DNA of 64,000 nucleotides, taken from contig NZ_JAAQPH010000001.1 of assembly GCF_011683915.1 (NCBI RefSeq), positions 186,001-250,000 of the forward strand. The letters are read 5' to 3'. How positions within the stretch are numbered: the first letter of the stretch is position 1; each line of letters opens with the position of its first letter. Both the position numbers and the translations under genes were made by a program. This stretch comes from Pelagibius litoralis (GTDB lineage: Bacteria; Pseudomonadota; Alphaproteobacteria; Kiloniellales; Kiloniellaceae). Shown in pieces: positions 1 to 64,000 of this stretch. The notes below the pieces were generated by a model, which was not told the origin of the DNA, did no database searches, and saw only the letters and a list, made by a program, of their open reading frames with translations.

Positions 1-344
1 TGACCTTCATGGCCCATGGCACGCAAAAGCTGCTGAACTTTCCGATGCGCAGCAGCGAGGGGCCTGGGCCGGAACTGCTCTCCATGCTGGGAATCGCCGG
101 CGCTATCGAGTTGGTAGGTGGCGCGCTGCTGGCGCTCGGCCTCTTCACTCGTCCGGTCGCCTTTCTCTGCTCAGGCCTGATGGCCGCGGCCTACTTCATC
201 GCCCACGCGCCGCGTGATTTCTTCCCGACGCTGAACGGCGGCGACGCGGCCATCCTGTTCTGCTTTCTCTTCCTCTACCTGGTCTTCGCCGGCGGCGGTG
301 CCTGGTCGGTGGATGCCTTGTTGAAGAAAAATAGGTCGGCTTAG
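1..344 (+). CDS. DoxX family membrane protein, C-terminal part
   Basis: The gene begins before the window: the frame is open back to base 3, and the first ATG (base 9) is already inside the conserved region. The visible 113 or so residues show the DoxX pattern: HGTQKL near the start, then ELVGGALLALGLFTRP, then HAP..FFP..NGGD, and three hydrophobic segments. DoxX proteins are small four-helix inner-membrane proteins; some members have been linked to redox or thiol stress, but the role of this one is not known. The first helix is probably missing here. It converges with the GNAT gene on the other strand only 2 bp away. Confidence 0.85.
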   Translation, partial: TFMAHGTQKLLNFPMRSSEGPGPELLSMLGIAGAIELVGGALLALGLFTRPVAFLCSGLMAAAYFIAHAPRDFFPTLNGGDAAILFCFLFLYLVFAGGGAWSVDALLKKNRSA

Positions 345-346
345 CG

Positions 347-1072
347 TTAGACCTGTGCCTTGATTGCCGACAGTGTTTGCCGCTGCCGCCCTTCGGCATC
401 GAAGTTTTCCGGGGCCAGCCAGGCCTGGAAGGCGGCTTTGGCCTGCGGCCATTCCTTGTCGAGCAGGGAGTACCAGGCGGTATCGCGGTTGCGGCCCTTT
501 ATCACCGCGGCCTGGCGGAACACGCCCTCGAAGGTGAAGCCCAGTCGTTCGGCGGCGGCGCGGGAGCCGGCGTTCAGCGCGTTGCATTTCCATTCGTAGC
601 GGCGGTAACCCAGTTCGTCGAAGACACGGGCCATCATCAGGTACATGGCCTCTGTCGCCATTACCGTTTTCTGCAGGGCGGGGCCGTAGTTGATATGGCC
701 GACCTCGATCACGCCGACCGCCGGGGTGATGCGCAGGTAGCTGGCGACGCCGAGCGCCCTGCCATTGGCTTGGTCGACGACGGCGTGGAACAGCGGGTCC
801 CCGCCCAGGCAGGTTTCCTCCATCCAGGCCCGGAAAGCGCCCGGGTCGTCAAAGGGGCCGTAGGGCAGGTAGGTCCAGATACGGTTTTCCCGGTCGGTCG
901 AGTAGGCCGCGAAGAGGTCCTCACAATGCCTGTCCGGATCCAGCGGTTCCACCCGGCAGCTACGGCCTTCCATCGCCCTGCGGGGTGGGGCCGGGCGCGG
1001 TGTCCAGTCGGGCAGGGGCTCGCCCAGAAGTGCATCTGGTGGCTGGTTCAGGGGGGCTGGTGTGTCCGGCAT
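347..1072 (-). CDS. GNAT acetyltransferase, RimJ/RimL type
   Basis: A 241-residue protein of the acetyl-CoA-dependent N-acetyltransferase superfamily. The pattern is that of the RimJ/RimL group (Acetyltransf_3): an N-terminal segment up to about residue 30, a core beginning with GRSCRVEPL, GHINYGP around the acetyl-CoA site, and a late NAGSRAAAERLGF segment, the usual asparagine-containing motif before the last strands. Relatives acetylate the N-terminus of ribosomal proteins or small amines; the substrate here cannot be read from sequence. The ATG at 1072 is used. It stands alone, convergent with the DoxX gene. Confidence 0.85.
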   Translation of the reverse strand: MPDTPAPLNQPPDALLGEPLPDWTPRPAPPRRAMEGRSCRVEPLDPDRHCEDLFAAYSTDRENRIWTYLPYGPFDDPGAFRAWMEETCLGGDPLFHAVVDQANGRALGVASYLRITPAVGVIEVGHINYGPALQKTVMATEAMYLMMARVFDELGYRRYEWKCNALNAGSRAAAERLGFTFEGVFRQAAVIKGRNRDTAWYSLLDKEWPQAKAAFQAWLAPENFDAEGRQRQTLSAIKAQV

Positions 1073-1203
1073 CTCGGTCTCGATAAGGAATGGGCGGCTC
1101 CTTTCTGATGCCGTCAGGCGGCCCGCCGGGCAAGGGCCAGATCGGCAAAAAGCGGAGAACCACTTGATTGCCGGGACCCGCCAGGCGGGCAGCGCGATTG
1201 GTT

Positions 1204-1776
1204 TTACCGATACTGGTCCAGCAGCCGCGCCCAGCTTTCCGTGTCAATCGCAACGCGCGACATCCGCCCTGGCACAGTATCACGCTGGCTGGTGATGCCG
1301 AACATCTCGTCCTGCATCTCGCCGGTGGTCGGGGCGCTGGCGGCATTGTCGTAGGTCTCGATCGTCAGCGCCGAACCATACTTCTTTTTGAGGTTGGCGG
1401 TGATGTGATCGGCGACGAAGTCGTTCAGCGCATCGCCCCGCAGGCCCCGCTCCCAACCGACCGTGGCTGCATCGCCCTGTCCGGGAATGTTCCGGGCGCC
1501 ACCGGCGGCGTTGGTAGAGGTTGTCCCGCCGCCGGTTTGGTGAATGGCGACGATCTCGCCGTTCACCCGGTAAACGCTGTGCACAGGGACAGCCCTTTGT
1601 TTGGCAAGCTGCGCGGCTCTCTCGGCTGCTGAGGGCCCCTCATGGAGCGTCTGCAGGGTGCGTTGCATGGACTCCCAGCGTTCGGGGTCGGTTTCCTTGA
1701 GGTCATGAAGCTGGTGAAGCTGCGGGGTGATCTCGCGCGCGCTGGCGAGTGGGATTCCACCTTGTATCGTCGTCAT
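1204..1776 (-). CDS. hypothetical protein, 190 residues
   Basis: I do not recognise a family. The protein is soluble, with no signal peptide or membrane segment. It has a helical, charged N-terminal third (QLHQLHDLKETDPERWESM), an alanine/lysine-rich stretch around 70, then a segment with glycine/threonine runs (TGGGTTSTNAAGG, about residues 82-94) that looks like a flexible linker. The C-terminal half is mixed alpha/beta. The ATG at 1776 is preceded by a strong GGAGGA ribosome-binding site, which supports a real gene. No operon partner: the left neighbour starts 131 bp away and the right neighbour is divergent. Confidence 0.6.
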   Translation of the reverse strand: MTTIQGGIPLASAREITPQLHQLHDLKETDPERWESMQRTLQTLHEGPSAAERAAQLAKQRAVPVHSVYRVNGEIVAIHQTGGGTTSTNAAGGARNIPGQGDAATVGWERGLRGDALNDFVADHITANLKKKYGSALTIETYDNAASAPTTGEMQDEMFGITSQRDTVPGRMSRVAIDTESWARLLDQYR

Positions 1777-2067
1777 CTGTTCCTCCGTTCATCATGCTCC
1801 CCCGGTGATCCGCGAAGGGTCACCACAACACCTGCAGCAAGAAGAATGCCAAGGACTATCAACTGCATGGTTGTTCTGAGTTCGTTTGGAACCCTGGTCT
1901 GCCAGCTCGGTGGAAAGTCGCTTCAGGGTCGACCTAGTAGAATAGGGTAGGTATAAATTGCCGTTTATGAAAAACCCTGCCTAGGTCTGCAGCCGGCCGA
2001 TGGCCCGCTGGATCACCTGAACCAAGTCCCGCTTGTTTCGATGGAAGGGCCGTGACAGCCTTGGAGA

Positions 2068-2694
2068 ATGATGTCTGACATAAACCTGCCGCTCATCCTT
2101 CTGGCCGCGTTGATCGCCTCGGCGAGCCCCGGACCCGCCACCCTCGCCATTGCCGGCACTTCCATGAATTCGGGCCGCCCCTTCGGCCTGGCGCTGGCCG
2201 CCGGGATCACGACCGGATCTTTGATGTGGTCGGTCACGGCGGCCTTGGGCTTGGGCGTGATCATGCTCGCCAACGCCTGGGCGTTTGAGGTCATCCGGTA
2301 TCTCGGGGCCTGCTACCTGCTGTTTCTGGCGTTCAAGTCGGCACGTTCGGCCCTGACGCCTGGCGCTTTGACGACCCGGCGGGTTTCAACGCCGACGCTG
2401 AAAGCGGCCTATGGCAAAGGGTTGGCGCTCCACCTGACCAATCCGAAAGCCATCCTGTTTTTCGGATCGCTTTTCGGGGTCGGTATTCCACCGGGGTCGT
2501 CTCCGCTGGCGCTGGCGATCGTCATCTCGGCGATTGGCCTGCAGAGCTTCCTGGTATTCCATGGCTACGCCTTTCTCTTCTCAAGCCCGCCGATGATGGC
2601 CGGCTATGCAAAGCTGCGCCGCTGGTTCGAGGCGGTTTTCGCGGTGGCCTTCGGCGCTGCCGGGTTCAAGATCCTCACCGCCCGGCTAGACTGA
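2068..2694 (+). CDS. LysE family amino-acid exporter
   Basis: A 208-residue inner-membrane protein with about six hydrophobic helices and the signature SPGPATLAIAGTSMNSG near residue 20, typical of LysE/RhtB exporters. These remove amino acids or their derivatives using the proton gradient; the exact substrate cannot be told. Two consecutive ATGs (2068, 2071) follow a GGAG at 2063-2066, and the second has the more normal spacing. The 3' end overlaps the convergent NIPSNAP gene by 9 bp. About 290 bp upstream hold no other visible gene. Confidence 0.9.
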   Translation: MMSDINLPLILLAALIASASPGPATLAIAGTSMNSGRPFGLALAAGITTGSLMWSVTAALGLGVIMLANAWAFEVIRYLGACYLLFLAFKSARSALTPGALTTRRVSTPTLKAAYGKGLALHLTNPKAILFFGSLFGVGIPPGSSPLALAIVISAIGLQSFLVFHGYAFLFSSPPMMAGYAKLRRWFEAVFAVAFGAAGFKILTARLD

Positions 2695-3009
2695 ATCGGC
2701 CTGGGGGGCGGAGGCAAGGCGCAGGAAGATCCTGTCCTCGCGGCGGATAAAGCGCTCCTCCCGCGCAAAGCGATAGTTTTCCTGCCCCAGGGGATCGGCG
2801 GCCAGGCGGGCGCGATAGGCTTCGTAATCCGCCAGGCTGGCAATGTTGTAGAGGCCGTAGGCAGTCGTGGCGGAGCCCTCGTGCGGGGCGTAGTAGCCGA
2901 TCAGGTCGGCGCCGCAGCGCGGAATGGCCTGGCCCCAGTTGCGGGCGTAAGTCTCGAAGAGGTCCTTCTTGAAGGGGTCGATTTCGTAGCGGATGAAGCA
3001 GGTAATCAT
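2686..3009 (-). CDS. NIPSNAP family protein
   Basis: A 107-residue protein beginning MITCFIRYEI with the NIPSNAP fold: a first strand ending in YEI, FKKDLFETYARNWG, a central IGYYAPHEGSATTAYGLY, then SLADYEAYRARL. NIPSNAP domains are dimeric ferredoxin-like barrels of uncertain biochemical role, often associated with small-molecule binding. The frame is open further upstream to 3114, but the extra 35 residues are not NIPSNAP-like and the ATG at 3009 matches the family start. The upstream region towards 3145 carries the riboswitch of the divergent thiamine operon. Confidence 0.88.
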   Translation of the reverse strand: MITCFIRYEIDPFKKDLFETYARNWGQAIPRCGADLIGYYAPHEGSATTAYGLYNIASLADYEAYRARLAADPLGQENYRFAREERFIRREDRIFLRLASAPQADSV

Positions 3010-3144
3010 GGGGCATGTCTCCCGGTGGTTGGCTGCCGTCATAAAGCACATCCTCTCTGCCTTATGGTTCGCCTGATATCGAAGTGTGTCGGCATGACGG
3101 AGGCACCTTGCCAAGGCCGGGGGCGAGGCCTAGTCTAAGTGCAG

Positions 3145-3246
3145 TCTCAACGGGGTGCCCAAGACGGGCTGAGAGAAGGGGAAGCGGTCAAGCCGCGGTC
3201 CTGACAACCCGATGAACCTGACCCGGGTAATGCCGGCGGAGGGATT
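3145..3246 (+). promoter_or_regulatory. TPP riboswitch (THI element)
   Basis: The segment contains the conserved THI-element blocks in order: GGGGTGCCC at 3152-3160, GGGCTGAGA around 3166-3174, then ACCCGATGAACCTGA at about 3207-3221, followed by GGGTAATGCCGGCGGAGGGA just after. These form the pyrimidine-sensor and pyrophosphate-sensor arms of a thiamin pyrophosphate riboswitch. It sits 75 bp upstream of thiB on the same strand, so it should repress the thiamine importer when TPP is plentiful. No clear terminator hairpin with a T-run follows, so control at translation initiation is more likely, but that is inference. Confidence 0.95.
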
Positions 3247-3320
3247 TGAGCGGCAGGCCTCTTCTACAAAGACCCACCCACCTCAAAGCCAACCGCCCCA
3301 TAGCCTTATGGAGCGATGCG

Positions 3321-4334
3321 ATGCGTTTTCTTGGTTTTTTCACCGTTTTGATCGTTGGTCTGACGGCGGCCCTGACCCCGGCGCAGGCCGCTGAGGATAA
3401 GAAGCGCCTGACGGTCTACACCTACGATTCCTTCACCTCCGACTGGGGGCCCGGTCCGCAGATCAAGGCGGCTTTCGAGGCTGACTGCGATTGTGTTTTG
3501 GACTATGTGGCGGTGGATTCTTCGGTCGGCGTCTTGAGCCGTTTGCGCCTGGAAGGGCCGCAGGCCAAGGCCGATGTGATCCTGGGCCTCGATCTCAATC
3601 TGATGGCCGAGGCCAAAGAGACCGATCTTTTCGCCCCCCACGGTGTCTCGGCGGAGACTCTGTCCCTGCCCATCGACTGGATCGACGAGATCTTCCTGCC
3701 TTTCGACTACGGCTATTTCTCCTTCGTCTACGATACCGAGGCGCTGAAGGCGCCGCCCGCCAGCCTCAAGGAACTGGTCGAGGCGCCGGACGATCTGAAG
3801 ATCATCGTGCAGGACCCGCGCACTTCGACGCCGGGTCTGGGCCTGATGCTCTGGGTCCGCGCGGTATACGGCGACCGCGCGCCGGAGGCCTGGGCCAAGC
3901 TGGCGCGCAAGACCGTGACGACGACGAAGGGCTGGAGCGAGGCTTATGGCCTGTTCCTGGAAGGCGAAGCCCCCCTGGTGCTGAGCTATACCACCTCACC
4001 GGCCTACCACATGATCGCCGAGGAGACGGCGCGCTATCAGGCTGCCGCCTTCGAGGAAGGCCATTACATGCAGGTCGAGGTCGCGGCGATCCCCAAGGCG
4101 GCGCGGGAGCCGGAGCTGGCCCGTGAATTCCTGGCCTTCATGATCGGGCCGGAATTCCAGGCGGCGATCCCGACGGGACAATGGATGTATCCGGTGATCG
4201 ACCTGGAAGGCGGCCTGCCGCCGGAATACGACAAGCTTGTCGACCCCGCCCGCCCGCTGCTGTTCCGTCCCGAAGAGGTGGCGGATAACCGCAAGGCCTG
4301 GATCGAGGAATGGCTGCAGGCGGTCAGTCAATAG
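3321..4334 (+). CDS. thiB: thiamine ABC transporter, periplasmic binding protein
   Basis: A 337-residue exported protein: signal peptide MRFLGFFTVLIVGL with cleavage after AQA, then LTVYTYDSFTSDWGPG, the classic start of ThiB, and DVILGLDLNL about 85 residues on. It captures thiamine or its phosphates in the periplasm and delivers them to ThiPQ. The start at ATG 3321 gives a normal signal peptide with GGAG just upstream; a TTG at 3246 would add 25 unrelated residues, partly in the riboswitch, and is rejected. First gene of thiBPQ; the permease follows after 24 bp. Confidence 0.95.
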   Translation: MRFLGFFTVLIVGLTAALTPAQAAEDKKRLTVYTYDSFTSDWGPGPQIKAAFEADCDCVLDYVAVDSSVGVLSRLRLEGPQAKADVILGLDLNLMAEAKETDLFAPHGVSAETLSLPIDWIDEIFLPFDYGYFSFVYDTEALKAPPASLKELVEAPDDLKIIVQDPRTSTPGLGLMLWVRAVYGDRAPEAWAKLARKTVTTTKGWSEAYGLFLEGEAPLVLSYTTSPAYHMIAEETARYQAAAFEEGHYMQVEVAAIPKAAREPELAREFLAFMIGPEFQAAIPTGQWMYPVIDLEGGLPPEYDKLVDPARPLLFRPEEVADNRKAWIEEWLQAVSQ

Positions 4335-4358
4335 CCGCCTGAAAGCGCCCGCCGCGCA

Positions 4359-5972
4359 ATGCCCTGGTGGCTGCCCGCCAGCTTCGCCCTCAGCCTAATC
4401 CTGCTGCTGGTCGGCGGGGCTTTGCTGGCCCTTGGGCTGACCGCCGGCGGGCTGGACCTGTTCGACAATCTGGGCCAGCCCTACCTCTGGCGGGTGGTCT
4501 GGTTCACCCTCTGGCAGGCGGCGCTCTCGACCTTCCTCTCGGTGGGCCTGGCGGTCCCGCTGGCGCGCGCCCTGGCGCGGCGGCAGTTCCTCGGACGCGG
4601 CCTGATGCTGCGGCTGTTCAGCCTGTCCCTGGTGATCCCGGTCATCGTTGCTATTTTCGGAATCGTCGCGGTCCATGGCCGCCGCGGCTGGGTGAACGAC
4701 GGACTGGAACTGCTGGGCTTCTCCGGCACCCACTACCTCTACGGCCTGGGCGGGATCCTGATCGGCCATACCTTCTTCAACATGCCTTTCGTTGCCCGGG
4801 TGCTGCTGCAGGCGCTGGAAGGTGTGCCGCCGGAAAGCTGGCGCGTCGCCAGCCAGTACGGCCTGCGCTCCCGCGATGTCTTCCGGCTGATCGAATGGCC
4901 GGCCCTGCGCACGGTATTGCCGGGGGTGGCGGGCCTCGTCTTCATGCTCTGCTTCACGTCCTTCGCGGTGGTCCTGACCCTGGGCGGCGGCCCCAAGGCG
5001 ACCACCCTGGAGGTCGCGGTCTATCAGGCGCTGCGGTTCGATTTCGATCTCGGCCGGGCGGTGACCCTGGCCTTGGTGCAATTGATATTCTGCGGCGGCA
5101 TCGTTCTCGCCCTGCTGCGCCTCTCGCTGCCCGGCAGCCTCAACCTGACCGAGGGGCGGGTCTATGAGCGCCCGGACCGGGCGGGTTGGACCGGCCGCTT
5201 GTGGGACGGCGCCGTCATCGTCTTTGCCATGCTGCTGGTCCTCTTGCCCTTGGCGGCGGTCGCGCTGGCCGGCTTCAATCCCACAGCCGCGTCGGTTCTC
5301 GCCGAGCCGCGGGTCTGGCGTGCCGTTTGGCAATCGCTGGTGATCGCCCTGTCTTCCGCCAGCCTGGCGCTGCTCCTGGGCGGGGCGCTGCTGATCAGCA
5401 GCCGCATCCTGCGCCATCGCCTGTTGCGTTTCAGGGCGGCGGCCCGGCTGGAGCTTTCCGCCTCGCTGATTCTCGTGGTGCCCCCCTTTGTGCTGGCGAC
5501 CGGCCTTTTCGTGCTGCTGCGCCCCTTCGCCGATGTTTTCGCCTTGGGCCTGCCGCTGGTCATCCTGGTGAACGCCTTGATGGCGCTGCCGTTCGTGGTG
5601 CGCTTTCTGGGCGGGCCGATGATGGAGGAGGCCCAGAAACACGACCGGTTGTGCCAGAGCCTTGGGATTGCGGGCTGGACCCGCCTGCGCCTGATCGAGT
5701 GGCCGAACCTGCGCCGCCCGGTCGCCCTGGCCCTGGCGGTGGCCGCGACCCTGTCTCTTGGCGACCTGGGGGTGATCGCGCTCTTCGGCAGCCAGGACTT
5801 CGCCACCCTGCCGCTGCTGCTCTATCGGGCCATGGGCGGTTTCCGCATGGCGGAGGCCGCGGTGATCGCGGCCCTGTTGTCGCTGCTCTGCCTGCTGCTT
5901 TTCCTGGCCATCGAGTTCGGCCTTGGGCGATTGTGCTTCCACGCCAGACAGAGGAGGGTCGGTCATGCTTGA
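4359..5972 (+). CDS. thiP: thiamine ABC transporter permease
   Basis: A 537-residue membrane protein made of two homologous permease halves, as ThiP normally is. Each half has several hydrophobic helices and an EAA-type loop: the first around ESWRVASQYGLRSRDVFRLIEWP, the second around CQSLGIAGWTRLRLIEWPNLRRP. It forms the channel for thiamine with ThiQ on the cytoplasmic face. The length matches the family. It is read from an ATG 24 bp after thiB, and its last 8 bp overlap the start of thiQ, so the three are one operon under the TPP riboswitch. Confidence 0.95.
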   Translation: MPWWLPASFALSLILLLVGGALLALGLTAGGLDLFDNLGQPYLWRVVWFTLWQAALSTFLSVGLAVPLARALARRQFLGRGLMLRLFSLSLVIPVIVAIFGIVAVHGRRGWVNDGLELLGFSGTHYLYGLGGILIGHTFFNMPFVARVLLQALEGVPPESWRVASQYGLRSRDVFRLIEWPALRTVLPGVAGLVFMLCFTSFAVVLTLGGGPKATTLEVAVYQALRFDFDLGRAVTLALVQLIFCGGIVLALLRLSLPGSLNLTEGRVYERPDRAGWTGRLWDGAVIVFAMLLVLLPLAAVALAGFNPTAASVLAEPRVWRAVWQSLVIALSSASLALLLGGALLISSRILRHRLLRFRAAARLELSASLILVVPPFVLATGLFVLLRPFADVFALGLPLVILVNALMALPFVVRFLGGPMMEEAQKHDRLCQSLGIAGWTRLRLIEWPNLRRPVALALAVAATLSLGDLGVIALFGSQDFATLPLLLYRAMGGFRMAEAAVIAALLSLLCLLLFLAIEFGLGRLCFHARQRRVGHA

Positions 5973-6687
5973 GGTTTCGGACCTGACCTTCCGCTATGAA
6001 GATCTGACCATGGTCTTCGATCTCTCCGTGGTGCGGGGGGAATGCCTGGCGCTTTTGGGGCCGAGCGGGGGAGGCAAGTCCACACTGCTCAACCTGATTG
6101 CCGGTTTCGAGAAGCCGCTGTCCGGGCGGATCATGATTGACGGCCGCGACGTCACCGCCCTCAGCCCGGCCGAACGGCCGGTCACCAGCCTGTTTCAGGA
6201 GCACAATCTCTTTGCCCATCTGTCGGTGGCGCAGAATGTGGGGTTGGGCCTGGATCCCGGTCTGCGCCTGGGGCCGGCGGAGCGGGAAACAGTCAGGCAG
6301 GCCTTGGTCCGGGTGGAACTGACCGACCTGGAACACCGCCTGCCGGCGCAACTTTCCGGCGGCCAACGCCAGCGGGTCGCCCTGGCCCGAAGCCTGGTTC
6401 GGCGGCGGCCGCTGCTGTTGCTGGACGAGCCCTTTTCCGCACTCGATCCGGGTTTGCGGTTGGGGATGCTGGATCTGGTGGACCGGCTCCGCCGGGAACA
6501 GGGGCTGACCGTGGTTCTGGTCAGCCACAACCCGCAGGACGCTTTGCGCATCGCGGCAAGGACCGCGTTTCTTTCGGAGGGGCGCATTTTGGCCCAGGGC
6601 CCGACGGAAAACCTGTTGAGCGGCACAGAACCGGCTGCCTTGCGGATGTTCCTCGGTACCTCCCAATCGGGGTCTGGGGACGGCTAA
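5965..6687 (+). CDS. thiQ: thiamine ABC transporter ATP-binding protein
   Basis: A 240-residue ABC ATPase. Visible motifs are Walker A GPSGGGKST at about residues 32-40, the Q-loop SLFQEHNLF around 75-83, signature LSGGQRQ at 130-136, Walker B LLLDEP at 151-156 and the switch histidine in VSHNPQ. The FQEHNLF wording is typical of ThiQ. The ATG at 5965 has a GAGGAGG site upstream and overlaps the end of thiP by 8 bp; a farther TTG at 5923 is less likely. It energises ThiP for thiamine uptake. No convincing terminator is seen after the gene. Confidence 0.95.
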   Translation: MLEVSDLTFRYEDLTMVFDLSVVRGECLALLGPSGGGKSTLLNLIAGFEKPLSGRIMIDGRDVTALSPAERPVTSLFQEHNLFAHLSVAQNVGLGLDPGLRLGPAERETVRQALVRVELTDLEHRLPAQLSGGQRQRVALARSLVRRRPLLLLDEPFSALDPGLRLGMLDLVDRLRREQGLTVVLVSHNPQDALRIAARTAFLSEGRILAQGPTENLLSGTEPAALRMFLGTSQSGSGDG

Positions 6688-6789
6688 TCCTGATTCTCCC
6701 CAGCCTGGCACTACCAGAAGCGGCGGTAATGCTCTATTTTGGCGGCAGATAGGGGTGGCCCCTCCGGCTGAGGTTTCTGGCGCCGGCCG

Positions 6790-9150
6790 GTGCGAGCGCC
6801 TGATGATCAAGAAGAACGCCGTCAAAGGACGGCCGTGCAAGGTGCGATGGGGTCGGCGAAATCAAGCCGCAGTTCGATGAGTTCTAGAGCCGGGTCGGCG
6901 TGGATCTGCCAGGTCTGCCGTCTGCTGGCTTTGTGCTGCCTCATACTTGCCGGCGCGCCGTCCGTAGCGGTCGCACAAACGGTTCAGGACCGGGGTTCCC
7001 AACCAAGCGGCGTCTTGGCCATTGAAGACCTGCGCACGGCGATTTCCGAAGCCGAGAGACTGTCGGCTTTTTACGGCGAGATCGCCGCGCGGGACAGCAA
7101 CACCTTTGCTTCGGCACGCTGGGCGGAGTTACGGAGCAACTATCTGGGGATTGCCCGTCAGCTTTCAGAGCTGCTGGATGACGGGCGCCTTAGCATCGTC
7201 GACCTGCCCGAGGGTGTGCATCGGGTGGCGTCGGATGGAAAAATTGAGATCGACGAACGGCTCGACGGCCAATGGCTGCCGAGCCTGGTGCGGGTTGCAC
7301 GCACCAGCGGACAGAACGAAACAGGGCAGAGCGATCTTTTACTGCCGGTTCTGATTCAGGCTTTATCGCAGGCCAAACAATCCGAAGGCTGGCCCTGGTT
7401 CGACGATCATATCAGGCGCTCCGGCAGTCTTGCCTCCTTGGCCGAGGAGGCGGCCCGCCGGCCGGAGCTGGCGCGTTATTTCTTTTTGAAGGACAGTTAC
7501 CTCAGTCTTTCGATGCGGCGGATCGCCGAAGGCGACCCCGCCCGGCGCCACGACTGGGCACGGCGGCAGATGCGCGCCTTTACTGAAGTGCGCGGCCTCA
7601 GGCAGAGCTTCGCCGCGCGTTATGGTGCCGGTCCGGCCGACGTTCTGCGCAGTGATTGGTCTGCCTATGTAGCCCTGGTGGACGGCTTCGCCGTTACCCG
7701 GGGATGGTTGATGCTCGACCCGGCGCTGCGCATGGCGCAACGGCGCGAACCGGTCGTTCCCGGCACAGTCGACCGCGCCGCCGACGAGATCGTCGCGGGC
7801 CAGGAGACTTCGATCCTGGCCCTGCGGGCGGGGCAGCGGGCGCCGGGACTGACAGGCAGCGCGCCGGCCGTTTCGGACAGCCAGGGGTTGGGGCCGAGCC
7901 TGGCTTCATTGGTGAATCGCGTGAGAACGGTTGAAGCCGAGCAGTCGCTGCAGACCGAGGTCTCTGCTCAGCTGCCGCTTCAAGCCCTGCTGTTGAGACC
8001 TGAGCTGCGGACGGCCCCGTCGGAGACGGCCGAGTTCCGAGCCTTTGCCGCCCGTCTGAAGGAGGCGATCCGGCAGCCGGATCCGACCCTGGAGATTGCC
8101 AAGCGCGACGAAGCGCTCAATGCCGCGGCGTTGGAACTGGCCGCCTTGCAGGAACGCGTGAACGAGCTGGAGCCGGTCGAACAGGAAGTCGCGGCCCTGC
8201 AGGAGCGGGTGCTGGTGCTGAATGAGGCGGAGCAGCAGGTCGAGGCCTTGCAGTCGCAGGTCGGTGAACTGGATGAGGCGCAAGAGCAGGTCGCCGCACT
8301 TCAGGCCCAGGTGGATGCTTTGGGGGCGGCCCTCTCTGCGCGCGAGGGCGAAGCCGACGTTTTGCAGGAACAGCTGGCGGAAGTGCGTGGCAATCCGGCA
8401 TCGTCCATTGCGCCGGCCGTTTCACGCATTGAAGAGCGGCAGCTCTACATGATGGCGGCCATTGCCGTTATGTTCCTTCTGACACTCGTTCTATGGGCGC
8501 GGCGGCGCGATCGTCAGGTTGTCGTCTATGAAGCGCCGGCGGCTCCGGCCCAGGTTGCCGGCCCGCCCTTACTCTTGAATCCACCCATACCGGCACCCGG
8601 CCCGTTACCTGAACAGCAACCCCTGCCGGAGGTGATCGAGGTTGCTCCGGAGGAGGCCCAGGAGGCCGGTCAGGAGGCGGGCGCCCGCAAGGACGTCTTG
8701 AACGGTACTGCCGGTAACGGCTACTCGCAGACGGACCTGCAGAGAGATGCGGCAGCGGTTCAGGCGGCAGCGCTGGGCGATGAGGTCTCGGCGGCCGGTC
8801 ATCCCATCGTCAGGGCCCTGCGCAAAGGCAACCTACCGCTCTTCGAACTGCTGTTCAGCGAGCTCACCGATCTGCGCAGTCCTCAGCTGCAGCGCATCGT
8901 CTATGGCGGCGGGGGCGAGGACCTGGCCATTGCCTGTCGCGCGGTTGAAGTCGACAAGCTGCTGTTCGGATCCATCTTCCTGCTTACCGATCATCTGCGT
9001 GGCGGAGATGCCGACGGCGATCCGGAGCGCATCGCCGCCATTCTCAGCATGTACGACCGTACGGCGCCGGACACGGCCCGCAGGGTGTTGCTGAAGTGGC
9101 AGCGCAACTGGGGTGTCGAACGACCAGTCGGGCCATCCCTTGTCGACTAA
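6790..9150 (+). CDS. large envelope coiled-coil protein of unknown function
   Basis: I do not recognise a family. The 786-residue product has an N-terminal hydrophobic segment (LLALCCLILAGAPSVAVAQ, around 45-63) that reads as a signal peptide or anchor. A helical domain follows, then a strong heptad coiled coil at about 445-525 with repeated ALQ..V.EL units. A transmembrane helix (MMAAIAVMFLLTLVLW, about 554-569) follows, capped by RRRDR. The last 200 residues are probably cytoplasmic, with a proline/glutamate linker and a conserved-looking end domain. The start is uncertain (GTG 6790, ATG 6847 or ATG 6877). The 3' end overlaps mtgA by 38 bp, which hints at a joint role in the cell wall. Confidence 0.7.
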   Translation: MRAPDDQEERRQRTAVQGAMGSAKSSRSSMSSRAGSAWICQVCRLLALCCLILAGAPSVAVAQTVQDRGSQPSGVLAIEDLRTAISEAERLSAFYGEIAARDSNTFASARWAELRSNYLGIARQLSELLDDGRLSIVDLPEGVHRVASDGKIEIDERLDGQWLPSLVRVARTSGQNETGQSDLLLPVLIQALSQAKQSEGWPWFDDHIRRSGSLASLAEEAARRPELARYFFLKDSYLSLSMRRIAEGDPARRHDWARRQMRAFTEVRGLRQSFAARYGAGPADVLRSDWSAYVALVDGFAVTRGWLMLDPALRMAQRREPVVPGTVDRAADEIVAGQETSILALRAGQRAPGLTGSAPAVSDSQGLGPSLASLVNRVRTVEAEQSLQTEVSAQLPLQALLLRPELRTAPSETAEFRAFAARLKEAIRQPDPTLEIAKRDEALNAAALELAALQERVNELEPVEQEVAALQERVLVLNEAEQQVEALQSQVGELDEAQEQVAALQAQVDALGAALSAREGEADVLQEQLAEVRGNPASSIAPAVSRIEERQLYMMAAIAVMFLLTLVLWARRRDRQVVVYEAPAAPAQVAGPPLLLNPPIPAPGPLPEQQPLPEVIEVAPEEAQEAGQEAGARKDVLNGTAGNGYSQTDLQRDAAAVQAAALGDEVSAAGHPIVRALRKGNLPLFELLFSELTDLRSPQLQRIVYGGGGEDLAIACRAVEVDKLLFGSIFLLTDHLRGGDADGDPERIAAILSMYDRTAPDTARRVLLKWQRNWGVERPVGPSLVD

Positions 9151-9916
9151 GCGGCGCAGCCGCGGGGGATCGGCGAAGCGGCAGAGCCGCAGGGGGACGG
9201 CGAATCAGCAGGGCCGCCAGCGGGGCCTTCAGTTTCGATCATTCCTTCCCCGGTTGCGCCGTTGGTTGATCTGGGGGTTTCTGATTGCGGTGTTCCTGCC
9301 CACGGCTTTGATTGTCGTATACCGGTTTCTGCCGCCACCGATCACGCCTTTGATGGTCATTCGGCTCTTTGAAGGGCAGGGCCTGGAGCGCGACTGGGTT
9401 TCCTGGAAGGACATCAGCCCCAACCTGAGGCGGGCTGCCGTCGCAGCCGAAGACAATCTGTTCTGCGAGCACAGCGGCTTTGATTGGCTGTCCCTGGAAG
9501 CGGCGGTGAAGTCCTATGCCGAGGGTAAGCGGGCCGGTGGCGGCAGCACCATTTCCATGCAGACGGCGAAGAACCTGTTTCTCTGGCCCAGGCGCAGCGT
9601 TGTTCGCAAAGCCCTGGAGGTGCCTTTGACCGGTGCCGTCGAACTGCTTTGGCCCAAGCAGCGCATCATGGAGGTTTACCTGAACATCGCCGAATGGGGG
9701 CCGGGCATCTATGGTGCCGAGGCAGCGGCGCGCGCTTACTACGGTGTCAGCGCCAGCAAGCTCAGCCTGCGCCAGGCCTCCCAGCTTGCGGCTGTGTTGC
9801 CAAGTCCGTTGAAGTGGCGCGCTTCACCGCCGGAAGACTACGTTGCGCGGCGCGCGGCGACGATCCGCAAAAGGATAGGACAACTCGGCCCGCTGCTGGA
9901 CTGCGTCAGCGAGTGA
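9113..9916 (+). CDS. mtgA: monofunctional peptidoglycan transglycosylase
   Basis: A 267-residue glycosyltransferase family 51 protein that polymerises lipid II into glycan strands. It has a basic cytoplasmic tail (residues 1-50, rich in R, K and Q), one transmembrane helix at 51-71, then the catalytic domain with AAVAAEDNLFCEH (catalytic Glu about 113), GGSTISMQTAKNLFLW, and KQRIMEVYLNIAEWGPGIYG. There is no transpeptidase domain, and the length fits MtgA. The GTG at 9113 overlaps the upstream coiled-coil gene by 38 bp, so the two are probably translated together. It converges with the subtilase gene, 2 bp apart. Confidence 0.95.
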   Translation: MSNDQSGHPLSTKRRSRGGSAKRQSRRGTANQQGRQRGLQFRSFLPRLRRWLIWGFLIAVFLPTALIVVYRFLPPPITPLMVIRLFEGQGLERDWVSWKDISPNLRRAAVAAEDNLFCEHSGFDWLSLEAAVKSYAEGKRAGGGSTISMQTAKNLFLWPRRSVVRKALEVPLTGAVELLWPKQRIMEVYLNIAEWGPGIYGAEAAARAYYGVSASKLSLRQASQLAAVLPSPLKWRASPPEDYVARRAATIRKRIGQLGPLLDCVSE

Positions 9917-9918
9917 TT

Positions 9919-11592
9919 TCAGCAGCCGCCCAGCGGCTGCAGCAGCCCCCAGCCGAAGGTGCTGTCACGGCCCGGGGCGCCTAAATCCCTGGCGCTGCCT
10001 GTAAGCTTCTGTCCCAGCAGGGTCGGGGTGATGTCGGGGTCCTGTGCCAGGACCAATGCGGCCGCGGCGGCGACAAAGGGGGCGGCGAAAGAGGTTCCGC
10101 TGCTGTAGCGCCCGCCCTTGCCGCTGCGCGCGGACCAGACGTCCACACCCGGCGCGGCGATATCGATGTAGCCTCCACGGTTGGCCTCGCTGTATGGCTG
10201 AAGGGCGGCATCGATGGCGGTGACCGCGACGACATGCTGATAGCCGGCAGGGAAGACGGGGGCTGCATTGGGGCCTTCGTTGCCGGCGGCAGCGATCAGT
10301 ATCATGCCGCTTTCATGGGCGCGCCGGGCGGTCAGGCGCAGAACCTGGTTGCCCGGCCCGGAAAGACTGAGGTTTACGATGCGAACGCCCTGCTGGCCCA
10401 GCCAGTCGATGGCGCGGGCAATGGCATCGGTGGTGCCGACCACGCGGTCGTTGTCCCTTAAACCGAAAATCGCCGCCGCGTAAAGACGGGCGGAGGGTAC
10501 CAGGCCGGAGGTGTTGGAGGCCGGATCGCCGACAATAAGCGAGGCGACGGCGGTGCCATGATCCGGCGGGGCCGGTTTCAATCCGGCGGTCAGGAAATTT
10601 CGCGCCAGTACGCTGCTGTCGCGAAGGGCCGGATGGCTGCGGTCGACGGCGGTATCGATCAGCCCGACATCGACCTCCAGGCGGCAGGCCTGCGATACGT
10701 CGGGCCAGCCGATCAGTTCCCTGGCGTAGTGCCGGGGTTCGGCGGCCGCCTGGGGTGCGTAAAGCGTGTTGGCGTCGAACAGGGTTGCCGGGAAGCTCTG
10801 GCGGAGTGTGTCCAGTGAAGCCGGGACGTCCTGTCCGCCGGGAATGCCGAGGCGGACAAGGGCAAAGCCCAGAACCGGTAACTCCTGCAGCGACCGCACG
10901 GCATAGCCAAGGCCGGTCAACTGCTGTGCCAGCGCGGTGGCTTCCGCCAAGGTGCCGGTGATGGCCAGAACCTCGTCATCCTCCTGATCGGCAGCGGCTG
11001 TGCCGGGAACGGCCAGTGGCGGCAGGTTGGGGACCGACGGGCCGGGCGGCTGCTGTGGGGGCGTGCCCGGAGTGGCGGTGGAGGGGCGTTTGGTACCCGT
11101 CGGGCGCTCCTCACGCGGCGGATCGACCGGTCGCCGGTCCGGGGTGCCGGTTCCCCGGCCTGGATCGATCGGATTGCCGGACGCATCGACTTGGGTGTCT
11201 GTGTCCTTGACCGCACAGATCTGGAGCGGCCGGCGTTGGGCGCTGGTCCACTCGCCGCTCCTTTTGTTCTCGATGCCGAGTTGATACCAGGCGCCCGGGG
11301 ACAGGGCACTGTGGCGGGGCAGGGTCGCGACGATGCTTCTGTCGGTCCAGCGGGTAACCGGCAGTTCTACGCGGACGTAGGAGTCTTTCAGAATGAGCGA
11401 CTTTCCGCCGGCGCGGCCGAAGTTGCTGCCCTTGACGACAATGCGGTCGCCCGGCTCGACACAACTGATCACGCCGATCCCGGTAATTCGGGGCGCATTC
11501 CGCGGGTCATGGGTCGTGTTCTGTGCGGTGGCCGTGGTCGCCAAAGACAGTGCAACCGCCAAAAAGCCCGCAAACCGCAGGGCCCCCAACAC
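9919..11592 (-). CDS. secreted subtilisin-like serine protease (S8) with prodomain-like and IPT-like regions
   Basis: A 557-residue exported protease. Order: signal peptide (1-23, ending ATAQ); an IPT/TIG-like beta domain (about 33-126, PRITGIGVISCVEPGDRIVVKGSNFG); a proline/threonine linker (about 135-200); a segment resembling a subtilase prodomain (about 208-280); and the S8 domain with Asp313 (GLIDTAVD), His345 (DHGTAVASL), oxyanion Asn438 (AAGNEG) and Ser501 (SGTSFAAP). All catalytic residues are present. GTG start with AGAGGA upstream; it begins 3 bp after the anti-sigma gene ends, so it is the last gene of a sigma/anti-sigma/protease operon. No membrane anchor or autotransporter domain follows the protease domain. 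Likely periplasmic or secreted. Confidence 0.93.
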   Translation of the reverse strand: MLGALRFAGFLAVALSLATTATAQNTTHDPRNAPRITGIGVISCVEPGDRIVVKGSNFGRAGGKSLILKDSYVRVELPVTRWTDRSIVATLPRHSALSPGAWYQLGIENKRSGEWTSAQRRPLQICAVKDTDTQVDASGNPIDPGRGTGTPDRRPVDPPREERPTGTKRPSTATPGTPPQQPPGPSVPNLPPLAVPGTAAADQEDDEVLAITGTLAEATALAQQLTGLGYAVRSLQELPVLGFALVRLGIPGGQDVPASLDTLRQSFPATLFDANTLYAPQAAAEPRHYARELIGWPDVSQACRLEVDVGLIDTAVDRSHPALRDSSVLARNFLTAGLKPAPPDHGTAVASLIVGDPASNTSGLVPSARLYAAAIFGLRDNDRVVGTTDAIARAIDWLGQQGVRIVNLSLSGPGNQVLRLTARRAHESGMILIAAAGNEGPNAAPVFPAGYQHVVAVTAIDAALQPYSEANRGGYIDIAAPGVDVWSARSGKGGRYSSGTSFAAPFVAAAAALVLAQDPDITPTLLGQKLTGSARDLGAPGRDSTFGWGLLQPLGGC

Positions 11593-11595
11593 TGG

Positions 11596-12210
11596 TTAGT
11601 TCCTCTCGGCGAAAGTGACCACGTCGCCGCGCGCCTTCAACTTCACCAGCGCTTCTTCGATGTTTGCCGATTCATTTCCGGGAGCCAGCAGGCGCAGCCC
11701 ATAAATCCCGAGGGCCGTCGGGCCGTCGGCGATGGTGGTGCCGGCTGACTGCAGGACCTCGCGGATCTCCTGTTCGGTCGCTGTCGGCGCGAAAGTCACT
11801 TGCAGCACCGGGCCGTTGACCCCGGCAATACCTACATCGCCGCCGGTACGGTCGCTGACACTGATCATCACGCCGGCTTGCACGACCACGGCCAGGCAGG
11901 CGGCAACCGCCAGGGGGCGCCACCAGGACGAGATCGCCACGACCTTACCGGTCGTCGGTGCCTGCTGTTGGTCACCTCTTTTGATTTCCCGCTTCAGGCG
12001 CTGCAGTCCGAGATCACCCGGGCTGTTCTCCAGCGGCTGCTCCTTCACGTTCTGACGCATTGCAGACAGCAACGCGACTTCCTCGCGGGCCTGCACATTG
12101 CTTTCCAGGTAGGCCTCGACCGCCGTCCGCTCTTCCGCCGACAAGCTGCCGTTCACATACCAGGGCAGTAAGAGGTCCAGCTCCTCGTCTCTTTTTCCGT
12201 TCTCAGCCAT
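11596..12210 (-). CDS. membrane anti-sigma factor with subtilase-prodomain-like periplasmic domain
   Basis: 204 residues from the ATG at 12210, which overlaps the sigma stop codon by one base (TGATG), a sign of coupled translation. Residues 1-60 are a helical anti-sigma domain (LLLPWYVNGSLSAEERTAVEAYL) without the Cys/His zinc ligands of ZAS proteins. One transmembrane helix lies at 97-117. Residues 134-204 should be periplasmic and look like a subtilase prodomain: VLQVTFAP, then TEQEIREVLQSAG, ALGIYGLRLL, EEALVKLKARGDVVTFAERN, i.e. the strand-helix-strand-strand-helix-strand order of I9/fervidolysin-type prodomains. The next gene encodes a subtilase. The family call rests on context and pattern. 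Confidence 0.85.
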   Translation of the reverse strand: MAENGKRDEELDLLLPWYVNGSLSAEERTAVEAYLESNVQAREEVALLSAMRQNVKEQPLENSPGDLGLQRLKREIKRGDQQQAPTTGKVVAISSWWRPLAVAACLAVVVQAGVMISVSDRTGGDVGIAGVNGPVLQVTFAPTATEQEIREVLQSAGTTIADGPTALGIYGLRLLAPGNESANIEEALVKLKARGDVVTFAERN

Positions 12211-12764
12211 CACAACAGTCCCATCTCTTTGAGCCCCGCAAGACACTTCATCAGTGCCTTTTTCGCGTGAAACATTCTGGTCTTCACGGTTCCCTCCGGG
12301 CAGCCGACGATGTCAGCTATTTCGCCGTAGGGGAGGTCTTCGAAGAAAGCCAGATGAACCACGCTGCGATGTGCCTCTGAGAGTTGATCGACACAGTGAC
12401 GTACCTGCTTGGCGTTCTGGGCTGCCGAGAGCGCTTCTGCCGGATTTGGTGCATCGTCTTCTGCGATCTCCGGGTCCAACTCGACGTTCTCACCTGGTTT
12501 GCGACGGCGGATCCGGTCGATTGCTTTGTGGTGAGCGATTCCAAGTACCCATGTGCTCACCGCCGATCTTCCTTCAAACCGCCCGGCGCTGCGCCAGACC
12601 TCGAACATAACCTCATTGAGTACGTCGGCGGCATCGAAGGAATCGTTCAATTTAGATCTGATAAATCGGTAAACCCGCCCTTCATACTGCTGGTAGAACT
12701 CGTCCAGGGCGGTTTGGTCGCCGTTGGCCATGCGGGCCAGCAATTCTTGATCTTCCTGTGCCAA
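12210..12764 (-). CDS. ECF-type RNA polymerase sigma factor
   Basis: A 184-residue group IV sigma-70 factor. Region 2 covers about residues 10-80 (FYQQYEGRVYRFIRSKL, DAADVLNEVMFEVWRSAGRFEGRS, VSTWVLGIAHHKAID); region 4 covers about 120-175 (LSEAHRSVVHLAFFEDLPYGEIADIVGCPEGTVKTRMFHAKKAL) with the helix-turn-helix. No regulatory extension. Start is a TTG at 12764 with GGGAG six bases upstream, suggesting low expression. It is followed by its anti-sigma factor and a subtilase on the same strand, and preceded by a structured leader. Confidence 0.93.
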   Translation of the reverse strand: MAQEDQELLARMANGDQTALDEFYQQYEGRVYRFIRSKLNDSFDAADVLNEVMFEVWRSAGRFEGRSAVSTWVLGIAHHKAIDRIRRRKPGENVELDPEIAEDDAPNPAEALSAAQNAKQVRHCVDQLSEAHRSVVHLAFFEDLPYGEIADIVGCPEGTVKTRMFHAKKALMKCLAGLKEMGLL

Positions 12765-12783
12765 TAACAGCTCCCACTGCTAT

Positions 12784-12807
12784 CGGCGGTCCGGGCCTTG
12801 ACCGCCG
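12784..12807 (-). promoter_or_regulatory. perfect hairpin just upstream of the sigma-gene ribosome-binding site
   Basis: Two perfectly complementary 8-base arms, CGGCGGTC at 12784-12791 and GACCGCCG at 12800-12807, are separated by 8 bases. In the minus-strand transcript this hairpin ends 8 bases before the GGGAG ribosome-binding site (12775-12771) of the TTG-started sigma gene. It has no T-run, so it is not an intrinsic terminator. A role in translation or mRNA stability is inference. Confidence 0.5.
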
Positions 12808-12808
12808 A

Positions 12809-12856
12809 GTGTCCCAGACCTGGAATTCGACGATGCGGATTCCAGGACCAGGACAC
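12809..12856 (-). promoter_or_regulatory. imperfect inverted repeat in sigma-gene leader
   Basis: GTGTCC (12809-12814) and CCTGGAAT (12819-12826) pair with ATTCCAGG (12839-12846) and GGACAC (12851-12856), with a 4-base internal mismatch and a 12-base loop. It directly abuts the 8-bp hairpin at 12784-12807, giving two stacked structures between the end of the paralogous secreted-protein gene and the sigma gene. Confidence 0.4.
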
Positions 12857-12861
12857 TAACT

Positions 12862-12890
12862 ATTTGAATCTAGTGCAATTAAGTTTTCAA
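12862..12890 (-). promoter_or_regulatory. possible sigma-70-like promoter for the sigma/anti-sigma/protease operon
   Basis: On the minus strand TTGAAA (12890-12885) is followed after exactly 17 bases by TCAAAT (12867-12862). The -35 is good, while the -10 matches TATAAT at only four of six positions. It lies about 100 bp upstream of the sigma start and downstream of the 12932 stop codon, where a promoter for the three-gene operon would be expected. Weak call based on pattern only. Confidence 0.3.
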
Positions 12891-12931
12891 GACACGCCGC
12901 AAAGCAAGCGCCGCATCTTGGGCCCATTGCA

Positions 12932-14137
12932 CTAGGGTTTGTAGATCTCCCTGACGGAACTGATCCCGATGACTGCGCCATTAGCATCAATCGCGCTGAC
13001 CTTCCAGAGGTAGCTTCGGTCCGAAGGCAGGTGCGCAACAGAGAATTCCGCCAGGTTTGCTTCCGTCTGATCGCCTGGGACGAAGGTCCCAACCAACGCA
13101 GCTTGTCCGGCTGTGTCGTCAGAAATAGGACCGGAAACCTGTGCGGCAACCGCATTCGGGTCGGCCGGTTCCGCCGGCCCTGCCGGCGTGGCGAAGAGCT
13201 CAACATGATAGGCCTCGGCGCCGAGCAGGCCCGACCAGGCGAAGCGTGTTTCACTGCTCAGCGCTTCCCCTGGGCGCGGTCCGCTCACCAGGATTTCACG
13301 CAGTGGCGTTTGATCGCCGGCAAAACTGCGCGGGGTCACATAGTATTGCAGCGCCGGCTGTTCCACGGAGACTTCCGGATTGGTGATCCGAAAGCGCACG
13401 AGATTGGTGCCTTCAAGGGCGGTCGGCAGGCGCGGACTGGTGATTACCGTCCGACCGCTGCCGCCGACACCCTGACGCACCAGGGTGAGCGGACGAAATG
13501 TCGGGGCGCCCGCCGTTGTGTTGCCATCGGCCACTTCCCAGACACCGGACAGCAGACTGACGCCGGTCGTATTCAATTCGACCACAGCCCGCAGGTCGCT
13601 GTATTTGGACAGAACGCGGGTCCGCGACTGATCGTCGAAGGTCAGGGAAAGGCGCTGAACCGAGAAAGGCGCTGAGCCAGGCCCCGCCGGTACCACCAGA
13701 AGATCACCGTTTTCATCGCCGCTTTCCGCGCTGTCGTTGAAGTTCCGGCGGACGACGATGGGGCTGTCCTGTTTGATGGCCCGGTACACCAGCGCGCGGG
13801 GAATCTGCAGCGTTTCCCTGAAGATCAGGTTCTCGGGGGAGGTAAGGCCCTCGGTGGTCTGTTCCAGCCGCCGTGAGACGGTACCGACCACGGCGCCGCC
13901 GATCAGCAACTGGGCTTGTTGCGACGCAATGGTTGCGGGCAGAGGGGGCGAGGTCATAAACGATCTGCCCACCTGCCAGGAAACGGCCACGCTGCTGGCG
14001 CCGTTTGTGGCCACCTGCACCTTGGCGGGGGTTGCCGTCACCGAATTGACGGAGGCTTCCGCCGGGATGACGGAAAGGGCGACAGCCGTCAAGACGGCGG
14101 CTTTCGCGAGGGTGAGGCGGGTTTTCTGGGCGCCCAT
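12932..14137 (-). CDS. secreted protein with Ig/FN3-like C-terminus, paralog B
   Basis: 401 residues with a signal peptide (about 1-28, ending AEA). I do not recognise the family. It is a clear paralog of the neighbouring 14256-15479 product: the same order of blocks (PFSVQRLSLTFDDQSRTRVL, LRAVVELNTTGVSLLSG, FRPLTLVRQGVGGSGRTVITSP, LEGTNLVRFRI, LQYYVTP) and the same ending VREIYKP. Residues about 295-401 read as a fibronectin-III-like domain (TRFAWSGLLGAEAYHVELFA ... SYLWKVSAIDANG). No membrane anchor after the signal, so probably periplasmic or outer-membrane-associated. It lies 118 bp after its paralog and 167 bp before the sigma gene. Confidence 0.75.
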   Translation of the reverse strand: MGAQKTRLTLAKAAVLTAVALSVIPAEASVNSVTATPAKVQVATNGASSVAVSWQVGRSFMTSPPLPATIASQQAQLLIGGAVVGTVSRRLEQTTEGLTSPENLIFRETLQIPRALVYRAIKQDSPIVVRRNFNDSAESGDENGDLLVVPAGPGSAPFSVQRLSLTFDDQSRTRVLSKYSDLRAVVELNTTGVSLLSGVWEVADGNTTAGAPTFRPLTLVRQGVGGSGRTVITSPRLPTALEGTNLVRFRITNPEVSVEQPALQYYVTPRSFAGDQTPLREILVSGPRPGEALSSETRFAWSGLLGAEAYHVELFATPAGPAEPADPNAVAAQVSGPISDDTAGQAALVGTFVPGDQTEANLAEFSVAHLPSDRSYLWKVSAIDANGAVIGISSVREIYKP

Positions 14138-14255
14138 AATTCTGTTCCTTGCCTGACGTTCCGATTAATCAGCCATTTCCTGCTTATCAGGGGTGACTGC
14201 TCCCGGTAGGTCGTGCTTGACCTCTCCGGGGTTCAACGGCAGGCGGCAAGCCTTT

Positions 14256-15479
14256 CTATGGCTTATAAATTTCTCTCACTTCGCTTGCCCCCAGCATCAC
14301 CCCATCCTTACCGATCGCCTTAACCATCCAGCGGTAGCGCCTGTCCGGGGGCAGGTGGGCCAGGGTGAAGTCCTTCAGGCGGGTTTCGGTAACGGCGCCG
14401 GGCAGGACGATCCCGGTCAGCGGTCCATTCCCTGACGGTGCGGCATCGGGTGCGGGATCCAGGGGCAGGTTGGCAACGACCTCATCCTGGGCGACAGGGA
14501 GTTCGGCGGGCCCTGGGTCGCCCCGATAGAGCTCAAGCTTATAGGCCTCCGCCCCTGGCACGGCCTGCCAGGCAAACCGGGTTGTCTGGGTTAGCGGGGT
14601 GCCTTCGCTTGGGCTGGTGATCAACAGCAGGCGGGGTTCCTGCTGGTCGGGCAGCGGGCTTTCCGGCGTCACGTAGTACTGCAGTTCCGGCTCATCGAAG
14701 ACTCTGCCGGGCTCCGTAATGTTCAAGCGGACGAGATTGGTTCCCTCAAAGCGCGTCGGCAGCGCCGGGCTGGTGATAAGAACGCGCCGGCCGCCGGCGA
14801 CGTTCTGGCGCACCAGGGCGAGGGGGCGGAAAATCGGCGTACCGGCGGTCGTTGTCGCCGGGGCATATTCCCACTGCCCGACAATAAGGCCGGTGCCCGT
14901 TGTGTTGATCTCCGCCACGGCCCGCAGCCGGCTGCCCTTCGGCAGGACTTTCACCCGGGAGCGGTCGTCGAAGGTGAGGGACAGGCGGCTGATCGAGAAG
15001 GGCTCCGAGCCGGGACCTGTCGGAAAGAGAGCGACCGCTGCCGTGTCGGGGGGGAGCGCGCTGGTGTCCGTAAAAGTTCGTGTAAGGAGGATCGGCGCTC
15101 CGGATTTTACAGCGCGAAAAGCGACACCCTGGGGGATAACGATTGTCTCGGTCGCGGACCTGACCTCGGTCATCCCGCCCGCACCGGTGAAGGAACGTGA
15201 GAGCGTGCCGCCGACCGTGCCGGCCAAGAGCCCACCGACGAAGAGTTGTGCATTGGGTGAAGAACTGGTTCCGGGAAGCGCAGTAGGAGAAAGCCGCGTC
15301 AGTTGCCAGACGACGGTGACGGTCGAAGGTCCTGTTAGCGAGATACCGGCCCGGTCCGGCGTCACAGTGACGTTAAGGGTCTGCGCCTGCGACGCCGGTG
15401 CCATGATCAGCATACAGGCCAAGCCGATTAACAGCGCCGAAATACCGAGCAACGATCTCCGCATGGTTAAGCCCCTCAA
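14256..15479 (-). CDS. secreted protein with Ig/FN3-like C-terminus, paralog A
   Basis: 407 residues; signal peptide MRRSLLGISALLIGLA with cleavage near SQAQ if the second Met is used, five residues after the first. The N-terminal beta-rich region (LNVTVTPDRAGISLTGPSTV) is followed by the shared paralog blocks (PFSISRLSLTFDDRSRVKVL, LRAVAEINTTGTGLIVG, LEYY-type LQYYVTP). The C-terminal FN3-like domain has TRFAWQAVPGAEAYKLELY and YRWMVKAIGKDG, ending VREIYKP as in paralog B. Its start overlaps the barrel gene stop by 4 bp, so it is co-translated with the outer-membrane protein. Function unknown. Confidence 0.78.
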   Translation of the reverse strand: MRGLTMRRSLLGISALLIGLACMLIMAPASQAQTLNVTVTPDRAGISLTGPSTVTVVWQLTRLSPTALPGTSSSPNAQLFVGGLLAGTVGGTLSRSFTGAGGMTEVRSATETIVIPQGVAFRAVKSGAPILLTRTFTDTSALPPDTAAVALFPTGPGSEPFSISRLSLTFDDRSRVKVLPKGSRLRAVAEINTTGTGLIVGQWEYAPATTTAGTPIFRPLALVRQNVAGGRRVLITSPALPTRFEGTNLVRLNITEPGRVFDEPELQYYVTPESPLPDQQEPRLLLITSPSEGTPLTQTTRFAWQAVPGAEAYKLELYRGDPGPAELPVAQDEVVANLPLDPAPDAAPSGNGPLTGIVLPGAVTETRLKDFTLAHLPPDRRYRWMVKAIGKDGVMLGASEVREIYKP

Positions 15480-17572
15480 TAGCTCACCGGCAACGAGAGC
15501 CGGAGTGTCGTGAAGGCCTGGTACTGAACATCGTCTTCCAAGCTCTCAAAGTCATCGTTCCTGGTTTCCTGAAGAAAACCGTTGAAGGCCAGGGCGACAC
15601 CCAGCTTGTTTGCATCAGGCTCGCGCAGGGTCCAGACGACCTCGCCGCCGAAGCTGCTGCTGTCCGGTGTGTCGCCGTCGCCGGTGCGAACGTTCAAATT
15701 ATAGTTCAATGAAGCCGTCAGGGTCTCGGGGATCACTGTGATATCGGCGGAAAGGCCGGCATTGATCGTGCGGCTGGTTTTGAGGAGATCGCGATCCTCG
15801 AAGACATCGTACTGCACGTTGGGCGACAGGGTAAGCCAATCGTCGATCAGGATATAGGCGCTTAACCCTGTGGTATTGTTGATAGAATCGCTGCTGAAGC
15901 CGGTCTGGTCCTCAAAGGTGTAGAGCGTATGCGAAAGGTTCCAACTCCAGGTGGCGTAGTTGGAGCCTGTGCTCAAGGTCAGCGAACGGCTCTGATTGTC
16001 GGCGTCGTCTTCCGGGAAGTCACTGGAGGTCTCGACCCGCTCGATGTCCGTTACGCTGGCTGTCAGGCCGAAGAACGGCTGACCGAACCATGGCAGGCTG
16101 CCGTCCTCCAGGGGCTCAACAAAGGGCGTATAAGTCCCGTTGAAGTAAGCATTTACGGTGCGGTCGGTCGGCAGAAAGTCGAAGTCGTCGACATTGCTGA
16201 GCTGGTGGTCGACGCGCAGCTGGGCGGCGAATTCGTCCCAGAAAAAGTCGGTGAAGACCGAGGTCGTTTCCCGGTCGGCCTGCAGCGAGGGGTTGGCGAG
16301 GCTCTGGAAGAAGGTATCGACCTGCTCGCGCTGTGCGCCGAAGGTCCAGTTGAAGGTACTGCCACCCAGGGTGCTGCCGCGCAGCGGCTCGAGCGAGGCC
16401 AGCACAGAGTAGGCATTCGCGGTTTCCGGGGCAAAGCCCGTGTCCTTGCCGTCGAAGTCGAAGGTCGCTTCGGCAAACTCACCGCGAACCCGCAGGGCTT
16501 CGTCGAACCAAAGGGTGTCGGCTGCGACCGACCAGCCGTCACCGTCATTGATCACTTCGTCGGTGCCGATACCAAAGCCGCCGTCACTGCCTTCGCCGTT
16601 GTAGTAGATTCCCGTGAGCAGGATGTTGTCCTTGAGCGCCTCGATGGGCCTTACCGAGATCGAACCGCCTTCGATGCGATCTTCGTCGTGACTGATGCCC
16701 AGGACGTGACGCGTGCCGACGATGGATTCCGTGCGCAGCATGAATCCGGTTGCACTGATTCTTTCGTCGGCGGTACCGGCCCTGACGGAAACGCCACGCC
16801 GGTTGAAGCCCGACATGATCAGGCTTTCAATGCCGGTATCATGATTACCGGCGGTCAGGCCGGCAAAGAAGTCCTCGTTTTCATAGTCGCCGTCCAGGCG
16901 GTACTCGCCGAGGTCGATGTTGCGCTCGTTGAGGCCCAATTCAAGTTGGGAGTTGTAGAGATAGTTGCCTTGCAGGGATACGCGCCAGTTCTCGTCGCCC
17001 GCGGCTGCTTCCAGGTTGCCGCCGCTTTCTGCCGTGACATGTTGAGGGGGCGTGTCGATGCCGCCGTCCAGGACCCGCGCATTGACTTCGCCTGCGAGGT
17101 CGGCTCTCACCGACAGATCCCGGATCAGTTCCGAATGTCGCACCTCCAGGAACCAGGCGCCCCGTTCCACGATGCTGCCGTCTTCACCCCGTTCGACGAG
17201 GCGTACAACGTGTTCGCCGGTCGAAAGCGCCTCTGGCGGATTGAGCGTCAGTTGGCCAGGGGCGGTCACCGCAAAAGCGGTTACGTCGATGTCGTCCAGT
17301 TCGACGGCTAGGCGCGGATACACTGCCGGATCGAGATCGTCCGGTAGGATGATGACGATCGGATCGTTGCGCCCGTGTGTTTCGCCGGTCGCGGCCTGCA
17401 GCTCCGGGACCCAATCCTGGGCCCAGGCGTCCTGCACGCAAAAAGTCAGGCCAGCCACCAAGGCTGTCCCACACATAAGGTTTAGAACCGGTGCCCCTAG
17501 AGCAGCCTTGCGTCGGCTACCCATAAACCCCGAAGGCGTGGCGCCAACGGCGACACGTCTTACGTTACGCAT
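15476..17572 (-). CDS. outer-membrane beta-barrel protein with N-terminal Ig-like domain
   Basis: 698 residues. A signal peptide ends at AWAQ (about residue 52 from the ATG at 17572; a start at Met17 would give a more usual length). Residues about 55-150 form a beta-sandwich-like domain (IVIILPDDLDPAVYPRLAVELDD, LSTGEHVVRLVERGEDG). From about 165 to the end there are many alternating amphipathic strands with frequent aromatic ends and acidic loops (e.g. NWRVSLQGNYLYNSQ, GLSAYILIDDWLTLSPNVQYDVF), and the last residues LRLSLPVSY end in an aromatic, the usual barrel-assembly signal. I do not recognise a specific family. First gene of the cluster; AGGGGA lies upstream of the start; 4-bp overlap with the next gene. 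Confidence 0.8.
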   Translation of the reverse strand: MRNVRRVAVGATPSGFMGSRRKAALGAPVLNLMCGTALVAGLTFCVQDAWAQDWVPELQAATGETHGRNDPIVIILPDDLDPAVYPRLAVELDDIDVTAFAVTAPGQLTLNPPEALSTGEHVVRLVERGEDGSIVERGAWFLEVRHSELIRDLSVRADLAGEVNARVLDGGIDTPPQHVTAESGGNLEAAAGDENWRVSLQGNYLYNSQLELGLNERNIDLGEYRLDGDYENEDFFAGLTAGNHDTGIESLIMSGFNRRGVSVRAGTADERISATGFMLRTESIVGTRHVLGISHDEDRIEGGSISVRPIEALKDNILLTGIYYNGEGSDGGFGIGTDEVINDGDGWSVAADTLWFDEALRVRGEFAEATFDFDGKDTGFAPETANAYSVLASLEPLRGSTLGGSTFNWTFGAQREQVDTFFQSLANPSLQADRETTSVFTDFFWDEFAAQLRVDHQLSNVDDFDFLPTDRTVNAYFNGTYTPFVEPLEDGSLPWFGQPFFGLTASVTDIERVETSSDFPEDDADNQSRSLTLSTGSNYATWSWNLSHTLYTFEDQTGFSSDSINNTTGLSAYILIDDWLTLSPNVQYDVFEDRDLLKTSRTINAGLSADITVIPETLTASLNYNLNVRTGDGDTPDSSSFGGEVVWTLREPDANKLGVALAFNGFLQETRNDDFESLEDDVQYQAFTTLRLSLPVSY

Positions 17573-17799
17573 TATCCCCTGCCTTTCGCTCCACCCCCCA
17601 GCGGTCGAAAAGAGGCGACTCTCCCACTATCGGACACCTAATATCCTGAAAGTGTAAAGAAAGGAAGGCGCAGATTGGTATCCAGGCCTTTTTTGTATAG
17701 CCGACCCCTAACCTCCGTCGTGTGCCACCTCTTGCTGCTTCGATTGCTGATCCTTAGGCTGAATCCTAATAATGCGCTCAATTTTCTGGGGAAATACCC

Positions 17800-18630
17800 A
17801 TGTCGGCCCACAAAAAGCGGCATCCAGCCGCCGGGAAGAAGTTTCACCTGGCCGACCTTGATGTCGCCGCCCACCTGAGGCGCGGCCCCTATCTGCGTGA
17901 GCTTGAAGAGCTTCAGCAGCTTCTGCGCCAGATCCAGCAGGCTTACCTGTGTACCGGCGACCGCGGAATCGTGGTCTTCGAGGGATGGGACGCGGCTGGC
18001 AAGGGGGGCACGATCCGCCGTATGTCGGCGGTGATGGACCCGCGCGGCTTCAAAGTCTGGCCCATTGCAGCACCGACCGACGTCGATAAGGTGCGTCACT
18101 ATCTCTATCGCTTCTGGGAACGGGTGCCACCGGTGGGCGCGATCTCGGTGTTCGACCGTTCATGGTATGGGCGGGTGTTGGTCGAGCGGGTCGAAGGCTT
18201 TGCCGAGAAAGCGGAATGGTCACGTGCCTACGGGGAAATCAACGAGTTTGAGAAGATGCTGCGCGATGACGGCGCCCGGATCGTCAAGATCTTCCTGCAC
18301 ATTACCGCGGATGAACAGTTGCATCGTTTCGAAGAGCGTTTGAACGATCCGATGAAGCGCTGGAAGCTCACCTATGAAGATTTTCGCAACCGCGAGAAAT
18401 GGAATGACTACGAGAAGGCCATCAACGAGATGGTGCGGCGAACCTCCACGGATACCGCGCCCTGGCATGTCATTTCCGCGAACGACAAAAAGCATGCGCG
18501 GATCGAAGCCTTGCGCATCATCACCGACACCTTGGCTGAGGGCGTAGACCTGAACCCACGCCCGATGGACGCGGAGGCAAAGGCGTTGGCCCGTGCAGTG
18601 TTCGGCTCTCTGCCGAAAGACCTGGACTAG
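17800..18630 (+). CDS. polyphosphate kinase 2 family protein
   Basis: A 276-residue PPK2-family phosphotransferase, which moves phosphate between polyphosphate and nucleoside phosphates. Walker A is GWDAAGKGG at 62-70, with AAPTDVDKVRHYLYRFWERVP next, the Walker B-like VFDRSWYGR at 117-125, and the lid region RFEERLNDPMKRWKLTYEDF. A single PPK2 domain of this length is normal for class I or II short forms; whether it favours ADP/GDP or AMP phosphorylation is not certain from sequence. It is divergent from the barrel gene with a 227-bp shared intergenic region, and its 3' end overlaps the O-antigen-ligase gene by 4 bp. Confidence 0.93.
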   Translation: MSAHKKRHPAAGKKFHLADLDVAAHLRRGPYLRELEELQQLLRQIQQAYLCTGDRGIVVFEGWDAAGKGGTIRRMSAVMDPRGFKVWPIAAPTDVDKVRHYLYRFWERVPPVGAISVFDRSWYGRVLVERVEGFAEKAEWSRAYGEINEFEKMLRDDGARIVKIFLHITADEQLHRFEERLNDPMKRWKLTYEDFRNREKWNDYEKAINEMVRRTSTDTAPWHVISANDKKHARIEALRIITDTLAEGVDLNPRPMDAEAKALARAVFGSLPKDLD

Positions 18631-19865
18631 ACCGTCGGGTTGGTGGCCATGCCGCTTTGGCCGTGCTTTGCTCTTATCTGCCGGCCCGCAAGCAATGCCA
18701 GGGGCAGCCAGATAGTGAGCCACTCCCGACCAAGGTTCTGCACCAGGCTGCGGGTATCAAAGAACGCGCAGGTCAATCCGAAGGTCAACAGGATCAGGTA
18801 GATCGGTGCTCCGTTGCGCGCCGCCCTGATGGCTTCGAGCCCAGAGACCCCAAGTAGCCCAGTGAGCAGGACGCTTGCCGGCAGGCCGCCATAGAACTGG
18901 TTTGCCAGATAAAGATTGTGGGATGACCTTTGTGTACCGTTGGTGCTTTCAAACATGACGTCCGTTAGGGCGCCGTATCCAAACCAGGGTCGTTCGGCGA
19001 TGGCCGACAGGCTCTGTAGCCATAGCTGAGCATGGCCGGAGAAGCCCCTGGTCAGCGTGGTCTCGATACTTGCAACCCCGACAACAAGACCGATTGTCAA
19101 AGCCGCGCCAAAAACGCCCAGCACCGCGAATACAAGGACTCCGGACTTTGTTTTGTTGACAGCAAGGCCAAGAGCGAGAGCGGCCCCGAGGGCCAGGAGG
19201 GGCCCCCTGCTGCCGGCCATTAGCATGAAGATGGCGCAGAGGGCGATAACAGTGAACCATAAAAACCGTTCGCAGCCCCCTCGGGCAGAAGGTATCAATG
19301 CGAAAGCGCAGACCAGCAATGTGATGCCGTAGAGCGTTGCGCCGATGATCGGGTGGGAAGCGAGGCCAAACCCGGAAAGGCGATTGCCGGGCTCCATCCA
19401 ACCTGAAAGGGCTGCCGCAAAGAGCGCCACGAGACACAGTCCCGCAGTAACAGAAATCCAGAAAAAGAGCTTTGCTTCGAACTCGTTTTGCGCGGTCGCC
19501 AGAATCACAACGATGGCAACGAACATAAGGGAGAGCAGCCCGACACGCAGCAGATCGGCAAACCCCAACCATGAGAAGGACACGCTCCAAAAGGCGCTAA
19601 GGCAGAAATAGGCCAGATAGACAACGATCAAACGAAAGATGGGCGCCGCCCAGACGGCATGCCAATTGGCTCCCCAGAGGCTGTGTAGAAAGGCTGGAAC
19701 GGCGAGCAGGTAAAGCAGATTACGGTGCCATCGTGTCTCCAGCACGAAGGCGGCGCAGACGACAAGGATAAGAATCCCGGTCAGAACGTCGACGCGCGTC
19801 AGAAATCGCCGGAACTGCGTGAAATTGGTCGGACCGCGGTCTGGTTGGAAATCTCTGTGGGCCAA
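18627..19865 (-). CDS. O-antigen ligase / polymerase-like membrane protein
   Basis: 412 residues with about eleven hydrophobic helices and a Wzy_C/WaaL-like central part: FMLMAGSRGPLLALGAALAL in the middle and the large late loop RPWFGYGALTDVMFES..SSHNLYLANQFYGG, where a conserved His lies in the SHN motif typical of O-antigen ligases and polymerases. It probably joins or polymerises surface polysaccharide at the inner membrane's outer face. The only upstream start that keeps the first helix is a TTG at 19865, overlapping the preceding glycosyltransferase gene by 67 bp; the start is uncertain. It follows that gene on the same strand. Confidence 0.85.
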   Translation of the reverse strand: MAHRDFQPDRGPTNFTQFRRFLTRVDVLTGILILVVCAAFVLETRWHRNLLYLLAVPAFLHSLWGANWHAVWAAPIFRLIVVYLAYFCLSAFWSVSFSWLGFADLLRVGLLSLMFVAIVVILATAQNEFEAKLFFWISVTAGLCLVALFAAALSGWMEPGNRLSGFGLASHPIIGATLYGITLLVCAFALIPSARGGCERFLWFTVIALCAIFMLMAGSRGPLLALGAALALGLAVNKTKSGVLVFAVLGVFGAALTIGLVVGVASIETTLTRGFSGHAQLWLQSLSAIAERPWFGYGALTDVMFESTNGTQRSSHNLYLANQFYGGLPASVLLTGLLGVSGLEAIRAARNGAPIYLILLTFGLTCAFFDTRSLVQNLGREWLTIWLPLALLAGRQIRAKHGQSGMATNPTV

Positions 19866-20890
19866 GGGTAGCTTTCGGAAAGAGGCTGATCAAAGCTGCG
19901 TTCGATGATGTACTTTGCAATCCGCTCAGAAGCGAACATGGCGTGCGCCGCGCGCCAACCCGCCTCTGCGACGCGTCGGCGTTCGCCATCGTGTTCTTCG
20001 AAGTGTGTCAGCTTGTCGAGAAGCTCTTCACGCTCCCCGAAGAAGGCGACTTCGTCTTCGGAAAAGAGGTCGTTGAAACCCGTCGAACGCGGGACGAAAG
20101 TCAACAGGCCGTTGCCTATGTATTGTGACATGCGGTCCGATGCATAGAGGTAATGCTTGTTCTGACGACTGACGCTCAGTCCCATCCTCGCATTGGTCAA
20201 TGCCTGCAGATAGGCCGCGCCACGCAGTGAGGGGCGGCCGTCGATGCCGCGTATGTCGAAACGTAGAGACGGTTGCCGCCTTGCGATCGAGCGGGCGAGA
20301 TTTGCGCGCTCGGTATTTGCATGGCCCTCGTCCAATGCAAAAAACAGATCGTTTTCCTGATTGCTGTGCGCAAAGCAGCGGCCCCCGTCCAACGCCTGGT
20401 CGACGGGGTTTGGGATAAAGTAGGAGGGGGCTGTATTGTCTGAGCCGAAGGTCGGTAGGGGAAGTGCCGTTGTCACGAAAATAGCGTCGACCACCTTGGC
20501 GCGCCGGCGAATGCGGTCCAGGTTCGGTTGATCGTCCAGCGAGTCGACATTGCGATAAGCAACGCGAACATTCTCCATTTCCCCCCTTATGGACTGGATT
20601 GTCTCGTTGGAAATCAGTTCGCAGTGGCCTAGGAGAAGAAGGTCCGGCTGGAAGCGCCGGCAGACAGCGATCAGTTTGCGGTTTGCTGCAGGGCGACCGA
20701 AGGCGCTGGACCGGAACGGTGTGCTTGTTCGCGCGACCTCACGATCATTGAACGCATGCACAGCGCAGCCGGCCCGGGCAAATCCGTGCAACAGCTTGGG
20801 CATGATCATGTAGTGATTGTCGGCAAGATCGCCACCAAAGAGATCGCCGACGATCAATACTTTGGTGGGGCCCGCAAAGGCAGGTATCAC
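19799..20890 (-). CDS. glycosyltransferase, CgeB-like
   Basis: A 363-residue soluble protein with a two-domain GT-B pattern. The N-terminal part starts with KVLIVGDLFGGDLADNHYMIMPKLLHGF and has RFQPDLLLLGHCELIS; the C-terminal part has GLSVSRQNKHYLYASDRMSQYIGNGLLTFVPRSTGFNDLF, resembling the donor-site region of CgeB/DUF3880-type glycosyltransferases where a family-1 enzyme would have its EGFG.P-like segment. The sugar donor and acceptor are unknown. GTG start at 20890. Its gene overlaps the O-antigen-ligase-like gene, so the two likely act in the same surface-glycan step, although no other glycan genes are near. Confidence 0.72.
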   Translation of the reverse strand: MIPAFAGPTKVLIVGDLFGGDLADNHYMIMPKLLHGFARAGCAVHAFNDREVARTSTPFRSSAFGRPAANRKLIAVCRRFQPDLLLLGHCELISNETIQSIRGEMENVRVAYRNVDSLDDQPNLDRIRRRAKVVDAIFVTTALPLPTFGSDNTAPSYFIPNPVDQALDGGRCFAHSNQENDLFFALDEGHANTERANLARSIARRQPSLRFDIRGIDGRPSLRGAAYLQALTNARMGLSVSRQNKHYLYASDRMSQYIGNGLLTFVPRSTGFNDLFSEDEVAFFGEREELLDKLTHFEEHDGERRRVAEAGWRAAHAMFASERIAKYIIERSFDQPLSESYPWPTEISNQTAVRPISRSSGDF

Positions 20891-21021
20891 AAGCGCTTAC
20901 TCATCAGGTTCCTCCGGGGAGAAAAATCGATTACTCGCTCTTGCGGGGCAAGGGACAAACTCTGGATCCAGGTGCCAAGATTGTCACGGGCCGCCAGTTT
21001 CTTCGCTTTTCACTGATGTGA

Positions 21022-21183
21022 GTGACGAGACTGGAGCCGGAGGATCCCGCTCTACGCGGGCGCAGCCGCACAGTATTAGAAGAGCTGGGCCCGATGGGCG
21101 TTATGGTGGCGGTCTTTTCCCTGATTTCGGCAGGCATCCTGCCGGTCTTTTTGCCGCTTGCCGAAATCGGCTTGAACCCCTAG
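21022..21183 (+). CDS. possible small membrane protein, 53 residues
   Basis: An open frame from GTG 21022 to TAG 21181-21183, missed by a 60-codon cutoff. The product has a charged N-terminus (TRLEPEDPALRGRSRTVLEELG) followed by a hydrophobic stretch MGVMVAVFSLISAGILPVF and a short LPLAEIGLNP tail. About 70% of codons end in G or C, like the neighbours. A shorter start at ATG 21094 gives 29 residues. No good ribosome-binding site is seen at the GTG, and the stop is 12 bp before tRNA-Pro. Family unknown; real-gene status is uncertain. Confidence 0.45.
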   Translation: MTRLEPEDPALRGRSRTVLEELGPMGVMVAVFSLISAGILPVFLPLAEIGLNP

Positions 21184-21195
21184 GTTTCCGGCCAA

Positions 21196-21272
<77 letters not shown>

Positions 21273-21293
21273 TCACCCTAATTTTGACGCAAG

Positions 21294-22115
21294 CTATGGC
21301 GATCCGGGCTTTTCCAGATGGAAAGCGACGGAATTCGGCCGCATCCGGAAGCGCTTCAGCAGCTCAGACGGCAGCTCCCCATCCGGCGACGCTACTGGTT
21401 CGTCGAAGTCGAGAATCCGGAAACCGGCCTCGGTGAAGGCCCGCCAGTAAGCCGACAGGGGGCGATGATAGCTGGTGAATACCGTGGTGAAGTGATTCCA
21501 GGGCGGCTCTTCCAGGGCGGCTTCGTCGAAGTAACTCGATTCCCAGTGAAAGCTGATCGTGCCGTCTTCCTGCTCCATTTTGTCGGACAAAGGGAAGCAA
21601 GGATGGAGAAGGATGAATACTGCACGACCACCGGGCCGCAGCACCCGTTGTGCAGCGGACAGCGCGGCACGGTAGTCCGGTAGGTCCTGCAGCACATAGT
21701 TTGAGACCAGGCGGTCCTGGCTGGCATCGGGAACCTGGGAGAGCGTCTCGCAGCTCTCGGTAAAAACGGACATGGTAAGATTGCGTTCTGCGGCCAGTCG
21801 CCGGCTGAAGCCGGTCATGACCGCCGACAGGTCCACGGCGGTTACCCGGGCGCCTTTGAGCGCCAACTGGCGTGACAGGTAGCCGGTCCCGCAGCCGGCG
21901 TCCAGAACGTCCAGGCCTTTGACTGGCCCCATAAACCGCCAGAGAACCGGGTCGCTGTTGTAGCGCCGGTTGCGGTCGCCGTCGTCGCCGACCTGGATGT
22001 GCCAGTCATCGGCTTTTTGATCCCAAAGTTCCCGGTCGCTGAGAAGGGTGCGTCGCTTGTAGCTCACTGGTCCGCTCGCTCGCTGTGTTTGGGATAGAGG
22101 GCTCGTCCTAGCCAT
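21294..22115 (-). CDS. class I SAM-dependent methyltransferase
   Basis: About 273 residues from ATG 22115. The SAM-binding motif I is VLDAGCGTGYLSRQLALKGA, with the acidic loop AVDLS and later SNYVLQDLPDYRAALSAAQRVLRPGG; the end has VFTSYHRPLSAYWRAFTEAGF as in methyltransferase type 11/25 small-molecule or quinone-like enzymes. The substrate is unknown. The start is uncertain: ATG 22151 would overlap the divergent promoter region, ATG 22115 is used here, and GTG 22067 (VSYKRR) would also give a complete domain. Divergent from the ASCH gene, and its 3' end is 21 bp from tRNA-Pro. Confidence 0.85.
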   Translation of the reverse strand: MARTSPLSQTQRASGPVSYKRRTLLSDRELWDQKADDWHIQVGDDGDRNRRYNSDPVLWRFMGPVKGLDVLDAGCGTGYLSRQLALKGARVTAVDLSAVMTGFSRRLAAERNLTMSVFTESCETLSQVPDASQDRLVSNYVLQDLPDYRAALSAAQRVLRPGGRAVFILLHPCFPLSDKMEQEDGTISFHWESSYFDEAALEEPPWNHFTTVFTSYHRPLSAYWRAFTEAGFRILDFDEPVASPDGELPSELLKRFRMRPNSVAFHLEKPGSP

Positions 22116-22182
22116 TCTTGCAGTGCAAGGCAAGATCGCTATCCTGCCCATCCAAAGCCATCTGGTTCGTGGAGTTGCGTTG

Positions 22183-22653
22183 ATGAGTGAAGCTGCAGAG
22201 GTTGCGGCCTATAGGGTGCGGATGAAGGCAGATCTGGGTCTCGAAGCCGACACCGTTGTCGAAGCCTTTCGCTTCGGCGATTCGCCGGACCTTGCCGATC
22301 AATTGGTCGAGCTGGTTGTCTCGGGGCCCAAGCGGGCCACGGTCGGCTGGATCGCTGATGCGGAACTGGACGGCGAGGTGCTGGCCGAGGTGGGCGACCA
22401 CTTCATCGTCCTGGATGGGGCCGGGCGACCGCGCTGCACGATCCGGGTCACCGAAACCCGCCGGGGGTCGCTGCTCTCCGCCGACGAGGCCTTCGCCTGG
22501 GACGAAGGAGAGGGGGATCGCACGCTGGCGTGGTGGCTCGATGGCCATCGCGAATTCTTTGCCAGGCGTTCTGTGGAAATCGGCCTGCCCTTCGACGAGG
22601 CCGAGAGCGAGTTGCTGTTCGAGCGTTTCGAGGTGGTGCATCGCGCTGGTTAG
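22183..22653 (+). CDS. ASCH domain protein
   Basis: 156 residues from ATG 22183, chosen because it has GGAG 8 bases upstream; an in-frame ATG at 22123 would intrude on the divergent methyltransferase gene. The pattern FRFGDSPDLADQLVELVVSGPKRATVGW, then GDHFIVLDGAGRPRCTIRVTET and a late EGDRTLAWWLDGHREFF is that of ASCH-domain proteins, a PUA-like fold often predicted to bind RNA or modified nucleosides. Some members hydrolyse N4-acetylcytidine. Activity here is not established. Followed by the VOC gene after 48 bp. Confidence 0.85.
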   Translation: MSEAAEVAAYRVRMKADLGLEADTVVEAFRFGDSPDLADQLVELVVSGPKRATVGWIADAELDGEVLAEVGDHFIVLDGAGRPRCTIRVTETRRGSLLSADEAFAWDEGEGDRTLAWWLDGHREFFARRSVEIGLPFDEAESELLFERFEVVHRAG

Positions 22654-22701
22654 CGTTGCTATGTTGAAGTTAATAAGCCCATTCCAAGAAGGAGGTCCGT
22701 C

Positions 22702-23115
22702 ATGGCGCTTGCCAAACTCGACCATGTGAATATCCGTACCGCCAGCCTCGCGCCGATGATTGCCTTCTATGAGACGGTGCTTGGTTTCACCGCGGGGGCG
22801 CGGCCGCCGTTTGGTTTCCCTGGCGCTTGGCTCTATTGCGGCGATACTGCCGTGGTTCATCTGATCGAGGTGGGGAACGCGCCGGAACCAGGAGGGGATT
22901 TGCGGCTTGAGCATTTTGCTTTTTCCGCTTCCGGCCTGGCTGACTTTCTTTCCCAGCTACGCGGACAGGATTGCGACTATCAAATTGGTGTCGTGCCCGA
23001 CTTCGGGATCATTCAGGTCAACATTCACGATCCGGACGGAAATCACATTCACGTCGACTTCGCCCCGGCTGAGGCTGCTTCGGTATCTGACGAACCTGCT
23101 CTGGCGGCGGTTTAG
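22702..23115 (+). CDS. VOC family glyoxalase/dioxygenase-like protein
   Basis: 137 residues of vicinal-oxygen-chelate fold: LDHVNIRTASLAPMIAFYETVLGF at the start (first metal-ligand His in DHVNI), LRLEHFAFSASGLADFLSQL in the middle, and IQVNIHDPDGNHIHVDF at the end with DPDGN and a terminal His/Asp-type ligand. These proteins include glyoxalases, ring-cleaving dioxygenases and fosfomycin-resistance enzymes; the chemistry here is unknown. AAGGAGG lies just before the ATG at 22702. Probably co-transcribed with the ASCH gene 48 bp upstream. Confidence 0.88.
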   Translation: MALAKLDHVNIRTASLAPMIAFYETVLGFTAGARPPFGFPGAWLYCGDTAVVHLIEVGNAPEPGGDLRLEHFAFSASGLADFLSQLRGQDCDYQIGVVPDFGIIQVNIHDPDGNHIHVDFAPAEAASVSDEPALAAV

Positions 23116-23241
23116 CAGAGATTTCACGACTCCCGGTGCATCATCAAAATCGTTGCGCGGGGCAGGGCAGCGGCTATCATGCGGCCCGGATCAGAAAGGG
23201 TGCCGTTTTGCCGTTGCCCTTGCTAAAAAAGTGGGATCGCT

Positions 23242-23547
23242 ATGCAAGTCCGTATCTATCAGCCACCGAAGACCGCCATGCAGTCCGGCCGGGCCAGGGC
23301 CAAGGTCTGGATGATGGAGTTTGAGCCGACGGCTGCCCGTCAGGTAGAGCCGCTCATGGGTTGGACATCGTCTGCAGACACGCGGGCCCAGCTGCGCCTG
23401 CGCTTTGAATCCCTTGAGGAGGCTATCGACTACGCGAAAGCCGAGGGCTTGATGTATAGCGTGGAGAAGCCGCGAGAAAGAAAAGTTAAAGCAAGAGCTT
23501 ACGCGGATAACTTCAAGTACGATCGCATGGGGCGCTGGACTCACTAG
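23242..23547 (+). CDS. NDUFS4-like complex I accessory subunit
   Basis: A 101-residue protein of the ETC complex I subunit family (NDUFS4/18 kDa subunit): [61 protein letters not shown] and the late YADNFKYDR near the C-terminus are all family hallmarks, shared between mitochondria and alphaproteobacteria. It stabilises the peripheral arm of NADH:ubiquinone oxidoreductase. It is encoded apart from the nuo operon, as is common. ATG at 23242 with GTGGGAT upstream. Confidence 0.93.
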
Positions 23548-23601
23548 AGCCTGTGCTGTAATGCGGCTGCTCCCCAGGCGGCCAACCATATTCCTTTCCG
23601 G

Positions 23602-23678
<77 letters not shown>

Positions 23679-23737
23679 AACTCCAGTCTTCAGCACTGTG
23701 TTTGCTTCCACCATGCTGCCTTGACGCATTGCAGTGG

Positions 23738-23911
23738 TTAGTCGCGCTGCTCGTTGCGCTCCCAGAACGGCGCGGAATTCAAGGCATCCCGGTTGCCGTA
23801 GGCATTGCTGGAAGGCGCGGAACAGGCGCCCAGCAGCAGGGCAACCATGGCGGCGCCCGACAGGGTGACCGACAGCTTGGTGGCCTGAAATTCGGAATTC
23901 CGGAGGTTCAT
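23738..23911 (-). CDS. small lipoprotein, 57 residues
   Basis: From ATG 23911 (GAGGAGAG upstream): a 57-residue protein with a basic/hydrophobic lead (LSVTLSGAAMVALLLGAC) and a lipobox LLLGAC, so it should be lipidated at the cysteine, about residue 29, with a 28-residue polar tail ending RNEQRD. No family recognised; the tail is too short to be an enzyme. The frame extends upstream to an ATG at 23986, but that part is not signal-like. It stands alone between tRNA-Arg and the patatin gene. Confidence 0.7.
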   Translation of the reverse strand: MNLRNSEFQATKLSVTLSGAAMVALLLGACSAPSSNAYGNRDALNSAPFWERNEQRD

Positions 23912-24099
23912 TACGGCGTCTCTCCTCAAGAGGGGGCATCTACAGGTGGCCCGGGCTCTCCCGGCACACTTCAATCTTTGTCCCATATAGGTTTTGGTGG
24001 CCCGCTCGCCCAGGCCTATCCGGCGCGGGGTCGCCCGAATCGGTCCTCTGGTGTATCAAACCCGCGTGATCTGGCAAATGCCGCGCGGCCTCCCGGCTT

Positions 24100-25785
24100 T
24101 TAGGGGCCATCATCCTCCGCACGGCGGGCAGGGTCACGCAACGGCGCCAGCCCGGCCGCGATCTTGGTCATGACCTTTTCCGTCAGCTTCTTTTCCAGGG
24201 ACCATCTGAGCACCATCTTGCCGGCGAAGCGGAGCACGCCGTTAAGCACCGGGCGCAGTTCCTCGTCGATGGCGATTTCACCCAGGGCTTTTATCCGGCG
24301 GCGCACCTGATCACGGATGCGATCCATATCGACCCTCTCAGGCTTGGGGGCTTCGCTTGCCGGAATCTCTTCCGAGGCAGCCAGGTCCTCGGTCAGGGGA
24401 ATAATCGGAAGCGCCGGATGCAGATTGCCATTTGAATCGCGCACCATCCGCTTTTCCCCGTTGTGCTCACGCACATACCAGGCTTTGCGTTGATCGGCGG
24501 TCATCTCCGCAAACAGCGGGTTGATCTCAGGCAGCACCAGGTACCGCCGCAGGAACGAACGGCAGTTCTTGCGCCCCAACAGATAGTCGTGTCGGCGAAA
24601 AGATTCTTCAAAGAAACCGCCGAAACCGCCGAGTGTTGCCGAGGCGATGGCATACTCTGCCTGCCGCCCATCGGCGTCTCGCCGGGATGGCGAAATCATA
24701 AAGCGGGAATAGACATCTGACTGCTCGGCCAATTCGAGTTCTTCCGGTTTGAAGCGTGCCTGATCGACCAAAGCGCCGAACATCTTGGGCAGGATGGTGC
24801 GCAAGCGGTCGTCGTTGTCGGCTTCGGGATCGAACTCGAGCTTGTTGGGGAAGGGGTCGATCATGATAACAGCGCGCTGGGCTGCCTCTCCTTCGCGCGG
24901 GTTGCGGACCCGGCCGCCGCCGGAAAGGTGACGCCGCGCCAGTTCCAGGGGTTCGTTATTCATCAGGCCGCCGTCGACGCAGAGAAAGTCATAGGTGTCG
25001 GGGCTGGGGTTGCCGAAGGCCGGATCACGCATGTCATGACGGTTGAAGTAGTCGCCGCCCTTGCGGGTCAGGATCTGCGGCGCGAGACCGATCGGAAAGG
25101 CGCCGGTGGCGAGGGCCGCGCGGGCCAGTGTCGGCCAGTTTCCACCGGGGCAGTCGGCAGGGCTCAGGGGCAGAAACCCCGGCGGCGTATCGGCATCCCA
25201 GGTGACGGCGAAACGCATGTCGTCCATATGGTTGGTCATGCCATAGGTATCGCTGCTGCCGGCGCCGAAGAGCTGAAAGCCATAGGGGACGCCGCGCAGG
25301 TTTGCGACGGTCAGGAACAGCGCCAGAGGATCGCCGACCCAGGGCCGCTTGCGTCTTTCGCCGTCCACCACCAAAGCGCTGCTGGCGATATCCCACAGCG
25401 CCGTTGAATCCAGTGCGGAAACCAGGGCACGGCGCTTCTCGACATCGCTGGTCCCGAGCAGTTTTTTTATGTCGATTTCTCTGACCCAGGAATTATAGAG
25501 CTGGTTGCTCTTGGGGCTGGCCGTATCGTGTCCCGGGCGTTGGTGGGCGAGGTCGTGCATGAAGTGAACGGCTGAAATCGCAGAGGTCATGCCGCCTGCC
25601 GAGGCGCCGGCCAAGACGGGGATCTTGACCCGATGGCGCGGTCCGCTCCAGTCCGCGCGCTCGCGCGCGGCGTAGTAGCTGTCCAGCGCCTCGATCATGA
25701 AGTCCATCACACCCGCGGTGTAGGCACCGGCGGAAATGGCGCCGGCCATCACTAGGCCCAGTTCGAATTCGGCTTGATCGGTCAT
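24100..25785 (-). CDS. patatin-like phospholipase
   Basis: 561 residues. The patatin hydrolase core has the nucleophile elbow GASAG with Ser62 and the catalytic Asp in VDGGLMNNEP (Asp271), so both members of the Ser-Asp dyad are present. The usual DGGGxxG oxyanion motif is replaced by AGAISAGAYTAG near residues 14-25. After the core comes an approximately 270-residue C-terminal region ending in basic, helical sequence (RRRIKALGEIAIDEELRPVL), of unknown role. No signal peptide: cytoplasmic or injected. Patatins deacylate phospholipids. It is read after a 117-residue gene and a lipoprotein gene on the same strand. Confidence 0.9.
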   Translation of the reverse strand: MTDQAEFELGLVMAGAISAGAYTAGVMDFMIEALDSYYAARERADWSGPRHRVKIPVLAGASAGGMTSAISAVHFMHDLAHQRPGHDTASPKSNQLYNSWVREIDIKKLLGTSDVEKRRALVSALDSTALWDIASSALVVDGERRKRPWVGDPLALFLTVANLRGVPYGFQLFGAGSSDTYGMTNHMDDMRFAVTWDADTPPGFLPLSPADCPGGNWPTLARAALATGAFPIGLAPQILTRKGGDYFNRHDMRDPAFGNPSPDTYDFLCVDGGLMNNEPLELARRHLSGGGRVRNPREGEAAQRAVIMIDPFPNKLEFDPEADNDDRLRTILPKMFGALVDQARFKPEELELAEQSDVYSRFMISPSRRDADGRQAEYAIASATLGGFGGFFEESFRRHDYLLGRKNCRSFLRRYLVLPEINPLFAEMTADQRKAWYVREHNGEKRMVRDSNGNLHPALPIIPLTEDLAASEEIPASEAPKPERVDMDRIRDQVRRRIKALGEIAIDEELRPVLNGVLRFAGKMVLRWSLEKKLTEKVMTKIAAGLAPLRDPARRAEDDGP

Positions 25786-25808
25786 TTTGGCTCTCCCAAG
25801 AGCATGCC

Positions 25809-26162
25809 CTAGAACACGGGCGCGGCGAACTTAACGGCTTTCTTCAGCAGTTTGTCGAGCAGCCCGAAAACCTTGGTCGCCTTTTCGGCGATCTTCACCG
25901 CATCGTCCAGGTCCTTGGTCGCCTGGCGCAGATCGGTTGTCGCCTCAAAAACCTTCTGCTGTGCCTTTGTGAAGACAACGGCATCGCTGTTGAAGCGTGC
26001 GGCCGACAACTCGACCCATTGCGCCCGCAACTCCTGCGCCCTGTTGAACAGGGCCTGGCGTTGAGGAATGGGTATGTCCGGCGCCATCGCTTTCAAAACC
26101 ATCTCTTCGAACGACTTGTAGACGTCGTCACGCAGAGCTTTGGACGCTTTCACTTCAGGCAC
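25809..26162 (-). CDS. hypothetical helical protein, companion of the patatin gene
   Basis: 117 residues, almost entirely amphipathic helix: MPEVKASKALRDDVYKSFEE at the start, a central heptad-like run (FTKAQQKVFEATTDLRQATKDLDDAVKIAEKATKVF, given here only as key blocks KAQQKVFEA, DLRQATKDL) and a basic hydrophobic tail LLDKLLKKAVKFAAPVF. No signal peptide. No known family. It lies 23 bp upstream of the patatin gene and 81 bp after the lipoprotein gene, so it could be an adaptor or regulator of the phospholipase; that is inference from position. Confidence 0.6.
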   Translation of the reverse strand: MPEVKASKALRDDVYKSFEEMVLKAMAPDIPIPQRQALFNRAQELRAQWVELSAARFNSDAVVFTKAQQKVFEATTDLRQATKDLDDAVKIAEKATKVFGLLDKLLKKAVKFAAPVF

Positions 26163-26243
26163 GGTTTCCTCCCCATTGTGTTTGCCCGCTCCGGCGGTTC
26201 TCAGGCAGTGGCATCCCTAACGCTTGCTTCCCGGCAATCGGGG

Positions 26244-27251
26244 CTAAGAGGACGCTGCGGCGTTCAACCGCTTGAAGGAATCAAATACATCCTTGGCGGA
26301 GTCCGAGTAGCCGCGCACGATGGTCACGAGATCGGAGAGATCCTGCGGGCCTTTATCCGACTTCGCATAACGCACCAAGGCATCGTGGGCGACGTCGAAC
26401 TGGTCGAGGGTTTGAATGAGTCCCTGCAACGTCGAGAGGCTTTGGGTGCGTGCCTCCAGGGCCTGATCAATCTTGCTCAGGGTGTTGAGCCGGGCGGTAT
26501 TGTTGCCGGCTTCCTGCGCCTGGGCATAGCGGATCGTCAGCTCCGCGACCTCCAACTGTTTTACCGAATCGCGCTGACGGACAACGAAAGCGAGATCTTC
26601 GCGCAGCTTTGCCGAAATCTCCTGGATCGCCGGTGCGGCTTTCGTGATCGCCGCATCCAAGGCGGTGGACCGCTTGGCGTTCAGGATTTCGGTTGCGATG
26701 GTATCGGAGATCACCTTCAGGGGGCTGGTGATATCGCCGATGGGCAGGCTTCCCAGGATACCGCTGTCGGCGTTGAGGTCGGTCAACAGCGTATCGGCGG
26801 AGATTTTGGCCCGTTCGCTGGCTGACTTCCAACGTTCGCTCACGTCGCTCTCAGCCAAGGCGGCGAGCATCTGCGTGTACTGCTTCAGGATCCCGAAAGC
26901 GCGGTCTCTGGCGGCGAGGGCCTGCGGCGAGAGGATCGGCTCGGACAGCTTGGAAATGTTCAGCTGCCGGCTCGGGTCTTCACGCAGCAGCTTGAGCTCG
27001 TAGCCCCGTTCGAAGGTGTTGATGCTCTGGACATAGTCGAGCGCGACCGAGGCGGTCCGATCCGTCGCGCTCTGGAACTCGCCGATGCTTTCCTGATAGA
27101 TCGTGAAGTCGCGCGGTGTGCCGCAGGCCCCCAGCATCACCATCAGCAGAAAAGCGCAACAGCCTTTGACGGCAGACTTCGTTGCAGTCGTTTCCCCCGT
27201 TCGATGCTGACCTTTGGTCACCGCATGCGAACGACTGCTGGTCTGAACCAT
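26244..27251 (-). CDS. putative lipoprotein, helical, companion of the patatin gene
   Basis: 335 residues from ATG 27251. A hydrophobic stretch CCAFLLMVMLGAC ends in a lipobox (cysteine about residue 43), after an unusually long 28-residue polar lead; a start downstream is possible but none with a good site is obvious. The mature part is long alpha-helical sequence rich in Ala, Glu and Lys with no globular-domain signature I recognise. It probably sits in the cell envelope. Same strand as the 117-residue protein and the phospholipase. Confidence 0.62.
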   Translation of the reverse strand: MVQTSSRSHAVTKGQHRTGETTATKSAVKGCCAFLLMVMLGACGTPRDFTIYQESIGEFQSATDRTASVALDYVQSINTFERGYELKLLREDPSRQLNISKLSEPILSPQALAARDRAFGILKQYTQMLAALAESDVSERWKSASERAKISADTLLTDLNADSGILGSLPIGDITSPLKVISDTIATEILNAKRSTALDAAITKAAPAIQEISAKLREDLAFVVRQRDSVKQLEVAELTIRYAQAQEAGNNTARLNTLSKIDQALEARTQSLSTLQGLIQTLDQFDVAHDALVRYAKSDKGPQDLSDLVTIVRGYSDSAKDVFDSFKRLNAAASS

Positions 27252-27286
27252 GCTTCGCCCCCCACGATCAGATTCCCGACATTTTC

Positions 27287-27306
27287 AGGAGTCGCGGACG
27301 ACTCCT
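27287..27306. promoter_or_regulatory. perfect 8-bp palindrome upstream of the lipoprotein gene
   Basis: AGGAGTCG at 27287-27294 and CGACTCCT at 27299-27306 flank a 4-base centre. It lies 36-55 bp upstream of the lipoprotein/patatin cluster start, where an operator would be expected. No T-run follows on either strand, so an intrinsic terminator is unlikely. Which protein binds is unknown. Confidence 0.35.
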
Positions 27307-27450
27307 AATCAGATTGTTGTGCCGATTGGCCTAGAACCGCAACAGCGAATTCCGGAGTAAGTCGTAGGGGTTAGGAGGAAGCGGTTGGAAAGGGGACAGG
27401 CTTCCACTGCTCAGAGAGCCGCCGGTATACCCAAAAATGACGACTGAGGA

Positions 27451-27726
27451 TCAGCGCAGTCCGCGCACGACCGCCGGTTTCGATCTGGGTGTCAGCACCT
27501 TCGCCGAGTCGCTTGGGCCGGACTGCCAGTTCAGATCGACGCCCTGTTCCTTGAGGTAGGCTTCGGCCGCCGCCCTGGCTTCGGCGTGAGAGTCGGCGAA
27601 GCCCTGAGCGTAGAACCGCCCATCCTTCTCATAGGACACGGTCCAGCGAAATTCGGTCGCGCCACGCCGGCTGCCGGCACTGGGCGTGCCGCGCCAGGGT
27701 TCGATCAGGATGTCATGCTTCTTCAT
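27451..27726 (-). CDS. hypothetical protein, 91 residues
   Basis: From ATG 27726: KKHDILIEPWRG, then a variable segment, FRWTVSYEKDGRFYAQGFADSHAEARAAAEAYLKEQG, and a C-terminal SKPAVVRGLR. The middle looks like one compact alpha/beta unit, with strands WTVSYE/FYAQGF and a helix EARAAAEAYLKEQ, reminiscent of small DUF-type fragments found in alphaproteobacteria. No family identified. Upstream in-frame ATGs at 27831 and 27795 would add 23-35 residues without recognisable sequence. Weak ribosome-binding site, so start is uncertain. Confidence 0.5.
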   Translation of the reverse strand: MKKHDILIEPWRGTPSAGSRRGATEFRWTVSYEKDGRFYAQGFADSHAEARAAAEAYLKEQGVDLNWQSGPSDSAKVLTPRSKPAVVRGLR

Positions 27727-27846
27727 TGCTTCAACGTGTATTGCTTCGTGTCGATGGTCTGGATCTCCGTCTTCGGGTGCATTGTAAACTGACATGGCGT
27801 GATTTGTAGACTCTCTTCTTCGCGGCGCCACGCTCCGCCTGGGTCT

Positions 27847-28044
27847 TCAATCCCGCCGGCCGGCTTGGGCTCGGGCCGGGCTGGGGGGCGGGGGTGGTGG
27901 CGGTTCGTTCGGATACCCGGGCGGCCAGTCCGGTGGCGGCTCGATATCGGGAGAAGGCCGACCCGGCGGGCCACCGGGTGGCGGCGGCACCGGGGCCGGG
28001 GGATCGGGGGGCGGTTTGGGAACCTGTGCGGCTTGCTCAACCAA
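27847..28044 (-). CDS. possible proline-rich small protein
   Basis: A 65-residue frame starting with TTG at 28044, with about 27 prolines in PPP/PPG blocks (KPPPDPPAPVPPPPGG, IEPPPDWPPGYP). Such sequence is disordered and could be an adhesive tail or a chance open frame in CCG/GGC-rich DNA. Another frame across the same DNA is also open. I report it only because the proline repeats are striking; no homolog recognised and no clear ribosome-binding site. Confidence 0.25.
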   Translation of the reverse strand: MVEQAAQVPKPPPDPPAPVPPPPGGPPGRPSPDIEPPPDWPPGYPNEPPPPPPPSPARAQAGRRD

Positions 28045-28099
28045 AGCCAGACTCGTCCTGGGAAGCCGCGGTTGGCATTGTCCGGATCTCTAAATCCGC

Positions 28100-28348
28100 C
28101 TAGTGCCTTAGGACCAGGAGGGCACCCTCGATCAGCTTGACGACATTCGGGCAGCCGTCGATAGCGGCGAGATCGCGGGCCAGTTCAAGCTTGGCTATGC
28201 CTTCGTCGGGTGTGGTGGCCGGGCGCGTGATGATTTCATCGTCCAGGTCCGATACGCTCGCCTCTGCTGCACTGCGGTCGAGCTGATCCTGTTCGCGCAG
28301 CACTCTTGCGCGATGGATCGTGAGTTCGTTCAACGTATGCATGGACAT
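28100..28348 (-). CDS. hypothetical protein, 82 residues
   Basis: From ATG 28348: MSMHTLNELTIHRARVLREQDQLDRSAAEASVSDLDDEIITRPATTPDE then IAKLELARDLAAIDGCPNVVKLIEGALLVLRH (given as key blocks). It is soluble, acidic-rich, with two helices and one cysteine. No known family. GGGAG lies 11 bases upstream of the chosen start. It follows modC by 101 bp on the same strand, but nothing ties it to molybdate transport. Confidence 0.5.
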   Translation of the reverse strand: MSMHTLNELTIHRARVLREQDQLDRSAAEASVSDLDDEIITRPATTPDEGIAKLELARDLAAIDGCPNVVKLIEGALLVLRH

Positions 28349-28448
28349 GATTAAACCGCGCTCCCTGCCGTCCTGATTGTGACAAATGGCGGGCACCTGC
28401 AGGCCTTGTTAACCATGATAGCGGAAGGGCGGCGGTTTGTCGCCCGAA

Positions 28449-29579
28449 TCATTCGTCTTCGGACAAAAAGCGGGCCGCCTGGTCACGGCGCCCCAGGCTT
28501 TGCCGGTCGATGGCGACGCTTTTGATCAGGGCAAACACCTTCAGCCCCGGGCGAAGGCCCAGGGCCTGGCAGGAGCGCGCCGTTATGCGTGCCCAGATGG
28601 CGGCGCCGCCGGCATCGAGCTGCAAGTCGACCTGCGGGCTACGTTCTTCACTTATCGCTTTCACTTCGCACTCTATCATATTGAGAATACTTGTGTCGCG
28701 AGGTGGCGTGAGAGCGATCGACACGTCTCTCGCCCGAATCCTGACGCGCAGGCCCTGGCCGAGCGGCAGATTGAGGTGGGGCACCTTCAGGCGCCCGCCG
28801 GCAAACCGCAGCTCGGTCAGACCAAAGGCCTTGTCCTGGCCGGCGATGGCGGTGGCCAACACCGCACCGGCCTCGTAGCGCCCGGTCAAGGGGCGCAGAT
28901 CGAGGCGGCTGGTCAGATCCTCGACGCTGCCGACGGCCTCTACCCGCCCGCTGGACATCAGCACCAGGGTGTCGGCAAGCCGGACAATCTCCTGCATGGA
29001 ATGGCTGACATAGATGATCGGCAGTGCCATCTCATCGCGCAGTTGCTCGATGAACGGCAGGATCTCGTCCTTGCGCGGTTGGTCCAGGGCCGCCAGAGGC
29101 TCGTCCATCAGCAGCAGTTTGGGATTGGCCAGCAAAGCCCGGCCCAGGGCGACACGCTGCTTCTCGCCGCCGGAGAGTGCCTGCGGCCGTCGCTCCAGAA
29201 GGCTTTCGATGTCGAGCAGCGCGACGACCTGTTCCAGTTCGATGCGGCGCTCGCCTTTCGGCACCCGTTTCAGGCCATAGGTCAGATTGTTTCGCACCGA
29301 GAGATGGGGGAACAGCCGGCCCTCCTGGAACACGTAGCCGAGGCGTCGGCGTTCGATCGGCACGTCGATGCCCGCCGCGGAATCGAAAAGGGTCTCACCA
29401 CCCAGCGAAATGCGGCCGCGGTCCGGCTTCAGCAGCCCGGCCAGCATGTTCACCAGGGAGGTCTTGCCGGCACCGGAGCGCCCGAAGATGGCCGTAATAC
29501 CCCCTGTTTCGCAGGCGAATTTAGCCTCCAGCGTCATTTTGCCGAGGCGATGGTGGAGATCGACGTCGAGGTTTTTCAT
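28449..29579 (-). CDS. modC: molybdate ABC transporter ATP-binding protein
   Basis: 376 residues. ABC motifs: Walker A GRSGAGKTS at about 33-41, signature LSGGEKQRVALGRALL, Walker B LLMDEPLAALD, switch His in VSHSMQE. After the ATPase domain comes a MOP/TOBE-like region (about 270-360) beginning near LRVRIRARDVSIAL, which in ModC senses molybdate. The order modA-modB-modC on one strand, with modB 10 bp upstream, confirms the call. ModC powers uptake of molybdate (and tungstate) for molybdenum-cofactor enzymes. Confidence 0.95.
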   Translation of the reverse strand: MKNLDVDLHHRLGKMTLEAKFACETGGITAIFGRSGAGKTSLVNMLAGLLKPDRGRISLGGETLFDSAAGIDVPIERRRLGYVFQEGRLFPHLSVRNNLTYGLKRVPKGERRIELEQVVALLDIESLLERRPQALSGGEKQRVALGRALLANPKLLLMDEPLAALDQPRKDEILPFIEQLRDEMALPIIYVSHSMQEIVRLADTLVLMSSGRVEAVGSVEDLTSRLDLRPLTGRYEAGAVLATAIAGQDKAFGLTELRFAGGRLKVPHLNLPLGQGLRVRIRARDVSIALTPPRDTSILNMIECEVKAISEERSPQVDLQLDAGGAAIWARITARSCQALGLRPGLKVFALIKSVAIDRQSLGRRDQAARFLSEDE

Positions 29580-29588
29580 GGTCGCTCC

Positions 29589-30281
29589 CTAGTCGATCAA
29601 CCGCGCCCGCAGGCGCCGCTCGATGATTTCCGAGGCGCCCAGGGCGGCCAGCGACAGTATCACCGAGAGCACCGCAAGCCGCAGGGCCCCGGTTTCGCCG
29701 TCGGGGGTCTGGATCAGGCTGTAGAGCGCCAGGGGAAGGGTTCTGGTTTCCCCCGGGATGTTCGAGACGAAGGTGATGGTGGCCCCGAACTCCCCCAGGC
29801 TGCGCGCAAAGGCCAGCACGCAGCCCGCCAGGATGCCGGGGGCGATCAACGGCAGGGTAATGGTCAGGAAGACCGAGAGGCGCGAGGCGCCCAGGGTGCG
29901 GGCGGCGGTTTCCAGGTTCTGGTCTATGGTCTCGATCGAGAGCCTTATGGCCCTGACCATCAGCGGAAAGGCCATCACCGCGGCCGCAAGGGCCGCGCCT
30001 TCCCAGGTGAAGGGCAGGGAAATACCAAAGGTTTCGTAGAGCCAGGACCCCAGGGGACCGCGCCGTCCCAGGAGGATCAGCAAGAGGTAGCCGACGACCA
30101 CCGGCGGCAGCACCAGCGGCAGGTGGATGATCCCATTGAGCAGGGTCTTGCCATAGAAATCGTAGCGCTGCAGCAACCAGGCGGCGGCCAGTCCGAAAGG
30201 CAGGCTGGCGGTGACGGACCAGAACGCCACGCGCAGGCTCAGTCGGATGGCTTCGGATTCCAGCGCTGTAAGTTCGAACAT
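29589..30281 (-). CDS. modB: molybdate ABC transporter permease
   Basis: 230 residues with about six transmembrane helices and a clear ModB signature: FGLAAAWLLQRYDFYGKTLLNGIIHLPLVLPPVVVGYLLL near the N-terminus (quoted as blocks) and the EAA-type loop ETAARTLGASRLSVFLTITLPLIAPG in the C-terminal half. It forms the inner-membrane channel with ModC. It starts 82 bp after the modA stop and ends 10 bp before modC, with a degenerate 15-bp tandem repeat in the modA-modB gap. Confidence 0.95.
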   Translation of the reverse strand: MFELTALESEAIRLSLRVAFWSVTASLPFGLAAAWLLQRYDFYGKTLLNGIIHLPLVLPPVVVGYLLLILLGRRGPLGSWLYETFGISLPFTWEGAALAAAVMAFPLMVRAIRLSIETIDQNLETAARTLGASRLSVFLTITLPLIAPGILAGCVLAFARSLGEFGATITFVSNIPGETRTLPLALYSLIQTPDGETGALRLAVLSVILSLAALGASEIIERRLRARLID

Positions 30282-30312
30282 CGATCCTGCCGGCTATGCG
30301 AGGGGAGGCCCC

Positions 30313-30372
30313 GAGCTGGTTAGCCCCAAACTGATTAGCCCCGGGCCGATTGGCCCTAGCCGTTTAGCTCTC
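30313..30372. repeat. degenerate 15-bp tandem repeat between modA and modB
   Basis: Units of 15 bases at 30313-30327, 30328-30342, 30343-30357 and a weaker 30358-30372 share the core CTGRTTAGCCCC. The first two are the best match (12 of 15 identical); the last unit covers the modA stop codon. This may be a short duplication with no function, or spacer structure in the modAB transcript. Confidence 0.55.
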
Positions 30373-31152
30373 CGGGACCGGCGATGTAAAGCCATGCTTG
30401 CGGAAGATGGCAGCCGCTTCGTCGCTTTTCAGGAAATTGTACACCGCTCGTACGGCCACAGAGTCGCGCCCGGTGACGATGGCGAGGGGATAGGTGATCG
30501 GCGGGGTGGTATCGGCAGGGAAAACATCAAGGACCTTGACGTTGCGCGCGATCGCGGCGTCGGTCTTGTAGACGATACCGGCCACAGCCTCGCCGCGGCC
30601 GACCAGGGCGAGTGCGGCACGCACGTTGCTGGCTTGCGCCAACCTGTCGGCGACCTGGTCCCAGAGGCCCAAAGCTTCCAGCGCCTGGCGGGCATAGATA
30701 CCGGCCGGAACGTGCGCGGGATCGCCGATGGCCAGGCGGCCATCCCCCAAGGCTGCGTCAAGCGATGCGCCCGGCAGCAACTGCAGGCGCAAGGGGGAGT
30801 CCGCCGGGGCGACGAGGACCAGCCGATTGGCCAGCAAGGCGGTTTGGCTTTCCGCGACAATCAGCCGCTGCTCGGCCAGGTGATCCACCCAGGCGCCGCT
30901 GGCGGAGAGAAAGAGGTCGGCGGGCGCGCCCTGGGCGATCTGGCGGGCAAGGGTGGAGGAGGCGGCAACGACCGGGCGGATCGAGCCGCCGGTCTGCGCG
31001 GCAAAAGCTTCGGCGATCTCGTTTACGGCGTCGGTGGTGCTGGCGGCGGCAAACAGCGTGACCGGCCTGTCCGCTGCCTGCACGCCGGAAATGGAAACTG
31101 TGAAAAGACCTGTGAGCGCCAGGAACAGGCCGAAGAAGAGCCGCAGCGTCAT
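30364..31152 (-). CDS. modA: molybdate ABC transporter, periplasmic binding protein
   Basis: 262 residues with a signal peptide MTLRLFFGLFLALTGLF and cleavage near VQA. Mature blocks match ModA: PVTLFAAASTTDAVNEIAEAF, VVAASSTLARQIAQGAPADLFLSASGAWVDHLAEQ, LAIGDPAHVPAGIYARQALEALG and IVYKTDAAI. It binds molybdate in the periplasm. The start follows the hisI stop by 3 bp, so hisI and modABC share a transcript. No Mo-box operator is visible upstream, which is expected because the nearest promoter would lie before the 75-codon gene or hisI. Confidence 0.95.
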   Translation of the reverse strand: MTLRLFFGLFLALTGLFTVSISGVQAADRPVTLFAAASTTDAVNEIAEAFAAQTGGSIRPVVAASSTLARQIAQGAPADLFLSASGAWVDHLAEQRLIVAESQTALLANRLVLVAPADSPLRLQLLPGASLDAALGDGRLAIGDPAHVPAGIYARQALEALGLWDQVADRLAQASNVRAALALVGRGEAVAGIVYKTDAAIARNVKVLDVFPADTTPPITYPLAIVTGRDSVAVRAVYNFLKSDEAAAIFRKHGFTSPVPES

Positions 31153-31155
31153 CGT

Positions 31156-31554
31156 TCAGGCGCCGTAGAGTTTGCCGGGGTCGGTCACCACCGGCAGGGT
31201 GTCATCAAGGCCGCCGTCCGTATTCAGGCTTCTGTAGAAGCAGGAGCGGCGGCCGGTGTGGCAGGCGACGCCTTTCTGGTCGACGCGCAGCAGCAACGAA
31301 TCGCCATCGCAGTCGATCTGCAGTTCGACCAGCTTTTGGGTCTGGCCGGAGGACTCGCCTTTGCGCCAGAGTTTGCCGCGCGACCGCGACCAGTAGCAGA
31401 CCTGGCGGGTTTCCAGGGTCTCCGCCAGGGATTCGCGGTTCATCCAGGCGACCATCAGAATCTCGCCGCTGTCATGCTGCTGGGCGACGGCCATTACCAA
31501 TCCCTTGTCGTTGAAGGCGATCGCTTCTTCTAAAGCTGCTGGCAGGTCGCTCAT
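31156..31554 (-). CDS. hisI: phosphoribosyl-AMP cyclohydrolase
   Basis: 132 residues from ATG 31554: motifs FNDKGLVMAVAQQHDSGEILMVAWMN, TRQVCYWSRSRGKLWRKGESSG and DCDGDSLLLRVDQKGVACHTGRRSCFY, with the zinc and metal-binding Cys/Asp residues. HisI opens the purine ring of PRAMP in step 3 of histidine biosynthesis. It is monofunctional (no HisE part). Its start overlaps the upstream 75-codon gene by 4 bp and modA follows 3 bp after its stop, an unusual pairing of histidine biosynthesis with molybdate transport. Confidence 0.95.
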   Translation of the reverse strand: MSDLPAALEEAIAFNDKGLVMAVAQQHDSGEILMVAWMNRESLAETLETRQVCYWSRSRGKLWRKGESSGQTQKLVELQIDCDGDSLLLRVDQKGVACHTGRRSCFYRSLNTDGGLDDTLPVVTDPGKLYGA

Positions 31555-31778
31555 GATAATCCTGTGCTCCATATCGTCGGCCGCTCCGCAGGCCCGGCGG
31601 CAAAGACACGGTTTGCCGCACGCAGGCGATCAAAGCCAGCCTTGAGGCCGGAAATCAAGCCGTCAATGCGGCCCAGGCCGTTGGGGGCCTTGACGGCGTC
31701 ACGGACTTGGCCGCTGGGATACCAGAGCGGAGACTGCAGGTATCGGCTATCGCGGCATTCGGCCTGGAACTTAGACAT
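31551..31778 (-). CDS. hypothetical protein, 75 residues, overlapping hisI
   Basis: From ATG 31778, the product MSKFQAECRDSRYLQSPLWY ... RPTIWSTGLS has a central helix (LISGLKAGFDRLRAANRVFA) and no known domain. Its stop codon overlaps the hisI ATG in ATGA form, a strong sign of translational coupling and so of a real gene. The frame reaches back to an ATG at 31832. Function unknown; possibly a regulator or leader of the histidine/molybdate operon. Confidence 0.5.
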   Translation of the reverse strand: MSKFQAECRDSRYLQSPLWYPSGQVRDAVKAPNGLGRIDGLISGLKAGFDRLRAANRVFAAGPAERPTIWSTGLS

Positions 31779-32031
31779 TTCGGGGCCTTGATTGTCGGCG
31801 ATCCCGGCCAATAGGGGGCGCTGGAGGGGCATCGGTAAAGTTGCCTATTTTTTTATCATTCCGCCCTCAGCAACCTGTTGCCTTTCCTTGGCGACTGAGA
31901 CATGGTTCGCCCATACGGACGCTCAAGCATTCCGTCGGGAGGCTGTAACTGTTGATAAAGACAGGCGGTCAGAACGGGGCGGGTTGTTCGTTTTAAGATA
32001 ATAAACTTCGAACAGCAGGGAAGGTCTATCC

Positions 32032-33054
32032 ATGACTACATTTAAGATTTTGCTCGCGGCGGGTGCGATTACCGCCGTCGGTGTCACCGGTGCTGCCGCT
32101 GGCACCCTGGACGATATCCGCGCGAAGGGCTTTGTGCAGTGCGGCGTGTCTACGGGTGTGCCCGGCTTCTCCTTTACCGATGATGCCGGCAACTGGCAGG
32201 GCTTCGATCCCTCCGTCTGCCAGGGGGTTGCCGCTGCTGTGTTCGGTGACGCCAGCAAGGTGAAGTTCACCCCGACCACCGGCAAGACGCGCTTCACGGC
32301 GCTGGCCTCCGGTGAAATCGACGTGCTGGCCCGTAACACGACCTGGACGTTCAGCCGCGATGTCGATCTCGGCTTTACCTTCGTCGGTGTGAACTACTAC
32401 GACGGCCAGGGCTTCATGATCCCCAAGGCGCTGGGCGTCACCAGTGCCAAGGAGCTTGATGGCGCTTCGGTCTGCATCCAGACCGGCACCACGACGGAGC
32501 TGAATCTGGCGGACTACTTCCGCACCAACAACATGAGCTACGAGCCGGTTCCGATCGAGACCAATGAAGAAGCGCGCACCAACTATCTGGCCGGCCGCTG
32601 CGACGTCTACACGACGGATGCATCGGGTCTTGCCGCCAGCCGCGCCGCTTTCGACAATCCGGCCGACCACATCGTGCTGCCGGAAATCATCTCCAAAGAG
32701 CCGCTGGGCCCGCTCGTCCGCCAGGGCGACGATCAGTGGGGCGATGTCGTCCGCTGGACGCTGAACGCCATGATCAATGCCGAGGAGTACGGCGTGAATT
32801 CGTCGAACGTCGACGAAATGGCCGGCGGCGCGAGCAACAACCCCGAAGTGGCTCGCCTGTTGGGCAGCGAGGGCGATCTCGGTGGCATGTTGGGTCTGGA
32901 AAAGAACTGGGCCTACAACGTTATCAAGCAGGTCGGCAACTACGGCGAAGTGTTCGAGAAGCACATCGGTTCGGACACGCCGATCGGCCTGGAGCGCGGC
33001 ATCAATGCGCTTTACACCGACGGTGGACTGATCTACGCGCCGCCGATGCGCTAA
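32032..33054 (+). CDS. aapJ: general L-amino-acid ABC transporter binding protein
   Basis: 340 residues. A short signal peptide (about 1-22, ending GAAA) precedes GTLDDIRAKGFVQCGVSTGVPGFSF, GFDPSVCQGVAAAVFGDASKVKF and the late NWAYNVIKQVGNYGEVFEKHIG, all of the AapJ/BztA family of broad-range amino-acid binding proteins. It captures acidic and neutral L-amino acids in the periplasm. First gene of aapJQMP. It is followed by a 10-bp hairpin before aapQ. Promoter region is the 199-bp space upstream. Confidence 0.93.
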   Translation: MTTFKILLAAGAITAVGVTGAAAGTLDDIRAKGFVQCGVSTGVPGFSFTDDAGNWQGFDPSVCQGVAAAVFGDASKVKFTPTTGKTRFTALASGEIDVLARNTTWTFSRDVDLGFTFVGVNYYDGQGFMIPKALGVTSAKELDGASVCIQTGTTTELNLADYFRTNNMSYEPVPIETNEEARTNYLAGRCDVYTTDASGLAASRAAFDNPADHIVLPEIISKEPLGPLVRQGDDQWGDVVRWTLNAMINAEEYGVNSSNVDEMAGGASNNPEVARLLGSEGDLGGMLGLEKNWAYNVIKQVGNYGEVFEKHIGSDTPIGLERGINALYTDGGLIYAPPMR

Positions 33055-33076
33055 GCGCAGCGACTGAAACGGGAGA

Positions 33077-33108
33077 GGGATACGCCGGCGGGGCCGCTGG
33101 CGTATCCC
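33077..33108 (+). promoter_or_regulatory. hairpin between aapJ and aapQ
   Basis: Perfect 10-base arms GGGATACGCC (33077-33086) and GGCGTATCCC (33099-33108) around a GC-rich loop, immediately after the aapJ stop and 72 bp before aapQ. No T-run follows, so it is not a simple terminator; it could protect or slow decay of the aapJ message or partly stop transcription. Confidence 0.55.
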
Positions 33109-33180
33109 ATACCTGTTTCTCAATAGCACCGGGCTGTTCACGCCCACAGGGTGCCGGGGTCGTCGCAGCGGGGTAACGCC

Positions 33181-34371
33181 ATGGCCGTCATTGAACAAGA
33201 TTCCGAGCCGCTCACTTTGGGCCGCCTCTGGTCGGATAAACGCTATCGGGCCGTCATAACGCAGATACTGGTCGTCGCCGGGATTTTCATGCTGATTGCA
33301 TTCCTGGCCACCAACGCCGTGCAGAACCTGGAAGCCCTGGGTAAGACCTTCGGATTTGCATTCCTGCAGGCACCGGCCGGCTACGACATCAACCAGACTT
33401 TGATCCCCTATAACTCCCAGGATACGCATTTCCGTGCCGGGGTTGTGGGACTGTTGAACACCGGCCTTATTGCGATTACAGGCTGTATCTTTGCGACCAT
33501 TCTGGGCTTCATCCTCGGCGTCCTGCGGCTTTCCAGCAACTGGCTGATCAACCGTATCGTCTACTGCTATGTCGAGTTCACGCGCAATGTCCCGGTGCTG
33601 GTGCAGATCCTTTTGTGGCATGGCGTGATTGTTTCCACGCTGCCGGGTGTTCGCCAGGCGCTCTCGCCCACTGACGGCGTATTCCTGACCAATCGCGGTT
33701 TCTACGTACCCAAGCCGATCTTTGAAGATGGCTTCATGTTGGTGGTCGTTGCTTTCCTTGCCGCCATCGTCGGCATGGTGGTGTTCAGCCGCTGGGCCAA
33801 GAAGCATCAGGAAGCGACCGGCCAGATCTATCCGGTCTTCTCCATCGGCGTTGCGGCGATCTTCGGCCTTCCCCTGATCGCCTTTTTTATTGCCGGGATG
33901 CCGTTGTCATTCGATGCACCGGCGTTGCAGGGTTTCAATTTCCAGGGCGGCATAGTCGTACGACCTGAGTATGCGGCGCTTTGGTTCGCCTTGTCGATCT
34001 ACACCGCCGCCTTCATTGCCGAGATCGTCCGGGCGGGCATCCAGTCGGTCAGCCACGGTCAGACAGAGGCGGCTTTCGCCTTGGGGGTCAAGCCGAACTG
34101 GACCATGCGCCTGATTATCGTTCCCCAGGCCCTGCGGGTCATCGTGCCGCCTTTGACGAGCCAATACCTGAACCTGACCAAGAACTCGTCCCTGGCGATT
34201 GCGATCGGTTACATGGACATCGTTGCGACCTTCGGCGGGATCACCTTGAACCAGACCGGCAAGGAGATGGAGGTAATGATCATTGTGCTGACCATCTATC
34301 TTACGATCTCGCTGCTGATTTCGGCCTTCATGAATTGGTACAACCGGCGCATTGCGCTGGTGGAACGGTGA
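33181..34371 (+). CDS. aapQ: general L-amino-acid ABC transporter permease
   Basis: 396 residues from ATG 33181 (10 codons inside a longer frame). The HisM-type pattern is clear: NTGLIAITGCIFATILGFILGVLRLSSNWLINR, EFTRNVPVLVQILLWHGVI, and late TSQYLNLTKNSSLAIAIGYMDIVATFGG. An extended segment between the halves (about 150-260) is usual in AapQ. Forms the channel with AapM. Followed by aapM 14 bp later, with GGGGAG just before its ATG. Confidence 0.94.
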   Translation: MAVIEQDSEPLTLGRLWSDKRYRAVITQILVVAGIFMLIAFLATNAVQNLEALGKTFGFAFLQAPAGYDINQTLIPYNSQDTHFRAGVVGLLNTGLIAITGCIFATILGFILGVLRLSSNWLINRIVYCYVEFTRNVPVLVQILLWHGVIVSTLPGVRQALSPTDGVFLTNRGFYVPKPIFEDGFMLVVVAFLAAIVGMVVFSRWAKKHQEATGQIYPVFSIGVAAIFGLPLIAFFIAGMPLSFDAPALQGFNFQGGIVVRPEYAALWFALSIYTAAFIAEIVRAGIQSVSHGQTEAAFALGVKPNWTMRLIIVPQALRVIVPPLTSQYLNLTKNSSLAIAIGYMDIVATFGGITLNQTGKEMEVMIIVLTIYLTISLLISAFMNWYNRRIALVER

Positions 34372-34385
34372 GGGGGAGCGACGAT

Positions 34386-35501
34386 ATGGCTGATACCACT
34401 CAGACCTACGAACCGGGCACCCATCCCGACCTGCCGCCGCCTATGGCGACCAGGGGCCCAATTCTTTGGGTACGGAAGAATCTTCTGAGTTCACCGTTGA
34501 ACATCTTCCTCACTATCGTCTCGGCCTACCTGCTCTACCTGATCGTACCGGGGGCTCTCAATTGGGCTCTTCTCGATGCGGTCTGGGATGCCGGGTCGCG
34601 GGCCGAGTGCCGGGAAATCGGCAGCGGTGCCTGCTGGGCGCTGGCCGAAGTCCGCTTCGGCCAGTTCATCTACGGTTTTTATCCGGAACATCTGCGCTGG
34701 CGCGTGGATCTGACGGCGGTGTTGTTCATCTTGGCGATTCTGCCCCTGCTCTGGGACAAAACGCCGTTCCGTCCACTGATGTTGATTTACTCGGCAGCGT
34801 TTCCAATCATCGGGTACCTCCTGTTGGTTGGCGGACTGGGACTGGAGCCGGTGGAGACCACCAAGATCGGCGGCTTCACCTTGAACGTGGTGATCGGCGT
34901 CACCGGTATCGTGGCGTCGCTTCCGTTGGGCATTCTGCTGGCGCTGGGCCGTCGTTCGCATATGCCCATCGTGCGGACGCTCTGCGTGATGTTTATCGAG
35001 TTCATCCGTGGCGTACCGCTGATCACGCTTCTGTTCGTCGCCTCGACGATGCTGAACTACTTCCTGCCGCCGGGAACGACCTTCGACTTGATCCTGCGGG
35101 TCCTGATCATGGTCACGCTGTTCTCCTCGGCTTACATTGCCGAGGTCGTGCGCGGTGGCCTGCAGGCGATCCCCAAGGGGCAGATTGAGGCAGCCGACGC
35201 CATGGGACTGCGCTATTGGCAGTCCATGCGGCTTGTGGTGTTGCCGCAGGCGCTGAAGATCTCGATCCCCGGCATCGTCAACACCTTCGTCGGACTGTTC
35301 AAGGACACGACACTGGTGGTGATTATTGGCCTGACCGACGTACTGGGGGTCGGTCGCGCTTCGCTCTCCGACGCCAAGTGGCAGGGCTTGGCTTGGGAGG
35401 TCTACGTTTTTATCGCGATACTTTTCTTCGTCTGCTGTTTCAGCATGTCGCGTTATTCGATCTATCTGGAACACAAACTGCACACGGGTCACAAGCGCTA
35501 A
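34386..35501 (+). CDS. aapM: general L-amino-acid ABC transporter permease
   Basis: 371 residues beginning MADTTQTYEPGTH at ATG 34386. It has helices and the motif RTLCVMFIEFIRGVPLITLLFVASTML, then GLQAIPKGQIEAADAMGLRYWQSMRLVVLPQALKISIPG and GLFKDTTLVVIIGLTDVLGVG (quoted as blocks), as in AapM/BztC. It pairs with AapQ and AapP. The frame is open further upstream into aapQ; those residues are out-of-frame translation and are not part of the gene. Confidence 0.94.
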   Translation: MADTTQTYEPGTHPDLPPPMATRGPILWVRKNLLSSPLNIFLTIVSAYLLYLIVPGALNWALLDAVWDAGSRAECREIGSGACWALAEVRFGQFIYGFYPEHLRWRVDLTAVLFILAILPLLWDKTPFRPLMLIYSAAFPIIGYLLLVGGLGLEPVETTKIGGFTLNVVIGVTGIVASLPLGILLALGRRSHMPIVRTLCVMFIEFIRGVPLITLLFVASTMLNYFLPPGTTFDLILRVLIMVTLFSSAYIAEVVRGGLQAIPKGQIEAADAMGLRYWQSMRLVVLPQALKISIPGIVNTFVGLFKDTTLVVIIGLTDVLGVGRASLSDAKWQGLAWEVYVFIAILFFVCCFSMSRYSIYLEHKLHTGHKR

Positions 35502-35531
35502 AGGCGCGGGCCGTTAAAGGAGGCATCAATC

Positions 35532-36304
<773 letters not shown>

Positions 36305-36305
<1 letters not shown>

Positions 36306-36364
36306 ATCGGATCATGTTTTGACGGAACCACTTCGTGGTTGCGCCAAAACATGTGAATCCGATC
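36305..36364. repeat. palindromic intergenic repeat element 1
   Basis: Outer arms GATCGGAT and ATCCGATC, then CATGTTTTG with CCAAAACATG, then AACCAC with GTGGTT around a TTC loop, forming a long imperfect hairpin over 60 bp immediately after aapP. Short palindromic elements of this kind are common between genes in alphaproteobacteria. No other full copy in this window. Confidence 0.65.
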
Positions 36365-36377
36365 GCCATCAAACAGT

Positions 36378-36441
36378 TAGAGCAGATTCACCCGGTCGAT
36401 GGATCGCCTCCGGCGATTCCATCCGACCGGGATCTGCTCTA
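36378..36441. repeat. palindromic intergenic repeat element 2
   Basis: Arms TAGAGCAGAT (36378-36387) and ATCTGCTCTA (36432-36441) are perfectly complementary, with inner CCCGGTCG and CGACCGGG-type arms and a central GATCGCC/GGCGAT pair. It is 13 bp from element 1. A shortened relative (TAGAGCA..ACCCGGG..TCTGCTC) is found after the radical SAM gene at 37644. Confidence 0.7.
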
Positions 36442-36458
36442 GGCCGACAAATTACCTT

Positions 36459-36492
36459 AGGGCCGGCGCGGATGATCCGCCCGGCCCTTTTT
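36459..36492 (+). terminator. intrinsic terminator of the aap operon
   Basis: Stem AGGGCCGG (36459-36466) with CCGGCCCT (36481-36488), extended inward by GCGGA/TCCGC, then a run of five T (36488-36492). A strong rho-independent terminator facing the transcription of aapJQMP. Confidence 0.9.
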
Positions 36493-36589
36493 GCTGCCTC
36501 TTTTTCCTTAACTCTTCCCTGGCGGCGATCTGTTAATCTAAGGGCCCTCGCGCCTCGGGTGCGATATGACCGGATCTTTGGGATGACGG

Positions 36590-37633
36590 GTGAGCGAGAT
36601 AGCGAATACAGGTCGCGCGCGACAGCGGCCCGCCGGCAAGGTGGTTTTCGCGCAGGTGGAGCCGACCACGCGGTGCAATTTCATCTGCGGTTTCTGCAGC
36701 GGCAGGCAGATGGATCAGACCGACTTTGCCGCTGAAGATTTCCAGCGTCTGCTCGACAGCTTCCCGGATCTCGAGCATATCGAGTTGCAGGGCGAGGGTG
36801 AGCCGCTGCTCCACAAGGGCTTTTTCGATATGGCCCGCCAAGCGCGCGAACGGGGCATCCACCTTTCCATGATCACCAACGGCAGCCTGCTTTCCGAGGA
36901 ACGGGTGGCAGCAATCCTGGATGTTGGGATCGAGGCGATTTATGTCTCCATTGAATCGCCGGAGGAGGCAGCGTTTCAAGATATCCGCGGTGGCCTGCTG
37001 AGCAAGGTGAAGGCTGGCATCGCCCGTCTGATCGCCGCCCGCAAGGCGCGGGGGATGATGCGCCCCACGGTCGGTTTCGCCATCACTGTCCTGAAAGACA
37101 CCATCGACAGCCTGCCGGAAATCGCCGATCTCTACCGCGAACTGGCCATGGATGGCGGCGCGACGGTGCAGGCCCTCAATCGCATGGAGAGCTACACCGG
37201 CGTCTATGACGAGGCCATGGCGGAAAGGCTGCTGGCGCGTGAGGACAATATCCGGATGCAGCAACTGATCCGCGGTACGCCGAAGATCGGCGCCATGCTG
37301 GCCGAGACACGCAACACCCGGCACTTCTATATCGAAATGGGCCGAACCTTTCCGGCCGAGCATGGCTGCCCCTGGGTCAAGGGTGCGCTCTACGTCGATC
37401 GTCATGGCGGTATCGCCAGCTGCTGCATGGTCAAGGACACGGCGAAGTACGGCCTTGGCAAGATCGGCCTGACGCCGATAGAGGCGGTACTGGACAAGCG
37501 CCGCGAAATCGACGAAGCGCTCCAGGCCGGCAACCCGCCGGAGCAGTGCCAAGGCTGCGGTTACTACCGCAGCCCGGAGCGGCGGGCGGCGATGAGGCTG
37601 AACCGCCTGGCGGCGGAAAAGGCGCGTGCTTAG
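36590..37633 (+). CDS. radical SAM protein with SPASM-like C-terminus
   Basis: 347 residues from GTG 36590. The 4Fe-4S SAM cluster motif is CNFICGFC (Cys29, Cys33, Cys36), followed by ELQGEGEPLLHKGFFDMARQARERG and VYVSIESPEE-type blocks typical of radical SAM/SPASM maturation or modification enzymes. The C-terminal cysteines (CPWVKG, SCCMV, CQGCGYY) fit an auxiliary cluster domain. The substrate is unknown and no peptide precursor gene is adjacent. Follows the aap terminator; convergent with the double-GNAT gene. Confidence 0.87.
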   Translation: MSEIANTGRARQRPAGKVVFAQVEPTTRCNFICGFCSGRQMDQTDFAAEDFQRLLDSFPDLEHIELQGEGEPLLHKGFFDMARQARERGIHLSMITNGSLLSEERVAAILDVGIEAIYVSIESPEEAAFQDIRGGLLSKVKAGIARLIAARKARGMMRPTVGFAITVLKDTIDSLPEIADLYRELAMDGGATVQALNRMESYTGVYDEAMAERLLAREDNIRMQQLIRGTPKIGAMLAETRNTRHFYIEMGRTFPAEHGCPWVKGALYVDRHGGIASCCMVKDTAKYGLGKIGLTPIEAVLDKRREIDEALQAGNPPEQCQGCGYYRSPERRAAMRLNRLAAEKARA

Positions 37634-37643
37634 GGCGATCAGC

Positions 37644-37669
37644 TAGAGCAACCCGGGTCTGCTCCGGGC
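37644..37669. repeat. shortened copy of palindromic repeat 2
   Basis: TAGAGCA, then ACCCGGG, then TCTGCTCCGGG: the outer and inner blocks of the repeat at 36378-36441 with the central part missing, placed in the 37-bp gap between two convergent genes. Could be an internal-deletion derivative or chance similarity. Confidence 0.35.
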
Positions 37670-37670
37670 C

Positions 37671-38684
37671 TCAGCCGGGAATGATCCCGTTCAGCTTCGG
37701 ATCCGGGATGGTCTGTTGTTCCTGGCGGTAGGGCTGGAACCCGTATTTCTGGTAGAGCGGCAGGGCGCGGGGGTGATCCATGGTGTTGGTGTTCACCGTC
37801 AGGCGATCCGGCTCGTAACTCCAGGCCTGTTCGAGGGCCGAGTAGAGCATGTAGGGGCCCAGCTTCCTACCGACGAATTGCGGCAGCAGGCCGAAGTAGG
37901 CCAGATCGATCACCGGTTCTTCGCGGCGGTCCAGTTCGAAGTAGCCGGCCGGCACACCCTCCACATAAAGCACGAAAACCTCTATCCGCTCATCTTCCAG
38001 AAGGGCTGCGAGATCGGCATCCGGCATGCTGCGGCGGTACCACCAGTTCCAGTCTTCGCCGATGCCGTTGTAAAGGAAGCGATAGAAATCGAGGGTAGGG
38101 GTGTGGGCCCGCATCAGCGCCACCTTGGTCCGCGGCGGCGGATGAACGGCCACATGGTTCGGGCGCTCCGTCATCTCCAGATAGGTGACGGTGAACTGCA
38201 GCGTCGTCTTGCGGCCCGCGGCCACGGCCAGGTCCGGCGGCAGCACATCGCCCTCCGGCGGTGCCGACGGCAGCTCCAGCCAGCGCGCCATTACGGCCCT
38301 GGGCGTAAAGGCGTAGCCGAGGGCGGCATAGAAGCCCAGGGCCTGGCGATTGCTTTCGCGCACCATCAGCTGGATCTTCAGGATGCCCTGACGGCCCAGC
38401 CAGTCCTCCGCTGCGCGTACCAGCTTGCGGCCAAGCCCGGCCCGGCGGATGTCCGGATCGACCGCGACTGCATAAAGCCAGCCGCGATGGCCGTCGTGGC
38501 CGCAGCAGATGGTGCCGGCAAGCCTGCCGCTGCGTTCAGCGACGAAGATCTCCGCGCAGTCACTCTGCTGCCACAAGGCGATGTCGCGTTCGGGGTCGTT
38601 GTACCAGACCGTGAGCCCGCAGCGCTGCCACAGCGCGACGCAGCCGGCAAAGTCTTGATCCTGATAGGGGCGTAGCTGATCCAT
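37671..38684 (-). CDS. tandem (double) GNAT acetyltransferase
   Basis: 337 residues made of two GNAT domains. The first (about 1-145) has the acetyl-CoA motif RRAGLG at 80-85 and the wording MDQLRPYQDQDFAGCVALW, as in YpeA-type proteins. The second (about 185-325) has QFVGRKLGPYML at 269-280 and DFYRFLYNGIGEDWNWW. Each usually occurs as a separate protein. Whether both halves are active is unknown. Last gene of a minus-strand run with sseA, the alanyl-tRNA editing gene, cysK-like and NUDIX, 44 bp after sseA. Confidence 0.88.
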   Translation of the reverse strand: MDQLRPYQDQDFAGCVALWQRCGLTVWYNDPERDIALWQQSDCAEIFVAERSGRLAGTICCGHDGHRGWLYAVAVDPDIRRAGLGRKLVRAAEDWLGRQGILKIQLMVRESNRQALGFYAALGYAFTPRAVMARWLELPSAPPEGDVLPPDLAVAAGRKTTLQFTVTYLEMTERPNHVAVHPPPRTKVALMRAHTPTLDFYRFLYNGIGEDWNWWYRRSMPDADLAALLEDERIEVFVLYVEGVPAGYFELDRREEPVIDLAYFGLLPQFVGRKLGPYMLYSALEQAWSYEPDRLTVNTNTMDHPRALPLYQKYGFQPYRQEQQTIPDPKLNGIIPG

Positions 38685-38728
38685 ACCTGACCGCTTGTTT
38701 GTTTTGGCCGCTTGTTAGTTTTTGGCGT

Positions 38729-39598
38729 CTATTGCTGCTTGGCCGGTCCGGTTTCGACCGGTGTGTCGCCGGGACGTCCCCACTCGGACCAGGAGCCGTC
38801 GTAAACCGCGGTATCGCGGTGGCCGAGGCGATGCAGCGCCAAGGCAAGGACGCCGGCGGTGACGCCCGACCCGCAGGACGCCACGACCGGCCGTGAGAGA
38901 TCCAGGCCCTCGGCCTCAAAGCGGCTTCTGATCTCCTGATTGTCCAGAAACGTCTGGCTGCTCTGATCGATGATCTCGCCAAAGGGCAGATTGAAGCTGC
39001 CGGGGATGTGGCCGCTGCGCATACCTTCGCGGGGCTCGGGGTCGCGTCCCTCAAAGCGGCCGCGGGCGCGGGCGTCGATCACCTGTTCGCCGTTGCCGCC
39101 CAGAGCGCTGAGAACCTGGTCGCGGTCGCGCAGCAGAAAGCTGTTGGCACGCGGCGTGAAATGCCGCTCGTCGTTGCTCTCAGTCCCCTCGGCAACGGCG
39201 CGTCCCTCGTTGAGCCACTTGGGCAGCCCGCCATCGAGGACAGCGACTTCCCGGTGCCCGAAATAGCGAAAGGTCCACCAGACCCGCGGCGCGCTCCAGA
39301 TGCCGCGCTGATCGTAGATCACCAGGCGCAGGCCGTCGCCGAGGCCGAGCCGGCGCACCTTGGAGGAGAAGATGTGCGGCGGCGGCAGCATATGCGGCAG
39401 GTCGCTGTCCGGGTCGCAGATATCGTCGATATCGAAGAAGACCGAGCCTGGAATGTGCTGGGCTTCGAACTCGCGTCGCGGATCCAGGCCTTCGCGCGGC
39501 AGGTAGTAGCTGGCGTCCACCACGCGCAGGTCCGGCGCCGTCAGATTTTCCGCCAGCCATCCGGTGGTGACCAGGGCGTTCTTATCAAAGTCGACCAT
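38729..39598 (-). CDS. sseA: 3-mercaptopyruvate / thiosulfate sulfurtransferase
   Basis: 289 residues with two rhodanese domains. The active-site loop is CGSGVTA with Cys242, the motif that favours 3-mercaptopyruvate. The first domain has RVVDASYYLP and the second VIDARARGRFEGRDPEPREGMRSGHIPGS. The enzyme moves sulfur from mercaptopyruvate to an acceptor and belongs to cysteine degradation. It lies 48 bp after the alaX-like gene and is near the cysteine synthase gene, consistent with a sulfur-amino-acid group. Confidence 0.93.
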   Translation of the reverse strand: MVDFDKNALVTTGWLAENLTAPDLRVVDASYYLPREGLDPRREFEAQHIPGSVFFDIDDICDPDSDLPHMLPPPHIFSSKVRRLGLGDGLRLVIYDQRGIWSAPRVWWTFRYFGHREVAVLDGGLPKWLNEGRAVAEGTESNDERHFTPRANSFLLRDRDQVLSALGGNGEQVIDARARGRFEGRDPEPREGMRSGHIPGSFNLPFGEIIDQSSQTFLDNQEIRSRFEAEGLDLSRPVVASCGSGVTAGVLALALHRLGHRDTAVYDGSWSEWGRPGDTPVETGPAKQQ

Positions 39599-39646
39599 TG
39601 TTGGAAATCTACTCCCTTGAGGGTCGTTACGGCATGACAGCCGCTT

Positions 39647-40354
39647 CTATTCGTCCAAGAGGATGTTGATGCGGCGGTTCTGGCGCCCTTTGTTCTCGAT
39701 CTTACCGGTCCTGACCTTGCCGATCTCGCTGGTACGCTGCACATGGGTGCCGCCGCAAGGTTGCAGATCGACGCCGGCAATGTCCAGAAGGCGGATACGC
39801 CCGCCGCCTGAAGGTGGCTTCACCGACATGGTGCGGACCAGTTCCGGCTGACCGGCCAGTTCGTCTTCGCTGATCCAGCGCGGCGCGACGGAATGGTCCT
39901 CCTGAACCAGGCGGTTCAGTTCCGCGGTGATATGCTCCTTGTCGAGCTGGGTTTCAGGCAGGTTGAAGTCCAACCGGCCTTTGCCGTCGCCGACCTGGCC
40001 ACCGGTCACATCGCCGGTCACGACCGCGCAGAGCAGGTGCATGCAGGTGTGCATACGCATATGGCGGTGGCGCCGGTCCCAGTCAATTTCGGCGGTAACC
40101 CTGGTGCCGGGAGCAGGCGCTGCGGTGCCTTCTTCAAGGATATGGAGGACGTCTTCATGGGACTCGCCCTTGCGGGCGTCGACGATGCGCAGACGGTTGC
40201 CGTCCTCCAGGACAAGGTGGCCGCTGTCGCCGGGCTGTCCGCCGCCCATGGGATAGAATACCGTCCGGTCGAGGCGCAGGCCCTCGGGCCCGACCGAGGT
40301 GATGCGGGCCTCGCAGCCCTTCAGATAGGCATCCTCCCGAAACAACAGTTCCAT
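39647..40354 (-). CDS. alanyl-tRNA editing protein (AlaX-like)
   Basis: 235 residues from ATG 40354. The zinc site of AlaX/AlaRS-editing domains is visible: MHTCMH (His102, His106) and CGGTH (Cys200, His204), with YPMGGGQPGDSG upstream. It should hydrolyse mis-charged Ser- or Gly-tRNA-Ala, or related mis-acylated tRNAs. The frame is open upstream to 40651 but the extra part is out-of-frame sequence from the cysteine synthase gene and is rejected. It follows that gene by 22 bp. Confidence 0.92.
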   Translation of the reverse strand: MELLFREDAYLKGCEARITSVGPEGLRLDRTVFYPMGGGQPGDSGHLVLEDGNRLRIVDARKGESHEDVLHILEEGTAAPAPGTRVTAEIDWDRRHRHMRMHTCMHLLCAVVTGDVTGGQVGDGKGRLDFNLPETQLDKEHITAELNRLVQEDHSVAPRWISEDELAGQPELVRTMSVKPPSGGGRIRLLDIAGVDLQPCGGTHVQRTSEIGKVRTGKIENKGRQNRRINILLDE

Positions 40355-40376
40355 CGTTCTCGTCTTTCTTGTTCGC

Positions 40377-41390
40377 TCATTGTGTGCGCCAGGAAAGCCA
40401 GTCCGGCACCGGCAGGCCTTTTTCGCGCAGAAATGCCGGATTGAACAGCCTGCTTTGATACCGCAGCCCGCCATCGCAGAGGATTGTAACGATTCGGTGG
40501 CCCGGTCCCAACGTTCTCGCAAGCCGCAGCGCCCCGGCGACATTGATGCCACTGGACGCTCCGAGACAGAGGCCCTCGTTCTCCAGCAGGTCGAAGACGA
40601 TGGGAATCGCCTCCTTGTCGGAAATCTGGAAGGGCTCGTCGATCTCGGCACCTTCCAGGTTGGCGGTAATGCGCCCCTGGCCGATGCCCTCGCTGATGGA
40701 ACTGCCCTCCGCCTTCAACTCCCCGTGCCGGTAGTAGTGGAAGAGCGCGGCGCCCATGGGGTCGGCCAGGCCGATCACGACGTTCTTGTTGCGCTCTTTC
40801 AAGGCCATGGAGACGCCGGCCAGGGTTCCGCCGGTGCCGACAGCACAGACGAAGGCATCGACCTTGCCGTCGGTCTGCGCCCAGATTTCGGGCCCCGTCG
40901 TCTCATAGTGGCCGCGCCGGTTGGCTACGTTGTCGAACTGCTGGGCCCAGATCGCCCCGTTCGGCTCGCTCTCGTCCAGTTCTTTGGCGAGGCGCTCTGA
41001 GACGTGGACGTAGTTTTCGGGGTCGCGATAAGGCACCGCGGGCACTTCGCGAAGCTCTGCCCCGGAAATCCGCAGGATGTCTTTCTTTTCCTGGCTCTGG
41101 GTGTTCGGGATCACAATCACGGTGCGATAGCCGCGTGCGCGGGCAACCAGGGCCAGGCCGATCCCGGTGTTGCCGGCGGTGCCCTCGACGATGATGCCGC
41201 CGGGACGCAGCGTGCCGCGCTCTTCCGCATCCTTGATGATTGCCCAGGCGGCCCGGTCCTTCACAGAACCGCCGGGGTTGAGGAATTCGGCCTTGCCGAG
41301 GATCTCGCAGCCTGTTTCTTCAGAGAGCTTTCGCAGGCGAATGAGGGGCGTATTGCCGATTGCACCGACAAAACCGTCGCAAACATCCAT
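40377..41390 (-). CDS. cysK: cysteine synthase A
   Basis: 337 residues from ATG 41390. PLP-dependent enzyme motifs: the Lys-PLP site NPGGSVKDRAA (Lys44), VEGTAGNTGIGLALVARARGY, VGTGGTLAGVSMALKERN and ICDGGLRYQSRL-type ends, as in O-acetylserine sulfhydrylases. It makes cysteine from O-acetylserine and sulfide. It is about 15-20 residues longer than usual CysK and lies in a run with sseA and the tRNA-editing gene. Whether it is CysK proper or a cystathionine-beta-synthase-like paralog cannot be excluded by sequence alone. Confidence 0.9.
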   Translation of the reverse strand: MDVCDGFVGAIGNTPLIRLRKLSEETGCEILGKAEFLNPGGSVKDRAAWAIIKDAEERGTLRPGGIIVEGTAGNTGIGLALVARARGYRTVIVIPNTQSQEKKDILRISGAELREVPAVPYRDPENYVHVSERLAKELDESEPNGAIWAQQFDNVANRRGHYETTGPEIWAQTDGKVDAFVCAVGTGGTLAGVSMALKERNKNVVIGLADPMGAALFHYYRHGELKAEGSSISEGIGQGRITANLEGAEIDEPFQISDKEAIPIVFDLLENEGLCLGASSGINVAGALRLARTLGPGHRIVTILCDGGLRYQSRLFNPAFLREKGLPVPDWLSWRTQ

Positions 41391-41513
41391 AACTTTCGGT
41401 TCCTTGCTGGGGGCTTCCCACCCATTTGGCGGCGGCGCCAGGCCGGCCGAGGGGCCGGTTGGCACTAGGGGCAGGTGGGGTTGAGCTCCTATTGGGCAGT
41501 ACGTTACCGTAGA

Positions 41514-42125
41514 TTACTTCCATTTACGCATAATTTCGGTGTAATTCAAGGCCAGCCATTGCAGGGCGACCACGGCCGTGAAGTTGGTGATGGCTCCCTC
41601 GGCCAGCTTTAGCAGGGCTTCCTCGCGCGGCAGCGTCAGGACGCGGATGTCTTCTCCCTCATGTTCCAGGCCATGAATCCCGCCGGCCCTGGCGGCGTCG
41701 ACCCGGCCGCAGAACAGCGCCAGAGTCTCGGAAGTCCCCCCGGGAGAGACCAGATATCGGCCGACCGGCTGCAGGGCGGTGACCTCGCAACCGGCCTCCT
41801 CCAGCGCTTCCCGGCACACCACGTCTTCCGGGGTTTCGCCGGGATCGATGATCCCGGCCACAACCTCGATCAGCCAGGGCTCAAAGCCGGCGGATAGGGC
41901 GCCGAGGCGGAACTGCTCGATCAAAACCACGTGATCGAGTTGGGGGTCATAGAGCAGCACGGCGGCCGCGTGGCCGCGTTCGAAGATCTCGCGGCTCATT
42001 TCCCGGGTCCAGCCACCGTCGAACCTGCGATGGCGCAGGCGGTAGCTGTCGACCTGAAAGTAGCCTTTGAAGGGGGTCGTTTTCTCGATGATCTCGATGC
42101 GCGGGTCGCGCTCGGGTTTGCTCAT
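41514..42125 (-). CDS. NUDIX hydrolase (ADP-ribose pyrophosphatase-like)
   Basis: 203 residues. The NUDIX box is at 91-113: G-IIDPG-E, seven residues, then REALEEAG. The preceding VVLIEQFRLG and the family start MSREIFERGHAAAVLLY match ADP-sugar pyrophosphatases of the NudF type. Substrate most likely ADP-ribose or a related nucleotide sugar. It is 123 bp upstream of the cysK gene on the same strand and may not belong to its operon. Confidence 0.92.
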   Translation of the reverse strand: MSKPERDPRIEIIEKTTPFKGYFQVDSYRLRHRRFDGGWTREMSREIFERGHAAAVLLYDPQLDHVVLIEQFRLGALSAGFEPWLIEVVAGIIDPGETPEDVVCREALEEAGCEVTALQPVGRYLVSPGGTSETLALFCGRVDAARAGGIHGLEHEGEDIRVLTLPREEALLKLAEGAITNFTAVVALQWLALNYTEIMRKWK

Positions 42126-42355
42126 GCTTGCGGGTCCTGAAGGGATTGGGTCGGGCTGTCGTCTGTGGGTGTAACGCGGTGGGGGGCGATGGCATCTTCG
42201 ATTAGCCGGTCAGCGGAACTCTAGCCGAGCAGCGGGGTCGAACCCAATCCCTTTCCATCTTGTAAGGCTGCCGGCCTTGCCAAGATACGAAGCGGCGTGT
42301 TCCGATCTCAATCCGATGCCCGCCCTTGATATTGCTTTGTATGGAGACGGCTTTC

Positions 42356-43579
42356 ATGGCCTTGAAGAGCGAGAAACTGACTTTTCCGGGATCGAGCGGC
42401 GAGATGCTGGCCGCGCGGCTGGAGCTTCCTGCCGGTCCGCCCCGGGCCTACGCGCTCTTTGCCCACTGCTTTACCTGTACCAAGGACGTTTTCGCCGCCT
42501 CGCGGATCGCCGGTGCCTTGGCGGAACAGGGCATTGCCGTGTTGCGCTTTGACTTCACCGGGCTGGGCGCCAGTGAGGGGGATTTTGCCAACACCAATTT
42601 TTCTTCGAACGTAGGCGATCTGGTGCGCGCCGCCGACTATCTGCGCGAAACGCGGGCGGCGCCCAAGCTGATCATCGGCCACAGCCTGGGCGGGGCTGCG
42701 GTCTTGGCGGCTGCCGGCCAGGTGCCGGAGGCGGTGGCGGTGGCGACCATCGGTGCGCCGGCCGAACCGGCCCATGTGGCGCACCATTTCACCGCTGCAC
42801 GGGAAGAGATCGACGCCCAGGGCGAGGCGGAAGTCCTGCTTGTCGGCCGACCTTTCAGGATCAAGAAGCAGTTCCTGGAGGATATCGAGGCCCACCGCCT
42901 GGAAAAGGCGATTGCGGAAATGAAAAAGGCGTTGATCGTTTTTCATGCGCCGCGCGATGAGACCGTGGGCATTGAAAATGCCGGCAAGATCTTTGCCGCG
43001 GCGAAGCATCCGAAAAGCTTTGTCTCTCTGGACGATGCGGATCATCTGCTGAGCCGAAAGATCGATGCGATTTATGTGGCCAACGTGCTGGGTGCCTGGG
43101 CGGCCCGATATCTGGGAGGTATCGATATGGCGGAGACGCCCAGCGCCAAGGACAGCACCGTCGTCGTGGAAGAAACCGGCGAGGGGCGCTTTACCCAGGC
43201 CATCGCGGCCGGCCCCCACAGGCTTCGCGCCGATGAGCCGGAGAGCTACGGCGGGTTGGATTCCGGCCCATCGCCCTACGATCTTGTTTTGGCGGGCCTT
43301 GGCGCCTGCACCGCCATGACGCTGCGGATGTATGCCGAACACAAGAAGCTGCCGCTGGATAAGGTCAGGGTCACGCTTTCTCACGATAAGATTCACGCCG
43401 TGGATTGTGCGGAATGTGAAACCAAGGACGGCAAGATCGACCGGATTGAGCGGGTTATCCGGATTACCGGCGATCTCGACGAGAACCAGCGTGAACGCCT
43501 GCTGGCGATTGCCGACCGCTGCCCGGTGCATAAAACGCTGGAAAGCGAGGTTCAGGTGGTGACCAAGGCCGCCGGCTAA
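42356..43579 (+). CDS. fused alpha/beta hydrolase and OsmC protein
   Basis: 407 residues from ATG 42356 (GGAG 8 bases upstream). The N-terminal half is an alpha/beta hydrolase with GHSLGG (Ser110) and [11 protein letters not shown]; the second half (about 275-405) is an OsmC domain with [17 protein letters not shown] and [11 protein letters not shown], the two catalytic cysteines. OsmC proteins reduce organic hydroperoxides. This fusion is a recurrent proteobacterial arrangement, so I regard it as a normal family member. Divergent from the NUDIX gene. Confidence 0.92.
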
Positions 43580-44128
43580 CCGAAATGACCGGATTTCAAC
43601 CTATGGCGGCGGCTGAGCCGCCTTGGGTCGCTTATGGTTCAAGGATTGTCGCAATGCTGCAACTCGCGGGTTTCGGGCAACGATAAAGTTTGCTAGGCTT
43701 TTGGCTGTAAAGAACAAAAAAGAAAGCCAAGCCGTGGTCACGCAGAATTGGCGACGGTCAAGAAAGAGAAGCTTTTGAGGAACAGGGAAAATCCAAGGTT
43801 TGCGGATAACCGCTGGTAGATACCAATCAGCGGCCGGGGTGCGGGCAAAGGCGGCTTACGCCTTGCAGCAGCATCCAGTGGCAGCGGCCGGTCGGCCGCT
43901 TCAAAGGGCTGCTGTTTGTAGCGGAGACGGCAAGGAGAACTGCCGTTTCGGGCAAACGTCCGTCGGTGAACCAAATGAATTCATGTCGGCGCGATCTCGC
44001 GGCCGCTTTGCTGTTCGAAGGGGCAACCTTTTCGGACAGAGTTACTGCAATTTGGACAGATCGAGCCATGAAACGGCAGGGCAAGGCCCGGGTCAGGCTC
44101 CGAACAAGCTCACCAGGGAGACATTCAG
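43580..44128. other. 549-bp intergenic region before the peptide transporter
   Basis: No convincing gene. A short GGCGGC/GCCGCC hairpin at 43608-43622, without a T-run, follows the hydrolase stop. A near-palindrome AGCGGCCG/CGGCCGCT at 43883-43900 and AAGGCG/CGCCTT around 43850 lie in the middle. Open frames across it (for example 43800-44132) have arginine/glycine-rich nonsense composition. It probably carries the promoter and an unusually long leader of the downstream binding-protein gene. Confidence 0.4.
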
Positions 44129-45835
44129 ATGACGAAAAAGTTGGAAACGATCAACGGAAAGCCGCTTCATCCCGGCGTGGATCAGCTCTGCAAGCAGTAC
44201 AAGAGCGGCAAGATGGACCGCCGCGAGTTCGTGCGCCTGAGCGCCTTCCTCGGCGTTTCCGCAGCCTCCGCCTATGCCTTCGCCGGCGATCCGACCGGTG
44301 GTTTGTTCAAGGAAGCGGCGGCCGAAACACCGAAAAAAGGTGGCACCCTGCGGGTCGCCATGCAGGTTCAGCAAATGACCGATCCGGCCACCTACGACTG
44401 GACGGAAATGTCCAATCAGGCGCGTCATATCGTCGAATACCTGACCATTACCGGTAACGACAACATCACGCGCCCCTACCTGGCGGAAAGCTGGGAGGCG
44501 TCCGACGACCTGAAGACATGGACCTTCAAGCTGCGCCAGGGCGTGAAGTGGAGCAACGGCGACGACTTCGGCGCGGATGACGTGGTCCATAACTTCACCC
44601 GCTGGCTGGACCCGGCGACCGGTTCCTCCAATCTCGGCCTTTTCTCGGCGATGACCGAGGAATACGACACCGGCGAGAAAGATGACGACGGCAAGGCCAA
44701 GATGGGCAAGCGCATGGCCGAGGGTGCGGTTGAGAAAATCGACGATCACACCGTACGCGTTCATCTCAACTCGCCGGTCCTTTCCATGCCGGAGAATCTT
44801 TATAACTATCCGACGGCGATCGTTCACCGAAACTTCGACAAAGAGGGTGGCGACTTGTCGAAAAACCCGGTCGGTACCGGCGCCTTCGAGTTGGTTGAAC
44901 TCTCGGTAGGCGAGAAATGCATTCTGCGCCGTCGCAATGAGCCCTATTGGGGCGGTGAAGTCTATCTCGATGAAATCCACTATATCGATACCGGGCAGGA
45001 TGCTTCCGCGAGCATTGCGGCGCTGGCTTCACGCCAGGTCGATGCGCTCTACAACCTCGATATCTCAATCATTGATATTGCAGAGCGTGTACCCGGCGTT
45101 TCGATTTCTCAGGTGGTGACGGCACAGACCGGTGTCATTCGCATGAATGTCACCCAGGCACCCTTTGACAACCTGAAAGTGCGCCAGGCCATGGTGATGG
45201 CGGCCGACAACGATCAGATCCTGAAGCTTGCCTATCGCAGCCTGGGCGCGGTGGGTGAGAACCACCACGTCGCGGAGGTTCATCCGGAGTACGCTAAGCT
45301 GCCGCCTTTGAAGCGCGATGTGGCCAAGGCCAAGGCGCTGTTGGCGGAGGCTGGATTTCCGGACGGCATCAAGGTGACCTGCAACGTCGGTAATACCGAA
45401 GGAACCTGGGAGCAGGATTCGCTTCAGGTTTTGAAAGAGCAGGTCGCCGAGGCCGGGGTCGACCTCACGATCAACGTCATGCCGGCGGCCCAGTATTGGG
45501 AAGTCTGGAACAAGGCTCCGTTCAGCCTGACTTCCTGGACTCACCGGCCCCTGGGAACCATGGTCCTGGCTCTGGCATACCGTTCCGGTGTTCCCTGGAA
45601 TGAGTCGGGCTATAGCAGTGAGGCCTTCGATAAGGCCCTCAATGAAGCTGAATCGATCCTGGACGTCGAAGAGCGCCGTAAGTCCATGGCCACGGTCGAA
45701 AAGATCCTTCAGGACGATGCGGTCATGGTCCAACCCTTCTTCCGGTCGGTCTATACGGCGGCGACCGAGAACGTGAACGGCTACAGCACGCACCCAACAC
45801 GTTATCATCAGTTCAATAGCGTCTGGTTGGCTTGA
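44129..45835 (+). CDS. peptide-type ABC transporter binding protein (family 5), Tat-exported
   Basis: 568 residues. A twin-arginine signal is visible: DRREFVR at 30-36 followed by the hydrophobic [16 protein letters not shown], so the protein is exported folded. Family 5 (DppA/OppA type) blocks include [52 protein letters not shown] and [10 protein letters not shown]. Ligand unknown: peptide or similar small molecule. First gene of an operon with two permeases and a fused ATPase; a hairpin separates it from the first permease. Confidence 0.9.
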
Positions 45836-45843
45836 TTGGCGAT

Positions 45844-45872
45844 GGGCCGCGACGCTGGGGGTGTCGCGGCCC
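45844..45872 (+). promoter_or_regulatory. hairpin between binding-protein and permease genes
   Basis: Perfect 10-base arms GGGCCGCGAC (45844-45853) and GTCGCGGCCC (45863-45872), loop of 9, followed by TCGTTCTTT. It starts 8 bp after the stop of the binding-protein gene. A partial terminator or stability element like that between aapJ and aapQ; about 110 bp remain before the permease start. Confidence 0.6.
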
Positions 45873-45981
45873 TCGTTCTTTGTAGCGGCCGTATTCCGCC
45901 GCTACCGCTTCGTAAGTCCGGACGGTTAGGCGCGCACAAAGCGCCGGGGGCCGCGTCGGGGGACGGGAAGGCTAGGAAGCG

Positions 45982-46929
45982 ATGCTGATATTCATTGCGC
46001 GACGCATTGGCACCATGGTGCTGACCATGCTGGTCGTGTCTCTCATTCTGTTTCTGCTGCTTGAGATCAATGTCGAGGGCGTGGCCATCAAGGTTCTGGG
46101 CGCCTTTACCTCGGATCAGCAGCGGGAGATCTGGCTGGAAGAGAATGGGTACTTCGACCCCTTGCCGCTGCGCTATGCACGCTGGGTCGGTAATGCCGTG
46201 GTCGGTGATTTTGGCGAGTCGGTCCGCTTCAAAGTGCCGGTTTCGGAGATCCTGTTGCCGCGTATCTGGAGCACCGCGGTCCTGGGCTTCTGGGCACTTC
46301 TGTTCGCCTCGGCTATCGGGTTGTTTCTTGGCGTTATTGCGGGCATGCGCGAAGGATCGAAGCTGGACCGGACGGTTTCCGTCGGCTCGATCGTCACGAC
46401 GTCCGTTCCGGAGTTCGCTTCGGCACCGCTGCTCTCCGCGCTTTTCGTTTTCTATCTCCCGCAGACCATCGGTTGGGGCTTGCCGGGCACCAGTTCAATG
46501 TCATCAGGCTTTGACTGGGTTCAGCTGATCCTGCCGGTCATGGTGCTGGTGCTTTACGATTTCGGCTATATCGCGCGCATGACCCGGGCTTCGATGGCCG
46601 AGGTCATGATGACCCACTATATCCGCACCGCTGTCTTGAAGGGGCTGCCCTATGGAACGGTAATCCGAAAGCATGCTCTGCGGAACGCGCTGATCGCACC
46701 CTTCACGGTGATCATGCTGCAGATCAACTGGCTGCTTTCCGGTGTCATCGTCGTCGAGTTTTTCTTCGCCTATAAGGGCTTTGGCTCCTTGCTGCTGGAA
46801 GCGTCTCTGAACCAGGACATCTTCCTGATCGAGGCCTGCGCCATGGTCGCGGTCTTTGTCGCCGTGGCAACACAGACCCTGGCCGATATCGGCTATACCT
46901 ATCTCAATCCACGCATTCGGTTCAGCTAG
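45982..46929 (+). CDS. peptide-type ABC transporter permease, DppB-like
   Basis: 315 residues, about six helices. DppB/OppB pattern: MLIFIARRIGTMVLTMLVVSLILF at the N-terminus, LRYARWVGNAVVGDFGESVRF, and the EAA-type loop RASMAEVMMTHYIRTAVLKGLPYGTVIRKHALRNALI (quoted as blocks). It forms half of the channel with the following permease. 146 bp after the binding-protein gene, 11 bp before the next permease. Confidence 0.93.
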   Translation: MLIFIARRIGTMVLTMLVVSLILFLLLEINVEGVAIKVLGAFTSDQQREIWLEENGYFDPLPLRYARWVGNAVVGDFGESVRFKVPVSEILLPRIWSTAVLGFWALLFASAIGLFLGVIAGMREGSKLDRTVSVGSIVTTSVPEFASAPLLSALFVFYLPQTIGWGLPGTSSMSSGFDWVQLILPVMVLVLYDFGYIARMTRASMAEVMMTHYIRTAVLKGLPYGTVIRKHALRNALIAPFTVIMLQINWLLSGVIVVEFFFAYKGFGSLLLEASLNQDIFLIEACAMVAVFVAVATQTLADIGYTYLNPRIRFS

Positions 46930-46940
46930 GGGGGCGGGCG

Positions 46941-47828
46941 ATGACAGAAGAAGCCATTTCAGTTCCGCACCGTGAGTCGGCGCTGCTCCGCCTGGTGAAG
47001 GGGGCGGCCCTGATCCGGGAAAGCTGGGTCGGCATGGTCGGCCTTGCCATCATCGTGTTCTGGGCGTTGGTTGCGCTCTTCGCCGATGTCGTCGCACCCT
47101 TTCCGCCCAACGCGACGGGGATACCGATGTTGGCGCCCGGCGGGGCGGGACTTGACGGAACAAGCGTCCACTGGCTGGGTACCGATCAACTCGGCCGGGA
47201 CATTCTTTCGCGGATCATCTTCGGGTCGCGTCAGGTTTTGCTCTACGCGCCGCTGGCGACGTTCTGTGCTTATGCTGTGGGCGTGCCCATGGGCTTGGCC
47301 GCCGGTTACCGGCGCGGCATCACCGATGAGGTGCTGTCGTTCATCGCCAATGTGATTCTCTCGTTCCCGGTGCTGGTGCTCTACATCATCATCATCGCGA
47401 CCATCGGCGCTTCGGGCATTAACATCGTCATCGCCGTCACCTTCGCCTCGGCGCCGGGGATTATGCGCATCGTGCGCGGGCTGGTGCTTGATCTGCGCAA
47501 TCGCGAATACGTTTTCGCCGCGGAGACGCGCGGCGAACCGGCCTGGCGTATCATGATGATCGAAATCCTGCCCAACGCGCGGGGGCCGCTTATCGTCGAT
47601 GCCTGCCTGCGCCTGGGCTATGTCATCATTACAATCGGGACGCTTGGATTTTTGGGCCTCGGGCTTCCGCCGCCCGATCCCGACTGGGGAAAGATGATCA
47701 CCGAAACGCGGCAGTTCATCACCATCTTCCCGCACATGGCGATCTTTCCCTGCATTGCGATTTCGTCGCTTGTTCTGGGTTTCAATCTGCTGGCCGACGG
47801 CCTGCGCGAAGTCTCGTTGAGGGACTAG
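46941..47828 (+). CDS. peptide-type ABC transporter permease, DppC-like
   Basis: 295 residues. The DppC/OppC pattern: LIRESWVGMVGLAIIVFWALVALFADVVAPFPPN, then HWLGTDQLGRDILSRIIFGSR, and the EAA loop VRGLVLDLRNREYVFAAETRGEPAWRIMMIEILPNARGPLIV (quoted as blocks). Second channel subunit. It is followed 11 bp later by the fused ATPase gene. Confidence 0.93.
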   Translation: MTEEAISVPHRESALLRLVKGAALIRESWVGMVGLAIIVFWALVALFADVVAPFPPNATGIPMLAPGGAGLDGTSVHWLGTDQLGRDILSRIIFGSRQVLLYAPLATFCAYAVGVPMGLAAGYRRGITDEVLSFIANVILSFPVLVLYIIIIATIGASGINIVIAVTFASAPGIMRIVRGLVLDLRNREYVFAAETRGEPAWRIMMIEILPNARGPLIVDACLRLGYVIITIGTLGFLGLGLPPPDPDWGKMITETRQFITIFPHMAIFPCIAISSLVLGFNLLADGLREVSLRD

Positions 47829-47839
47829 AGGAGGGCGCT

Positions 47840-49951
47840 GTGGACAACGGCGGCAAGGACTACGACGGCCCGGTATTGGAATGCAAAAACCTCTGCATTT
47901 CCTACTTCACCCGCGCCGGCGAGATACCGGCGGTCATCGATTTCAACATGACATTGCACCAGGGCGAGTCCATCGGTCTGGTCGGTGAGTCGGGTTGCGG
48001 CAAGTCGACCGTTGCCATGGCGATCATGCAGTACCTTGGCAGCAATGGCGCGATCGTCGGCGGTGAGGTGCTCTACAAGGGACGTGATCTGTCGACCTTC
48101 AGTCCGGAGGAGTTGCGCCAGCTCCGTGGCAACGAGATCGCCATGGTCTATCAGGAGCCGATGGCCTCGCTGAACCCCAGTATGACCCTGGGGCGACAGC
48201 TCATGGAAGTGCCGCTCTGCCACGAGAACATCGATGAGAAGGAAGCCTATGATCGGGCGGTCAAGATCCTGTCCGACGTAAAGTTGCCGGACCCCGAACG
48301 GGTGATGAGTGTCTATCCGCATCAGATCTCAGGCGGCCAGCAGCAACGCGTGGTCATTGCCATGGCGTTGCTTTCCAATCCCTCGCTGCTGCTGCTCGAT
48401 GAGCCGACGACCGCGCTTGACGTCACGGTGGAGGCCGGGATTGTCGAGTTGATCGGCGAGATCGCTGGCCGGTTCAACACTTCCATGGTCTACATCTCCC
48501 ACAATCTCGGCCTGATCCTGGAGACCTGCGACCGGGTGAATGTCATGTACTCCGGCGTCGTGGTCGAGCATGGCTCGGTCGCCGAGGTCTTCGACCAGAT
48601 GCGTCATCCCTATACAAAGGGCCTCTTTGGCTGCATCCCGCTGCCGGGCGCCGACAAGACGGCACATCCCCTGGTTCCCATTCGCGGTCAACTGCCGCTG
48701 CCGCACCAGCGGCCCAAGGGCTGTTATTTCGGCCCGCGCTGCGACTTTTTCGAGGCCGGTACCTGCGATCAGGAAAATCTGGCCATGACAACCGTGCCTG
48801 ACGAGCCGGGCCATACCGTGCGCTGCCGCCGCTGGCAACAGATCGACTGGGACAACTACCACCCCGAAGGGGTCGGGGCGGGTGAGATGGAGGCCGGCGA
48901 GGTCGTGCTCTCCATCAACAATATGAAGAAATACTACGAGATTACCGACAACTCCATTGCCGCCATGATCTCGGGTAAGCGTGTGCGCCATGTAAAGGCC
49001 AACGAGAGCATCACCTTCGACGCCCGGGCCTGTGAAACCGTGGCTGTGGTGGGCGAGTCCGGTTGCGGCAAGTCGACCTTCGCAAAAGTTTTGATGGGCC
49101 TGGAGACGGCCACTGACGGGATGGTCGTCTTCAATGGCAAGGATATCTCCCAGGAGGAGGTTCAGGACCGCACGCCGGCCCAGATCGGCTCGATGCAGAT
49201 GATCTTCCAGAATCCTTTCGACACTTTGAACCCGAGCCACACCGTCGGGTCGCAGTTGGCCCGTGTGATCCGCAAGTTCGGGGTTGAGACGGACGGCGAC
49301 AAAGTTGAAGCCCGGGTGATGGAACTGCTGGATCTCGTGAAGCTGCCGCGGGACTTCGCGCGGCGCCGGCCGCGCCAGCTTTCCGGCGGCCAGAAACAGC
49401 GTGTCGGCATCGCCAGGGCCTTTGCCGGCAACCCCTCGACCGTGGTGGCCGACGAACCGGTGTCGGCCCTTGACGTTTCGGTCCAGGCGGCCGTCACCGG
49501 GTTGTTGATGGATATCCAGAAGACCTACCGCACGACCCTGATCTTCATCAGCCACGATCTCAGTCTGGTGCGTTATCTGGCCGATCGTGTGGTGGTGATG
49601 TACCTCGGCAATATCGTGGAGCAGGGGACGACCGACGAGGTTTTCTCGCCGCCCTATCATCCTTACACCGAGGCACTGCTGTCTGCGGTGCCGATCGCCG
49701 ATACCTCGATAAACAAGCAGCGGATCATTCTGGAAGGCAACCTTCCCTCGGTGACCAATCCACCGTCGGGTTGCCCCTTCAACACCCGCTGCCCCAGGAA
49801 GATCGGGGAGATCTGTGAAACCGTGGTGCCACCTGTTTTTGAGCCGATACCGGGCCATCAGATCGCCTGTCACCTCTCGGTTGAGAATTTCCAGGCGATG
49901 CAGCCGGTGATCGTTCAGGCAAACCAGCCGGCCAGTCCCGCGGCCGAGTAG
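47840..49951 (+). CDS. fused dipeptide-type ABC transporter ATPase (DppD-DppF)
   Basis: 703 residues from GTG 47840, carrying two ABC ATPase domains in one chain. Domain 1 has Walker A GESGCGKST at about 49-57, signature [15 protein letters not shown] and an oligopeptide-type C-terminal extension with cysteines (GCYFGPRCDFFEAGTC). Domain 2 has Walker A GESGCGKST at about 405-413 and LSGGQKQRVGIARAF. The two subunits are separate proteins in most bacteria; this fusion fixes their 1:1 ratio. Last gene of the importer operon. Confidence 0.92.
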   Translation: MDNGGKDYDGPVLECKNLCISYFTRAGEIPAVIDFNMTLHQGESIGLVGESGCGKSTVAMAIMQYLGSNGAIVGGEVLYKGRDLSTFSPEELRQLRGNEIAMVYQEPMASLNPSMTLGRQLMEVPLCHENIDEKEAYDRAVKILSDVKLPDPERVMSVYPHQISGGQQQRVVIAMALLSNPSLLLLDEPTTALDVTVEAGIVELIGEIAGRFNTSMVYISHNLGLILETCDRVNVMYSGVVVEHGSVAEVFDQMRHPYTKGLFGCIPLPGADKTAHPLVPIRGQLPLPHQRPKGCYFGPRCDFFEAGTCDQENLAMTTVPDEPGHTVRCRRWQQIDWDNYHPEGVGAGEMEAGEVVLSINNMKKYYEITDNSIAAMISGKRVRHVKANESITFDARACETVAVVGESGCGKSTFAKVLMGLETATDGMVVFNGKDISQEEVQDRTPAQIGSMQMIFQNPFDTLNPSHTVGSQLARVIRKFGVETDGDKVEARVMELLDLVKLPRDFARRRPRQLSGGQKQRVGIARAFAGNPSTVVADEPVSALDVSVQAAVTGLLMDIQKTYRTTLIFISHDLSLVRYLADRVVVMYLGNIVEQGTTDEVFSPPYHPYTEALLSAVPIADTSINKQRIILEGNLPSVTNPPSGCPFNTRCPRKIGEICETVVPPVFEPIPGHQIACHLSVENFQAMQPVIVQANQPASPAAE

Positions 49952-50054
49952 CCCGCCAAGCCACCCGGGGCCTATCAGGGTTAACGCTTCTGTGCCTTTT
50001 GGTTGGGTGTTGCAGCCTCTTGTCGCCGCCGCTTTCCGGTCGTACCTTGCCTGA

Positions 50055-51110
50055 ATGGACAAGGGGGTTCTCATATCAACCGGTTGCCGCGTGACGTCGA
50101 TTGCGCGCCGCGCCTTTGTGTTGCCGGTCTGGGTGCTCGGCCTGATGGCGCTGTCCGCCTGCACCATCGAAATGGGGCCGCCCCCGGAATCCGACCCGCC
50201 CTTGGTCACGGAAAGGGAGCGCCCGCCGCCGCCGCCGGCTCAGCCCACCGAACCGCAGGCCTGGTCCAAAGATCTCGATTTCGAGGGCGGCGAGTTGTCC
50301 ATTCGCCGTGGCGGGTTGGCCGAGGGCTTGGTTGCCGCTGAGGAAAGCCGGACTTACAGCGCCGAACGGCTGACTTTTGAGAGCGCCGCCTCCAGTGAAC
50401 GCCCGCCGACCGAGGCGGAGCTTGTCCGGGAGCGGGCCCGCAAGCGGCTAGAGGAAGCCCAGGCCCGGCAACCGGCTGGTCCGGCGGCTCAACCGGTCAT
50501 CGCCCCGCCGGAGGTTGTGGCCGCGCCGGTCGAGTCGGTAAGCGCCGAAGCGCTGCCGGAGCAGAGCCCCGATGTTCTTCAGTCTTCCGCAAGCGATACC
50601 GGCCCAGAGACCGGGCAGCAGCCGGCCGGGGAGTCGTCGATGGTTGCCGAGGTAGCACCGCTGCCGGCGCAGCAGGCCGACGTAACCGCCGACGATCATG
50701 TGGTGGCACAAGACAAGGGCGCTTCCAAGGGGCAGGCTGCAGGCCAGACGCAGCTCGCCAGCACGGCGCCGCTTGTCAAGCTGCCGCAGGGCGAACCGCC
50801 GTCGGAAGAGCTTGCCGATACCTTGCTGGAGTCTTGGGATGCACCCGACGGGACCATCCTGGTCCAGGTTTCGGCGATCCGGGACAAGCTGCAGATCGCG
50901 GGTGAGTGGGAGCGCTTGAAAAGCGGATACCCTGAGATCCTGGGGCCGCTCCGTCTGGTGGTGGAAGAGGCCAAAGTGGGCGAGCGCGGTGTGTTCTTCC
51001 GGGTTCAGGCAGGCGGCTTTGCCTCCCAGGACCAGGCGGAAGCGGCCTGCGTCGTCCTGACCGATCAGGGACAGTCTTGTTTCGTGCTGGAGCGGTCTAT
51101 CGGCGGATAG
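50055..51110 (+). CDS. SPOR-domain lipoprotein
   Basis: 351 residues. The N-terminus ends in a lipobox LMALSACT (cysteine about residue 36). The middle (about 45-240) is low-complexity, proline- and alanine-rich (PPPPPAQP, VIAPPEVVAAPVE). The C-terminus (about 268-350) reads as a SPOR domain: LVQVSAIRDKLQIAGEWERLKSGYPEILG, FFRVQAGGFASQDQAEAACVVLTDQGQSCFV. SPOR domains bind denuded peptidoglycan, often at the division site. This protein is probably outer-membrane-anchored, reaching the wall. Confidence 0.85.
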   Translation: MDKGVLISTGCRVTSIARRAFVLPVWVLGLMALSACTIEMGPPPESDPPLVTERERPPPPPAQPTEPQAWSKDLDFEGGELSIRRGGLAEGLVAAEESRTYSAERLTFESAASSERPPTEAELVRERARKRLEEAQARQPAGPAAQPVIAPPEVVAAPVESVSAEALPEQSPDVLQSSASDTGPETGQQPAGESSMVAEVAPLPAQQADVTADDHVVAQDKGASKGQAAGQTQLASTAPLVKLPQGEPPSEELADTLLESWDAPDGTILVQVSAIRDKLQIAGEWERLKSGYPEILGPLRLVVEEAKVGERGVFFRVQAGGFASQDQAEAACVVLTDQGQSCFVLERSIGG

Positions 51111-51133
51111 GCGCCGGCAGCCCTTGTGTCGGC

Positions 51134-51367
51134 TCAGTGAGGGGTGATCCGGATCTCGCTGTCCGTTACCATCGCAAAGGGTATGCGCATCGCCACCAGC
51201 TTCCACTCGGGACCGCGGCCTTCTGCCCAGTGGCGGAATTGCTGCTTTGCCCGGTGTACGACCTCTTCGTCGCTCTGTTCGTGCGCGCTGACCACCTGCT
51301 GGTAAATTTCCAGATGAATCTGATGTTCATCGTCGTCCAGCTGAAGCTTTACGTCGTACTTCGGCAT
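51134..51367 (-). CDS. hypothetical protein, 77 residues
   Basis: From ATG 51367: MPKYDVKLQLDDDEHQIHLEIYQQVVSAHEQSDEEVVHRAKQQFRHWAEG then PEWKLVAMRIPFAMVTDSEIRITPH (given as key blocks). Soluble, mixed alpha/beta, charged. No known family, but the ending RIPFAMVTDSEIRITPH looks structured. It lies between the SPOR gene and the kinase gene and is convergent with the former. An upstream in-frame ATG at 51394 adds 9 residues. Confidence 0.55.
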   Translation of the reverse strand: MPKYDVKLQLDDDEHQIHLEIYQQVVSAHEQSDEEVVHRAKQQFRHWAEGRGPEWKLVAMRIPFAMVTDSEIRITPH

Positions 51368-51644
51368 GGATATTCGCCCCGTTTTTGATATCATCGACCT
51401 TGTCCATCATGGGTCAGGACCCCTTGAGCTTTCGTTAAGTGGAAGTACAACTTCTTCGCGTATATGGTTAATTGCTCCTTAAGTCGGCCTTGTTATTCCT
51501 CAGTCCGACGGTCCGCAATCCTGGTTCGCACAGATGCGGTTTGCTTGGTCAAAGCTTGACTGTCCGGTGGAATTGGTCGCCCATTGGGGCCTGATGGTGC
51601 CATTGTTTTAGTTGGAACGGCCTGGAGCCTGATCAGACGGGTAC

Positions 51645-54600
51645 ATGCAGCTAAGTAATCGGAGCCAAGCAGCTGAAGATTGGGAGCTCGCGGCCTTTGC
51701 CGAGCGCGTACTGGAATCTTTGCCTGTGGCTGTCGCCGTGGCCGTCTGCGGCGACCAGGGCAGGGATCCGGCCCTGGTCTATGGCAACGCAGCTTTTGGC
51801 CGACTGACGAGTGCCTCTCCGTCTGTTACCGCTCCGATCTCCCTATCGGCGATTTTGACGTTCGAGCGATCGGAGACCGAGGCTCGCGGTCTTGCCGGGC
51901 GCCTGGCAACTGAGGCGCCCTTCAGCGAGACACATCTGTTTTGCAAGGCTGATGAAGACAGTGTTGCACTGCGCTGCGATTGGGCACCCCTTGGCCTGTC
52001 CAGGGACGGTGGGACCTGCTGGACGGTGACGTTGACACCGCAGAGCGATGCCGACGCGCTGCGCGCCGAACTGGACGCCAGCGAGGCACGTCTTGCGGCC
52101 ATTCTCGACAACTCCCCACTGGATATCTGCCTTAAGGACGCCGAAGGCCGCTATGTACGCACGAGCCGGCGGTTTTCGGAGATCTATTCGGTGTCTGACG
52201 ATGTGACCCGCGGCAGGTTGGCTTCCGACCTCGGCGTCTCCGATCGTTGGGCGGCGCGCAGCCGCGAGGTTGACCTGGAGGTCATCGAGACCGGAAAGGC
52301 GGTGGTGTTTGAGGAGCGTATTCCGCTTCCCAGTGGCCCCATGGAGGCGATCACCGTAAAGTTCCCGGTGATCGGCTCGTCCGGCACGTTTCAGGGTGTC
52401 GGGGTCATCTGCTCCGATGTTACCCAACGCCGTAAGCTCGAGCAGGCGCTGCGCGACAGCGAAGAATGCCTGCGCATGATCTTCGAGCATGCGCCGCTCA
52501 GCATGAACTTGAAGGATGCCGAGGGGCGCTATACAGCGGTAAGCCGTCAGCTGCGTGAGGTTCATGGTTTGACGGCGCAGGAAATGTACGGTCGCCTGCC
52601 GGAGGAAGTCTCTGACAGCCCGGAATGGGTGGGCAGGACAAAAAGAGCGGACCGGGAAGTCCTGGAGAGCGGCCGCCTTCTGATCCAGGAGGAAACGTTT
52701 CAGCGCGATGGCGAAAAGCGAACGCTTCTGACCATCAAGTTTCCGCGTATCGGTCTCGACGGACAGGTCGTTGGCCTGGGTTCCATCGGAACCGATATCA
52801 CGGAACGCAAGCGCGCGGAACAGGCGTTGTTCCAAAGCGAGATGGAGGCCGCGCGCACCAGGGCGTTGTTGTCCGAAGCCATCGAAAGCATGACTGACGG
52901 TTTCGTCTGGTTCGACAACGACGGCAAGCTCATCCTGTGCAATCGCAAGTATCGGGAGCTCTATCCCAGGCTTGCCGATGAACTGCGCCCGGGCGCCGCC
53001 TACAATGATCTGATGAAACTTGCCTTCGATCGCGACCAGTTCGCCGTCGTGTCGGCGGAAGAGGTGGCGCTCAAGCAGGTTCAGGCGTCCGACTACGTCA
53101 AAGATCATCCCACGTTTCGTACCAAGACGAGTGAGGGGCGCTGGATCGAGGCGCGCAATCACCCCGTCGAGGCCGGCGGATTTATCGGTATTCGCCTGGA
53201 TATTACCGACCGCGTGCTGGCGGAAGATGCGCTGAAGGAGAGTGAACAGCGCTTTAAGGACTTTGCCCAGTCCGGACCCGGCGGATTCTGGGAGATGGAC
53301 GAGGCTTTGCGGTTCTCATCCTATCTGGACGTGCAGACGGCGAGCGGACGCTCCAGGCCGGCTGCCCAGGAAGCCATCGGCCGTACCCTTTGGGAGCTTT
53401 TCTCGGTTGACGTCGAAGCCGACCTTTACTGGCGCGCTTACAGCCAGGATCTCGATGCGCGCCGGCCTATCAAGGATCTTCGGGCTGCCTACACAGACGA
53501 TCAGGGCAACCGTTACTATTGGCGCATCAATGGCAAACCTTTCTACGACCGCACGGGGCGCTTTGGCGGCTATCGCGGCGTGGCGGAGGACGAGACAGCC
53601 GAGGTAGAGGCGCGGCGGCGGGCGGAGGCGGCCGAGGCTCGCCTGATCGATGCCATTGAGAGCCTCTCCGAGGGTTTCGCTCTTTTCGATGCCGATGATC
53701 GTCTTGTGCTGAGCAATCAGACTTACCGCAACATCTCCGTGAACAACGGCGCGCATATCGTTCCCGGTATCACCTTCGAAGAAATCGTGCGCCTGAACGT
53801 GGCCCACGGTTATGTCCCCGGATTGGAGGCGGGCGAGATCGCGGAGGAATGGATCGAGGCCCGGCTCCGCCGCCACCAGGCTGCCGAGAGTTTCCTTGAG
53901 CAGGATTGGGGTGACGGTCGCTCCCTACTGATAACAGAGCGACGGACGCACGAGGGCGGGATCGCCTGCGTCATCTCCGACATTACGGAGCTTCAGAGGG
54001 CCCGCGCGGCGGCGGAACGCGCCAACAAGGACAAGACCCGATTCCTGGCGGCTGCGAGCCATGATCTGCGCCAGCCGCTGCATGCAATCGAACTCTTCGT
54101 CGCGGCTTTGGAGGCCACTGTCGAGGACGACGAAGCGCACGAGCTTGTGGCTGATATCAGGCAAGCCTCTGAAGCCGCAGGGCGGTTGTTGAACGCTCTG
54201 CTCGATGTTTCGGAGCTGGAAACGGGCAAGCTCGAAGGGCGGTTCGAAACTTTCCGGGTACAGAGAGTCCTGGACGGACTGCAAAGGGTTTATGGACAAC
54301 AAGCCAACGAGAGGAAGCTTTCCTTGCGGATGGTTCCTTGCAGTCAATTGGTTTACAGCGACCCGGATCTGCTTGAACGCATTCTGAGCAACCTGTTGTC
54401 GAATGCCGTTCGCTACACCACGAGCGGCTCCATACTGCTCGGCTGCCGCCGTAGAGAGGGTAAGCTGCGGATTGAGGTTTGGGATACCGGCCCGGGTATT
54501 CCGGAAGCGGAAAGAGTGGCCATTTTCGATGAGTTTCACCAGTTGGACAATTCTGCCCGCGACAGGCGAAAGGGAACCGGCCTGGGCCTATCGATCGTAC

Positions 54601-55157
54601 GGCGTCTCGCCAATATCCTGGGGCATGAGATCCTGCTGCGTTCGGTTCCGGGTAGCGGAAGCATGTTCGCGGTGGAACTGGAACTGGGCGATGTCTGTAC
54701 CGATGAGGCTGAGGCAATTCAGCCCAAAGCCGGGGTCGGCTTTGCCGCCCAAGGCCTTGAAGTCCTGGTGGTGGAAGACGACGAACAAAGCCAAAAGGCC
54801 ATGTCCCTGGCGCTGGAGATTTGGGGCTGCAATGTTCGGGTTGCGGCCGATTACGACGAAGCCCGTGATTTGCTGTCGGGCGCGGCGGTACCGGTCGACT
54901 TGATTGTTGCCGACTACCGCCTGCCGAAGAACGTAAATGGTGTGGAGGTCGCGAGCCGGCTACGCAAGGCCTGCGGACGTGAAGTGCCCGTACTGATCGT
55001 CACCGCCGACCAGGGTAAAGGTCCGCGCAGCGAGATTGCTGCCCATGGCTTCAAGTCACTCAGGAAGCCGGTTAAATCAGAACAGCTCAAAGCGACTCTG
55101 GCAGAGTTGTTGGACGATGCAGTGAGCGACAGCCAGGTGTCTTCGTCCGTCGGTTAG
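51645..55157 (+). CDS. multi-PAS hybrid sensor histidine kinase
   Basis: 1170 residues, cytoplasmic (no membrane helix). Order: a PAS-like start (1-130); two very similar PAS domains (about 144-395, both with SPLD/APLS..LKDAEGRY); two more PAS regions (about 405-660, one starting SEAIESMTDGFVWFDNDGK, one ALKESEQRFKDF); another PAS (about 665-785); HisKA with His806 in ASHDLRQPLHAIE; HATPase (about 905-1015) with DTGPGIPEAE and GTGLGLSIV; and a C-terminal receiver with Asp1090 in VADYRLP. PAS domains sense small molecules or redox state. No response-regulator output gene is adjacent. Confidence 0.93.
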   Translation: MQLSNRSQAAEDWELAAFAERVLESLPVAVAVAVCGDQGRDPALVYGNAAFGRLTSASPSVTAPISLSAILTFERSETEARGLAGRLATEAPFSETHLFCKADEDSVALRCDWAPLGLSRDGGTCWTVTLTPQSDADALRAELDASEARLAAILDNSPLDICLKDAEGRYVRTSRRFSEIYSVSDDVTRGRLASDLGVSDRWAARSREVDLEVIETGKAVVFEERIPLPSGPMEAITVKFPVIGSSGTFQGVGVICSDVTQRRKLEQALRDSEECLRMIFEHAPLSMNLKDAEGRYTAVSRQLREVHGLTAQEMYGRLPEEVSDSPEWVGRTKRADREVLESGRLLIQEETFQRDGEKRTLLTIKFPRIGLDGQVVGLGSIGTDITERKRAEQALFQSEMEAARTRALLSEAIESMTDGFVWFDNDGKLILCNRKYRELYPRLADELRPGAAYNDLMKLAFDRDQFAVVSAEEVALKQVQASDYVKDHPTFRTKTSEGRWIEARNHPVEAGGFIGIRLDITDRVLAEDALKESEQRFKDFAQSGPGGFWEMDEALRFSSYLDVQTASGRSRPAAQEAIGRTLWELFSVDVEADLYWRAYSQDLDARRPIKDLRAAYTDDQGNRYYWRINGKPFYDRTGRFGGYRGVAEDETAEVEARRRAEAAEARLIDAIESLSEGFALFDADDRLVLSNQTYRNISVNNGAHIVPGITFEEIVRLNVAHGYVPGLEAGEIAEEWIEARLRRHQAAESFLEQDWGDGRSLLITERRTHEGGIACVISDITELQRARAAAERANKDKTRFLAAASHDLRQPLHAIELFVAALEATVEDDEAHELVADIRQASEAAGRLLNALLDVSELETGKLEGRFETFRVQRVLDGLQRVYGQQANERKLSLRMVPCSQLVYSDPDLLERILSNLLSNAVRYTTSGSILLGCRRREGKLRIEVWDTGPGIPEAERVAIFDEFHQLDNSARDRRKGTGLGLSIVRRLANILGHEILLRSVPGSGSMFAVELELGDVCTDEAEAIQPKAGVGFAAQGLEVLVVEDDEQSQKAMSLALEIWGCNVRVAADYDEARDLLSGAAVPVDLIVADYRLPKNVNGVEVASRLRKACGREVPVLIVTADQGKGPRSEIAAHGFKSLRKPVKSEQLKATLAELLDDAVSDSQVSSSVG

Positions 55158-55249
55158 CCCGGCACAAGGCTCCATCGCTATGGTGTTCTGTTCGCGGCGA
55201 TGTAGCGAAATACAACTTTGTGCCCCGTCAATAGTCCTCGGAATTTCTC

Positions 55250-56695
55250 TTGCTTCCCGAATCTGCAGATGATTTCTGGTTCCTTCTCGGCTTGCTCGCA
55301 GGTTTGATCTACCTGTCTGGGATCTTTTCCGCCTTTCATGCCGCCGTCCGAACGCGCACCGCTCAGGGGGCTGTGGCATGGACCATTTCACTGATTACCT
55401 TTCCCTATCTTGCTCTTCCGCTGTATTGGATCTTCGGACGCGGTAGGTTTCATGGCTATGTCGCGGCGCGTCGTAGCGGCGATCTGAAGATCCATAATAT
55501 AGCAACCGAACTGCGTGGCCGCCTTCTGGACGCCGGTGGGATTGACGGCGCGGTAACGCCCAGTCAGCAAGTTCTTGAAACACTTGCTGGAATGCCGTTT
55601 ACCAGAGGCAACAACGTTGACCTTTTGGAGGATGGCGGCGCGGCTTACGGTGCCATGTTCGGCGCCATTGACGAGGCGGATGACTATATCCTTCTGCAGT
55701 CATACCTTATCCGGGACGACGATCTTGGCCGTGACCTGAAAGCGCGTCTGTTGCGAAAAGCCCGCAACGGCCTGGCCGTCTATCTTCTTTATGACGAGAT
55801 TGGTAGCTACGGCCTGCCGCCGGCCTTCGGGGCGGAGTTAAAGGCCGGCGGTGTCAGGGTCTGTGCATTCTCCACGACACAGGGGCCAATTAATCGCTTT
55901 CAGCTTAACTTCCGGAATCACCGCAAGACACTGGTTGTGGACGGGCGCCTTGCTTTTGTTGGCGGCCTCAACTTCGGTGACGAGTACCTGGGGCGGGACG
56001 GGCAGTACGGCCCATGGCGCGATACCCACGTCTATGTCTCGGGTCCGGCCGTACAGGCCGTTCAGCTCGCCTTCGTTGAGGACTGGTACTGGGCGGCGCA
56101 CGAGGTACCGGAACTGCTCTGGGAACCTCGGAAGGCGGAACAGGGTGGCAAACTGGCCCTTGTTCTGCCGACCGGGCCGGCGGACTACTGGGACAGCTGT
56201 GAGCTGTTTCTGCTCGAGGTTATTACGACGGCCAAAAGGCGGATTTGGATTGCCAGTCCCTATTTCGTTCCAGACGAGCAGATTATCGGGGCCTTACAGT
56301 TGGCCCGCCTGCGCGGTGTAGAGGTTCGCATTCTGCTGTCCAAGAAGGCGGATCACTTTCTGGTGGACTGGGCGAGCTACGCGCATTACCCGATGGCGGA
56401 GCGGGCCGGGATCGAGATCTACCGCTATGACGCGGGCTTCCTCCATCAGAAGGTGCTCTTGGTCGATGATACGTTGGCCAGTGTGGGCACGGCGAACCTG
56501 GACAACCGGTCCTTCCGGTTGAACTTCGAAATCTCAATGGTGATTTGGGATCGCGGTTTCGCCGGCGAAGTGGAGGCCATGCTTCTGAACGACTTCTCGG
56601 CGAGTAGAAAGGTGGTCGCAGGCGAGTTGGATGAAAAGCCGCTTTGGTTCCGCTTTGGGGTCAGCTTGTCCCGGTTGCTGGCCCCGATCCTCTGA
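55250..56695 (+). CDS. cls: cardiolipin synthase
   Basis: 481 residues. Two N-terminal helices (about 8-27 and 42-62), then two phospholipase D motifs: HxKxxxxD at 224-231 (RNHRKTLVVDGRLAF) and at 399-406 (FLHQKVLLVDDTLA). Length and layout are those of ClsA-type enzymes that condense phosphatidylglycerol into cardiolipin. The start is a TTG at 55250; a weak ribosome-binding site precedes it, so the exact start is uncertain. Convergent with tadC, 24 bp apart. Confidence 0.94.
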   Translation: MLPESADDFWFLLGLLAGLIYLSGIFSAFHAAVRTRTAQGAVAWTISLITFPYLALPLYWIFGRGRFHGYVAARRSGDLKIHNIATELRGRLLDAGGIDGAVTPSQQVLETLAGMPFTRGNNVDLLEDGGAAYGAMFGAIDEADDYILLQSYLIRDDDLGRDLKARLLRKARNGLAVYLLYDEIGSYGLPPAFGAELKAGGVRVCAFSTTQGPINRFQLNFRNHRKTLVVDGRLAFVGGLNFGDEYLGRDGQYGPWRDTHVYVSGPAVQAVQLAFVEDWYWAAHEVPELLWEPRKAEQGGKLALVLPTGPADYWDSCELFLLEVITTAKRRIWIASPYFVPDEQIIGALQLARLRGVEVRILLSKKADHFLVDWASYAHYPMAERAGIEIYRYDAGFLHQKVLLVDDTLASVGTANLDNRSFRLNFEISMVIWDRGFAGEVEAMLLNDFSASRKVVAGELDEKPLWFRFGVSLSRLLAPIL

Positions 56696-56719
56696 GCGTT
56701 GCCGTTGGCATATTGGCGC

Positions 56720-57694
56720 CTACATCTTGCCGAAAGAGTCCATGGTTCGCAGGGCCGCAGGACCGATCAAAACGATAAACAACGGCGGCAAGATAAAGAC
56801 GATCATTGGGACTGTCAGCAGGGCGGGCAAGCGGGCAGCCTTTTCCTCGGCTCTCATCGCGCGTTCCTCGCGGGATTCGGCCGAGAGAACCCGCAGCGCA
56901 TGGGCTAGAGGCGTACCGTAGCGTTCGGCCTGCAGAAGCGTACCCACCATACCGCGCAGCACCGTAATGTCGGTTCTCAGGGCCAGGTTTTGCAACGCAA
57001 CGCGCCGGTCCGGTAGAAATCCAAGTTCAAGCGCCGTGAGATTGAACTCGTCCGCCAGCTCGGGCGCAGTCTTTTCCATCTCGCGGGCGACGCGGGCCAA
57101 GGTCGCGTCTAGTGCAAGCCCGGCTTCCGAGCAGATGACCATCAGGTCGAGGGCGTCCGGCAGCGATTTCCGGATCGCCGTGCGCCGCTTCTCGGCGGCA
57201 TTTCTGACAATGATATCAGGTAGATAGGCACCGAAAATCACCGCTCCGAGGGCCGCAGTTACCCGACCCGCCGGACCAAGGCTATAAGCCTCCAGCCCGT
57301 ACAGCATGAAAGTCGAAACACCGCCGAAGGCAAAGGGTAGCGCAAGCTTGAAGAAGAAAAAGCGCACCACTGCGTCGTTGCTACGCCAGCCCGCTTGCAT
57401 CAGTTTCAGCCCGACCTTTTTGGCCTGAGCGCTGCGGAGCAGTTTCAGCTTATCGACCACCTTATGCATCATGGTCAGGCTGGGCAGTCGAACCTCGCGA
57501 CGCGTTGGCGTCATAATGCTCGCTCTCAAGCTGCGGCGTTGGTCGGCGATCGTCTTGGCCCGCTTGCTTGAGACATCGCGATGCAGCAGTGAGAACCAAA
57601 TCGCCAGAACACTGATCAGCACGGAGATGCCGGACATAGCGACCAAGAGGTTTTCGATCGATACCCCGGCGGGCAAGAGGTCTTCTAGAGTCAT
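56720..57694 (-). CDS. tadC: Tad pilus inner-membrane protein TadC
   Basis: 324 residues, a GspF/T2SF-domain protein: an N-terminal helix (ENLLVAMSGISVLISVLAIWF), then FFFKLALPFAFGG and, in the cytoplasmic part, ADEFNLTALELGFLPDRRVALQNLALRTDI, a typical TadC block. Ends with two hydrophobic helices. It pairs with TadB as the inner-membrane platform on which the CpaF ATPase acts. Starts overlap tadB by 4 bp; last gene of the visible tad operon. Confidence 0.92.
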   Translation of the reverse strand: MTLEDLLPAGVSIENLLVAMSGISVLISVLAIWFSLLHRDVSSKRAKTIADQRRSLRASIMTPTRREVRLPSLTMMHKVVDKLKLLRSAQAKKVGLKLMQAGWRSNDAVVRFFFFKLALPFAFGGVSTFMLYGLEAYSLGPAGRVTAALGAVIFGAYLPDIIVRNAAEKRRTAIRKSLPDALDLMVICSEAGLALDATLARVAREMEKTAPELADEFNLTALELGFLPDRRVALQNLALRTDITVLRGMVGTLLQAERYGTPLAHALRVLSAESREERAMRAEEKAARLPALLTVPMIVFILPPLFIVLIGPAALRTMDSFGKM

Positions 57695-58701
57695 ATCTCG
57701 AACTTCACCATGCGATACATGACGCCGATACCAACGGCAAAGCTGAGGAAACCCAGAAAGAGCAGGAAAATGCCGCGCGGGTCCTCAAAGAGGTCGCCGA
57801 TGTAGCCCGGGTTCACCAGGAAAATTAGGAGCCCCATGATGAAAGGCAGGGAGCCGATGATGTAGGCGCTGGCTTTTGCCTCTGATGACAGGGCTTTGAT
57901 CTTCAACTTCAATTGACGGCGGCGGCGGAGTACGTCGGAAAGGTTCGCGAGGGTCTCTGCCAAGTTGCCGCCGGTTTCCGACTGGATGGCCAGGGCGACG
58001 GTAAAGAAGTTAAATTCCTGGATGTTGAGACGTTTGGAAGCTTCCCAAAGCGCTTCTTCCAGCTGCTCGCCAAGGCGCACCGCGTTCGTGACGTGAGATA
58101 ACTCTGATCCAACCGGGTCGACGATCTCGTCGCCGGCCGTTTTGATGGATTCAGTTATCGGCAGGCCGGAGCGGAGACCACGGACCATGAGGTCGATGGC
58201 CTCGGGGAAATGAGCGATAAAGCGGTTCCGGCGTCGCGCGATGAGGAAACTCAGACCGGCGTGTGGTAGCATGATGGCGACAAAGAACCCGGCCAGAACG
58301 GCCGCAATTAATGGTACGAAGCTGATCAACTGCAAGCCACCGAATGTCGCCAGTCCAAGAATCAGACCGATCAGGAGGTAGCGGCCGAGGGCACCACTGA
58401 ACCCGGCACTGGTAAGCCGCAGCCGCAACAGTTCGGGCCTCGGCGTGAGTTGCTTGATCAGGCTGTCGACGACGGCAATGTTGCTGTCTGTGTCCGATCG
58501 ACGGATGGATGTTGATTGTGACGGCGCGACGGCCTTGTCGGTCGCTGCCTTGACCCGCTCGACCCGCCTTCTGGTCTGTTTGCTCGAACTGTCACCGCCG
58601 AAGATCAGGAGGAAAACAGCAAGAATCGCCAAGGTGGGCAGGATCACCAGCAGCAACTCGACCGATATCTGGCCGAGATTAAATGGCAGCTCGATAGTCA
58701 T
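57691..58701 (-). CDS. tadB: Tad pilus inner-membrane protein TadB
   Basis: 336 residues. N-terminal helix VELLLVILPTLAILAVFLLIF, a linker with basic residues, and the GspF-type domain with LRSGLPITESIKTAGDEIVDPVGSELSHVTNAV and GGNLAETLANLSDVLRRRRQLKLKI (quoted as blocks), plus two C-terminal helices. Overlaps both cpaF (4 bp) and tadC (4 bp). Confidence 0.92.
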   Translation of the reverse strand: MTIELPFNLGQISVELLLVILPTLAILAVFLLIFGGDSSSKQTRRRVERVKAATDKAVAPSQSTSIRRSDTDSNIAVVDSLIKQLTPRPELLRLRLTSAGFSGALGRYLLIGLILGLATFGGLQLISFVPLIAAVLAGFFVAIMLPHAGLSFLIARRRNRFIAHFPEAIDLMVRGLRSGLPITESIKTAGDEIVDPVGSELSHVTNAVRLGEQLEEALWEASKRLNIQEFNFFTVALAIQSETGGNLAETLANLSDVLRRRRQLKLKIKALSSEAKASAYIIGSLPFIMGLLIFLVNPGYIGDLFEDPRGIFLLFLGFLSFAVGIGVMYRMVKFEI

Positions 58702-60335
58702 CCCATCGCTTCCAGCAAGGGCTTGTCGAGGCCGAAGTAGGCCGCGCGGGGCCCGAAATGCGGTCGCAGTCCAGACGACTTGAAGTTCCCGAGCAGCATG
58801 CCGTCCTTGCCCTCGCCTTGGAACTCATAGGTGAAAAGGTTCTGTGTGGTGATGATTTCACCTTCCATGCCGACGATTTCTTCGACATGGGTAATCCGGC
58901 GCATACCATCACGCATGCGCGAAACCTGAACAACCATGTCGAGCGCCGAAGCGATCTGTGTGCGTACGGCGCGGGCCGGCAAGTTGATCCCGGCCAGGCC
59001 GATCATGTTCTCAAGGCGCGTGAGCGCTTCGCGGGGGCGGTTGGCGTGGATGGTGCCGAGGGAACCATCATGGCCGGTATTCATGGCTTGTAGCATGTCG
59101 ACAGCCTCGGAGCCGCGCACCTCACCCAGGATGATGCGGTCGGGGCGCATACGCAGCGCGTTCTTCACCAGATCGCGCATGGTGATTTCGCCGCTGCCCT
59201 CCAGATTGGGTGGCCTTGTTTCCAGGCGCACAACGTGTGGCTGTTGCAGTTGCAACTCGGCGGCGTCCTCGATTGTGACGATTCGTTCTCCGGGATCGAT
59301 CAACTGAGACATCGCGTTCAAGAGTGTCGTCTTGCCGGAACCCGTGCCGCCGGAAATCAAAATGTTCAACTGGCTTCGCGATGCGATCTTCAGGACGGTG
59401 GCCATGGCGGCAGATATGTTGTTCTGCCGCTGCATCAGATCAAGCGTGATGCCCTTCTTGGAGAACTTACGGATTGAGATTGACGGGCCGTCGATTGCAA
59501 GCGGTGGAATGATGATGTTGACGCGGCTGCCGTCCAGAAGGCGGGCGTCGACCAGGGGGGTCGTTTCATCCACCCGGCGACCGATCTGGGAGACAATCCT
59601 CCGCGCGATATTGAGAACGTGCTCGTCATTCTGGAAGCGGACGTCCGTTACCTCCAACTTGCCGCGCCGTTCGACATAAACCTGATGCGGCCCGTTGACC
59701 ATGATGTCTGTTATGGCCTCGTCCGCCAGCAGCGGTTCCAGAGGACCAAGGCCCAACATGTCGTCGAGCATGATGTCGACGATTGACTGTTGCTCGGGCG
59801 AATTCAGGTTCAGTTTTTCGTCGACGACGATCTCGCGGACGATCTCGCCGATCTGTCGAGTCAGGTCGTCGCGTGGGAGCTGGGATGCGGCGGAGACGTC
59901 CAGGCGCTCCATGACTAAGGGGTGCACCTTGCTCTTCGCGGCCTCGATGATGGGCGTGTTCGACGTTGCTTTGCCCTTGGGATGACCTTCGGGAGCGCTC
60001 ACTGCGCCGCCTTGGGGTTCCGGAAGTTGGCTGATCATCTCCTGGCGTTCGTCGGGCTGCAGGGCTTCGCACTGAAGCAACCAGTCGATAAGGGCTGATA
60101 CCAGTTTACGCCGTTGCAGCAGGCTCAGCTTCGTGCGGCTCTGCTCGGCCGCGTTGGAAATCAGATTGCCGATCCGCAATGCGAGTTCGGGCCGAGGGAC
60201 CGCCGAGACGTCATCGTCGGCAAAAAGAGAAAGTACGGCCGGCTGAAGCTGCCGGCGGACAGCTTCGAGGTTGACATCCTCCGCCGCCCCGGTATCGGGA
60301 TCGTTCGGTTGACCGCTGTCTGCAACCCCCGACAC
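58698..60335 (-). CDS. cpaF: Tad pilus secretion ATPase CpaF/TadA, with duplicated N-terminal domain
   Basis: 545 residues. The ATPase core (about 195-545) has Walker [10 protein letters not shown] at 329-337, Walker B-type [10 protein letters not shown] and [16 protein letters not shown]. Residues about 30-94 and 138-202 align without gaps: both contain PR..L...IG and end with LQP/LEP, so a helical segment that normally occurs once appears duplicated. The family is usually 420-500 residues, which matches the extra length. It powers pilin export. Overlaps tadB by 4 bp. Confidence 0.93.
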
Positions 60336-60341
60336 GACGCT

Positions 60342-61583
60342 TTACCTTTTGCGGAAGAGGTCGCCAAGACCTCTTCTTTTGCTGGATTTGTCGCTCTTCG
60401 GATCCCGTTTTTCGGGCAACTTTATTTCCTTGGCCAGCTTGCGGACAATCTTGCAAACCTTGGCGTTGGCAGAAGCCTGGGCAAGCGGCTTGCCGGTGTT
60501 GGCGGCGGCGTTGAAGGCCTTTGGCTCGTCTGGCAATACCAGGTCCACCTTGTGTTCCAGGGCGCGCTGAAAATCTTTCAACTGCATGGCTTGCTTGGGG
60601 CCCGCGGCTCTGTTGGCGATGATCCGAACCGGTGTTTCCGGCGCGACTTCCCGGATGCCGGCGAGCAAACGCAGGGAGTCTCTCAGCCCCGAGAGATTCA
60701 ACTCGGTCACCAGCAGGATCTCTGTTGCCAGTTCAAAAACGCGCCGGCGTATGGCGTAGGCGGGTCGGGGTACATCGATCACGATAGCGTCGTTGATCCG
60801 GCCCAGCGCTTCGAACAACGCATCGACGGCGTTGGGATTGAAGTTGATCTCCGAGGTAAGGTTTTCCTCGGTTGCCATGATCGAAAGATGCTCCGTCAGC
60901 TTCGCGGTCGCGCTGGAAATGAAGAGCCCGTCGACACGGGCTGGGTTCTCCAATGCCTCGCGCAGTCCGCGTGTGGGCTCGATGTCGAGTGAAAGAGCGA
61001 TGGTTCCGAACTCCAGATCCAGGTCGACCAGCACTGTCTTGTGCTTTCGCTCTTCGCCTAAGATCCAGGCCAAATTGACGGCCAAGGTGCTTGATCCGAC
61101 ACCTCCGCGCGATCCGATTACCGCGATCCGAGCTCTTTCTTCCACTGCGATCTCAGGCACGGCCGGTTCGTTGGTGTCTTCAGTCCGATTGATCGCAGAG
61201 GCCAGGGCTTTTTCGGTCACCGGCTTCACAAGATAATCAGTGGCCCCGGATTCGACGATCTCTCGATAAACGGCGATGTCGTTTACGGTGCCAATGCCAA
61301 TGATCTTGGTGGTATCCGGAATCGCAGCGCGGAGCGATAACATGGCGGTTTGCGGAGATGCTGCCTCTGAGACATCGACGATCAATACCGAAGGTGGCAC
61401 CGTCGAGCTTAGGAATTCGATAGCCTGATTGGGACCGCCGTCCAGCAGCAGCGGTTCGGCGAAGAATTCCCTGAGCACTGAGTCGACAACCGAGTGTGTT
61501 TGATTGTCGCCGACAAAAGCAACGCATTCAGCGGCCGTCGCGTTCGAGACTTGATGTTCCAAGACACGGTCCGCCACAGTCAT
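60342..61583 (-). CDS. cpaE: Tad pilus localisation protein CpaE/TadZ
   Basis: 413 residues. N-terminal response-regulator-like receiver (about 15-135, with LIVDVSEA in the position of the phospho-Asp strand) and a MinD/ParA-like ATPase (from about 150). The Walker A is SRGGVGSST, lacking the signature lysines, as is usual for TadZ/CpaE. Later blocks DLDLEFGTIALSLD and VIDVPRPAYAIRRRVFELATEILLV fit. CpaE places the pilus machine at the pole. It ends 6 bp before cpaF and overlaps cpaD by 4 bp. Confidence 0.93.
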   Translation of the reverse strand: MTVADRVLEHQVSNATAAECVAFVGDNQTHSVVDSVLREFFAEPLLLDGGPNQAIEFLSSTVPPSVLIVDVSEAASPQTAMLSLRAAIPDTTKIIGIGTVNDIAVYREIVESGATDYLVKPVTEKALASAINRTEDTNEPAVPEIAVEERARIAVIGSRGGVGSSTLAVNLAWILGEERKHKTVLVDLDLEFGTIALSLDIEPTRGLREALENPARVDGLFISSATAKLTEHLSIMATEENLTSEINFNPNAVDALFEALGRINDAIVIDVPRPAYAIRRRVFELATEILLVTELNLSGLRDSLRLLAGIREVAPETPVRIIANRAAGPKQAMQLKDFQRALEHKVDLVLPDEPKAFNAAANTGKPLAQASANAKVCKIVRKLAKEIKLPEKRDPKSDKSSKRRGLGDLFRKR

Positions 61584-62296
61584 TGGGACTTTGTATCCTC
61601 TTCGACAAGCGGCTCAATATCGCCGACCCTGTAGCGCATGACCGACCGGCTGAGCGCTTCCCCGTCCGCCGGCTCCAGCGGGCGGCCCTGCTCGAGATCG
61701 GCAGGATTGACGACCATCGCGCCGAGGTTGCTTGCGGTGGCGCAGCCTAGCGCCGATTCAAAAGCCGGCGTGTCCGGCTCCAATGGCTGGAGTTGCTCGC
61801 AGTTCGGAAGGATGGCCATGTATTTGATCAGGTTCAGGCGGATTTCGTTGCCCTGAGTGCCGGCAGCCGGCACCCGCAGCGCGGGGTCCAAGACAGCGTC
61901 GTAACCGCGGTCGGCGAGCGCCAGGCGGACAGCTTCCAGCCTTTGCAAGGTAAGCCGATCGTATCCCGCCACCGCCCTATCGCCGGCCGACAACGACAGA
62001 GTAGTTCCCGGATCGGGATCGGCCTCATTCAGCAACGCATCGATTGCCTGTTGTCCTTGCCGATCAACTGCTGCGGAGCCATCGCCGAAGAAGACGCTTT
62101 GCTGGAACAGAATACCTTCTGCCTGGTTTTCCGGTGTGGCGGGAACCTGGCGCCACTTGGCGTGATGGAAAACGGTGTTGACCACATCGGCAACCGCCTG
62201 TGCCCCGGGTTCTCGCTCAGGGTCGCCGGCGCAGGCCGCGCTCAACAGCGAGATCGAGAGAACTGCGGTGAGCTTGCTCAGCTTTCGTCCCGTCAT
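61580..62296 (-). CDS. cpaD: Tad pilus lipoprotein CpaD
   Basis: 238 residues from ATG 62296 (AGGA 8 bases upstream). Lipoprotein signal with LLSAAC. Blocks NEIRLNLIKYMAILPNCEQLQP and ESALGCATASNLGAMVVNPADLEQGRPLEPADGE match CpaD, which helps place the secretin. The frame is open upstream to 62425 inside cpaC; that extension is not used. Confidence 0.92.
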   Translation of the reverse strand: MTGRKLSKLTAVLSISLLSAACAGDPEREPGAQAVADVVNTVFHHAKWRQVPATPENQAEGILFQQSVFFGDGSAAVDRQGQQAIDALLNEADPDPGTTLSLSAGDRAVAGYDRLTLQRLEAVRLALADRGYDAVLDPALRVPAAGTQGNEIRLNLIKYMAILPNCEQLQPLEPDTPAFESALGCATASNLGAMVVNPADLEQGRPLEPADGEALSRSVMRYRVGDIEPLVEEDTKSQ

Positions 62297-62306
62297 CTCT
62301 TTGTTC

Positions 62307-63689
62307 CTAATCCAGAATAAAGCCGGTGTTCTTGCCACCACCCAGCCGGCTTGCCTGCGCGGGGTCCAGCGGCACCGTGCGGCCGGGTTGAGCACCGGCG
62401 GTTGCCGGCAATCCGGCCCCGGCAAGCGGCTGTGCCCGGTAGGGGTCCAGCGGCGTCTTCAGCTGATCGCTGTCGACCGGCTGAACGATGTAGGGCGTGA
62501 CGATGATGACGAGCTCCGTCTCTTCGCGCTCGAATCGATCGCTTTGGAACAGCGCGCCCAGGATCGGCAGATCGCCGAGACCGGGAATCTTTCGGCTCTC
62601 CTGTCGGCTGTTGTCGAGGATCAGGCCGGCAATGGCAAAGCTCTGTCCGGAAGCCAGTTCCACCGTGGTTTCCGCGCGGCGTGTGGTGAGCGACGGAACG
62701 GAGAGGCCGCCGGCAAGTACCTGCACCGCGTTGGAAAGCTGACTTACCTCCGGGCGCACGCGCATTGAGATGCGGCTGCGGCCCAACAGGGTAGGGGTGA
62801 AAGCCAAGCTGACGCCGAACTGCTTGAACTGGACCGTTATCGTATCTTCGTCTTGCGAGACCGGAATCGGAAACTCGCCACCGGCAAGGAAGCTGGCTGT
62901 TTCTCCCGACAGGGCGGTCAGGTTGGGTTCGGCGAGGATGGTAACCAGATTGTCCTCTGCCAGCGCGTCGATCAGCGTGTCAATCGAGGCGTTGCCGATG
63001 TTGCCGCCTGCGAAGATCGAGTTGATACCCGCCACTGGGGGCAGGGACTGCAGACCGAACTGGATGCCGCCGTCGACAAAAATATCCCAGTTGAAGCCGA
63101 ACTGGTTGATGACCTCACGCGATACCTCGGCAATCCGAACCCGCAGATTGACCTGGTTTGGCGCCGTCACGGCAAGGCGGTTGATGATCTCGCCGCCCTC
63201 GCTGATGAAGCGCGTCGCAAGACGGCGTGAGTCCTCGGCTTCGCTAGCCGTAGCGACACTGCCGGAAAGGATGATCGCTCCATCGACCGACGATGCTTCG
63301 ATCTGACCGCCCGGCACCAGGTCATCCAGCGCGCCCTGCAGGCGGGTGAGATTGTGGTTCACCGTCACGGTCACGTTGGCGATGATGTTGTCGTTTGAAT
63401 CCAAAGCGAAGAGGGTGGTGGTTCCGACGGCTTTGCCGAAGAGATAGAGCAAACGATCAGATTTTGCGCTGATATCGGCGATTGCCGGGTTGGCGATGAA
63501 CACCGATGACATCGCGCGATCGAGGCGCAGCAACTGGCCCTCGCTCAGCTCGATGACAATAGGATCGCCATTGCTAGGCACCGCCCGACCCTGCAAGGCG
63601 GCAGCAGCTTGCCCGGCCGGGACGGCTATTGCCGCCGCCAGGGCAAATACAAGCCAAAGCCTTGAAATCAAGCGCATAAAGGACCCCAT
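62307..63689 (-). CDS. cpaC: Tad pilus secretin CpaC/RcpA
   Basis: 460 residues. Signal peptide (about 5-28), the BON/N-domains (VIELSEGQLLRLDRAMSSVFIANPAIADI, VDGAIILSGSVATASEAEDSRRLA) and the secretin domain with RRAETTVELASGQSFAIAGLI and GDLPILGALFQSD. It forms the outer-membrane pore of the pilus. ATG 63689 follows the cpaB stop directly (TAA then ATG); a second Met at 63677 is an alternative. Confidence 0.94.
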   Translation of the reverse strand: MGSFMRLISRLWLVFALAAAIAVPAGQAAAALQGRAVPSNGDPIVIELSEGQLLRLDRAMSSVFIANPAIADISAKSDRLLYLFGKAVGTTTLFALDSNDNIIANVTVTVNHNLTRLQGALDDLVPGGQIEASSVDGAIILSGSVATASEAEDSRRLATRFISEGGEIINRLAVTAPNQVNLRVRIAEVSREVINQFGFNWDIFVDGGIQFGLQSLPPVAGINSIFAGGNIGNASIDTLIDALAEDNLVTILAEPNLTALSGETASFLAGGEFPIPVSQDEDTITVQFKQFGVSLAFTPTLLGRSRISMRVRPEVSQLSNAVQVLAGGLSVPSLTTRRAETTVELASGQSFAIAGLILDNSRQESRKIPGLGDLPILGALFQSDRFEREETELVIIVTPYIVQPVDSDQLKTPLDPYRAQPLAGAGLPATAGAQPGRTVPLDPAQASRLGGGKNTGFILD

Positions 63690-64000
63690 TTAAAAGCGTA
63701 ATTCCTGAACTTCATTACCACGCGTTACGTTAACAACCTTCTTACCGTCGTCATTGCCGGATCCCCTGCCGACAAGGCGGCTGACCTCGGAATCCCAGGT
63801 ATAGGTGTCGCCGCGCTCCGGATCGCTCTCTTCCTTGGTTTCATTCATGACCGTTAGCCGCTCCAGCTCTTCTTCGTCCTTGGCCAGGCTCCGCAGGCTG
63901 ATGGAAAGAGCCCCCAGTTCCCGCACGACCGAGAGCATCTCGGTCTGCTTTGGGGTAACTTCCAGGGTAAAATTCTTGGCGTATTGGGGATCGGTGCCGT
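63690..64000 (-). CDS. cpaB: Tad pilus assembly protein CpaB, C-terminal part
   Basis: The gene is cut by the right edge of the window; about 103 codons are visible. The block FTLEVTPKQTEMLSVVRELGALSISLRSLAKDEEE (given in parts) is the C-terminal beta region of CpaB/RcpC, a periplasmic protein of the pilus assembly complex. The tail to GNEVQELRF is polar. Its stop TAA is directly followed by the cpaC start. Confidence 0.88.
   Translation of the reverse strand, partial: GTDPQYAKNFTLEVTPKQTEMLSVVRELGALSISLRSLAKDEEELERLTVMNETKEESDPERGDTYTWDSEVSRLVGRGSGNDDGKKVVNVTRGNEVQELRF

Follow-up and report, generated by a model that had tools for sequence, protein, structure and literature searches.

Gene organization of the locus

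The window, a stretch of 64,000 nucleotides from Pelagibius litoralis (Alphaproteobacteria), carries at 9919-12764, on the minus strand, the genes for a sigma factor, an anti-sigma factor (AS) and an S8 protease. These are listed here together with the genes found upstream.

12210..12764, minus strand: ECF-type sigma-70 factor, 184 aa, assigned by profile matches
11596..12246, minus strand: anti-sigma factor, 216 aa from the GTG at 12246, 203 aa from the ATG at 12210
9919..11592, minus strand: exported S8 protease, 557 aa, assigned by PF00082 and catalytic residues
12932..14137, minus strand: gene upstream of sigma, 401 aa, with no Pfam or NCBIfam match over cut-off
14256..15479, minus strand: 407-aa paralogue of the 401-aa gene, 45% identical to it
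15476..17572, minus strand: 698-aa protein, first gene of the block, with no Pfam or NCBIfam match

The preliminary description of this DNA, made from the sequence alone, reported three same-strand genes with a 1-base overlap and a 3-bp gap, and all are found in place: when AS is started from the ATG at 12210, it overlaps the sigma stop by 1 base, and the S8 start follows the AS stop after 3 bases. AS residues are counted here from the first GTG, so that residues 147-216 correspond to 134-204 in that description. The synteny of the upstream genes (698-, 407- and 401-aa) is kept in 15 of the 18 order-level S8-linked loci. The search for a promoter of sigma revealed a conserved block upstream of the 698-aa gene: it matches no Rfam family, and no second perfect copy was found in the genome.

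The following segments are recognized within the AS and S8 proteins.

11857..11925, minus strand: single membrane span of AS, residues 108-130, a hydrophobic stretch in the sequence, aligned in relatives
11821..11838, minus strand: AS linker motif DVGIAG, residues 137-142, from column statistics on 95 S8-linked AS; proposed site-1 cleavage motif
11599..11808, minus strand: prodomain-like periplasmic domain of AS, residues 147-216, from family-level PF22148, AlphaFold2 and PDB matches
11521..11592, minus strand: signal-peptide-like N terminus of S8, read from the sequence
11260..11493, minus strand: weak TIG-like region of S8, residues 34-111 (PF01833, 15.5 bits, below the cut-off of 20.9)
10765..10986, minus strand: S8's own prodomain-like segment, residues 203-276, from the model fold and a weak profile match with the AS domain
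10732..10770, minus strand: presumed maturation junction of S8, residues 275-287 from the anchor Asn, from an alignment of 95 S8 proteins
9946..10671, minus strand: S8 catalytic domain, residues 308-549 (PF00082; D313, H345, N438, S501)

The sigma protein matches Sigma70_r2 (61.1 bits, E 9e-17) and Sigma70_r4_2 (52.2 bits, E 5e-14) in Pfam, as well as TIGR02937 (102 bits, above its cut-off). AS scores below cut-off with both zf-HC2 (15.3 bits; cut-off 22.2) and the anti-sigma factor family NF052375 (43.6 bits; cut-off 100): judged from its sequence, it is a putative single-span membrane anti-sigma factor of the adjoining ECF sigma. The S8 protein is an active-type S8 peptidase, as indicated by the subtilisin fold and by the catalytic residues: PF00082 scores 130.8 bits, the Asp313, His345, Ser501 triad is intact, and Asn438 is also present.

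The prodomain-like domain of the anti-sigma factor

A subtilase-prodomain-like domain had been proposed for AS, with structure prediction and a fold search as suitable checks, and the results agree with the proposal. AlphaFold2 predicts a beta-alpha-beta-beta-alpha-beta fold (pLDDT 90.5), and PDB fold matches include subtilisin propeptides and POIA1; ACT and RRM folds reach a Z similar to that of the propeptides. No match was listed by Foldseek at E 0.001 or better, and a PDB sequence search with the AS-domain profile found no propeptide. When excised, the domain has a single Pfam match, PF22148 (Fervidolysin_NPro-like), at 17.1 bits, below the cut-off of 21; the whole window AS scores 13.7 bits against the same cut-off, while a same-genus relative, with 23.9 bits, lies above it. 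At E up to 1, PF22148 matches 14 of 20 order-level AS domains and 36 of 70 AS domains, window included (best E 1.6e-5); any other Pfam family is found in at most 3 of the 70. The prodomain likeness exceeds chance, but is seen at the family level; for the domain, a divergent fervidolysin-type subtilase prodomain is the best reading. It forms the C-terminal end of AS and is not followed by an S8 catalytic domain in its own chain, and is therefore called prodomain-like rather than a prodomain.

In propeptides, a C-terminal tail fills the protease active site. The Pelagibius AS chain, in both model and sequence, ends with the last strand and has no such tail: this fits recognition better than inhibition.

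Searching the window's own genome with PF22148 returned nothing at E up to 0.1. Weak PF22148 matches are observed at contig ends in five Pelagibius genomes: one (L221) was discarded, as it falls inside a HMG-CoA-lyase-like reading frame, named by eye, and for the other four (L222-L225) no anti-sigma match was found.

The protease was also said to carry a similar segment before its catalytic domain. This is borne out by the predicted fold of residues 203-276 (approximately), which has the same order of strands and helices as the AS domain, and by a weak profile match between the two. The S8 segment is more diverged than the AS domain: PF22148 matches 2 of 19 and 0 of 51. A PDB sequence search with the S8-prodomain profile found no propeptide; with a query made of prodomain and catalytic domain, one of the 60 PDB matches listed, pro-subtilisin E (3whi_A), reaches the propeptide (query 59-355). 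For the S8 model, all 50 matches on the VIA list are confined to the catalytic part. Comparison of the AS domain with its partner's prodomain by hhalign gave a probability of 10.9 (P 0.0028); with wider sets the score was 16.9, whereas six other S8 segments reached no more than 14.7, the reversed segment gave 12.6, and every one of 60 column shuffles scored lower (maximum 16.3). As an argument for direct homology, this profile match was set aside as too weak to stand alone.

Gene linkage and linker motif in relatives

A domain-only search identified 41 places outside the window's family. In 35 of them an S8 gene lies at most 0.7 kb from AS, against about 0.6% expected: the reported proximity of an anti-sigma gene and a subtilase gene thus extends to distant relatives. 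Excluded before counting were L216 (very long frame), L053 and L192 (one fragment without the domain), L220 (S8-linked, AS with no domain match at the search threshold), L217 and L218 (no AS found) and 17 duplicates. Since, among the relatives examined, the AS gene is nearly always beside an exported protease gene, the protease itself is suggested to signal when the genes switch on.

In one mainly betaproteobacterial clade the S8 protease is replaced by a C14 caspase. The persistence of the domain beside a caspase counts against a simple reading. Two orphan copies of the AS domain are also found. A sigma gene is located at most 1.5 kb from AS for 91 of 95 S8-linked and 17 of 18 C14-linked unique AS. 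The S8-to-C14 swap is close to a single event: the tree shows two changes, one group (support 80) comprises 16 of 17 rows, and L121 and L131 are on very long branches. At one aligned linker column an arginine is found in 16 of 18 C14-linked AS, versus 14 of 95 S8-linked ones. This was not retained as evidence of caspase cleavage, because of the near-single swap and because the arginine is already present in L189 and L204, two of the three sister rows that are S8-linked.

Column statistics on the 95 S8-linked AS reveal a conserved motif between membrane span and domain; they replaced a first motif pattern, which matched only 58 of the 95 linkers and missed the window. In one register the motif resembles the maturation junction of the partner S8 protease. 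This resemblance is new, and may be seen, at the sequence level, as an unexpected pointer toward cleavage. The two-dimensional scan also gives z 4.4-4.5 to registers adjoining the best one on its diagonal, and up to 3.6 to those off it. When residues of linker and junction are paired, two other offsets score negatively at nominal p 0.016 and 0.006; L118, whose protease segment did not align, was left out. Tree-aware pairing tests gave no significant result; supported branches offered them no more than 10 independent pairs. These caveats (other offsets, neighbouring registers, tree-aware nulls) slightly weaken the cleavage and decoy readings given below in favour of their rivals.

Proposed mechanism, alternatives and known systems

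The favoured reading, with a rough probability just short of one half (0.47), is that the S8 protease binds AS at its prodomain mimic and cuts the AS linker as a dedicated site-1 protease, releasing sigma. We infer docking, cleavage, a site-2 step and autoregulation as follows. The AS periplasmic domain would be a captured, diverged subtilase prodomain, acting as receptor for the protease of the adjoining gene; active protease in the periplasm would bind it as if it were a prodomain, and would cut AS in the short linker that joins membrane span and domain, at a motif imitating the protease's own maturation site. A general site-2 protease would then finish AS, and the freed sigma would raise expression of its own operon.

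It is rather doubtful that this extends to a widespread proteobacterial module, in which AS would carry decoys of both its partner's prodomain and maturation site, and sigma release would report protease maturation and export; in one lineage, an exported orthocaspase would have taken the slot, the linker arginine suiting its cleavage preference.

Alternatively, the AS domain might be a membrane-held inhibitor or immunity domain for S8, protecting the envelope and reporting to sigma, by its occupancy, the amount of exported protease, with no cleavage of AS. Such a role would suit the prodomain-like fold and the S8 linkage, and stand-alone prodomain-like inhibitors exist, as in the case of POIA1; it is unlikely, however, given the missing active-site-filling tail, the prodomain-like segment that the protease already has, and the conserved linker motif, which it leaves unexplained.

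Nor is it likely that the domain senses another signal, linked for instance to the 698-, 407- and 401-aa proteins, the protease being an output gene of sigma. The conserved upstream synteny and the survival of the domain beside a caspase and in orphan copies speak for this, as does S. meliloti rpoE6-ecfR6 with SMa0142 (ECF26), where, according to PMC6180224, the divergent serine protease gene is a sigma target, raised by RpoE6 overexpression; yet such a scheme would not predict that the sensor is prodomain-like or that the linker motif resembles the maturation junction of the protease. Finally, a generic ferredoxin-like sensor (ACT or metal-binding type), resembling a prodomain by convergence, would account for the similar Z of ACT and RRM folds, the weak match to the partner's prodomain and the below-cut-off score of the window domain, but is quite improbable in view of the family-level choice of PF22148 (36 of 70, versus at most 3) and of the S8 linkage in 35 of 41 places.

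With fervidolysin-type/I9 prodomains (PF22148, POIA1, subtilisin propeptide) the AS domain shares predicted fold, strand and helix order and a family-level sequence match; unlike them, it is joined to an anti-sigma region in a membrane protein distinct from the protease, and its window copy is tail-less and below the PF22148 cut-off. In RseA-DegS and other site-1/site-2 systems, the periplasmic domain of a membrane anti-sigma factor, a layout predicted for AS as well, is cut before the site-2 step; DegS-type proteases, which sense misfolded porins, are of another family than S8. In most regulated-proteolysis systems the signal is sensed by the site-1 protease. Here receptor, substrate and protease appear to be built from one enzyme family: if the favoured reading is true, a cell could count an exported protease by means of a copy of that protease's prodomain, through a compact three-gene switch from protease to transcription.

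The outer domain of B. subtilis RsiV binds lysozyme, thus becoming susceptible to site-1 cleavage, as reported in PMC4183432. The AS domain would likewise be the receptor of an enzyme; in RsiV, as described there, signal peptidase cuts and the foreign enzyme is the signal, whereas for AS one native protease would be ligand, cutter and signal. ECF26 sigma genes are already known to have a serine protease gene as neighbour: in S. meliloti, ECF sigma, membrane anti-sigma and serine protease genes are likewise side by side, in divergent order rather than on one strand as in the window. In the accessible part of PMC6180224, the anti-sigma C-terminal domain is likened to that of RsiW, the activation mechanism is called hypothetical and no activation role is given to the protease. 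A second S8 locus of the window's genome (L132) shows a similar divergent order, with no prodomain-like domain detected. ECF54, as presented in PMC8999054, shares protease neighbours with the window locus, having subtilase, carboxypeptidase and CHAT proteins nearby; unlike that locus, it is proposed to rely on sigma proteolysis without an anti-sigma factor. No anti-sigma domain resembling a prodomain turned up in a search of open papers.

A plasmid search with the window AS gave no match. On a Methylocapsa plasmid, an anti-sigma gene of this kind is named hypothetical in the public record; the favoured reading, if true, would provide a function for genes so annotated in at least this one record.

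Gene organization and linkage of the anti-sigma and protease genes

The host genome measures 6.03 Mb, and the genes considered here lie in the following order:

9919-11592, minus strand: S8 (subtilase family) protease, all catalytic residues in place
11596-12246, minus strand: anti-sigma factor (AS), carrying the prodomain-like periplasmic domain
12210-12764, minus strand: sigma factor
12932-17572, minus strand, upstream of sigma: gene for a 401-aa protein, its tandem 407-aa paralogue (45% identical) and a 698-aa gene

The 1-base sigma/AS overlap and the 3-base AS/S8 gap claimed in the preliminary description are correct, provided that AS begins at an internal ATG. None of the 401-, 407- and 698-aa proteins scores over cut-off in Pfam or NCBIfam; a similar arrangement seems, by eye, to be carried by a Chromatiales contig (L141).

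Of 61 genomes from the same order, 22 contain relatives of the AS protein. Twenty places were fetched, two of which are a fragment without the domain (L053) and a locus cut by a contig end (L048): in all the remaining 18, an S8 gene adjoins AS, and in 15 of these 18 the sigma gene and the upstream 401/407/698-aa genes are also syntenic. Outside the 20 places, L147 and L148 have no protease gene nearby; they hold, at about 5977-6693, second Kiloniellaceae AS copies with the domain, and no sigma gene was found in their vicinity.

A profile of the AS domain alone matched in at least 16 of 385 genomes of the class and in at least 31 of 398 genomes of the phylum. Outside the window's own family, these searches gave at least 41 different places; all 41 were fetched. 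In 35 of them the AS gene has an S8 gene no more than 0.7 kb away; a C14 caspase is found near AS in three (directly adjacent in L121, at 2.0 kb in L129, at 2.6 kb in L131). The last three, all weak matches (L216, L217, L218), cannot be recognised as genes for anti-sigma factors; L216 is a 5619-aa reading frame, with recurring weak matches to the AS-domain profile. Across 35 of the matching genomes, about 182 Mb contain 101 S8 genes, so that by chance about 0.6% of 10-kb surroundings would include one. Gene order varies: L114 and L118 have S8 upstream of sigma, whereas in L074 and L117 the AS gene sits between sigma and S8 on the opposite strand. A Methylocapsa plasmid record from outside the order, class and phylum genome sets, found with the L081 AS, carries genes for an S8 protease and a sigma factor, together with an AS annotated as hypothetical.

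Distribution across taxa and replacement by caspases

Genome contigs were also scanned with A1, keeping the best 80 of 172 loci; the taxa among these best 80 include Pelagibius, Kiloniella, Methylophaga, Variovorax, Dyella, Marinobacterium and Nitrospirota bins. After deduplication on identical last 100 residues, and exclusion of the false L216, the pooled set contains 119 AS proteins with a domain match: 95 have an S8 gene within 3 kb, 18 have a C14 caspase instead, 3 are at contig ends and 3 have neither. The preliminary description, which reported a prodomain-like anti-sigma domain beside a subtilase, was right and understated: sigma, AS and S8 form a conserved proteobacterial module, of which scattered members also occur in bins of Nitrospirota and Methylomirabilota.

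Five of the C14 caspases were run against Pfam, and all match PF00656 (E below 1e-33); the other 13 were assigned by a profile built from those five. Judged by eye from their sequences, the C14 caspases appear to be exported. Named rows are mostly Burkholderiales and Rhodocyclaceae. A quick tree of the sigma factors places 16 of 17 C14 rows in one group (support 80), neighboured by three rows linked to S8, of which two are Rhodoferax; this grouping indicates that the protease slot was switched at least once, with retention of the AS domain. PF22148 (Fervidolysin_NPro-like) matches three of ten C14-linked AS domains, weakly. In L129, a small membrane protein adjoining AS (4461-5132, minus strand) contains a segment resembling the AS domain by eye, and is followed by a transporter-like gene, then by the caspase gene.

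The linker motif and the proposed mechanism

The AS linker, between membrane and domain, is variable apart from one conserved spot. Over the 95 S8-linked AS this motif reads Y31/F22/L16/V9, any residue, T37/A19/P13/L12, A71/L22, S43/G42; in the window this spot reads DVGIAG, a weak form of it. The five motif residues were compared with the stretch following the S8 prodomain, the presumed maturation junction, anchored on the conserved Asn which ends the last prodomain strand (present in 83 of 95). The comparison covered 94 pairs in 29 clusters, L118 being dropped because its protease was unaligned. At offset +3 cognate pairs score 7.2, versus 3.9 (sd 0.8) for permuted ones, and none of 2000 permutations reaches 7.2; nine other offsets score below zero, two with nominal p of 0.016 and 0.006. 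In a 13 by 12 register scan the top score falls at the same register, and all positive scores on its diagonal. Relatedness inflates the z values, since z is 4.1 at the best register, 4.4 and 4.5 at two letter-sharing neighbours, and still as high as 3.6 at registers off the diagonal. When the pairs are grouped into 49 or 21 clusters, none of 5000 permutations reaches the observed value, while with 6 clusters p is 0.091; a tree-aware sign test found few independent changes. On sequence comparison, the resemblance of the linker motif to the S8 junction in one register is firm, and an additional match specific to true AS-S8 pairs is probable.

Counting from the subtilisin propeptide end, we take P4 to lie at the same distance, and P1 to be the A/L position of the motif. 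Subtilases favour a hydrophobic P4, a preference which this placement suits. In C14-linked AS, Arg occupies the aligned spot in 16 of 18; orthocaspases are described as cleaving after positively charged residues (portions of PMC6426788). We give this Arg little weight, because it concerns roughly a single clade, and Arg is already present in two sister rows linked to S8.

In the favoured reading, the AS domain is a receptor derived from a prodomain, on which the mature S8 protease, presumably periplasmic, would dock. In prodomain folds the first strand begins next to the point where the last one ends; with these two termini adjacent, docking would place the linker near the S8 active site. S8 could then cut the linker at the motif resembling its own maturation site, and AS would be destroyed in the usual two steps. 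We infer the docking, the cut, the site-2 step and the targets of sigma. The alternative, inhibition of the protease by the domain, is less favoured, as the Pelagibius AS domain stops at the last strand, without the active-site-blocking tail of true propeptides; Kiloniella copies extend 7 or 11 residues further. The preliminary interpretation, in which S8 recognises or cleaves AS like a prodomain and so frees sigma, or the AS domain inhibits S8, is plausible and strengthened, short of proof.

Known systems and the upstream region

Excerpts of PMC6180224 describe S. meliloti rpoE6 (group ECF26) as divergent from a serine protease gene, an arrangement called widely conserved in ECF26; the protease gene is among the RpoE6 targets, and the anti-sigma C-terminal domain is likened to that of RsiW. 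The second S8 gene of the host genome resembles this arrangement:

L132, contig C38, 432-3151: S8 gene and ECF sigma gene in divergent orientation, the sigma gene followed by an anti-sigma gene

The L132 anti-sigma protein shows zf-HC2 and DUF3379 below cut-off, and no prodomain-like domain was detected in it. ECF54 has subtilases nearby and is proposed to act without an anti-sigma factor (parts of PMC8999054), and enzyme binding by an anti-sigma factor is described for RsiV (parts of PMC4183432). A term search of the text on class I anti-sigma classification (PMC7406223) gave no hit for subtilisin or prodomain, and one of the Bradyrhizobium ECF paper (PMC3420878) none for protease or peptidase. 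Among the open-access papers listed by literature searches, none describes an anti-sigma factor with a subtilase-prodomain-like domain; one may be published in subscription journals, most of which lie outside this scope.

The region 5' of the 698-aa gene (17560-17660, minus strand) was compared across six Pelagibius loci. ACTTTCAGGATATTAGG, or a near copy, is present in five, while GTGGGAGAGTCGCC, with a G-rich stretch reaching the start codon, is present in all six. The block has no match in Rfam, and no second perfect copy of ACTTTCAGGATATTAGG was found in the host genome. It is possibly the operon promoter, with a structured leader. Elsewhere in the window, a TPP riboswitch is found at 3141-3262 on the plus strand (60.1 bits, against a gathering score of 54.3).
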